From Myxococcales bacterium (lineage in GTDB: Bacteria; Myxococcota_A; Polyangia; Polyangiales; Polyangiaceae): 35,483 nt of DNA. The stretch spans positions 1 to 35,483 of the forward strand of contig CAHJWM010000049.1 in assembly GCA_903642325.1 (NCBI GenBank), in the 5' to 3' direction. Position 1 is the stretch's first letter; the number at the start of each line of letters is the position of its first letter. Under the pieces are notes generated by a model that saw only the letters and a list, made by a program, of their open reading frames with translations, was not told the DNA's origin and ran no database searches. Both the position numbers and the translations under genes were made by a program. Shown piece by piece: positions 1 through 35,483 of the stretch.

Positions 1-258
1 CTCTCCCAGCCCGCCGCTGCCTGCGGTGGCCGCGGATGACCCGCCTGCCGAGGCGCCGCCCAGGCTGGTCGTCGAGCCCGCGGAGGCGCCGCCGACGGAA
101 GCCCCAGCGCCATTGAATGGCAGGGCACCGGCCGCGCTGTCACCGCCGACGGCGTCGATCGGCACGGGGGGCGTTTTGTTTGAATCGACGAAGCAAGCGC
201 TGAACGCGACAGTGAGCATCGGCGCGTATAAAATCGAGCGATTACGGCCGGTTAGCAT
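1..258 (-). CDS. Lipoprotein N-terminus, Gly/Ser/Ala-rich linker (partial, runs off left edge)
   Basis: An open frame reads from ATG at 258 down to the window edge with no stop (86 codons seen). It begins with a short positive segment, a hydrophobic stretch and a FSAC lipobox-like motif with Cys at residue 22, then a low-complexity Gly/Ala/Ser/Thr tract (GGASAGSTTSLGGASAGG and similar). This matches the layout of the lipoprotein at 19728, where such a linker precedes a folded domain, so the missing part probably holds the functional domain. GGAG lies 5 nt before the ATG, supporting the start. The RBS and start lie inside a 20-bp tandem repeat (252-291). Function unknown; being exported and lipid-anchored is inference from the signal peptide. 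Confidence 0.7.
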   Translation of the reverse strand, partial: MLTGRNRSILYAPMLTVAFSACFVDSNKTPPVPIDAVGGDSAAGALPFNGAGASVGGASAGSTTSLGGASAGGSSAATAGSGGLGE

Positions 259-291
259 ACGAGCTCCGGGCTTAGCATACGAGCTCCGGGC
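252..291. repeat. 20-bp perfect tandem duplication carrying RBS and start codon
   Basis: Two adjacent identical 20-bp units (252-271 and 272-291), each reading TTAGCATACGAGCTCCGGGC on the plus strand. On the minus strand each unit contains GGAG, a 5-nt spacer and ATG. The unit nearer the gene supplies the RBS and start of the left-edge lipoprotein. The distal unit would start an 8-codon peptide whose TAA overlaps the true start. Confidence 0.9.
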
Positions 292-460
292 ATGGATGAG
301 CCTTGGGAGTTGAGTCGGATCGGACTTTCGACTGTGCCATGGATGGAGTTTGGAATGAATGGGCTAGTTAGACAGCCCGCCTGGGCGAAGCTCTCGACGC
401 AACTGCATAGTGTCCGCCGCGCGCGCATTCATTACGCGCGGTCCGCGCGGTCCGCCCCGG

Positions 461-937
461 TTAGCGCGAAAGCCGAAGCGAATCGGGCGCTTCCGGTAAG
501 CGACGCCGCTCACGCTGTAGGCGCTGGGGCGACACGCTGGCGGAGAGCGCGAAGCCCGCATGGAGCAGCAAGCCTAGGCCCCAGCCGAAGACTGAAAACA
601 GCACCCACCATTGGCCGGGCGTGGTCAAAAAATTGATCGCAAACAGCACCGCGTTGACCGAAATAAAAACGAACGCATGCGCAGCCACGGCGCGGCGCCG
701 CCGCGACAACACGCGCCCGACAGCGAGCTCGGTTTGCCGCGTTTCTCGATGCTCGATCGCCGCGCTTTCCATGGCCGCTTTCGAGAGCCCGACGCCCGCG
801 CCGATGGCTAACAGGTCCTCGTGCGACACGCCGCCCGCTGGCCGCTGCCCGAGCGCGCGGTCGACGATCGCGCGCACTTCCTCGTCGTCGTAGAGGCGAT
901 CTTGAGCCATCTTCGGGGGCGAGCTTAGCAGACCCAT
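461..937 (-). CDS. 2TM domain-containing membrane protein
   Basis: A 158-aa protein if started at ATG 937, where AGGAG sits 4 nt upstream; an internal ATG at 910 lacks an RBS. The N-terminal half is soluble and acidic/helical (DDEEVRAIVDRAL, then SHEDLLAIGAGVGLSKAAME), a layout often seen ahead of 2TM domains in myxobacteria. After an Arg-rich segment (RRRR) come two close hydrophobic helices, around FVFISVNAVLFAINFL and WVLFSVFGWGLGLLLH, typical of the 2TM family (PF13239). The C-terminus is Arg-rich and likely cytoplasmic. It is divergent from the DUF1003 gene. No biochemical role is known for the family; it is often found near signalling genes. Confidence 0.75.
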   Translation of the reverse strand: MGLLSSPPKMAQDRLYDDEEVRAIVDRALGQRPAGGVSHEDLLAIGAGVGLSKAAMESAAIEHRETRQTELAVGRVLSRRRRAVAAHAFVFISVNAVLFAINFLTTPGQWWVLFSVFGWGLGLLLHAGFALSASVSPQRLQRERRRLPEAPDSLRLSR

Positions 938-999
938 TGCGCTCCTGGCCTGGATGTCACGCGGCGCCGCCGAGACGGCGCATCGGCCGCACCGTACCC

Positions 1000-1018
1000 A
1001 AAGCGGCGCGGCCGCTTT
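1000..1018. promoter_or_regulatory. Perfect 8-3-8 inverted repeat between divergent genes
   Basis: AAAGCGGC and GCCGCTTT flank a 3-nt centre, giving a perfect 19-bp dyad between the 2TM gene (start 937) and the DUF1003 gene (start 1130). The 8-bp palindrome CACGCGTG follows at 1030-1037. The position suits an operator for one or both genes. A hairpin in RNA is also possible. No cognate regulator is visible in the window. Confidence 0.4.
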
Positions 1019-1129
1019 CCCCAATACGCCACGCGTGTGACGTTGCGGCGTGACCCATTCGGCCCCCGAATAGCCATAACGCGCCCTGCTGAGCCCGGTA
1101 CATGGCTTGCACGAGCGCTTTCGCCACAG

Positions 1130-1657
1130 ATGAAGACCCACCTCACCGTCCCGAATCACGTTCACGAGAACATCGACGCAATCGTCGCGCTGCGGGCTCA
1201 GGAGGAGCGCGCGCTGTCCGCCGAGCAGCGCGCCATCGAGGGCGTCACCGGGTTCATCGGCCAACCCCGCTGGCTCTACGCACTGTTTTTGGTGACCTTG
1301 GTTTGGGCCGCGTACAACGGGCTGGCCCCGCGGTTTGGCTGGGCGGCATTCGATGCCCCGCCATTCTTTCTGCTGCAAGGCATCGTGGGCTTCTACGCAG
1401 CGGTGATGACGACCATGATTTTAGTCACTCAGCACCGGCAGCGGAACGAGGAGCAACGGAACGCGCACTTGGATTTGCAGGTTAATTTGCTCGCCGAGCA
1501 ACGTACGGCCAAGATCGTCGCTTTGCTCGAGGAGCTCCGGCGTGACTTGCCGAACGTGCGCAATCGCGTCGATCCGGTCGCTGACGCCATGCAACAGGCC
1601 GTGCCGCCGCACGCCGTAAGCTCTGCCATCGACCACACGTTCAACAAACCCACCTGA
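1130..1657 (+). CDS. DUF1003 family membrane protein
   Basis: A 175-aa protein. Two hydrophobic helices lie around residues 52-67 (WLYALFLVTLVWAAYNGLAP) and 80-100 (FFLLQGIVGFYAAVMTTMIL). They are followed by the family's charged segment (TQHRQRNEEQRNAHLDLQVN) and a coiled-coil-like helix (LLAEQRTAKIVALLEELRR). This arrangement and spacing is that of DUF1003 (PF06210) inner-membrane proteins, usually 150-200 aa. The function of the family is not established. The start at ATG 1130 gives a normal N-terminus; the frame is open further upstream to 1037, but that segment reads unlike protein. No clear RBS is visible. Confidence 0.82.
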   Translation: MKTHLTVPNHVHENIDAIVALRAQEERALSAEQRAIEGVTGFIGQPRWLYALFLVTLVWAAYNGLAPRFGWAAFDAPPFFLLQGIVGFYAAVMTTMILVTQHRQRNEEQRNAHLDLQVNLLAEQRTAKIVALLEELRRDLPNVRNRVDPVADAMQQAVPPHAVSSAIDHTFNKPT

Positions 1658-1845
1658 GGGAGAATGATTCGCGACGCGCGTCGGTGCGAAACGGTGGGAC
1701 GCAGCAAGGCGTTTCGCTTCTATCAATGCCTCCTGGTGATCGGACTGAGGACGCCGCTTCCGGCGACAGGCTGGCACGCGAACTGCAGCAGCGGGTCATC
1801 GTGATGCCGCGCCAGTTCCGGGCCGGCGCAAACTAGGAGATTTTC

Positions 1846-2157
1846 ATGATCCGATTCGAAATTCCGGCGGTTCTCGTTTCGTTGGCCTTGCTCGCCGGCT
1901 GCGCCAACAGCAGCGACAAGCCCGCTAATGACGCCAGTGGCGCCTCCGACAGTACGAACAACTCGGCGATGGGCGCTGACGCTACCGGCACAGGCGCCGT
2001 CAACTCCAAGACGGGCACCGGCGTCGAGCCGGGCGCGCAAAGCACTAGTGGCCGCACCGACAACACCGTCACCCCGGGTAGCGCTCAAGGGACGGCCGCC
2101 CCGAGCAGCAGCCCGGGCACCACGACCGGTCAAGGCACGAGCAACATGGGCAAGTGA
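1846..2157 (+). CDS. Small low-complexity lipoprotein
   Basis: A 103-aa protein with a clear signal peptide and a canonical LAGC lipobox (Cys at residue 19). AGGAG lies 6 nt before the ATG. The mature part is almost entirely Ser/Thr/Gly/Ala/Asn with no evident fold (SGASDSTNNSAMGADATGTG and similar), so it is probably a flexible surface or periplasmic polypeptide. Ala at +2 is consistent with outer-membrane sorting by the E. coli rule, which may not apply here. No enzymatic motif is visible. It stands alone, with about 190 bp on each side. Confidence 0.75.
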   Translation: MIRFEIPAVLVSLALLAGCANSSDKPANDASGASDSTNNSAMGADATGTGAVNSKTGTGVEPGAQSTSGRTDNTVTPGSAQGTAAPSSSPGTTTGQGTSNMGK

Positions 2158-2303
2158 CGAGCTCGAGGAGCTTGTATTGATGGTCACGCGCACGGTCCAA
2201 AGCCCGTAGCCTTCGGCGGCTCGAGCCGACTGTGCGCGCGGGCCGCGCGCTGCCGCATTCTGGCGAGACAACAGCGCAGACCATTGTCGTCTTTTGGCTC
2301 CGT

Positions 2304-2330
2304 CGGCTGTTGCCGAGGGACCGACAGCCG
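2304..2330. other. 7-bp inverted repeat upstream of methyltransferase
   Basis: CGGCTGT (2304-2310) and ACAGCCG (2324-2330) are separated by 13 nt, ending 17 nt before the proposed methyltransferase start. It could be an operator half-site pair or a 5'-UTR hairpin. It is also within what chance would allow in GC-rich DNA. Confidence 0.2.
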
Positions 2331-2347
2331 CACTACGGTGCTGGTGG

Positions 2348-3436
2348 ATGGCGCACAAAAGTAGCTCGCCCCCGGCCGTCGGCAAAAAGGCGCTGCGCGA
2401 GACGAATGCGGGTGTCTTGCGCCAGGCGCTGCTGAGGCGCTTACCGCAACGACTGCGCGGCAGTGGTGAATTCAGCATCCCGCCCGCGGCGGGTCTGCTC
2501 GATCACTATACGCAGCTTTTTATCGGCGTGTTCGCGGCGATTGGTCGCGTATTTACCGCCGCGGAGGTCGAGGAGTTCCGGCTCGGGCTGAAGCAAAATC
2601 TCGAACAAGCGTGGGCCATCTCACCGTACTCGAAGGTCGTCGTCAGCTATCAAACCAACACCCCGCCGCAGACGGGTCTGCTTTGGCGCATCAACGTGCT
2701 CCGTTCTACAGTCGAAGACGAGTATGACCACTGGCTGAAGACGCGAACGCCGCCGCTCTTTGGCAAGCACCCCGATGCCAAAATCTTCGAGCTGGCGCGT
2801 GGATTGGGCGCTCCCGCCGAGGTGCCCATTCTCGACCTGGGCGCGGGCACTGGCCGTAACGCGCTTGCCCTCGCTCGCGCCGGGTTTCCGACGGACGCCG
2901 TGGAGATGGTGCCGTCGCTTGCGGCGGTGCTGCGTGAGGAAGCCGAACAAGCGGACTTACCAGTGCGCGTGTTCGAAGGCGATATGTTCGACGCAGGTTT
3001 AGGGCTGCCCGTCGGGCATTACCGTATCCTGCTCTTGGCGGAGGTCGTCGCCTCCCACTTCCGAAGCGAGGCCGAGCTTCGCGCCTTGTTTGCGCTTGCG
3101 AGTCAGCTTTTGCCAGTGGGTGGGCTCTTGGTCTTCAGCGCCTTCTTGACCAGCGACGGCTACAAGCCCGACGATGCCGCGCGTGAGATGTCCCAGGTGC
3201 AGTGGTGTAACCTTTTTACACGGCGCCAAGTGCAGGACGCAATTGGGGCTCATGCGTTCGAGCGGCTGTCTGACGAATCGGTGCAGGCCTATGAAAAGGC
3301 GCATTTAGCCGCAGAGGATTGGCCGCCCACGGGCTGGTTCGAGGCGTGGACGGGGGGGCAGGATCTATTTGATCTTCCCGCGGGAAGACCGCCTATGGAG
3401 CTGCGTTGGCTCGTGTATCGGAAAGCGGGGGCGTGA
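2348..3436 (+). CDS. Class I SAM-dependent methyltransferase
   Basis: A 362-aa protein. The C-terminal half is a Rossmann-type methyltransferase. Motif I reads ILDLGAGTGRNALALARAGF, followed by the acidic residue of motif II (DAVEMVPSL), a post-II stretch ending in GDMFDAG, and the motif IV-VI region (YRILLLAEVV, then LLPVGGLLVFSAFL). The first ~130 residues form a separate, mostly helical region (VFTAAEVEEFRLGLKQNLEQ) that I do not recognise; it may set substrate choice. The substrate cannot be read from sequence; the motif I style resembles TehB-like small-molecule methyltransferases. The ATG at 2348 follows GGTGG only 1 nt away, so the start is uncertain, and the frame is open to 2294. The gene ends 67 bp before the next lipoprotein. 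Confidence 0.8.
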   Translation: MAHKSSSPPAVGKKALRETNAGVLRQALLRRLPQRLRGSGEFSIPPAAGLLDHYTQLFIGVFAAIGRVFTAAEVEEFRLGLKQNLEQAWAISPYSKVVVSYQTNTPPQTGLLWRINVLRSTVEDEYDHWLKTRTPPLFGKHPDAKIFELARGLGAPAEVPILDLGAGTGRNALALARAGFPTDAVEMVPSLAAVLREEAEQADLPVRVFEGDMFDAGLGLPVGHYRILLLAEVVASHFRSEAELRALFALASQLLPVGGLLVFSAFLTSDGYKPDDAAREMSQVQWCNLFTRRQVQDAIGAHAFERLSDESVQAYEKAHLAAEDWPPTGWFEAWTGGQDLFDLPAGRPPMELRWLVYRKAGA

Positions 3437-3503
3437 AGAAATCCGCCGCGCGAAAGATAAGATCTGGTCATCGCCCCGGCCCTCGAGGCGACAAACTAGC
3501 CAG

Positions 3504-5246
3504 ATGAGAGCTTGGCAGCGGATGGTCTCGTGGTTGGGCTTAGGGTTCGCGCTCCTCAGCTGCTCGGCGAATAAGTCCGCGGGCGATGGTGGCGCCCGCG
3601 TCCAGGGCTCTGCGGGTGGCGGAGCGATCGCCACTACTGGAGGGACGCCGGGCATCGTCATCGACCCGAGCGGGGGCAACGGCAAGACCGAGGTCGTGGA
3701 CGAGGACAACCCCGTGACCTGTGCGGACGCCATGACCAATCGCAGCTACATCGGCTGCGAGTTCTGGCCGACGGTGACCTACAACCCCGTGTACAAAGAA
3801 TTTTCATTCGCGGTGGTCGTGGCCAACGGTGGCGCGAACGAGGCGCAGGTGAAGGTCCAACGCTTGGGGGCGGACGTCGCAACCGCGACGGTGGCCGCGG
3901 GTGGCCTCACGACCATTCGGCTGCCCTGGGTGCCAGAGCTCAAGGGGGCCGAGTTCGATCACACCGATTTGAATGCTGGTGCGCGGCGTAAGGAATCGGT
4001 GCTGTCGGTGGGCGGCGCCTACCACCTCACGAGCAGCGTGCCGGTGACGGCCTGGCAGTTCAATCCGCTCGACTATCAGATGCCGGCGGCGAGCTGTCCG
4101 GGGCTGCCCGCGGGCGCCACCAATTGCTTATCGGTGAGCAACGACGCATCGCTCTTGCTGCCCACGACGGCCATGACCGGCCATTACCGGCTGTTTGGGC
4201 GATCGGCGCGCCTGGAGGGCGGCCAAGAGCCGCTGACCAGCTCGCAAGGCGGCTTCGCGATCACCGCCACCGCGGCCAACACCGTCGTGCGCGTTCAGCT
4301 CACCGACCAGCGCAAGGCCGAGGTCGGCACGGGCGCGAAGATCGGCGCCGCTACGCTGGTTGCGGGTCCGGGCGTGACGGCGGGGATGCCCGGCGACACC
4401 GTGACTTACACCATGAATGCGGGCGATGTGATCGAGCTGATGGGCAGCTGGGGCATGTATGAGCCCGAGCCGCACGGCGACTTGAGCGGCAGCGTGCTCA
4501 GCGCCGACAAACCGGTACAAGTCATCGCGCTCAATCCAATTTTGACGTGCGTGCCTACCGCCGCCGACGGCAACCCGGATCACATCGAGGAGACGGTGCT
4601 GCCCGCGGAGGTGATCGGCAAGACCTACGTGGTAGCGCCGCCCACGGGTCCCTCTTCGCCGACGGGTGCGGTGCGCGTTCCCGGGCACATGGTGCGCTTC
4701 TTCGGCAACGTAAACGGGACCACGCTCACGTACACGGGCTCAGCCCCGGCGGGAGCGCCCACCCAGCTCGCCGCGGGCGAAGTCGTCGAGATTGGGCCGG
4801 TGATGGACGGTTTCGTCGTTACGGCCGACCAACCCTTCGCCATTGCGTCGATCATGCTGGGTGGCACCAAGCAAGATCCCGGCGGCACGCGCGGCGATCC
4901 ATCGTTGACCATGGAAGTTACGCCCGAGCAGTTCAGAAAGCAGTACACGTTCCTCGCCCCACTCACTTATCTCGAGAACTACGCGGACATTTTGCTGCCA
5001 ACCGGCGCGAGCGCGACGCTCGACGGTAAGCCGCTCACTGGCGCATCCACGCCCATTGGCAGCAGCGGCTGGAGCGTGGTGAGGGAAAAGCTCGGTATGG
5101 GCAACGGGCAAGGCGCGCACCGCCTCGAGGGCACCGCCAAGGTTGGCCTGCAGGTGCTCGGCTTCGGGCTCGCGACGAGCTACTGCTACCCGGGCGGGCT
5201 CGGTCTGGCGTTGATCAGCGAGCCCCCCGAAATCGTCGTCAAGTGA
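3504..5246 (+). CDS. IgGFc-binding-domain lipoprotein
   Basis: A 580-aa predicted lipoprotein. A signal peptide ends in ALLSC (Cys at residue 20), followed by a Gly/Ala-rich linker. The rest matches the IgGFc-binding N-terminal-type domain (PF17517) common in myxobacterial surface proteins. Recognisable blocks are YHLTSSVPVTAWQFNPLD, then SNDASLLLPTTAMTGHYRL, SGSVLSADKPVQVIALNP and ETVLPAEVIGKTYVVAPP. The domain is probably a beta-rich adhesion or matrix module. The eukaryotic Fc-binding name does not imply antibody binding here. ATG 3504 is chosen because it starts the signal peptide; ATG 3522 is an alternative, and the frame is open upstream into the methyltransferase gene. Confidence 0.85.
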   Translation: MRAWQRMVSWLGLGFALLSCSANKSAGDGGARVQGSAGGGAIATTGGTPGIVIDPSGGNGKTEVVDEDNPVTCADAMTNRSYIGCEFWPTVTYNPVYKEFSFAVVVANGGANEAQVKVQRLGADVATATVAAGGLTTIRLPWVPELKGAEFDHTDLNAGARRKESVLSVGGAYHLTSSVPVTAWQFNPLDYQMPAASCPGLPAGATNCLSVSNDASLLLPTTAMTGHYRLFGRSARLEGGQEPLTSSQGGFAITATAANTVVRVQLTDQRKAEVGTGAKIGAATLVAGPGVTAGMPGDTVTYTMNAGDVIELMGSWGMYEPEPHGDLSGSVLSADKPVQVIALNPILTCVPTAADGNPDHIEETVLPAEVIGKTYVVAPPTGPSSPTGAVRVPGHMVRFFGNVNGTTLTYTGSAPAGAPTQLAAGEVVEIGPVMDGFVVTADQPFAIASIMLGGTKQDPGGTRGDPSLTMEVTPEQFRKQYTFLAPLTYLENYADILLPTGASATLDGKPLTGASTPIGSSGWSVVREKLGMGNGQGAHRLEGTAKVGLQVLGFGLATSYCYPGGLGLALISEPPEIVVK

Positions 5247-5274
5247 GGCGCGTGCGAGCGAGGCGCGTGCGAGC
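5245..5274. repeat. 15-bp tandem duplication overlapping a stop codon
   Basis: GAGGCGCGTGCGAGC occurs twice back to back (5245-5259 and 5260-5274). The first copy includes the last two bases of the TGA stop of the IgGFc-type lipoprotein. It looks like a recent slippage duplication in the 3' region. Confidence 0.85.
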
Positions 5275-5457
5275 GTTGGCGCTGGGTGATCTGCCGGCCA
5301 CGCCGCCGAAGGTTGCGTGTTGATGAGGCGTGAACGGTGACCATCAACCGGATGCGTAGAGCTGCGGCGATCGGTCAGGATTCGAATTGCCCGTGCTAGA
5401 GCCCGCAGCGCATATTTGCGTCGAAATTCGGCGGCGCGGCACTAGAGTGGCGCTTCC

Positions 5458-6114
5458 ATGCAGACACCCCGGCTCGTTTCGCGTTTCTTTCTTATGCTCG
5501 TGCTGAGTGGCGTGGCCCTTGGCTGCAACACCGACCCGGCGAAGGGCAAGACCCAGGCGACGGTGGGGAGCGCATCGGCGCCAGTCGTCGCCACGCCGCC
5601 CGCCGCGGGCGCGGTCAGCTACGCGTTCAGCAACGAGGGCTCGAAGGTCGAATTCGTGGGCGCCAAAGTCAGTGCCAAGCACGAAGGCTCGTTCGCGGCA
5701 TTCCGCGGCACGATTGGCTTGGTCGATGGTGATCCGAGCAAAAGCAGCGTGAACGCCGAAATCGACATCGCTTCGCTGACGGTCGAGCCCGCCAAGCTTG
5801 CCGGCCACTTGAAAACCCCAGACTTCTTCAACGCAGAAAAATTCCCCAAAGCGGCCTTCGCTTCGACCTCGGTCAAAGCAGGAGGTGAAAGCGGCGCGAC
5901 GCACACCGTGACCGGCAACCTCGAGCTGCATGGCGTGACGAAAGCCATCACCTTTCCTGCGACCATCAAAGTCGAAGGGGACGCCGTGTCGGTCGACGCT
6001 GAATTTGCCATCAATCGCAAAGACTTCGCAATCAACTACCCCGGCATGGCAGACGACCTGATCAAAGACGACGTCTTGATCAAGCTGACCCTGCACGGCA
6101 AAAAGATACCGTGA
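5458..6114 (+). CDS. YceI-family periplasmic lipoprotein
   Basis: A 218-aa protein. A signal peptide ends at Cys 23 (VALGC), then an Ala/Thr/Pro linker to about residue 55. The remainder is a YceI/lipocalin-like beta-barrel domain (PF04264). Typical features are FSNEGSKVEFVGAKV near its start, the segment GHLKTPDFFNAEKFPKAAF, the LELHGVTKAITFP block, and a final IKLTLHGKK strand. Such barrels bind isoprenoid or other amphiphilic lipids in the periplasm. The ligand here is unknown. Family members are usually soluble and secreted by Sec; lipid anchoring with a linker is a variant that fits the lipoprotein-rich surroundings. The gene converges on the GYF-domain gene. Confidence 0.92.
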   Translation: MQTPRLVSRFFLMLVLSGVALGCNTDPAKGKTQATVGSASAPVVATPPAAGAVSYAFSNEGSKVEFVGAKVSAKHEGSFAAFRGTIGLVDGDPSKSSVNAEIDIASLTVEPAKLAGHLKTPDFFNAEKFPKAAFASTSVKAGGESGATHTVTGNLELHGVTKAITFPATIKVEGDAVSVDAEFAINRKDFAINYPGMADDLIKDDVLIKLTLHGKKIP

Positions 6115-6135
6115 TCAGCGAGATGCGGAGCGAGC

Positions 6136-6175
6136 GCGCTTCACGCGGCCAAGCTGGCGCGGCTCGCGTGAGCGC
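6136..6175. terminator. Possible bidirectional terminator hairpin
   Basis: GCGCTTCACGCG (6136-6147) pairs with CGCGTGAGCGC (6165-6175) with one bulged base, and an inner GCCAAGCTGGC can also pair. It lies between two convergent genes (ends 6114 and 6229). There is no T-tract, so classical intrinsic termination is unproven. Confidence 0.35.
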
Positions 6176-6228
6176 CAGACGCTCGATGATCTCCGAATCG
6201 GGAACAATGAACGATGACGCCTGCGACC

Positions 6229-8343
6229 TCATAGCCCGGGCAGGTGGATCAAATTCGCGCCGAGCGCGGAGCCGGCGAAACCGAGGGGAGCCAGGGCTTG
6301 CGGGTTGAGGGCGTCTAGGCGGTATGTCCAGACTTCGTCGGCGACCTCACTGCGCACGGAGAGCGCGCTCGTGACTCGATCGGGGCCGGTCATCTTGATT
6401 TTGTCGAAGGACACCCCGGCTTCGCTCAGTTGCGCTTTGACGCTGGAGCTCTCGAGGAGGGCTGCGCCGATGCGGCCGGTGTCGAGCCAGAGCAAGAAGT
6501 GCTGAGTGTCGGGCAGGGCGGCAAGCGCGCTCTTGTGGGCAGGGTCTTCCTTCAGGCTGCGTTCGCCTCTGGAAAACGCGGCTTCAGCGCGGTCGTTTAG
6601 GGTGTTCGAGCCGGCGCTCACGAACAGGTGATTGTCGATGAACTTCACGCGCACACCGATCGCGAGTGGCATGCCGCGCGGAGCGAGCGAGAAACCGGTG
6701 CCGTCGGAGGTGACGGCTACTTGATGTACCGAAGGCAGAAGCTTGGTTTTGAGCTGAGCGGCAAGCTGTTGATATTCACTTTCGTTTTTCAAGGCTAATA
6801 ACCACGTGAGGTTGAAGTGGGCCAGCGCCTGGGGTCCAACGCCGAGGGTATCGAGCGATGTATTGGCCTCCGCGGCGATGCCTAACGCGCTCTGCCCTCC
6901 CACTCCGTCCAGGAGCTTGACGGCCGTCACACCGAGCAACGATTCCATTTGGCGGAGGCCTCCTTCGACTTGTGCACGCGCGCTCGGTTCGACGGAGCCT
7001 ACCTGGTCGAGGATGAGCTTCTCGGCTTCGGCTCCAGTGAGCTTGCTGCGCGTCGAGAGCGCAACGTACGCCAGGGTTTCTTCGGGTAGGCGCTGGCCAA
7101 GAGTCAGCGCCTGTGGCGCTTCGTAGGCGCTAGAGCGCGGCAGCTTCGTGCCGATGAAATGACCAGTCAGACTAGTGACGAAGCCCGCAGGCTGAACGCG
7201 AAGGCTACCCGTGATCGGGCCGGAAGGAGTCAAATACCCGTCGACCAGCTCTTTCAGTCTGGCATCGGGCCTACCGCTCAGCACCCCCGGGTCGAGAAAG
7301 GCACGCAGCCGCGCGCCCTTGTCGAAGTCTTTGCTAGCCGCTTGAAATGACAGGTTTTGCTCGATGCTGGGAGCGCCTGATTCGATCACCGCGGCGGTGT
7401 CGGTGATCATGGCTTCGTTGCCGATGGCCAGTAGCTTGGCTTTCGGGAACCAAACCAGCGCTTCTTTCGAGTCTGCGCTGAGTCGAACGGCGGATAACTC
7501 TTTGAGCAGTGCTTCTTGGCTTGCCCCCGGCGCGGTCTCTTTGCGTGTGAGCTGGTAACGCCTGCCGGTAATGCCGACCGAGCCGGCGGCGACGAAGCGC
7601 GCTGACTTGAGCAGTGTTTCAACGGGCGAGCCGTTCTTCATGCCTAGCGCGAGCAGGGCCTCGGGTGTCGTCGCGAGCTTGCGGCCAGCGACGCCAAAAG
7701 TTTCGGTCGACGCGAGCAGGGTGACCGCGTCCGTCTGGGAGATGTCGAACGCCGTCGCGACGGCGCTGGACGCGCTGTCCAACAATTGCTTGTCGTCACG
7801 TAGCGACGTATCCAGAAATTGCACCTTGCGCAGGTCCGCGGCCAGCTCGTGCACGCTCGGAATCTCGATCATGAAGTCGCTGTTTTGCGGCATACTCGCG
7901 GTCATGCTGCGCGCGCCGCCGCTGGAGAACAGCAGCACATAGGCCGCGACCGCCCCGCCCATCAGCAACAGCACGAGCCCCGCCGCAACCGCAGCGAGCA
8001 GAAGGCCGCGCTTATTGTTGCTCGTTCGCGGCGCAGCGGGCGCGGCGGCTGCCGCCGCATAGCCGGGCTGCGGTGCATAACCGGGCTGCGGTGCATAACC
8101 GGGCTGCGGTGCATAACCGGGCTGCGGTGCATAACCGGGCTGCGGTGCATAACCGGGCTGCGGCGCGGCCACCCGCAAGGCAAGCGCTTCCGCGAATGCC
8201 GGTACCGCGTCCAATGGCAGCCATTGACTTTGGCCGACTGGGCAGACACCTCCCTCCCGGAGGTCGCCGGTTCTAATCATGTGAACCAAGCGCGCTTCTT
8301 CGAACGGGCCTTCAGGAGCGGCGCCGCGGCTGAGATAGTACAT
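6229..8343 (-). CDS. GYF-domain membrane protein with proline-rich repeats
   Basis: A 704-aa protein. Residues 1-50 form a GYF_2 domain (PF14237): MYYLSRGAAPEGPFEEARL, then GVCPVGQSQWLPL. Residues 61-96 are six exact PQPGYA repeats. An Ala-rich spacer leads to one membrane helix at about 113-139, and about 560 residues follow on the far side. This places the GYF domain in the cytoplasm and the large domain in the periplasm. The large domain has no motif I recognise; it reads as a repetitive alpha/beta fold with repeated FxAxLDxG-like strands. GYF domains bind proline-rich peptides, so the protein's own repeats may be a ligand. ATG 8343 is the start that begins the GYF fold; the RBS is weak. 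The gene lies 200 bp downstream of the ferritin-like gene on the same strand. Confidence 0.82.
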   Translation of the reverse strand: MYYLSRGAAPEGPFEEARLVHMIRTGDLREGGVCPVGQSQWLPLDAVPAFAEALALRVAAPQPGYAPQPGYAPQPGYAPQPGYAPQPGYAPQPGYAAAAAAPAAPRTSNNKRGLLLAAVAAGLVLLLMGGAVAAYVLLFSSGGARSMTASMPQNSDFMIEIPSVHELAADLRKVQFLDTSLRDDKQLLDSASSAVATAFDISQTDAVTLLASTETFGVAGRKLATTPEALLALGMKNGSPVETLLKSARFVAAGSVGITGRRYQLTRKETAPGASQEALLKELSAVRLSADSKEALVWFPKAKLLAIGNEAMITDTAAVIESGAPSIEQNLSFQAASKDFDKGARLRAFLDPGVLSGRPDARLKELVDGYLTPSGPITGSLRVQPAGFVTSLTGHFIGTKLPRSSAYEAPQALTLGQRLPEETLAYVALSTRSKLTGAEAEKLILDQVGSVEPSARAQVEGGLRQMESLLGVTAVKLLDGVGGQSALGIAAEANTSLDTLGVGPQALAHFNLTWLLALKNESEYQQLAAQLKTKLLPSVHQVAVTSDGTGFSLAPRGMPLAIGVRVKFIDNHLFVSAGSNTLNDRAEAAFSRGERSLKEDPAHKSALAALPDTQHFLLWLDTGRIGAALLESSSVKAQLSEAGVSFDKIKMTGPDRVTSALSVRSEVADEVWTYRLDALNPQALAPLGFAGSALGANLIHLPGL
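8063..8164. repeat. 18-bp tandem repeat encoding PQPGYA x6
   Basis: Five identical copies of CCGGGCTGCGGTGCATAA run from 8063 to 8152, followed by a diverged sixth. On the minus strand they encode PQPGYA. Unit length is a multiple of three, so copy-number change would keep the frame. Identity at third codon positions points to recent expansion or homogenisation. Confidence 0.95.
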
Positions 8344-8544
8344 TGCCGCAACGGTAATCCCGGGTGCGCGGCGATTCAACGCTACGGCGACTCTGGCCCT
8401 TCCGCGAAAGATGCGACTGCTGGAAAGGGGCCAGCGCTCCTCGCGGATGCGTGGCGTGCGGGCTTGTGATCGCGAGGCAGTTTGGAAGCGCCGCCGGCTT
8501 CGTCTCGGCAAGCCCGCGTGGCCAGCGGCGCCCTCACTGGCGAG

Positions 8545-9126
8545 CTAGATGCCCGCTGGAGCGTCGAAGTTCCAGGCTTCCTTCAACATCGCTCGGGTTT
8601 TTTCTTGAGTATCGGTCGGCATCAGCTCCTTGTCCTCTCGCAGCTCCTCCACCACGATTTTTGGCAGGATACGCGACAAGTGCATGATGATGCGCGTGGT
8701 GTCCGAGTAGCCACGCTGGGCCAATTGAGCCGTCTCCTCGTCTCCGAGGGAAGTTGCGGTCGTGTGCAGCATCAACCAGGCCACGCCTAACCCACTGAAG
8801 TAAGTGTGGTCGTCGCGCATGCTTTTGGCCGTCTCAGATGGCCGCACGGCGTTGACCAAGCCGGCAGCGACGCCCGCTACGGCGGCGACCGCGTCTTTGA
8901 CGGGCTGCGTAGAGCTTCCGCCCAATGACTTGATGCGATCTTCTAGGGCCGATTTCTGTTGCTTGAGGGTGCTCTCGAAGGCCGCCACCGCAACCTTTGC
9001 GTCCTTGTGACTCACGTCCTTCAGCTGCTCGACTTGACGGTGAATCGCCTGCAGACCGTGGGATACGAGAGCGTGAACGTCGCTGGTATAGGTCGTGAGG
9101 ACTTCGTTGCGCTTATCGGTGGTCAT
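8545..9126 (-). CDS. Ferritin-like four-helix protein (putative)
   Basis: A 193-aa, mostly helical soluble protein. It opens with LTTYTSDVHALVSHGLQAIHRQVEQL, passes a hinge rich in Gly/Ala (VAAVAGVAAGLVNAVRP), and continues with DDHTYFSGLGVAWLMLHTTA and an AQLAQRGYSDTTRIIMHL helix. The helix pattern and the D-H-T-Y/A-W-L-M-L-H-T-T arrangement resemble ferritin-like stress proteins of the YciE/YciF (DUF892) type. The full set of di-iron ligands is not evident, so metal binding is doubtful. No signal peptide. It has a weak RBS (AGGT about 9 nt before the ATG). Confident as a gene, tentative as to family. Confidence 0.6.
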   Translation of the reverse strand: MTTDKRNEVLTTYTSDVHALVSHGLQAIHRQVEQLKDVSHKDAKVAVAAFESTLKQQKSALEDRIKSLGGSSTQPVKDAVAAVAGVAAGLVNAVRPSETAKSMRDDHTYFSGLGVAWLMLHTTATSLGDEETAQLAQRGYSDTTRIIMHLSRILPKIVVEELREDKELMPTDTQEKTRAMLKEAWNFDAPAGI

Positions 9127-9278
9127 ATTGTCTACCTATTCGTTTGGGAAAGACCAACCGCAGTGCACGAAGCGAACCAATCTCGGCCCTATCGCCGCAA
9201 AAATCTCGGAGTTAGACAACCACGTCTAGGTATCAAGAAAAGCGGCCAACTTGCCGCGCGCCGCCGGCTTGACCGGAG

Positions 9279-9455
9279 TCAGCGCGCGAGGGAGCGCGCG
9301 ATCCAGATGATGAGCGCGATGACCAAAAACACCGCGATCACTCCCACCCAAACCCCCGCCTTGAAAATCCCACCAACCACCCGGCAGCCCTCGAGCGACG
9401 AGGCGAGCGGTACCAGCACGAGCGCGGCCGGCAGCTTAGAGCGCAAAATGTTCAT
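9279..9455 (-). CDS. 58-aa membrane lipoprotein (GIFKAG type)
   Basis: A very short protein. It has a signal peptide ending in LEGC (Cys at residue 24), then RVVGGIFKAGVWVGV and a second hydrophobic helix (IAVFLVIALIIWIA) with a short basic tail. From memory, small lipoproteins with a Cys-x-x-x-GGIFKAG-x-W signature followed by one helix recur in several phyla, often misnamed as phosphatidate cytidylyltransferase. Conservation of so short a motif argues for a real gene. Function unknown. ATG 9455 is the only start giving a signal peptide. Confidence 0.7.
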   Translation of the reverse strand: MNILRSKLPAALVLVPLASSLEGCRVVGGIFKAGVWVGVIAVFLVIALIIWIARSLAR

Positions 9456-9766
9456 GGCGCCCGCAACGCAAAACTCGGACCAGTGCGGCGGTTGGGGCGC
9501 GCTGGCAACTCTGAGGCCTAAACGAGTCACTGGGCTCGAAGATGCGAGGCACTCTGCCCGCACGCCGCGCGCTTCGCGCGCGAAAGGATGACGCGAGGCC
9601 TTGCCAGTTCGTACCGGGCCGCCCCGCTTCGCCCCGGGGCCGGCTCAACCGCGACGTTACGGCTCATTCGTCTCGCCGGTCACTTCGTAGCGCCGATCCT
9701 CCGGCCTTTGGGCAAGTGTTCGCTAATTGCGGTCGACGCGCGCCCCGGCCTCTATATTCTGTCTCG
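9456..9766. other. Divergent intergenic region (311 bp) with one GC hairpin
   Basis: The region lies between the 58-aa lipoprotein (minus) and the cupin gene (plus), so it should hold promoters for both. I see no convincing -35/-10 pair. A perfect 7-bp stem with a TTC loop, CGCGCGCTTCGCGCGCG, lies at 9566-9582. No gene is supported here; open frames crossing it read as non-protein. Confidence 0.5.
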
Positions 9767-10315
9767 ATGGATTTGCACGTGCCCGGGCCCGCGCTCGGCC
9801 GGTCGAATGGCTCGTCGAGCCGGCTTCTGTGGCTAGCACTCGGCGCGCTCCTGGCAACGGCTTTGCCGCTCGCGATTGACGTCATCCACTACTGGCAGTT
9901 CGAACATCACGAGTTGGCGCCGATAGCGGTGGGGCGTGACTGGCCTCTCGAAACGTCGGGGGTCAAACCCGACAAAGTCCTAGAAGGGCACCCTACCTTT
10001 CTCACGTACGTGTACGCCCGGTCGCAAGACGTCGCGAGTTGGTCGGGGGTCTGGGAGTGCAAGGGTCCAACCAAGGCTCGCTTCGTCTACACCTTGGACG
10101 AAACCGTTTACGTTTTGGAAGGCAGCGCCAATATCGAGTACGACGGCGTGGTTCATGCGTTGCATCCGGGCAGCGTGGCGTTCTTCCCCGCCGGTTCGAC
10201 GGCCACGTGGGACGTGCCAGAGCGCATCAAGAAATCTTTCGTGCTCAGTAACCCGGGTCGCCTGAAGCGCTGGGCCCGGCGCTTGTTCTTTTCATACCCG
10301 AAGCGTGCTGAGTGA
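9767..10315 (+). CDS. Membrane-anchored cupin (cupin_3 / DUF861-like)
   Basis: A 182-aa protein. One hydrophobic helix near the N-terminus (LLWLALGALLATALPLAIDV, about residues 21-40) is followed by a single cupin barrel. The cupin_3 (PF05899) signature is clear: SGVWECKGPTKARFVY, then LDETVYVLEGSANIEYDG and GSVAFFPAGSTATWDVPE. The fold of this group relates to ureidoglycine aminohydrolase, but many stand-alone members have no known reaction. The metal-ligand pattern is incomplete by eye (no HxH pair in the first motif). The anchor suggests action at the periplasmic face. The gene ends 40 bp from the convergent S46 peptidase gene. Confidence 0.82.
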   Translation: MDLHVPGPALGRSNGSSSRLLWLALGALLATALPLAIDVIHYWQFEHHELAPIAVGRDWPLETSGVKPDKVLEGHPTFLTYVYARSQDVASWSGVWECKGPTKARFVYTLDETVYVLEGSANIEYDGVVHALHPGSVAFFPAGSTATWDVPERIKKSFVLSNPGRLKRWARRLFFSYPKRAE

Positions 10316-10354
10316 ACGAGCAACGCGGCGACTGACAACACCGTGAGAGTAAGC

Positions 10355-12643
10355 CTAGAGCGGGAGGCCAAGCTCGCTCAGCAGGGCCTGCGCGTGATCG
10401 ACCCCGCGCAGTAAAAAGAGAATGTAGCGCAGATCGACGTGAATGCTGCGCGTGCTCGGCATGAAAGCCCAATCGGACGCAACGGACTCGTACGTGCCGT
10501 CGAACGCCAGGCCCACGAGCTCGCCGCGCGCGTTGAGCGTGGCAGAGCCAGAGTTGCCATTCGTAATGTGCACATCACTCAGGAAATCGACGGGCACGTC
10601 GCCGAGTGATGGGTCGGCGTAGGGCGAGCCACTCGAGCTCTTGGCGGCGATCAGCACTCGTTCAGGCGCATTGAACGGGGCTGTGCCGGAATTTTTTGCA
10701 ACCATTTGCAGAACGCTCGTGAACGCGCCCATGGCTGCCCCGGGCTCGCCGGGGGGGGCGCGCTTCACGGTGCCGTAGGCAATGCGCAAGGTGCCATTGG
10801 CGTCGGGGGCGACCGCGCCCTTTTCGAGGGCAAGCAGGGCCTGCAAGTAACGCGGATAAAGGAGCAGCAGACGCCCCTCGAATTGCTTACGGCGTAGTAT
10901 CACCGCGCGAAGCTCCGGATAAAGCTTGGCCATCATGCTCACGATCGGATCGGGGTCGAGAGCCAACGCGGCGAGCTCCGCGTGCTCGAACAGGCCGAGG
11001 CGAAACTTTTCCTCGCCTAGACGCGTCTTTTCGTACAGTTTTGCGACGGCGGCGCTGATGGCGCCGTCGCTCGGCTCACTGCCCGCGATGAGCGCCAGAG
11101 CCCCCGTGCGATGTTCGACCGCTCGCGCTCGATCGCGCTCGAGCGCGAGCACGAGCATGGCTTGGTCGAGCTTGGGATCGTAGCTCGCCGTTAGTGAGTT
11201 CAGCTCGTCCTTCAGGCGTGGCACGTTGCGCTCCTGATATTCGGGGTCGCGTTCCGCATCGGGTTTCTGGCGCTCGTCCGCCATACGCAGCGCGCGATAG
11301 GCGGCGAGCAGCAGCCGCGGCATCAAGATCTCGCGCTCTAGCGCGGTATCGGCCTCGCGGGTCCGCGCTTGTTGATCGAATGCCTGGTTGATATCGCCGA
11401 TCACATCACCGTAGCTCGCCGTGCGCCGGGGATCGGCGGCAATGAACGCGCTCAACGCGTGCTCCTCGACCAGCTTTTGCTGCAGTAAGCCGGCGCGCTT
11501 CATGCCCTCGAGCTCGCCGAGGTGCTTCGTACGATAATTGTCGAAACCCCGGCGCCGTCCGGTCGCCTTGATGGCGAGGGCGGGGTCGTTTTTCGACAGC
11601 TCGGCGAACAGCGCTAGGTAGGCGTCGAACATCGCGAGCTGTTCGGGGTACGTGACGTATTCGGCCTGCCGCATCTCTGCGGAGGGGGCGAGCAAGGAGG
11701 TGTGACCTGGATAGCCAGCGACGAACACCAGATCGCCCTCCGCGAGCGGAGCGCTGGCGAGCTTCAAAAAGGCGGGCGGTTGGTAGGGGACGTTTCTCAG
11801 TGAGTAATCAGCGGGCTTGCCGTCCGGATCGACATAGGCGCGAAAAAAGGCAACGTCGCCCGCGTGCCGTGGCCAGCGCCAATTATCTACCTCACCGCCG
11901 AAATTGCCGATGCCCTCGGCCGGCGCATACACGATGCGAACATCGCGGATCTCGAGCGACTCGACCATGAAGTAACGAAGTCCAGCGTACAGGCTGACGA
12001 GTCCGCAGCGAACCCCCTGCCGCCCGTGCTCACAGCTCGAAACCAACTCCTTCTCCAAGCGTTCGACCTCCAACTGGCGCGCCAAGTCATCGGCAATGCC
12101 CAGCAATACCGGTCGAATCTGCGCCGTCACCTCGCTCATCTTGGTCAGCACGTTGAGCCGCGCCGAGGGACCGCTGGTTCGCTCGTCCGCCCGTGCTTTT
12201 GCCAACATGCCATCTACCAGCAAGTTTTGGCGGGGAGTGGAGTTGCGCTGTAGCGCGCCGGTTGCGCAGTGATGGTTGGTGATCACTAGGCCCTCCTTCG
12301 AAACGAAGGAAGCCGAGCAGCCATTCAAATTGACGATCGCCGCAAGCAGGCTCGACTTTGGGTCGGACAGCAGCGCAGGATCCATCGTGAGCCCGCGCTG
12401 CGACAGCTCGCTTGCGAGCGCCGGCATCTGCGCGGGCAGCCACATCCCGCCCCGATTATCGAAGGACGCGCGCGCTGGCGGCGCCGATGCCACCTGTCCG
12501 GCCGACGCCGCGCGCGGAACGTCCGACAGTGCAGGCGCGGCCGTAGCTCGAGGAGCTCGCCCAGGCGGCGCACAGGCACCCCCGGTGGCGAAAACCGCAA
12601 CCGCGATCATCCCCCTTCGAACGAGCGAGCTTGGCTTTGACAT
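10355..12643 (-). CDS. S46 family dipeptidyl-peptidase (DPP7-like)
   Basis: A 762-aa exported serine peptidase releasing dipeptides from peptide N-termini in the periplasm. The catalytic triad is visible: His in TNHHC (residues 123-126), Asp253 in GGEVDNWRWPRH, and Ser698 in ITNGNSGSATLN. The S1 specificity residue, 18 positions after the Ser in the family (Arg in DPP11, Gly in DPP7), is Gly716 in LAFDG. This predicts DPP7-like preference for hydrophobic/aliphatic P1 rather than Asp/Glu. A signal peptide precedes GGAC, possibly a non-canonical lipobox, then an Ala/Pro linker to about residue 60. Length is a little above the family's ~710-720 because of that linker. S46 enzymes serve amino-acid scavenging from oligopeptides. 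Confidence 0.93.
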   Translation of the reverse strand: MSKPSSLVRRGMIAVAVFATGGACAPPGRAPRATAAPALSDVPRAASAGQVASAPPARASFDNRGGMWLPAQMPALASELSQRGLTMDPALLSDPKSSLLAAIVNLNGCSASFVSKEGLVITNHHCATGALQRNSTPRQNLLVDGMLAKARADERTSGPSARLNVLTKMSEVTAQIRPVLLGIADDLARQLEVERLEKELVSSCEHGRQGVRCGLVSLYAGLRYFMVESLEIRDVRIVYAPAEGIGNFGGEVDNWRWPRHAGDVAFFRAYVDPDGKPADYSLRNVPYQPPAFLKLASAPLAEGDLVFVAGYPGHTSLLAPSAEMRQAEYVTYPEQLAMFDAYLALFAELSKNDPALAIKATGRRRGFDNYRTKHLGELEGMKRAGLLQQKLVEEHALSAFIAADPRRTASYGDVIGDINQAFDQQARTREADTALEREILMPRLLLAAYRALRMADERQKPDAERDPEYQERNVPRLKDELNSLTASYDPKLDQAMLVLALERDRARAVEHRTGALALIAGSEPSDGAISAAVAKLYEKTRLGEEKFRLGLFEHAELAALALDPDPIVSMMAKLYPELRAVILRRKQFEGRLLLLYPRYLQALLALEKGAVAPDANGTLRIAYGTVKRAPPGEPGAAMGAFTSVLQMVAKNSGTAPFNAPERVLIAAKSSSGSPYADPSLGDVPVDFLSDVHITNGNSGSATLNARGELVGLAFDGTYESVASDWAFMPSTRSIHVDLRYILFLLRGVDHAQALLSELGLPL

Positions 12644-12748
12644 GGGTAGCGAGCCTACCCCGCGACTGTCGAACGCACAGCCGCGGAAAGTGCAAGCTCC
12701 CTCAATCCAGCGCCGTATGACTCTGTCATCGCGTCTGAGAGCTGGACT

Positions 12749-14407
12749 TCACAAAAGGCTGCCCTGTGCGGGCCTGAGCTCTTCGCCCCGGGCCAGGCTC
12801 TCCGAGACCCGCTCGAACTCCTGCCGGTCACTCCGCTGCTGGGCCTCGGATCGGCGGGACTCGGCCAAAATAGGCAACTTCATGCGGGGGATTTGGCTCA
12901 GCTGCTCGCGGTGACGAGCCAGGTAGGCCCAATACAGTGCGGGTAGCGGGCACGTGGTCTTCGGATCGAAGCGGCAGCCTTTGCAGTAGTCGCTCATCTT
13001 GTCGATGTAGCCCGAGCCGGCCACGTAAGGTTTCGTCGTCATCAGATCTCCGAGCCCGAAGGTGCCCATACCGTGCACATTGGGTTCGACCACCCAATCG
13101 TAGGCATCGACGTACGCAACCCAAAACCAATCGCTGAGCTCGCGGGGTGAAATGTCGAGCAGCATGGCAATATTCGAGAGCACCATCAGCCGCGTGATGT
13201 GATGGCTGTAGCCGTCCTCCCAGACTGCCGAGACCACCTCATCGAGACAACGTAAGCCGGAGGGCACGGCCCAGTACGCCGGTGGCACCGGGCGCTCGGC
13301 ACCGAGCACGGAGCTGAGCGAGCCTCCACCGCCAGGCACCGCTTGCGCCCAGGGCGTACGGCGCCAGGCGCCATACCCGCCATCGCCGGGCGCGCTGGCA
13401 CACGGTTGCGCTCGCCCATTGACGATGCGAAATCCGTCCGTGGCTTCATGCACGTGCCGCATGTACTCGCGCCAGCCGAGGACCTGCCGCACGAAACCTT
13501 CCTTGCTCGGCAGGGGAGCGTCGGTCATTGCGGCGACCTCGCGCACCACGCGCGCCGCCGATAGCCGCTGCAGGTTCAGCAGCATCGAGATCTGAGTGTG
13601 GAAAAGTGCTCGTGAACGCGTGGACATCGCGTCCTCGAAGGGGCCGAAATGATCGAGGCAGCTGACCTTGGCGCGCGCCCAGAGCGCTTCTGCGTCCGCG
13701 AGCGACGCGGGCAGCTGAGCGGGGTTCAATGTGCCCGGGTGTCGAGCGAACTTCGTGCGGACGAGCTCGCACACCTCGAGTGTGATCTCGTCGACTCGAA
13801 ATGTAGGCGGGCTCGGAGCCTCAGGCTGACCGGGCCAAGGCCGGCGGTTCTCGGTGTCGAAGCTGAAGCGACCGCCGAGCGGCTTGCCACCGGCCATGAG
13901 CACGTTCAGTCGTCGGCGCACGTGGCGGTAGAAAGCGTCCATGCGCCAGGGCGGGCCGGGCTGTGCCGCCTGAAAATCCGCCGTGCTCGTCAGCCAACCC
14001 TCGTGCTCCACTGGTATGAGCGCGCCACTCTCGAACAATGGCGCAAGCTCGACGCGCAGCTCGCGCTCCGCCGGTCTCATGACACGCATCTGGCCAAGCG
14101 CAGGCGCGAGCGTGGCGAGGGCTTGACCGTAGGAGGGCGCCACCACGTGCCGAATGGCGACCCCGCGGCCGGCTTGCTCGAGGGCGAAATGACGCAAATT
14201 CGTCAGTACTAGGGCGAGCTTCTGCTGATGATAGGGGCGCCGCGCGGCCTTTTCCGGACATTCGACGATGACCACGCCGAGCTCGTGGGCAGGCTCTCGC
14301 GAAAGTGGCCCAATCGCGTCGCTCAGCTGATCATACGGGACGAATATGAATCGCCGACCGCGCTCGGACACCCGTCGCGCGGCCAGAGCGCCACCAAAAA
14401 TGCTCAT
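12749..14407 (-). CDS. FeS-type bacterial (6-4) photolyase / cryptochrome (PhrB-like)
   Basis: A 552-aa flavoprotein of the FeS-BCP/CryPro group, predicted to repair (6-4) photoproducts. It starts with the alpha/beta antenna domain (RFIFVPYDQLSD) and includes GGRFSFDTENRRPWP, the FAD region GFVRQVLGWREYMRHVH, and YSHHITRLM with the His pair typical of the group. Four Cys match the [4Fe-4S] ligands: C387, C475, C478, C486. The 88-residue gap between the first two equals that in Agrobacterium PhrB; the last interval is 8 rather than 13. A Gly/Pro-rich insertion of roughly 30 residues sits between about 325 and 375. ATG 14407 gives the expected antenna start; the frame is open to 14503. Confidence 0.92.
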   Translation of the reverse strand: MSIFGGALAARRVSERGRRFIFVPYDQLSDAIGPLSREPAHELGVVIVECPEKAARRPYHQQKLALVLTNLRHFALEQAGRGVAIRHVVAPSYGQALATLAPALGQMRVMRPAERELRVELAPLFESGALIPVEHEGWLTSTADFQAAQPGPPWRMDAFYRHVRRRLNVLMAGGKPLGGRFSFDTENRRPWPGQPEAPSPPTFRVDEITLEVCELVRTKFARHPGTLNPAQLPASLADAEALWARAKVSCLDHFGPFEDAMSTRSRALFHTQISMLLNLQRLSAARVVREVAAMTDAPLPSKEGFVRQVLGWREYMRHVHEATDGFRIVNGRAQPCASAPGDGGYGAWRRTPWAQAVPGGGGSLSSVLGAERPVPPAYWAVPSGLRCLDEVVSAVWEDGYSHHITRLMVLSNIAMLLDISPRELSDWFWVAYVDAYDWVVEPNVHGMGTFGLGDLMTTKPYVAGSGYIDKMSDYCKGCRFDPKTTCPLPALYWAYLARHREQLSQIPRMKLPILAESRRSEAQQRSDRQEFERVSESLARGEELRPAQGSLL

Positions 14408-14590
14408 GTCGGCTATCTTAGCCGGCGCGCGCCGCCGAGGAGTCGGAAACCTCCCCAGAAAAGCTCGGGGCCATTTGTCGATTTCAATGGATGGCTCGGG
14501 CAAGGTCGTAAAATGCGACCGAGAGCGGGGTCACGAGTAACCCGCAGTGTGACCGCGCTCGAGTGACGCGGAAGCGCCTCTCGCGCCACG

Positions 14591-15013
14591 TCAAACTCGT
14601 GACCCCCGAGGCGGGGGCATCGTGCGCAGCCACTGTATGGCGGAGGGCTCATCGTCGAAGACTCGGGTGAGAGTGGGCGCAATCGAGCACAGGCTGCGAA
14701 ACTGGAGGACTTGCGTGGCCGATTCACCGGTCAAGATTGCGACCGGCGTGCGGCGCTGGACGCTACGGCCCAATAGCCCACTCAAGACGTCGCGTGTTTT
14801 GGGCCCGAACACTGGCGGGCCACGCCGAACATCGAAGATCATGCCGCGGTAAGGGCTGCTGGCCCTCAGCACGACGTCCAGCAGGAACGACACCATCTGC
14901 TGCGCGTTATTCGCGCCTTGCTCGGACGTGAGATCGGGCCGACTCCAAATTTGGCAGACAACGAGGCCGTCCCGCTCGGAGATCAAGTGGTTTTCGCCTT
15001 CGGTCAATCGCAC
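14591..15013 (-). CDS. STAS/SpoIIAA-like small protein (hypothetical)
   Basis: A 140-aa soluble protein with GTG start at 15013 (a TTG two codons on is an alternative). The alternation of strands and helices (GLVVCQIWS, YRGMIFDVRRGPPVFGPKTR, RTPVAILTGESATQVLQF, TRVFDDEPSAIQWL) looks like a small alpha/beta domain of the STAS/SpoIIAA type. Myxobacteria carry many such uncharacterised proteins. There is no Ser at an obvious phosphorylation site. It lies 183 bp upstream of the photolyase gene on the same strand and is divergent from the PLD gene. A shared transcript with the photolyase is possible, not shown. Confidence 0.6.
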   Translation of the reverse strand: MRLTEGENHLISERDGLVVCQIWSRPDLTSEQGANNAQQMVSFLLDVVLRASSPYRGMIFDVRRGPPVFGPKTRDVLSGLLGRSVQRRTPVAILTGESATQVLQFRSLCSIAPTLTRVFDDEPSAIQWLRTMPPPRGSRV

Positions 15014-15116
15014 ACTCTGGAGTAGAGCACGATGTCAGCCAGGCGCAGAGTCGCCGCTCCCTAGTGCGCCAAAAGCAGGCTACGGCGCGGCTCACCGCTC
15101 GACTATGATCGGGCGG

Positions 15117-16439
15117 ATGGCGCAGAACTACGCAGAGCTGATCGTGGACGGTCACCGCATTTTGCCCGCGCTGCTTCGAGACATCGCCGCGGCGGAGCGA
15201 GTGATCCACGTCTCGATCTTTCTCTTCTTTCGCGATCCGGTCGGGGAAGAGCTCGCCGAAGCTTTGGCCGAGCGAGCCCGCGCGGGATTGGACGTGCGCG
15301 TGCTGCTCAACATGGAGAAAACAGCCATGGGCGATCCGTTCTCGACCGGCGAGAAGGAGATGATGAAGCACGATCCGAACATCGACTACGACCCGACCGA
15401 CACGAAGCCGTTGTCTCGAGCCCTGACCGCGGCCGGCGTGCGCGTGCAGGACACGAACATCGACTACGACGCCGAAGTCAAGGTGGCGGACGAGCGGCTG
15501 CACTCGGTCGCTCGACAAATTCGAGGCGCGATCTCGATCGATGACATGCACGTCGACCATCGAAAATTGATCGTGATCGATGGCCGCATCGCCTGGTGCG
15601 GCGGTGCAAACATCGGCGCGCAGTATATGTTTCACGTGCCCTTCGATCCGAAGAAGGACGCTCAAGTCGAGGGCGAAGAGCGGAAGCTTGCGCACCTGCC
15701 TGAGCCGTGGTGGAAATGGCACGATAGCTTGACGCGTTTCGAGGGCCCGCTCGCGCTCGAGTTGGATGCCGTGTTCCGTGAACGCTGGGTGCTCGATGGG
15801 GGAGACGATTATCCGCCCATTACGTCGACCCTCGCCCGTGAGCCGCCTCGCGGGTTAGCCATCGCCGGCGCGAGCATCCATCGCAACGAGCCCGACGAAA
15901 CGCCGAACGGCGTGCGCGAGCTTTACCTACGGCTGATCCGCGAGGCGCGCCGCTCGATTTTCATCGAAAACCCATACCTTTACCATCCGGCGGTCACAGA
16001 GGCGCTGTGCGCGGCAAAGACCGCGCAGCCAAGCTTGTCCGTCGTGCTCGTGGTTCCTGCGGGGCGTCACAACGACAACTCATTCAGCCAAGACGCCCAA
16101 GAGCACGAATACGAGCATTATTTGGCGTGCGGCATAGAAGTGTACGAATATCAAAATCACTTCAACCATTTGAAAATGGCCGTCTTCGACGAACGCTATT
16201 CGATCAACGGCTCGACCAATCTCAACTGGCGCAGCCTGGAGGACGACAAAGATTTCGAGCTCGTAGTGCTAGTGGAGGACGCGCCGTTCGCCCGCTCGGT
16301 CTTGGAGCGCGTGAGGGATGTGGACTTGCCCAACGCGCGGCGCATTTCTACTTCGGACCTGCATGGGTCCTTCGCCGGCCTTCGGCGCCGAGTGCGCGAC
16401 CCACGTACATTGGCGCTCTTAGCGAAACGAATGCTTTGA
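15117..16439 (+). CDS. Phospholipase D / cardiolipin synthase-like protein
   Basis: A 440-aa protein with two HKD motifs: HVDHRKLIVID (H148, K150, D155) followed by GGANIGAQY, and NHLKMAVFD (H351, K353, D358) followed by GSTNLNWRS. The two motifs and their spacing define a complete PLD-superfamily enzyme of the cardiolipin-synthase type. It acts through a phosphohistidine intermediate on phosphodiesters, most likely phospholipids. Unlike typical ClsA it has no N-terminal transmembrane helices, so it is cytosolic or peripheral, as in ClsB-type enzymes. Start: ATG 15117 follows GGGCGG directly; ATG 15105 in frame is possible. It stands alone. Confidence 0.88.
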   Translation: MAQNYAELIVDGHRILPALLRDIAAAERVIHVSIFLFFRDPVGEELAEALAERARAGLDVRVLLNMEKTAMGDPFSTGEKEMMKHDPNIDYDPTDTKPLSRALTAAGVRVQDTNIDYDAEVKVADERLHSVARQIRGAISIDDMHVDHRKLIVIDGRIAWCGGANIGAQYMFHVPFDPKKDAQVEGEERKLAHLPEPWWKWHDSLTRFEGPLALELDAVFRERWVLDGGDDYPPITSTLAREPPRGLAIAGASIHRNEPDETPNGVRELYLRLIREARRSIFIENPYLYHPAVTEALCAAKTAQPSLSVVLVVPAGRHNDNSFSQDAQEHEYEHYLACGIEVYEYQNHFNHLKMAVFDERYSINGSTNLNWRSLEDDKDFELVVLVEDAPFARSVLERVRDVDLPNARRISTSDLHGSFAGLRRRVRDPRTLALLAKRML

Positions 16440-16640
16440 CCTCCGGGTACGTCTGACGAACGCCTCATGATAGTCCGCAATCTTCGATGGTTACACGTAG
16501 GGAAGAGTCGATCGCTTTCCGCTGACGCGGGGACGAGCGAAGCTTGATATCAATACCGTCTTAAACCGCCGGCCACCGCCCACGCAACTTGCGGCCGTGG
16601 GGTATCGCCGGCTTCTTGTCACCGCGAATTAGGAAGCACC

Positions 16641-17960
16641 ATGAAGACCAATTCACCTCTAAAATTCAAGCGCGCGTTGACGGCCGTGGCCGCCACTGGA
16701 CTGCTCACGCTGCTCACCGCTGCTGGTTGCGGCGCGACGGACGGTACCGGCAAGCCGGTGTCCTGCAATGGGCTCGACGTGAACGTCCGCGCCCAGGCCA
16801 CGGTGAAGGCCTATGGCGACGCCGCCGTTGCGCTGAACAATGCCGCCGGTGACGTGGAGAGCAAATGGCTTGCCGTGTGCAACGCGATCAATGGTGAGCT
16901 CGGTGAGGACGACACGCAAAAAAGCGCGGCCAAAGCGTGTGCGGTGCTCGATAAGCGCGTAAAAAAAGCGCTCGCTGCCGGCGTCACGGTCACCCTCAAT
17001 GTGGAAGCCGACTGCCACGCCGACGTGCAAGTGCAGGCCGACTGTGAAGGGCAATGCAAAGTCGAAGCGGCGTGCGACGTGGAAGCCAAATGCGAGCCAG
17101 GCAAACTGGTGGTGGAGTGCAACGGCGCCTGCGACGCCGAGTGCGACGTGAAAGCCCCGAAAGTGGCCTGTGCAGGCAGCTGTGAGGGGACGTGCACGGC
17201 AGACGCCGCCGTCAAATGCCAGGGCCAATGCACGGGCGGCTGCTCAGACCTGAAGTGGACGGGAAGCTGCGATGCGGGCTGTTCCGCAAACTTCAGCGGC
17301 AAATGTGACGGTATGTGCAAAGGAAAGTGCGACGGGACCGAATCGTCGGCCGCTTGCAGCGGTAAGTGCGAAGGGTCATGCGACGGTACCGCCACGGGTA
17401 GCTGCGACGCAAAATGCACGGGCGGGTTCACGGGCAGCTGCTCGGCGGACTGCACGGGCTCGTGCGCGGCAACCGCAACCGCAAACTGCACCGGCAAGTG
17501 CGATGGCACGTGCAAGTACGCGCCGGGCAAGGCCGACTGTAAGGGCGAGTGTCACGGCAAATGCGAAGCCGAAGTCAGCCCTCCGACCTGCACCGGCAAG
17601 TTGGACTGCCAAGGTAGCGCTGATTGCCACGCTTCCTGCCAGGGCCAGGCGAGCGCCAAAGCAAGCTGCAGCTCTTCGGCCACCCTGGTCGTCGCCGGCG
17701 ACGCCGACCTATACGCCGCGATCAACGCTCATATCGGTGAGGTCAAAGAAGCCTTCGCGCTGACGTTTGCCTTGCGAGATCCAATCATCGACTTGGCCGG
17801 CCGAAGCATCGATACCATCAAAGCACTGGGCGATGTCGGCGTACAAGGCGCGGATTGCTTTCTGGGGTCGGCCAAGGTGGCCGGCGAGGCCAGCGTCAGC
17901 ATCAACGTGTCGGTGGAAGCTAGCGCCAGCGTGCAGGGCAAAGGCTCAGCCAGCACCTGA
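16641..17960 (+). CDS. Cysteine-rich repeat lipoprotein (43 Cys)
   Basis: A 439-aa predicted lipoprotein with GGAAG RBS 6 nt before the ATG. The signal peptide ends at C30 (TAAGC). Residues 31-120 are helical with few Cys. Residues 125-343 hold 38 Cys in short degenerate units of the form C-x3-C-x3-C-x(5-9), for example CAGSCEGTC, CDGMCKGKC and CTGKCDGTC, rich in Gly, Lys and Asp. The final ~95 residues return to a helical segment (DLYAAINAHIGEVKEAFALT) and a Ser/Val/Ala tail. Similar Cys-rich lipoproteins occur in Polyangia, with no known function. In the oxidising periplasm the Cys could form a disulfide-knotted rod; metal binding is an alternative. Nothing nearby suggests a pathway. Confidence 0.85.
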   Translation: MKTNSPLKFKRALTAVAATGLLTLLTAAGCGATDGTGKPVSCNGLDVNVRAQATVKAYGDAAVALNNAAGDVESKWLAVCNAINGELGEDDTQKSAAKACAVLDKRVKKALAAGVTVTLNVEADCHADVQVQADCEGQCKVEAACDVEAKCEPGKLVVECNGACDAECDVKAPKVACAGSCEGTCTADAAVKCQGQCTGGCSDLKWTGSCDAGCSANFSGKCDGMCKGKCDGTESSAACSGKCEGSCDGTATGSCDAKCTGGFTGSCSADCTGSCAATATANCTGKCDGTCKYAPGKADCKGECHGKCEAEVSPPTCTGKLDCQGSADCHASCQGQASAKASCSSSATLVVAGDADLYAAINAHIGEVKEAFALTFALRDPIIDLAGRSIDTIKALGDVGVQGADCFLGSAKVAGEASVSINVSVEASASVQGKGSAST

Positions 17961-18016
17961 GGAGGTGCTCGCAGCCCGCAGAGTGAGCAGGTCCAAAGCC
18001 ACTTAGACCACGCGCG

Positions 18017-18058
18017 AAGCCGCCCTGTTGACCGTCGAACGGTGAGCTGAGGCGGCTT
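18017..18058. terminator. Bidirectional terminator-like stem-loop
   Basis: AAGCCGCC (18017-18024) and GGCGGCTT (18051-18058) form a perfect 8-bp stem. Inside, ACCGT and ACGGT (18031-18035, 18039-18043) form a second 5-bp stem. It lies between the convergent ends of the Cys-rich lipoprotein (17960) and the 354-aa orphan (18104). T-tracts are short. Confidence 0.55.
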
Positions 18059-18103
18059 CTGCGTGCCGTGCCGTGCCGACCCTAGCTCCTACCGCTCTGC
18101 GCT

Positions 18104-19168
18104 TCAGCCCAGCCACTTTCTCGCGCCGCTTTCCTGCCATTCGAGCAGAACGGTGATGCCGTCCGCCATGCGCAGTGACAACGACCGTTGTGCAAGCAAA
18201 GCGGGGAGGGCTTCGTGCCAGGTGGCGCTGGAGAAGAGCAGGGCGTAGCCATCTTCCATGGCGCGCGCCTGATCGCCTCGTCCACCGGGCACGATCATCA
18301 GGAATGCGCCGCTTACACGTGCGCCATCCGTGCCGCTTTCGATGAGAATTTTGGAATCTTGTTGGCCCGGATGCCAGACGAGCGCGGCGTTGGCGTCGGC
18401 CGCCATATCGGTCAAGAGCGCGAACGGCGCGCCGTGCGGAAGGCCGGCAAGCCCATGCGCCAAGACGGCTTTCACCTCCGTGGGCAATGAGATGCGCACG
18501 CGATCCTGATCCACCAGAACCGACACGCCGCGCGCGCGGATGCGCTTCACCTTCGCCAGTTGGCTTTCGGCTTCGGCCGGTGTGGCCACGCTCGCGCGCT
18601 TCAAATCACTCCAGGTGGGAGCGGGGAATTGCCCATAGTGCTGGGCGATGCGCGCGAGCACGCGATACACTCCGAAGCTCATGGCGACGCGCAGCTCGTC
18701 ATCGTTCACGACAACCGCCGCCAGGGCGTCGGCGGGCAGCGGGACGTCAGCGAGCGGGCGCGCTTCCGTGTACAATAATCCGTTGTGGCGCGCGCCAAAC
18801 AAGCCGCGCTCGCCGAACTGCGTGAAGTCTCCCGGGCCTACCAGCATGCCCTCTTGCGCCCAGCGGAACGCGGTGGCGAAGAACCGACTGAGCCCTCGCA
18901 TGCGCTGCGTGACGTCTTCGCTCGGCGAAACGAGCAGCGTGATCACGTACTCGCGCTGCTTATAACGTTCGAAGCCGCGCGAAAAAACGCTCAAGAAGTT
19001 ACCGGGTACCCCGGCTCGAGCGAGGTGGGCGTGGAACTCAAGCGCCAACCGGTTCTTCCGCAGGACCACCGACGTTGGCTGGGCGGGGCTTGGCGCCACG
19101 TAGCTCTCGGCTGCGTCGGGCTCGGAGGCGGCGCGGCCCACTCCGAATATCTTCGACCAGACGCTCAT
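18104..19168 (-). CDS. Conserved-looking hypothetical protein, 354 aa
   Basis: I do not recognise a family. The protein is soluble: no signal peptide or membrane helix, though the first 12 residues (MSVWSKIFGVGR) are amphipathic. A disordered segment follows to about residue 30. There are then two alpha/beta-looking halves: FLSVFSRGFERYKQREYVIT with SEDVTQRMRGLSRFFATAF, and later RGVSVLVDQDRVRISLPTEV, GAFLMIVPGGRGDQA, and a final GITVLLEWQESGARKWL. Codon use and the orderly strand/helix alternation support a real gene. ATG 19168 is chosen as the first start after non-protein-like sequence; no strong RBS. It converges on the Cys-rich lipoprotein gene and has 559 bp of gene-free DNA upstream. 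Confidence 0.7.
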   Translation of the reverse strand: MSVWSKIFGVGRAASEPDAAESYVAPSPAQPTSVVLRKNRLALEFHAHLARAGVPGNFLSVFSRGFERYKQREYVITLLVSPSEDVTQRMRGLSRFFATAFRWAQEGMLVGPGDFTQFGERGLFGARHNGLLYTEARPLADVPLPADALAAVVVNDDELRVAMSFGVYRVLARIAQHYGQFPAPTWSDLKRASVATPAEAESQLAKVKRIRARGVSVLVDQDRVRISLPTEVKAVLAHGLAGLPHGAPFALLTDMAADANAALVWHPGQQDSKILIESGTDGARVSGAFLMIVPGGRGDQARAMEDGYALLFSSATWHEALPALLAQRSLSLRMADGITVLLEWQESGARKWLG

Positions 19169-19317
19169 GCGTTCATCTAACGCACACCTGCCCCCCCGTG
19201 CACCAGCGCGATGCTCCCCTCCGGCCATTGCTCCATTGGAAAGGACCGCGGTCAAACTGTCGCCGACCGAGCCCGTGAGCCAGGATCAGCAAGCTTTGAG
19301 CCGCGCGAGCGAACGAG

Positions 19318-19338
19318 CTACCGACTGAGCTACGCTGG
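19318..19338 (-). pseudogene. tRNA-like 5' fragment (acceptor/D-arm remnant)
   Basis: On the minus strand this reads CCAGCGTAGCTCAGTCGGTAG, matching a bacterial tRNA 5' end through the D-loop (TAGCTCAGTCGGTAG). The next bases should be AGC to close the D-stem but read CTC, and no anticodon arm, T-arm (GGTTCGA) or CCA follows. It is either a truncated tRNA remnant or chance similarity. Confidence 0.35.
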
Positions 19339-19578
19339 AAATTGGGTTTGGTGGTCACGCGCCCCATCGGGGCTCGACCAAGCCTTCGGCGTCGCAGACG
19401 GAAGCGTCGATGCCGCCGTACGCGTGCGAGGGACGGAGCCTGTCGGCCTCGTCAGGTCGCAGACGGCGGGGAGCTCGAACGGGCCCTTGCGCACGGCTGG
19501 CTCTCATATCGGATGGTCACACGCCGCCTTCGCACGCGCCCCGCGTGAACGCGGGCCAGAGCCATCTATTGCGTGAGC

Positions 19579-19606
19579 ACCGGTCACGCAGTTTTGCGTC
19601 ACCGGT
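19579..19606. other. 12-bp stem hairpin with 4-nt loop
   Basis: ACCGGTCACGCA and TGCGTCACCGGT pair at 11 of 12 positions around a GTTT loop. It sits about 120 bp upstream of the SMP-30-like gene and over 400 bp from the divergent gene. It could terminate an unannotated transcript or be a binding site; no T-tract follows directly. Confidence 0.5.
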
Positions 19607-19727
19607 AGTCAATCCTTTGTTCCATTGCGTTCGCGTCGTGTCGCGCGACCGAGCACGCTCAGTGACGTGCCGCTTGCTTGCAGGGGATCTTGCGCGGCGC
19701 CGGGCGAAGGCCCAAGATGACGCACGC

Positions 19728-20906
19728 ATGATTAGGATCGATAAATCTCATCGGCGATGGAGCGGGCGCGGGCTGCTGCTTCCGCTGTTTGCGTTGGCAT
19801 CGGCATGCGCGTCGGATGCCCCGCAGTCCGAGGCTTCTGGAGGGGCGCCCGCAGGGACGTCGGGCGCTAGCGCCGCCGGCGGCAGCGCGCCGGGAGCCGC
19901 CGGCTCAGCAGGGAATGGGCTCACGTCGAGCGGCGGCGCGCCGAGCAGCGCGGGCGCGGTGGGTGGCTCGAATAGCGCTGGCAGGGACTCGAACGGTGAC
20001 GCAGGCGGCATGCTAGGTTCGCCCGCGGGCGGCGGCAGCAGCGGGGTGGGCGGCGCCGCTGGCGGTTCCGCTGGCGGCGCTGGGTTTGCCGGCACGAGCG
20101 GCGCATCGTTTTGGGGACCGACCGGGCCGAAGAAGCAATGGTCTTGTCCGCCGCCGCCGTACCCGGCGCAAACCCTCGGGCCTGCCACGAATATCTGCGC
20201 CGGCTTCACCTACAACTACGGCTACAACGAGGGGCCCACCTGGGTCGCCAGCCAGAACGCCTTCTTTTTCTCGAACTTCACCTCCGGTTCGAATCTGGGC
20301 GGCGACATCATCAAGTACACACTCGGTGGCAGTTGTGAAGTTTGGTTGCACGAGGTCGGTTGTAATGGGCTCGCGGTGAGCCCTTCCGGGAACTTGCTCG
20401 CTGCGTGCCAGGGCCCACGGGCAATTATGGAATACGATCTGCTCAGCAAGAAGGGCCGGGTCGTGGCGGCCATGGTCAATGGCAAGCTGTTCGACTCGCC
20501 CAATGATCTCGTCGCGCACAGCAATGGCACGGTCTACTTTTCGAACACGACCTACGAGCTCGGCAATCGCCCCAAAGGCCTTGGAGAAGCTTTGGTGCGT
20601 ATCGATCCGCTGGGCATGGTGTCGGTCGTCGCAAGCGGCAGCGTCAATGGCGTTGCCCTCTCGCCGGACGAGAAGAAGCTCTACGTCGTCGGCCAAGGCA
20701 CGTGGACACTCGACGACAACGGCGTCCCTCTGCAAAAGGGCGAGCCCACCCCCGGCGGCGATGGCATCGCCGTCGATTGCGCAGGCACGGTCAGCAATAC
20801 CGGAACCAATTCTGCTTATGGTGGGCCAGACGGCAAAACGTTACTAGCCGTGGGCGGCAGCACGAACGCCAAGATCTACAGCGCTACGGTCCCCGGTCTT
20901 CCGTAA
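19728..20906 (+). CDS. SMP-30/gluconolactonase-like lipoprotein
   Basis: A 392-aa exported protein. A signal peptide ends near SACAS (Cys at residue 27; a loose lipobox) and a Gly/Ser/Ala linker runs to about residue 128. A six-bladed propeller of the SMP-30/gluconolactonase/LRE type (PF08450) follows. Its markers are NEGPTWVASQNAFFFSNF with the metal-ligand Glu168, NGLAVSPSGNLLAACQGP, FDSPNDLVAHSNGTVYFSN (Asn259), NGVALSPDEKKLYVVG, and GGDGIAVDCAGTV (Asp345). These are the Glu/Asn/Asp positions that bind the divalent metal in the family, so lactonase or related hydrolase activity is plausible. The substrate is unknown. Extra Cys pairs suggest disulfides. It converges on the kinase gene with a 10-bp gap. 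Confidence 0.87.
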   Translation: MIRIDKSHRRWSGRGLLLPLFALASACASDAPQSEASGGAPAGTSGASAAGGSAPGAAGSAGNGLTSSGGAPSSAGAVGGSNSAGRDSNGDAGGMLGSPAGGGSSGVGGAAGGSAGGAGFAGTSGASFWGPTGPKKQWSCPPPPYPAQTLGPATNICAGFTYNYGYNEGPTWVASQNAFFFSNFTSGSNLGGDIIKYTLGGSCEVWLHEVGCNGLAVSPSGNLLAACQGPRAIMEYDLLSKKGRVVAAMVNGKLFDSPNDLVAHSNGTVYFSNTTYELGNRPKGLGEALVRIDPLGMVSVVASGSVNGVALSPDEKKLYVVGQGTWTLDDNGVPLQKGEPTPGGDGIAVDCAGTVSNTGTNSAYGGPDGKTLLAVGGSTNAKIYSATVPGLP

Positions 20907-20916
20907 ACGCGGCCGC

Positions 20917-22515
20917 TCAATTGTTGGGTGCGCCGTCTGTCGGCGCCGGCGCTTGCGACGCATGAGGCTCGGCCTCTTGGGCTGGCGGTACGGGATCTTG
21001 CGCGGGCGGAGTTGGAGCTTGGGGAGGCGGCGCGGTGGGCGCTGAGTCTTGGGCAGGCGTTACCGGCGCGGGCGTCGCGGGCTCCGGTACGGCCGGCAAC
21101 GACTCCGGCAGTGGCGGCACGGGTACGGGATACTTGGCAGCGGTCTGCTCGTCCGGTTCAGCAGCCGGAACCCCCGCCGCCGGGAATGTAGGCGGTAGCC
21201 GGTTCGTCACTGGCGCGCGGGTCAGCCCTCTGCTTTTCGCCGCTGCGGGCGGGTCAACCGCGTTCAGCGCTGAGGCGCTCGTTAGGGCGACCTCGGCCGG
21301 CATGCTTGGCGCAGACGCTGGTGGCGGGCTAACCAAGGCACTGTCGGGGCTCGGCTCGCTTCGAGCGGGTGCTATCGGCGCCGGCGCCGCCATCGAGCCC
21401 TGCTCGGCTCGTTCCTGCGCGAGAAGGCGAGCATTGCTGCGGGCGTGCCAGAAGTACAGCGCAAATACGGCAATCACGGCGCTCGCCAACAGTGAGACCG
21501 CGCCCAAACGACCCCGCGAGCGAGCCGCAGGCGCCGGCGGCCACGACGCACCGCTCCGCAAGTTGATGCCCGAGGCGATGCGTTGCATCTCCGCCGTCGT
21601 GACGCCCTCGGCCGCCAAAAAGTCTCTCAGCGCAACGGCCAGCTCCGTCGCACTTTGATAACGCTGATTTGGATCTTTGGCCAAGCAGCGACGAATGATG
21701 GCATCGAGCTCTGCCGGGGCGCTGCTCGATAGCTCGAGCAGAGAAGGCGCGGCACCGGCGAGCACTTGGGTATAGATGACGGGTAGTGAGTCACCGTCGA
21801 AAGGGCATTTCCCCGCCACGAGCTCGAACAAGATGGCCCCGAGCGACCAGATGTCGGCGCGCGCGTCGATCTCGAGCGAAGCGCGCATCTGCTCTGGGGC
21901 CATATAGTGCGGCGAACCTACGGCGAAGCCGGCGTTCGTCACCGCCGCCCGCGGGCTTGCTTCGAAAGCGGTGCCAACGTCTTTCGAAACGCCGAAATCC
22001 AAGATCTTCAACACGACACCCTCTGGGGTGTTCGCCAAAAACAAATTTTCTGGCTTCAGATCGCGGTGCACGATGCCGAGCGCGTGCGCTTCATTGAGAC
22101 CTTCACAGGCCTGTAATACCAGCTCCACCGCGGCGCGAGGAGACAACGCGCCGCCCTTGACCAGCGTGCTTGCCAAGTCGGCACCGGTGAGTTGCTCCAT
22201 CACGATGAACGGTGTGCCCGCGCCGGGCTGCTCGACATCGAGCACGCCTACGTCGAGCACGCGTACGACGTGGGCGCCGCGCATGCGGGCGACGGCGCGC
22301 GCTTCGAACAACATGCGCGCCACCACTTCTTCATTCTTCGCAAGCTCCTCGCGCATCAGCTTGATGGCGACGGGAGCTTCCAAATCCAGATGCGTGGCGC
22401 TCAGGACGACGCCCATGCCGCCGGCGCCCAGGAAGCCGTCGATACGGTACTTTCCGGCAACGATCGTGCCGCGGGGCAGGCCAACAGCGGGCGGTGCAAT
22501 CACGGGGTCGTTCAT
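20917..22515 (-). CDS. Transmembrane Ser/Thr protein kinase with Pro-rich tail
   Basis: A 532-aa Hanks-type kinase. Kinase domain, residues 22-300: glycine loop LGAGGMG (29-35), Lys52 in VAIK, catalytic HRDLKPEN (150-157), DFG (173-175), and GSPHYMAPEQ (200-209). All catalytic residues are present and it is an RD kinase, so it is probably active. One membrane helix lies at about 337-356 and is followed by about 175 residues extremely rich in Pro and Ala, presumably periplasmic, which could span or sense the cell wall. There is no PASTA, TPR or WD40 module. ATG 22515 is chosen; a GTG at 22560 is an alternative. Substrates unknown. Confidence 0.93.
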   Translation of the reverse strand: MNDPVIAPPAVGLPRGTIVAGKYRIDGFLGAGGMGVVLSATHLDLEAPVAIKLMREELAKNEEVVARMLFEARAVARMRGAHVVRVLDVGVLDVEQPGAGTPFIVMEQLTGADLASTLVKGGALSPRAAVELVLQACEGLNEAHALGIVHRDLKPENLFLANTPEGVVLKILDFGVSKDVGTAFEASPRAAVTNAGFAVGSPHYMAPEQMRASLEIDARADIWSLGAILFELVAGKCPFDGDSLPVIYTQVLAGAAPSLLELSSSAPAELDAIIRRCLAKDPNQRYQSATELAVALRDFLAAEGVTTAEMQRIASGINLRSGASWPPAPAARSRGRLGAVSLLASAVIAVFALYFWHARSNARLLAQERAEQGSMAAPAPIAPARSEPSPDSALVSPPPASAPSMPAEVALTSASALNAVDPPAAAKSRGLTRAPVTNRLPPTFPAAGVPAAEPDEQTAAKYPVPVPPLPESLPAVPEPATPAPVTPAQDSAPTAPPPQAPTPPAQDPVPPAQEAEPHASQAPAPTDGAPNN

Positions 22516-22615
22516 CGTTGGCGTCGGTTTGTCGGCGGCCGTCGGCCCGCAACCACCCACGCTAGCATAGCAAGACGGATGCCGCTTATGAGGCTTCGCT
22601 GCCCAGGGTTAGCGT

Positions 22616-22626
22616 CCCCCCCCCCC
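22616..22626. repeat. Homopolymeric C11 tract
   Basis: Eleven consecutive C residues lie about 100 bp upstream of the kinase start (G11 on the coding strand). Such tracts are slippage-prone. Its place in the leader or promoter region could affect expression; a sequencing-length error is equally possible. Confidence 0.7.
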
Positions 22627-22714
22627 GGTGCCGTGGACCTGAGCGCCCGCACGCACTACCAAACTGCCACGGTGGTCTAGACGGTGGGCAATTGGTTCCG
22701 CCTCCACTCGAACG

Positions 22715-23707
22715 CTAGCGACCGACTGAGCCCATCATCGCTTCGGGGTACCGCGTGCCCACGGCCGCGCCGATGGGAAACACCGCTTCGACCAAGGCTA
22801 TATCCAAGCTCGTCAGGGGCACGTCTACGGCCTTCAAATTCTCTTCCAAATACTTTCGGCGTTTGGTGCCGGGGATCGGTACGACGTGTGGGGACTTGGC
22901 CATTACCCAGGCCAACGCCAGCTGTGATGGCGTGATGCTGCGTTCTTCGGCGAGCTGACTGATACGCGCCACGAGATCGAGATTCTTTTGAAAGTTTTCG
23001 CCCTGGAAGCGCGGCGAGAAGCGGCGGTAGTCCGCATCATCGAAGTCCTCGAACCTCTTGATTTGACCGGTCAGAAAACCGCGACCGAGCGGGCTGTAGG
23101 CAAGAAACCCGATGCCGAGCTCCTGGCAAACCTCGAGCACGCCGTCCACCTCCGGGTCACGCGTCCAAAGCGAATACTCGGATTGCACGGAAGCGATAGG
23201 GCTCACGCTGTGCGCTTTTCGCAGCGTGTTCGCGTTCACTTCGGACAGCCCGATGTGACGCACCTTGCCCGCTTTCACTAGCTCGGCCATCGCGCCCACC
23301 GTGTCTTCGATTGGGGTGTTCGGATCGACTCGGTGCAATTGATACAAGTCCACGTATTCGACACCGAGCCGCTTCAGACTTCCGTCGATCGATTGCTTCA
23401 CGTACTCAGGCCGACCATTGACTCCTCGATCTTCAGGCCGCGGACCCCGCACGATGCCGAATTTCGTCGCCAACACGAAACTATCGCGCGCTCTGCCGCG
23501 CACGGCCTTGCCCACGAGCTCCTCGTTCGTGTACGGACCGTACATGTCCGCCGTATCCAGCAAAGTGACACCGAGCTCGAGCGCTCGGTCGATCGTCGAT
23601 AGCGACTCAGCTTCATCGCGCTGGTTCTGGCCGTAAAAGTCGCTCATGCCCATGCAGCCAAGGCCGAGCGCCGAAACCGTCAAATTGCCTAGCATTCGTT
23701 TATCCAT
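22715..23707 (-). CDS. Aldo/keto reductase
   Basis: A 330-aa NADPH-dependent oxidoreductase of the AKR superfamily, TIM-barrel fold, cytosolic. The catalytic tetrad is visible: Asp and Tyr in LLDTADMYG, Lys in LATKFGI, His in YQLHRVD. Cofactor-binding segments follow: [23 protein letters not shown] and [16 protein letters not shown]. The sequence style is that of the broad-range YajO/IolS/AKR13 group reducing aldehydes and ketones, often used against reactive carbonyls. The start at ATG 23707 is well supported by AGGAG 7 nt upstream. Two operator-like dyads lie just upstream (23722-23759), so control by a repressor is likely. The regulator gene is not in the window. Confidence 0.94.
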
Positions 23708-23721
23708 CACAGACTCCTCGT

Positions 23722-23759
23722 TAACGTGAACGAACGTTACGCCGTGCGGGTCCGCACGG
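23722..23759. promoter_or_regulatory. Two adjacent 18-bp dyads upstream of aldo/keto reductase
   Basis: Dyad 1 (23722-23739) is TAACGT-N6-ACGTTA. Dyad 2 (23742-23759) is CCGTGCGG-GT-CCGCACGG. Both are perfect. Their centres are 20 bp apart, close to two helical turns. They end 14 nt before the reductase ATG and sit next to its RBS. They also lie about 105-140 bp upstream of the divergent DUF420 gene. A dimeric repressor (TetR- or MarR-like) binding here would block the reductase promoter or translation start region. Confidence 0.55.
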
Positions 23760-23863
23760 GAAGCCGCGAAGTGGGAGTCCACCGTGCCTGGCCCTTCCTG
23801 CGGATTTCGTGAAGCGGGCGACAGTGGCTGCCAGCGCTCGCCGCCGATGCTACGAAAGTGTCG

Positions 23864-24400
23864 ATGAGCTCCGAAGCACTGGTGACACCGCGTTCCGACC
23901 GCACCTTCTTTACCTTCAACGCGCTGCTGTCCGCCGTGGCGGTGGCGTTCATCGCGTTCATCCTGCTCCGCGGTCACGGAGCGAGCGGCCCCGAGCTCGG
24001 CTTTTTACCGGCCGTGAACGCTAGCTTCAACGCGCTCTCTGCGCTGTGCCTGCTCGCGGGCTACTTGGCCATCCGCCAGAAAAAGGTCGCGCTCCATCGC
24101 GTCCTGATGGTGACGGCGTTCGCCTGTTCCTCCCTCTTTCTCGTCGGCTACTTGACGTACCACTTCGTCCACGGGGACACGAAATTTGGCGGCGTTGGGT
24201 CGATCCGTACGGTTTACTTCTCGCTCCTGATCAGCCACATCTTACTCTCGCTGAGCGTGGTACCGCTCGCCTTGAGCTCGTTTTACTTCGCGTTCATCCG
24301 CTCGTTTGCACGCCACCGCCGCCTCAACCGAGTCTTTCTGCCCATCTGGCTGTACGTGTCGGTGACCGGCGTACTGATCTTCTTCATGCTTCGCCCGTAG
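23864..24400 (+). CDS. DUF420 membrane protein
   Basis: A 178-aa polytopic membrane protein with five predicted helices: [73 protein letters not shown] and [16 protein letters not shown]. Conserved His residues near the membrane (HRVLM, YHFVHGD, SHILLS) mark the DUF420 family (PF04238). Its Firmicutes member CtaM/YozB is needed for heme-copper oxidase maturation, so a role in oxidase assembly is plausible, but no oxidase or heme genes are present here. ATG 23864 is used; a GTG two codons earlier is possible. It converges on the FUSC gene with a 10-bp gap. Confidence 0.9.
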
Positions 24401-24410
24401 GCCTTCCGCC

Positions 24411-26483
24411 CTAGGCCGAGCTTGCTTCCGCGACCAGCCGCGCGCCGCGGAGGAGGCGCGAAAGCGTCGCTTGCAAACGAGGATCGAGCGCGCTCGGGAG
24501 CTCAGGGACTGGTAGGTCCGTAGTTCCGGCATTGCCGCGCGCGAAGGTCGCAGCACGTTCCAATGTGCCGACGGCGTACTTCTCTACGGCTAGAGCCAGA
24601 TCGCTCGGGAGCGCCGACGCCCCATCGAGATCGACGGCCGCATACGTGTCGATGGTCGTCAGCGCGCCCGTGACGCGCCGCGCGTAGGTGATGAGTTGGA
24701 GCGCGTGCTCCTCGGTCGCCATGTCGTGACGCGGCTCGGCAAGCAGGCGTTCGAGGGAGCTTTCCGCTTCGCCGAGCGCAATCCCGGCATTGCGACGCGC
24801 GCTGGTGATGCGTGCTTCCATGGGCTCGGCGTGCCGGTCGCGCACTCCGCTCAGCACGGCCGTCGCATATTTTGCGATCGCCTCCAGCATTTTGGCGAGC
24901 AAATCCGGCAAACGGGTGCGCTCGCGCGATGGGAATACGAGTACGGCGGCTACGAACGCAATGCCACCGCCGATGGTGGCGTCGGTGGCTCGCACCGCCG
25001 CCGTCCACCAATCGCCTTGATGGCGCTCGGCGAGGAGCACGAACACCGGGGTCAGAAAAAACGTGAACAAGCGGTAATTGCGGCGGTGCGTGGCGACGGC
25101 CGCGACCGATAAAGGAAACATGATCGCGGCTAGCCAGAGCGGCGAAGCGATGGTCATCGTGATCGCGACGGCGACTAGGCTGCCCAGCACCGTTCCCAGC
25201 ACGCGTTGCGCGGCGCGCGCGGCCGTTGCCCCGGCATAGGGCTGCAGCACCGCCAAGGTCGTGACCGTCACCCAGTGCGGGTGCACCGAGATGCGTCGCG
25301 CAAAGAGCGAGGCCACGCACACCGCGCACGCCACCCGGACTCCGTGGTGAAAAAACGTCGAGCGCGGCGAACAAGCATCGCGAAACACCGCGAGGTCCCC
25401 ACGCCAAAGCAGCCAGGAATCGCGGCATGTGGGCTTGGGCGAGCTCATGTTTTCGGCCGTCGCGTCGGCACGCGCATCGAGCGCAGAGGTCAGAGAGCGC
25501 GCAGTGCGGCTGGCGTCCTCGAGATGATCGAGCAACGCCGCGATCGACGAAAGGCGCCCCGGCGCGTGACCCGGGGGAACGAGCGTGGCCGGCGTCTCGT
25601 GCGCGCGTAGATTCGGCGTGCGCAGCGTGGCGGCAATTTCTAAATTGCGCCGCGCAAGCCGGCGCAAGCGATCGAGCACATCGGGTCGTCGGCTTTCGAC
25701 GGCGTCGAGCTCGCACGTCTCTTTGAGCGCGATCAAAAGGGGTAGCTGAGCCTCGGCCAGCCCGAGCAGCACACGGAGGTTACTCCCAATGCGAGTCTCC
25801 CCAGCGCGGCGCGCGCGCCCGCCGAGGGCCAGCCGCCCTGCTTCCTCGACCGCATTGCGGATCAGTCGGTGGTGTAAGCGAGCAAGCTCGATCCAGCGCG
25901 GATCGCCCTCTGGCGTTCCGGCTTGTACGTTGGCGCAAATGTCAGTCGCGTAGCGCGCGAGGGCCTCGAACACGTTGGCCTCCGCTCGCCGCAGCGGCAA
26001 ATGCGTCCAGATTGGCCAAATCACCGAGGACAACAGCACCCCAAAGCCCGCCCCCGCGGCGAAGAAGCAACCGTCGCGGAGCGGCGCGGTGCCGCCCTGT
26101 GCGGTCCCCACCACGACCACCACGGCAATCATAGTGCCCGCGCTCGCCCAAACGGCGCCGAGCGACCGCAGCAACGAGGCCGCGAAAGCCACCACTACTA
26201 GCGTCAGCGTGGCGAGCCACCGGTTTGGCGCGAGGCCTTCGGATATTGCCAAGGCCAGCCCACCGGCGATGGCGAACGCGCTCAGCGTCTTCGCGCGCGT
26301 GCTGCGCATACCGCCGGGATCCACGAGCGTCCCAAGCCATCCGCCGAGCGCCATCCAGGACAGCTCATGGTGCCCGAGGCGCACGGCGAGATAAAACGGC
26401 ACCATAGTGGCGATGCCCCCGCGCAGGCCTTTGGCCACATCGGGGGTGATCGCGTCGAACCAGGCTTTGTCGTAGGTGCGCAC
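24411..26483 (-). CDS. FUSC family transporter (aromatic-acid-exporter-like)
   Basis: A 690-aa inner-membrane protein with the FUSC/YccS layout. The first membrane block spans about residues 20-165 (GIATMVPFYLAVRLGHH, then ALGGWLGTLVDPG, LRSLGAVWASAGTMIAVVVV). A cytoplasmic helical region of about 200 residues follows, then a second block (HPHWVTVTTLAVLQPYAGAT, RVLGTVLGSLVAVAITM) and a C-terminal helical tail. The W-V-T-V-T-T-x-x-V-L-Q-P segment followed by a conserved R-x-x-G-T-x-x-G is the family's hallmark. FUSC proteins related to AaeB export aromatic acids, often with an AaeA membrane-fusion partner; none is seen here. Start is a GTG at 26483, without a clear RBS. It is divergent from hrpA. 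Confidence 0.88.
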   Translation of the reverse strand: MRTYDKAWFDAITPDVAKGLRGGIATMVPFYLAVRLGHHELSWMALGGWLGTLVDPGGMRSTRAKTLSAFAIAGGLALAISEGLAPNRWLATLTLVVVAFAASLLRSLGAVWASAGTMIAVVVVVGTAQGGTAPLRDGCFFAAGAGFGVLLSSVIWPIWTHLPLRRAEANVFEALARYATDICANVQAGTPEGDPRWIELARLHHRLIRNAVEEAGRLALGGRARRAGETRIGSNLRVLLGLAEAQLPLLIALKETCELDAVESRRPDVLDRLRRLARRNLEIAATLRTPNLRAHETPATLVPPGHAPGRLSSIAALLDHLEDASRTARSLTSALDARADATAENMSSPKPTCRDSWLLWRGDLAVFRDACSPRSTFFHHGVRVACAVCVASLFARRISVHPHWVTVTTLAVLQPYAGATAARAAQRVLGTVLGSLVAVAITMTIASPLWLAAIMFPLSVAAVATHRRNYRLFTFFLTPVFVLLAERHQGDWWTAAVRATDATIGGGIAFVAAVLVFPSRERTRLPDLLAKMLEAIAKYATAVLSGVRDRHAEPMEARITSARRNAGIALGEAESSLERLLAEPRHDMATEEHALQLITYARRVTGALTTIDTYAAVDLDGASALPSDLALAVEKYAVGTLERAATFARGNAGTTDLPVPELPSALDPRLQATLSRLLRGARLVAEASSA

Positions 26484-26530
26484 CCGGATGCTCAGCGCCG
26501 GAGCTCGTGGAAGAGCGAGCGTGGCGCGCT

Positions 26531-26627
26531 GGCGGCGTTCGCCAATTTTCGCCGCCCATCGAGCGCGGCCGGGTGGCGCATACGAAGTCTGGCTGCCGGG
26601 GTTGAGCTCACGCGCTAGAACCTAGCG
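26531..26627. promoter_or_regulatory. Two inverted repeats between divergent FUSC and hrpA genes
   Basis: GGCGGCG/CGCCGCC (26531-26537, 26550-26556; 12-nt loop) and a perfect CGCTAG-AAC-CTAGCG dyad (26613-26627) lie in the 216-bp divergent region. The second is the better operator candidate because its centre is short and its arms are less GC-biased. The regulated gene is unknown. Confidence 0.3.
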
Positions 26628-26699
26628 TTCCCACTGCTCCGCTTCGAGTCCGATTGCGCCGGACAGCAGGCCGACCGCCCTTCCCGTGCGGCCGTAAGC

Positions 26700-29600
26700 G
26701 TGACGCGTCTCGTGCCGACGATGCTAAGCACCTCCCCGATGTCCGGCTCACCGTCCACCCCAGCGCCCGCTCGGCCTGAGTCTGGCCGTGCGCGGATCCG
26801 CTTCCCGGCCGAGCTACCGATCTCGGCGCGGGTTTCTGACATCGCGGCTCTGCTCGAGCAGCACCAAGTGCTGATCGTGGCGGGCGCTACCGGCTCCGGT
26901 AAGACCACGCAATTGCCGAAAATCATGCTCGATATGGGCCGCGGCACGGAGCGCTTGATCGGTGTTACCCAGCCGCGACGAATCGCCGCCACGAGCGTCG
27001 CCGCGCGCGTCGCGAGCGAGCTCGAGTGCGAGCTCGGTCAAGAGGTGGGTTACCAAATTCGCTTCGAAGAGCGCACCAGCCCTCGAACGTACGTGAAGTT
27101 CATGACGGACGGCATCCTGCTGGCCGAGATTCAAGGCGACCGACTGCTGCAGCGCTACGACACGCTGATCATCGACGAGGCCCACGAGCGCAGCCTGACC
27201 ATCGACTTTCTTTTGGGTTGGTTGAAGCGCATTTTGCCCGAGCGGCCCGAGCTCAAGGTCTTGGTCAGCTCGGCCACGATCGAGACCGAACGCTTCTCGG
27301 AGTTCTTCGGCGGCGCGCCGGTGATTCAGGTCGAGGGGCGCACGTTCCCGGTCGAGGTGTTGTACGAGCCGCCTGCGCCGGACTTGGAATTGTCCGAAGC
27401 CGTAGCCAACGCGGTGGCTTCGGTCACTTCCCTCGATTCACGCGGAGACATCTTGGTGTTTTTACCGGGGGAGCGCGAAATTCGCGAGACTGAACGCGAG
27501 CTCACGGCCAAGAATTTGCGCCACACCGTCGTGCAACCGCTTTACTCACGCTTGTCGGCCGCGGACCAACGCAAGGTGTTCACGGCCATCCCCCAGCGCC
27601 GTGTGATTCTGGCCACCAACGTCGCCGAAACGTCGCTCACCATCCCCGGCATCGTGTACGTGGTCGACACGGGCGTGGCGCGACTGGCACGCTACGAGCC
27701 GCGCACGGGCACCACCAGCCTGCAAATCGAAGCGGTCTCGCAAGCCAGCGCTGATCAACGCAAGGGCCGCTGCGGTCGCGTGCGCGATGGCATTTGCGTG
27801 CGCCTGTACGATGAAGCGAGCTTCGCCGCACGCCCGGCGTTCACCGACCCTGAGCTCAAACGCACCGGACTGTCCGGCGTGATCCTGCGGATGAAAGCGT
27901 TGTCCCTCGGAGACGTCGAAGATTTTCCGTTCCTCGACCCGCCGCAAAGTCGCGCTATCGCCGAAGGCTACCGAGTCTTGCAAGAGCTCGGCGCGCTCGA
28001 CGCCGAGCGCGCGCTCACGCCGCTCGGCGCGCGCTTGGCTCGCTTTCCGGTCGACCCGCGCATTGGTCGCATGATCTTGGCCGGCGTCGAGCAAGGCTGC
28101 GTCGCCGAGGTCTTGGTCCTGGCGGCGGCCTTGAACATTCAAGATCCGCGCGAGCGACCGCGCGCCGCCGAACAAAAAGCCGACCAATTACAGCAGCGTT
28201 TTAGGGTGGAAACCTCTGACTTTTTGGGCTTGTTGAAGCTGTGGGCATTCTTGCGCGAGGCACAGGCCAAGGGCATGTCCGAGCTTCGCCGGGTATGTCG
28301 GGACAACTTCATCTCCTTCCTGCGCGCGCGTGAGTGGGCGGAGGTCCATCGCCAGCTCGAGGACGTCGCCAAGGAATTGCGCATCAACGAGCCACGCGGC
28401 GCCGCGCCGAAAACCGAAGGCGATTTCGAGGGTCGGTTGCACCGTGCACTGCTGAGCGGCCTATTGTCGAAAATTGGGCTTTGGAATCCCGAGCAGCGCG
28501 CGTACATCGGCGCGAAGCAGACGCGGTTCATGCTGCACCCGTCCTCCGCCTTGGCCAAGAAGCCCCCCGCCTGGGTGATGGCCTTCGAGCTCGTGCAAAC
28601 GAGCCAGCTCTTCGCACGCACCGCCGCCAAGCTCGAGCCGGAATGGCTGGATCAGGTCGGCCATCACCTGCTGAAACGCAGCTACTCGGACCCACATTGG
28701 TCGGAGAAGTCGGCACGCAGCACCATCAAGGAGCACGCCACGCTCTTCGGCCTGCCCGTCTTCCGTGGGCGCAGTGTGGATTATGCGACGATTGCCCCGG
28801 GGCGTGCGCGCCTGTTGTTTTTGGAGCACGCGCTGGTGCGTGGCGAGTATCGCACGCGCGGCGCATTTCAAGAGCGCAACCGAAACCTCTTGGCCGAGGT
28901 AGCGCGCCAGCGCGACAAGGCCCGCCAGAGCGATCTACTGGCCGACGACGAAGCGCTGCTCTCGTTTTTCGATCGGCGCGTTCCCGAGGAGGTCGTGAAC
29001 GGCAACACCTTCGAGACCTGGCGCAGAGCCGCCGAGGCCAAAGACCCGGGCCTCCTCGAGCTGCGCTTGGAAGACGTGTTGACGCTGGAGCAGCGTCTAT
29101 TGCCGGCGCATTACCCCGACACATTGACGCTGCACGGCGTCGAGCTCCCGCTCACTTACCGGTTCGATCCATCGGCAGAGGACGACGGCGCCACTCTGTC
29201 CTTGCCTCTGCCTCTCCTGCTGCAACTCGATCCTGGTGAGCTCGATTGGACGATCCCGGGTTGGCACGAGCAAAAGATCAATGCGCTTTTGAGCGAGCTG
29301 CCTCGCGCCCTACGCCGCGACCTCGCTTCGATCCCCGAGCTTTCCGCGAGGCTCGCCGCTATTTTGACGCCGTTCGACGGACCGATGTTGCCCGCGCTCG
29401 CGCGCGCGGCGTCGGTCGCTTCCGGCGTCGACTTGCCAGAAAGCGCATTCCGAGTGGACGCCGTGCCGCCGTACATGCAACTCACGTGTCGGATCCTCGC
29501 CGAGGGCCGCGCGCTCGCGCAGAGCCGCGACGTACGTGCGCTGATCGAGCAGCACGGAGGTCACGCTCGTGAGGCCTTGCGCCGCGCTGCGCCGCCCCCA

Positions 29601-30458
29601 GAGTGGGAACGCCCAGGCCTCACCAGCTGGGACTTTGGCGAGCTGCCACCGTTCATCGTGCGCACGGTGCTCGGGGCCGAGCTTCGCGCCTATCCCGCGC
29701 TGATCGATCGCCAGAAGTCGGTCGATCTCCGCTTGCTCGAGTCGGCTGTTGCCGCAGAGACGGCCACCCGGTTCGGCGTCCGTCGCCTGCTGGCCCTGGC
29801 TGCGCACAAGTCGCTGGCCGTCTTCGCCAAGCAGGCCCCGCCACCCTTCGCCGGTCGGAACGGCCTTCTCGTGCCGCGCTCCGAGCAGGACGCCTTCCGG
29901 GAATCGTTCATGACGCGTTTGGTAGAAGAGGCGTTCGGGGCCGCCGTGCCGCGAGACCGTGCGGGCTTTCAGGCACTGCTCGACGCCGGTTTGCCGCGCA
30001 TTGCGCCCGCGTTCGCGCGCTTGCAGCGCGCCACGGCCCTCGCCGGAGCGGAGCTGCAAGTGACGCTCCGCGCCCTGGATGCCGCTACTAAGCATCCGAG
30101 CGGCACCGCCGCCAGCGCCGAGATCCGGGCGCAGATCGCCCAGCTCTTTACGCCCGACGTGCTCGGGAAGGTCGAGCTCGACCGGCTCGAGCAATTTCCG
30201 CGCTACTTGCGCGCGGCGCAGGCGCGGCTCGGCCGCGCCATCAGTGATCCTCGAAAGGATGCCGACAAGCTCGCCCCTTTTGCGCCGTTGTGGGCCGCCT
30301 TCCTGGCCAAGCGAGCGAGCTACGGTGACCCAGAGCCGGCGCGCGCTCTACGTTGGGCCTTCGAAGAGTTGCGCGTCGCGATCTTCGCGCCTGAGCTAAG
30401 GCCGGCCGGGCCGGTGTCGCTCGCCAATGTCGCGCTCGCCCTGTCCGCGCTGCGCTGA
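26700..30458 (+). CDS. hrpA: ATP-dependent RNA helicase HrpA (DEAH box)
   Basis: A 1252-aa DEAH-box helicase. Motif I GATGSGKTT (62-70), motif II DEAH (159-162), motif III SAT (191-193), TNVAETSLTIPG (306-317) and motif VI QRKGRCGRV (353-361) are all intact. Winged-helix, HA2/ratchet and OB-type segments follow (LDPPQSRAIAEGYRVLQELG, DPRERPRAAEQKADQLQQRF). About 500 residues make up the DUF3418 C-terminal region typical of bacterial HrpA; length is close to the usual ~1300. In E. coli HrpA acts in mRNA processing and the rescue of collided ribosomes. The start is uncertain: GTG 26700, ATG 26721 or ATG 26739, since residues 1-35 look disordered. It ends 4 bp from the convergent kinase-receiver gene. 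Confidence 0.95.
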   Translation: MTRLVPTMLSTSPMSGSPSTPAPARPESGRARIRFPAELPISARVSDIAALLEQHQVLIVAGATGSGKTTQLPKIMLDMGRGTERLIGVTQPRRIAATSVAARVASELECELGQEVGYQIRFEERTSPRTYVKFMTDGILLAEIQGDRLLQRYDTLIIDEAHERSLTIDFLLGWLKRILPERPELKVLVSSATIETERFSEFFGGAPVIQVEGRTFPVEVLYEPPAPDLELSEAVANAVASVTSLDSRGDILVFLPGEREIRETERELTAKNLRHTVVQPLYSRLSAADQRKVFTAIPQRRVILATNVAETSLTIPGIVYVVDTGVARLARYEPRTGTTSLQIEAVSQASADQRKGRCGRVRDGICVRLYDEASFAARPAFTDPELKRTGLSGVILRMKALSLGDVEDFPFLDPPQSRAIAEGYRVLQELGALDAERALTPLGARLARFPVDPRIGRMILAGVEQGCVAEVLVLAAALNIQDPRERPRAAEQKADQLQQRFRVETSDFLGLLKLWAFLREAQAKGMSELRRVCRDNFISFLRAREWAEVHRQLEDVAKELRINEPRGAAPKTEGDFEGRLHRALLSGLLSKIGLWNPEQRAYIGAKQTRFMLHPSSALAKKPPAWVMAFELVQTSQLFARTAAKLEPEWLDQVGHHLLKRSYSDPHWSEKSARSTIKEHATLFGLPVFRGRSVDYATIAPGRARLLFLEHALVRGEYRTRGAFQERNRNLLAEVARQRDKARQSDLLADDEALLSFFDRRVPEEVVNGNTFETWRRAAEAKDPGLLELRLEDVLTLEQRLLPAHYPDTLTLHGVELPLTYRFDPSAEDDGATLSLPLPLLLQLDPGELDWTIPGWHEQKINALLSELPRALRRDLASIPELSARLAAILTPFDGPMLPALARAASVASGVDLPESAFRVDAVPPYMQLTCRILAEGRALAQSRDVRALIEQHGGHAREALRRAAPPPEWERPGLTSWDFGELPPFIVRTVLGAELRAYPALIDRQKSVDLRLLESAVAAETATRFGVRRLLALAAHKSLAVFAKQAPPPFAGRNGLLVPRSEQDAFRESFMTRLVEEAFGAAVPRDRAGFQALLDAGLPRIAPAFARLQRATALAGAELQVTLRALDAATKHPSGTAASAEIRAQIAQLFTPDVLGKVELDRLEQFPRYLRAAQARLGRAISDPRKDADKLAPFAPLWAAFLAKRASYGDPEPARALRWAFEELRVAIFAPELRPAGPVSLANVALALSALR

Positions 30459-30462
30459 CGCG

Positions 30463-31815
30463 CTAGCGGACCGGAGTCGGAGCGCTCGGCAAGTTGCTGG
30501 AGCGTTCGCGCACCGCGCTGCGTAGCGTATTGACGACGTCATCCAAATTGACGGGCTTTACCAAAAAGCGGTCGGCGCCGAGCGAGGCCAATAGCTTCCA
30601 CTCCTGCGGACCCCCCGACGCGGTCATCACGATGATGGGCACGTTCTCCGCGTCCGGGCGGGCACGCAGTAGTGCCGTCACGGCCACGCCGTCGAGGATC
30701 GGCATCTGCAGGTCGATCATCACGACCGAGGCCGCCTTCTCTTCGAACGCATCCACCAGTGCCCGACCGTTTTCGACGCACACGATATCGGCGTCGGGGA
30801 ATTCCATGCCGAGCTTGAGCGCCAACAGATCGCGAAAGTCAGGATCATCTTCTGCAACCAGGATGCGGACGGGCTCGACACTCGAGGAACGGGCCTCTTT
30901 TAGACTGCGCCGGAATAGATCGGCGGACGGCGTGCGATCCTTCGGACGCTTCTCCAAGGCCTTCAAAATGACCTCGTCGAATGCCTTCGGTAAACCCGGC
31001 CGGCGCACGCTCGGCCGCTCGACGGTCCCGGTAGCGTGCTGCACCATCAGCCCAAGCGCGGTTTCAGAGGCATACGGCAGGGTTCCGGTCAGCATCTCGT
31101 AGGCCATGCAGCCGAGCGCGTACACGTCACTGCTGGGGCTCGCCGGTTGGTCGCCCTCGAATGTCAGCTCAGGCGCCATGTACTCGGGGGTGCCGGCGAT
31201 CACCTTCGTCACCTCGCCCTGAATGTAGGGCGCAGCCAAACCCAAGTCTGCCACCCGAACTCTGAGCTCGCTGTCTAAGAGCACGTTACTGGGCTTGAGG
31301 TCGCAGTGCACGGTGCCTGCGGCGTGAATCGCGGACACACCCAGGCAGACGTCGTTCAAGATGCCCAGCGCTTCGTCCAGATCCGGCCGCCGATCGCGTT
31401 GCGCCAGCCAGCCCTCCAACGTCTGGCCGTCCACGAGCTCCATGACGAAGTATGGGATGGCCCCGTGCTTACCAAAGGCGTGGATAGCTAACACATGCGG
31501 GTGATTGACGATCGCCATTGCCCGGGCTTCCTGCACGAAGCGCTCTTGTTCGTCACCGGCGATGGCCGCTAGGTTCACGAACTTGATGGCTACGTTCCGG
31601 TGTAGCTGGAGGTCGAAGGCCGCGAGCACGACGCCCATCGCGCCACGCCCGAGCTCGCCCAAAATGCGATAAACGCCGCCCACGACGTCTCCGAGCGCAG
31701 GCAGGTCGAGCTCTGGGTCGGAGCCACGCAGGAATTGGCCCAATAAGTGGTCGACGCGATTGCCTTCCGGATCGCCGCTACCAACCACCGTCGGACGCAG
31801 CGGACTCGGGCTCAT
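30463..31815 (-). CDS. Ser/Thr kinase fused to a response-regulator receiver domain
   Basis: A 450-aa cytosolic fusion with no membrane helix. Kinase, residues 48-305: glycine loop GELGRGAMG, Lys78 in VAIK, and GTPEYMAPE (208-216). The catalytic loop reads HCDLKPSN (170-177), with Cys for the usual Arg, and DFG is replaced by DLG (190-192), so it is a non-RD kinase that may be active without activation-loop phosphorylation. Receiver, residues 316-436: acidic pair Asp323/Asp324 in AEDDP, phosphoacceptor Asp368 in MIDLQMP, Thr398, and Lys420 in LVKPVN; all key residues are present. A histidine kinase could thus control a Ser/Thr kinase through the tail. None is encoded nearby. ATG 31815 is preferred over an upstream TTG. 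Confidence 0.93.
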   Translation of the reverse strand: MSPSPLRPTVVGSGDPEGNRVDHLLGQFLRGSDPELDLPALGDVVGGVYRILGELGRGAMGVVLAAFDLQLHRNVAIKFVNLAAIAGDEQERFVQEARAMAIVNHPHVLAIHAFGKHGAIPYFVMELVDGQTLEGWLAQRDRRPDLDEALGILNDVCLGVSAIHAAGTVHCDLKPSNVLLDSELRVRVADLGLAAPYIQGEVTKVIAGTPEYMAPELTFEGDQPASPSSDVYALGCMAYEMLTGTLPYASETALGLMVQHATGTVERPSVRRPGLPKAFDEVILKALEKRPKDRTPSADLFRRSLKEARSSSVEPVRILVAEDDPDFRDLLALKLGMEFPDADIVCVENGRALVDAFEEKAASVVMIDLQMPILDGVAVTALLRARPDAENVPIIVMTASGGPQEWKLLASLGADRFLVKPVNLDDVVNTLRSAVRERSSNLPSAPTPVR

Positions 31816-32048
31816 GCGGCGCCTAACTGCAAAGACCAAGCCGCAAAGATTCGCCGAAAAATCAAGTACGTCCGAACTTTCGAGGCGAGACTTTGTGACT
31901 CACTCTGGGTGAGCGGCTCGCCGGAGCGACACAAAGACTCCGCAGGTCCGCCAACCGCGCGCGTCCGGCGGCACGCCAACGATGCGCTCTGTTGCGCCGT
32001 GCAACGTGACAACGAAGAGTTTCGTCGCTCTGGTATCCTCGGCTGTGC

Positions 32049-32522
32049 ATGGCCTCGAAACGCAGCGCGGGTATCTTACTTTTCCGACGTCGAAGCGGAG
32101 AGTGCGAGGTCTTGCTCGTGCATCCTGGCGGCCCGTTCTGGAGCAACAAGGATAGCGGCGCATGGTTCATGCCCAAGGGCGAGCTGGCCGAGGGCGAGGA
32201 TCCGATCTCGGCGGCCCGACGGGAATTCTGCGAAGAAATAGGGAGCGAACCGCCGAGCGGCGAGTTGCTCGAGCTCGGCGTGGTCAAGAATAAAGCAGGC
32301 AAGTCGATCTACGGCTGGGCGTTGGAGGGGGACGTCGATCTGGCGACCTTCAAGAGCAACACATTCGCCTTGGAGTGGCCGCCCCACTCCGGAAAAATAC
32401 GCGACTTCCCCGAGGTCGATCGCGCGGTTTTCTTCTCCGCGAGCGAAGCCGCACGCAAGATCCACACGGCTGAGCTGCCGCTTCTGGAACGCTTGCTCTT
32501 ACTCCGCTCCTGCCGATCGTGA
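32049..32522 (+). CDS. NUDIX hydrolase
   Basis: A 157-aa cytosolic pyrophosphohydrolase. The Nudix box starts at G44: GELAEGE, seven residues, then REFCEEIG (58-65), exactly GX5EX7REUXEEXGU. Preceding residues (RSAGILLFRRR and LLVHPGGPFWSNKDSGAWFMPKGE) match the branch of stand-alone NUDIX proteins with an LVHPGGPFW signature, some related to diadenosine-polyphosphate hydrolases. The substrate is not determinable. The gene is divergent from the kinase-receiver fusion, with 233 bp between starts. No strong RBS before ATG 32049. Confidence 0.92.
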   Translation: MASKRSAGILLFRRRSGECEVLLVHPGGPFWSNKDSGAWFMPKGELAEGEDPISAARREFCEEIGSEPPSGELLELGVVKNKAGKSIYGWALEGDVDLATFKSNTFALEWPPHSGKIRDFPEVDRAVFFSASEAARKIHTAELPLLERLLLLRSCRS

Positions 32523-32699
32523 TCGCCTCGTGGCAGAGCTTCCTGAGTTAGTCTCGCCGCGCCGGAGGGCTCTCTTAGGGCTGCGAGCTTGTTTTCATGG
32601 TCACGATTGGCATCACGACCGACGCAGCCTTCGGCGGCGTGGAGCGAGCGTGACGCGAAGGCCCTCGTGCTACGCTCGGGCGAGTCGAAAACGACCACC

Positions 32700-33044
32700 A
32701 TGTCGCTCGCTCTGTGGCTGCTGTCGATCGCGGTGTTGCTGCTGCCGATCGCGTACGGTTTACGGCGGGCCAACGAGCTGTTCGTGCTTGCCGTGCACGG
32801 CAGCGGGCTGGACGTCGTGCGTGGCCGGCTCCCGCCGGCTCTGTTTGCGGACCTCGAAGACGTCGTCGCGCGCGGGCTTTGGCCCCAGGTGGAAATACAC
32901 GTCGTCAGTGAGTCCGGCGTGCCGCGGCTCACGGTGAAGGGCGGCGCCCCGAGCGAAGATCACCGAGCGCTCGAACAAGCAGGGCGAAACGTGCTCGGCC
33001 GCTTCAGCGTCGCGCAGATTCGTCTCGGCCGCCGCGGCGCGTAG
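32700..33044 (+). CDS. DUF3634-like single-pass membrane protein
   Basis: A 114-aa protein with one N-terminal membrane helix (LALWLLSIAVLLLPIAYGL) and a small soluble domain: RRANELFVLAVHGSGLDVVR, then GRLPPALFADLEDVVAR and a final GRFSVAQIRLGR. The order (LFVL strand, RGRxPP turn, acidic helix, closing F-V-A-Q-I-R strand) resembles DUF3634 from Proteobacteria. Function unknown. It is an orphan 178 bp after the NUDIX gene on the same strand. Confidence 0.65.
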   Translation: MSLALWLLSIAVLLLPIAYGLRRANELFVLAVHGSGLDVVRGRLPPALFADLEDVVARGLWPQVEIHVVSESGVPRLTVKGGAPSEDHRALEQAGRNVLGRFSVAQIRLGRRGA

Positions 33045-33620
33045 CCAACACGCCGCACGCCTCGACGCTTGCCGAGCGCGGGCACGGAGCGTGCTGCGAG
33101 GTGCGATGCAGGGCCGCGATCGCCCACCGGCCGAGGCGCACTTCTGGCAAAAAACGCGGTTTACCCGAAGGGGAGCTTGCGCCGCGCCCAGCTCACGTTC
33201 GTTTCGGATTGCTTACCTCGGTCGCCTCGGCGTTTGCACGCCCGGCCATTCGTCTTGCCGTCGATCGCGTTGCCGCCCCTCGCGAAGATTCCGCCCGGTT
33301 GAGCTCGACTTCACCGAGCTCGAACGGGCTGGCGCGGTGCAGCGCGAATGAGGTCGTTCTGCTTTCGAAGCCTCCGATCGCCCAGTGCTGGCTCATTGTT
33401 TCCCGCGCATGTCCGGGCCCGCGGCGTGGAGGAGCCGAGCCGGAGCGTCGTCACCCTGCAGAGACGGCGTTCGCGGGCGAAGAAGCGGCGGCAAAGCGCG
33501 TGCGATATATAGAGATTCGTTGGGGTCAAAAATCTGGCTTTGACAGCGTGCGGCGGGGCGGGCGATGCTTGCGAGTTACTTATCGTTTACGATTTTGTCG
33601 CCGTAGTAGTGGGTGGTCGC
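33045..33620. other. Gene-free region (576 bp) upstream of third kinase
   Basis: Open frames here are out of register with the kinase and read unlike protein. It holds a long imperfect hairpin (33294-33328), a GTCAAA/TTTGAC repeat (33525-33530, 33539-33544), an unusually AT-rich patch (around 33504-33516, TATATAGAGATTCG) and an ATCGT-TT-ACGAT dyad (33582-33593) just upstream of the kinase start. TTGACA at 33540-33545 could be a -35 box, but no good -10 lies at the right distance. Confidence 0.5.
33294..33328. other. 14-bp imperfect hairpin
   Basis: CCCGGTTGAGCTCG (33294-33307) pairs with CGAGCTCGAACGGG (33315-33328) at 12 of 14 positions plus one G-U, around a 7-nt loop. No T-tract follows. 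It is 250 bp past the DUF3634-like gene, so it may be a distal terminator, part of a small RNA, or a binding site. Confidence 0.4.
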
Positions 33621-35483
33621 ATGCCGGTCAACGGTCCCTCGGAGTCGGTTCCAAGCATATTTCCCGGCGCCACGATATCTGGCCGGTTCAGGCTAGACCG
33701 GCTGCTCGGGCGCGGCTCGATGGGATCCGTCTGGCTTGCCAGGCACCTGACCCTGGACGTGGACGTGGCGGTCAAATTCATCGATGCAGCCTTCCGCGAT
33801 CAAAAAGATCATCGCGGGCGTTTTGCGCTCGAGGCGCAAGCGGCCGCCCGCATCAACAGCCCGCACGTGGTCAACGTGCTGGACTTCGGTGCGGAAGAAT
33901 CGGGGCGCCTCTATATCGCCATGGAGTACCTGCAGGGGGAGGACGTAGGCAAACTGCTCGACCGCAGTGGTCGCCTCTCGCCAGAGATCACTGCACGCAT
34001 CGTCAGCCATGCCTGCCGAGGCTTGGCGCGTGCCCATGCTTTGGGCATCGCGCACCGCGACATGAAACCCGAGAATCTGTTTCTGTGCGGGGCGACCGAA
34101 GAGGAAGGCTTCGTGCTGAAGATTTTGGACTTTGGGGTAGCCAAGTCGGCACAACGGCAGGGCCTAGATTTCGTTGGCACGACCGTGGGCCAGCTCGTTG
34201 GCAGCCCTGCCTACATGAGCCCCGAACAAGCCCACGGCTCGCTCGACGTCGACTTTCGCTCGGACCTATTTTCGCTGGCGGTGGTCGCTTACCACTGTCT
34301 CACGGGAGTCGTCCCCTTCGGGGGTGACTCCTTGGCCGAGCTGCTGATCGGCATCGTGAGCAAGGATCCGATCCCAGTTTCGCGACTGGCGCCCGACATG
34401 CCGAAAGCCGTGGATGAATGGTTTGCCCGCGCCCTCGATAAAAATCCGGCGCGCCGTTTCGCGTCCGCGAAGGAGCTCGCGCAGGCCTTTCACATGGCCA
34501 TCGGGCATTATGCTTCTTCCGCCACGGGCTACACCACTTCGCGTAGCGTCGGCTCCCAAACGGTGACCAGACCGATGCCCACCGATACAGTGGTGAGTTT
34601 GAATTATGCAACGCGGCCCGCCACCTCGAACGCGGCCGACGTCTCGAACCACACCGCGTACCCCGGTGTCGGGCTAGCACTCGCGCAAGTTGCGGAGGTC
34701 AGCAATGTGCTTGGCGTCGCGCTGATCGGGCCCGACGGTGATTCGGTCGCTCATCACAGTGGCCTTGGGTTACCCGCGAGCACGTTTGCCGACGTCGCGC
34801 GCCGCGCGAGGGGTTCACTCGACGCGTTCGAGAGCCTGGAATCGAGCGCCAAACAAGCGCTGGCGCTGTATTTCGAAACCGCGACCGTACTCCTGCGCTG
34901 GGTCGAAAGCCATGCGTTGGTCGTCATCGGGACCGAACAAGTTCACCCAACCGTCCTGTCGGTCAGCGTCGGCGCGTCCGCGTCCAAACTGCAGGCACTG
35001 GCCAAGCAGAGCGGCGGTGCGGCGGTGGCCTTCCGCTCTACCCGGTCTTCGTTGCGGGAAAATGCGATCTCGGAGGTGAATCCCGGTGTCGCGGTATCCC
35101 CCGCGTCCACCGACCCGATTCCCGACTCGACCATCGCACGTCTCACTCAGCTCTACGCCAAGCCGCTCGGTGCAGTGGGTCGGCTTGCCATTCAACAACG
35201 TTTGAAGAGCGGTAAACCAACGTTCGCGAGCTATCCGGCTTTCATACAGCGCTTGGCTGCGCTGATCGAGGATGGCACAGAGCGCGATTCATTTACGGAG
35301 AGCGCGCTTCAGCTCGTCCCGCACGCGGACAGCGCCGTGTCGCCCGTGCCCGCGCCGGTGACGTCGGGAACGTTGTCCTCTGCGCAGTCGATCCTGCCGC
35401 AGCGCCCGGCCCCGCCGAGGCCGCAATTCGTTCAGACACCCTTGCCGGCGCGCGCGCCGGCGCCTACGCCGCCGCGCCCACAG
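33621..35483 (+). CDS. Ser/Thr protein kinase with Roadblock-like tail (partial at right edge)
   Basis: The frame is open from ATG 33621 to the window end (621 codons). Kinase, residues 22-290: LGRGSMGSVW, Lys52 in VAVK, HRDMKPEN (145-152), DFG (170-172), GSPAYMSPEQ (194-203); a complete RD kinase. Residues about 350-460 look like a Roadblock/LC7 module (VLGVALIGPDGDSVAHH, then LLRWVESHALVVIGTEQ). Such modules commonly partner MglA-type small GTPases in bacteria. Residues about 503-565 (IARLTQLYAKPLGAVGRLAI) match a helical domain often attached to bacterial kinases (DUF8082-type, from memory). A Pro-rich stretch reaches the edge. No membrane helix is seen so far. GGTGG lies shortly before the ATG. 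Confidence 0.9.
   Translation, partial: MPVNGPSESVPSIFPGATISGRFRLDRLLGRGSMGSVWLARHLTLDVDVAVKFIDAAFRDQKDHRGRFALEAQAAARINSPHVVNVLDFGAEESGRLYIAMEYLQGEDVGKLLDRSGRLSPEITARIVSHACRGLARAHALGIAHRDMKPENLFLCGATEEEGFVLKILDFGVAKSAQRQGLDFVGTTVGQLVGSPAYMSPEQAHGSLDVDFRSDLFSLAVVAYHCLTGVVPFGGDSLAELLIGIVSKDPIPVSRLAPDMPKAVDEWFARALDKNPARRFASAKELAQAFHMAIGHYASSATGYTTSRSVGSQTVTRPMPTDTVVSLNYATRPATSNAADVSNHTAYPGVGLALAQVAEVSNVLGVALIGPDGDSVAHHSGLGLPASTFADVARRARGSLDAFESLESSAKQALALYFETATVLLRWVESHALVVIGTEQVHPTVLSVSVGASASKLQALAKQSGGAAVAFRSTRSSLRENAISEVNPGVAVSPASTDPIPDSTIARLTQLYAKPLGAVGRLAIQQRLKSGKPTFASYPAFIQRLAALIEDGTERDSFTESALQLVPHADSAVSPVPAPVTSGTLSSAQSILPQRPAPPRPQFVQTPLPARAPAPTPPRPQ

Follow-up and report, generated by a model that had tools for sequence, protein, structure and literature searches.

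Gene and domain architecture

The window, by which we mean the whole stretch of 35,483 nucleotides that was analysed, encodes a predicted kinase-receiver fusion protein on its minus strand (Table 1). The frame opens with ATG at 31815 and closes with a stop codon at 30463-30465; an alternative TTG start lies 24 bases upstream of the ATG. The plus-strand frame over the same positions is full of stops, and the open reading frame occurs on the minus strand only. Given the open 450-codon frame, the matches to two protein families and the approximately 60 full-length relatives described below, the fusion is not a chance reading frame. The best NCBIfam model is PknB_PASTA_kin, but the match is sub-threshold. 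We conclude that the predicted product combines, in one chain, a eukaryote-style Ser/Thr protein kinase and a bacterial receiver switch.

Table 1. Features of the kinase-receiver fusion gene, with positions in the window.
Feature	Positions	Strand	Evidence
Kinase-receiver fusion gene	30463..31815	-	450 aa, ATG start, stop codon included; ORF with PF00069 and PF00072
N-terminal extension, residues 1-48, mostly disordered, unconserved	31672..31815	-	pLDDT <50 for residues 1-32
Predicted Hanks-type Ser/Thr kinase domain, residues 49-298	30922..31671	-	Pfam Pkinase PF00069, E 1.3e-47; best structural matches PknB/PknA
ATP-anchoring Lys78	31582..31584	-	Lys in 59/60 of the family
HCD 170-172: catalytic-loop His, Cys for Arg, catalytic Asp	31300..31308	-	Codons CAC TGC GAC; Asp172 in 60/60
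DLG 190-192, Mg-binding Asp	31240..31248	-	Asp190 in 60/60; position 191 L35 F18 M6 Q1
Junction 299-317; last kinase helix 298-312 runs almost straight into receiver strand 1	30865..30921	-	DSSP on AlphaFold2 model
Receiver domain, residues 318-431	30523..30864	-	Pfam Response_reg PF00072, E 2.4e-18
Phospho-acceptor Asp368	30712..30714	-	Asp in 58/58 members with a complete receiver
Switch Thr398	30622..30624	-	T47 S10 A1 (Thr or Ser in 57/58)
Trp406, family signature, receiver helix 4	30598..30600	-	52/58 of the family vs 0/20 other receivers of the genome
Receiver Lys420	30556..30558	-	Lys in 58/58

The kinase domain carries GRGAMG from residue 56, Lys78 within VAIK, Glu96 of helix C, the HCD and DLG motifs with Asn177 between them, and APE at residues 214-216. 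Together with the PF00069 match, these are the features of a Hanks-type Ser/Thr kinase. Because Lys78, Glu96, Asp172, Asn177, Asp190 and the APE motif are all present, there is no sign that the kinase would be dead. The Arg that precedes the catalytic Asp in RD kinases is replaced by Cys171. The receiver has the acidic pair (D323/D324), the phospho-accepting Asp, the Thr and the Lys expected of a phosphorylatable domain. The highest 19-residue Kyte-Doolittle mean is 1.65 and falls in the receiver core; since there is no strongly hydrophobic segment, the protein is probably soluble. An initial annotation of this DNA had described a soluble protein uniting a Hanks-type kinase and an intact receiver, with HCD for HRD, DLG for DFG, the Lys and catalytic Asp retained, an APE-like motif (a true APE, as given above) and all receiver phosphorylation residues kept. 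These readings stand, as does its numbering of C171 and D368.

An AlphaFold2 model of the protein contains two confidently predicted domains (mean pLDDT 85.8, pTM 0.78). The kinase fold ends with a helix that spans residues 298-312, and strand 1 of the receiver, which comprises five beta-alpha units by DSSP, begins at residue 317. The input was a 46-row alignment in which only two sequences were full length, the rest being single-domain rows. We read the model for its domain folds rather than for the relative placing of the domains. The closest solved structures, both by sequence and by fold, are the kinase domains of PknB and PknA. Kinase matches account for all 50 structures listed by the structure search, which is uninformative on domain placing.

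Two further Hanks kinases are encoded in the window, which thus holds three. One lies at 20917-22560 (minus strand). The other, at 33402-35483 (plus strand, start near 33.5 kb), has HRD and DFG motifs and runs off the contig end. A HrpA-like DEAH helicase gene (DUF3418; 26700-30458, plus strand) is convergent with the kinase-receiver gene, and the two genes end 4 bases apart.

An old kinase-receiver family in Polyangia

Full-length alignment over both domains links the window copy to relatives with up to 60% identity. Within the order, 73 of the 183 genomes sampled have matches to the fusion (E <= 1e-60), and these represent 40 of 83 genera. In a sample of the phylum, 19 of 282 genomes encode the fusion, and all 19 belong to one class. 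Among the best 80 matches in a GTDB-based collection, just one named record, a Myxococcales metagenome-assembled genome (L011), has the complete fusion in a single frame. In a plasmid search, no fusion reached 80% coverage of the query. The genome to which the window belongs (5.83 Mb in 140 contigs) encodes a second full-length copy with 56% identity and an HRD motif.

Catalytic residues of the kinase (60 aligned members) and of the receiver (58 members in which it is complete) are close to invariant (Table 1). This is despite mean pairwise identities within the family of only 47% between kinase domains and 45% between receivers, and suggests that both active sites are held under selection. 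Distances for the two domains are correlated (r 0.79). All but one of the 58 family receivers form a single clade, which includes that of the window copy and is apart from 20 other receivers of its genome. The exception (L114) is a receiver-tailed kinase whose receiver groups with ordinary receivers; it is likely the product of an independent fusion event. We conclude that the fusion, as judged from these comparisons, is an old family of one myxobacterial class and no oddity.

The distance from R294 to D323 across the junction is 28 residues in 29 members, including the window copy, and 31 residues in 21. Along with Trp406, which the window copy shares, the family receivers are distinguished from the others of the genome by Phe417 (54/58 vs 3/20) and Gly402 (51/58 vs 2/20). 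Counting from the Thr and the Lys, we take Trp406 to correspond to Ile95 of CheY, which is on helix 4, part of the CheY output face. Thus, we infer that Trp406 belongs to a signal-transmitting contact.

Variation in the catalytic loop

At position 171, the 60 aligned members have Arg in 44, Gly in 10, and Cys, Leu and Ala in two each, and the tree requires at least eight changes between Arg and other residues. Arg occupies the site in the closest relatives and in the paralogue of this genome, and a single base separates the codon of the window copy, TGC, from CGC. HCD is a single-base, one-letter variant. The kinome of the genome, compiled as 81 kinase domains from regions around search hits (very divergent kinases may be missing), has 68 HRD, 5 HGD, 4 HCD, 2 HRN, 1 HQD and 1 HLD motifs. 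The same Arg is only 73.8% conserved in cyanobacterial kinases (PMC2176072). DLG is rare in the genome (3/81 kinase domains), yet it is the commonest form in the fusion family (35/60). An open frame of 731 codons at G000 C7:47239-49671 has two tandem kinase domains (L201 and L202), both with HRN for HRD and with DFS or DFA for DFG, and probably encodes a tandem pseudokinase.

These counts shift the emphasis of the initial annotation. The term non-RD fits the window copy through C171, but not a family with HRD in 44 of 60 members. DLG, being the usual family form, deserves little weight, and the same is true of HCD, as a one-base change that is absent from the nearest relatives and recurs in three other kinases of the genome. 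The fusion is widespread in the order, and Cys171 occurs in two of the 60 aligned members. Because Cys occupies the site in only 2/60, the suggestion of a redox-sensitive catalytic-loop Cys is without evolutionary support, and we rejected it on the family counts, the kinome (4/81) and the tree. Other cysteines are poorly conserved (position 236 is Cys in 28/60). Loss of the HRD Arg could alter the activity of the window copy.

Two-component genes beside relatives of the fusion

Profiles for receivers and histidine kinases were used to scan 62 fusion neighbourhoods. Of 52 loci with full flanks, 24 have a two-component gene no more than 1.5 kb from the fusion; among 82 control kinases, 4 have one at 2 kb (p 1.4e-8 by Fisher's test, an optimistic value to be used as a guide only, as the loci are related). 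The phosphotransfer genes occur in three arrangements.

In the first, found at 20 loci in 16 genera (families f3, f5 and f10), the adjacent gene is divergent, and its product has an HPt domain ahead of a receiver. Pfam analysis of nine of these proteins identified Response_reg in all nine and Hpt above the curated cut-off in seven, below it in one and not at all in one. The phospho-His, phospho-Asp and Lys are present in 20/20. The neighbour was detected by profile scanning; plain BLAST clustering missed it, probably due to overlapping false open reading frames. Its appearance requires one change on the tree. Of the 183 genomes of the order, 24 encode HPt-receiver proteins, and all 24 also encode the fusion; the genes adjoin the fusion in 22, and in the other two they are at contig breaks. 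In two relatives, L120 and L121, the gene divergent from the fusion encodes a large protein that combines lamin-tail and pyruvate-phosphate-dikinase domains (L120:5575-8781, minus strand).

The second arrangement, in two loci of one species (L011 and L271), is a series of genes for a histidine kinase, an NtrC-type sigma-54 regulator, a histidine kinase, a receiver and a receiver, with the fusion last. The final receiver gene shares an ATGA overlap with the fusion. In the third, a receiver-histidine-kinase gene is directly downstream of the fusion in g20, a genus with large genomes (L131, L290 and L294). At another locus (L133), the fusion is followed, in the same direction, by a PAS histidine kinase gene whose longest frame overlaps the fusion end.

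The joining of two-component and Hanks-type signalling proposed in the initial annotation is strengthened by the conservation of the family, the single origin of its receiver clade and these neighbours of relatives. The window copy itself has neither the divergent HPt-receiver gene nor the 31-residue spacing of the HPt-receiver-paired branch, and profile scanning identified no two-component gene within 1.5 kb of it or of its close relatives. Since its branch is without such a neighbour, the two-component link of the window copy is by descent only. We found no conserved neighbourhood for this copy; the adjacent HrpA-like helicase and NUDIX genes are absent beside relatives. No HPt-receiver match was detected in its genome at 1e-35.

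The genome has only four HPt matches. One contig (C34) encodes a protein with HisKA, receiver and HPt domains but no ATPase domain (L337:2443-3714, plus strand), directly after an NtrC-type regulator gene. Given the small number of HPt matches, this protein may donate phosphate to orphan receivers. It was set aside as the donor for the window copy, as nothing ties it to the gene.

Proposed function and alternatives

Intact active sites, joint inheritance of the two domains and phosphotransfer genes beside relatives support the reading of the fusion as a response regulator. We consider it probable that the output is a Hanks-type Ser/Thr kinase and that the protein is fed by a phosphorelay. A histidine kinase or HPt protein would phosphorylate Asp368, and the receiver would then shift shape at the face formed by helix 4, strand 5 and helix 5, where Trp406, Phe417 and the Gly-Gly after Thr398 are found. 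The signal may reach the last kinase helix across the short, rigid junction, or be passed on by receiver pairing, so that downstream Ser/Thr phosphorylation would be raised or lowered; the sign of control is unreadable from sequence. The most likely donor in one large branch is the HPt-receiver protein of the divergent neighbouring gene; in other branches it would be a neighbouring histidine kinase, and for the window copy a donor would have to act from elsewhere in the genome. The evidence somewhat favours a dedicated Polyangia phosphorelay module, in which the divergent pair of HPt-receiver and receiver-tailed Hanks kinase turns His-Asp signals into Ser/Thr phosphorylation and the branch of the window copy is without a linked donor. 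The sequences show intact domains, their joint inheritance and the association with neighbouring genes in relatives, and from these we infer phosphotransfer to Asp368, kinase activity, a direction of control and targets.

The receiver may instead be a docking or pairing module that unites two kinases or recruits substrates, without allostery of one kinase domain. The helix 4-strand 5-helix 5 face is commonly used by receivers for pairing or docking, and it is the face with the conserved Trp406 and Gly-Gly. In addition, the closest structural matches are of the PknB type, and bacterial Hanks kinases of this type are activated by pairing. A junction in which helix end (312) and strand start (317) are so close, and which is of near-constant length, is better suited to rigid coupling, although it is compatible with pairing. 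We regard this alternative, which overlaps the pairing variant of the response-regulator reading, as possible but doubtful. It is unlikely that the flow is reversed, with the kinase phosphorylating Ser/Thr residues of its own receiver, or of the partner HPt-receiver, and Hanks signalling thereby tuning a two-component system. The fused layout would place the receiver within reach of the kinase, and Ser/Thr phosphorylation of response regulators by Hanks kinases is documented in other bacteria (PMC12189002). Such a flow alone needs no strict Asp/Thr/Lys phospho-Asp chemistry, yet the Asp and the Lys are both invariant.

An intact receiver in the partner HPt-receiver protein makes a multi-step relay possible, and the receiver of the fusion could be a phosphate sink or relay station beside an independent kinase domain. 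The joint descent of the domains over about 100 members and the conserved junction favour functional coupling, and make this quite improbable. Least credible, and very improbable indeed, is a redox-sensitive non-RD kinase with Cys171 as sensor and the receiver as second input. Cys171 is located in the catalytic loop, but one of the only two family members with this residue is the window copy itself, its nearest relatives and paralogue have Arg, HCD is found in three other kinases of the genome, and the other cysteines, such as Cys236, are not well conserved.

Comparison with known systems

The window protein has the kinase fold and catalytic residues of the PknB/PknA-type Hanks kinases. It differs from them in that it lacks a membrane helix and PASTA domains, has a C-terminal receiver and has lost the HRD Arg. 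Ser/Thr protein kinase activities are described as 'probable' in the 2009 P2CS list of enzymes among two-component proteins (PMC2716373). The response regulators with enzymatic output in this list likewise combine a receiver with an enzyme, but the list gives activities only, and neither the family nor the HPt-receiver partner. PA3346 of Pseudomonas aeruginosa has a receiver and a Ser/Thr phosphatase controlled by histidine-kinase phosphorylation of the receiver (PMC12189002). Both it and the window protein join a receiver to a Ser/Thr-directed enzyme, but in PA3346 the enzyme is a phosphatase and the receiver is N-terminal. Proteins that unite a receiver and a Ser/Thr enzyme are thus already known as a kind, and the pairing with an HPt-receiver protein is new here. 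No description of the fusion family or of this partner was found in the literature searched, where partial coverage makes this weak evidence.

Fusions of kinases with histidine kinases are known from cyanobacterial Ser/Thr kinases with GAF and HisKA domains (PMC2176072) and from Dictyostelium DhkG (PMC1420674). These proteins, like the window protein, have a Hanks kinase and a two-component module in one chain. They carry the histidine-kinase module, whereas the window protein has the receiver alone, and thus the receiving end. What is known of crosstalk between the two big phospho-signalling systems of bacteria comes mostly from cases in which the target of a Ser/Thr kinase is a separate response regulator. 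The family looks like a hard-wired link in the opposite direction, inherited across an order in which both systems are unusually abundant. The HPt-receiver and kinase-receiver pair names partners with which to ask whether Asp phosphorylation gates a Hanks kinase.
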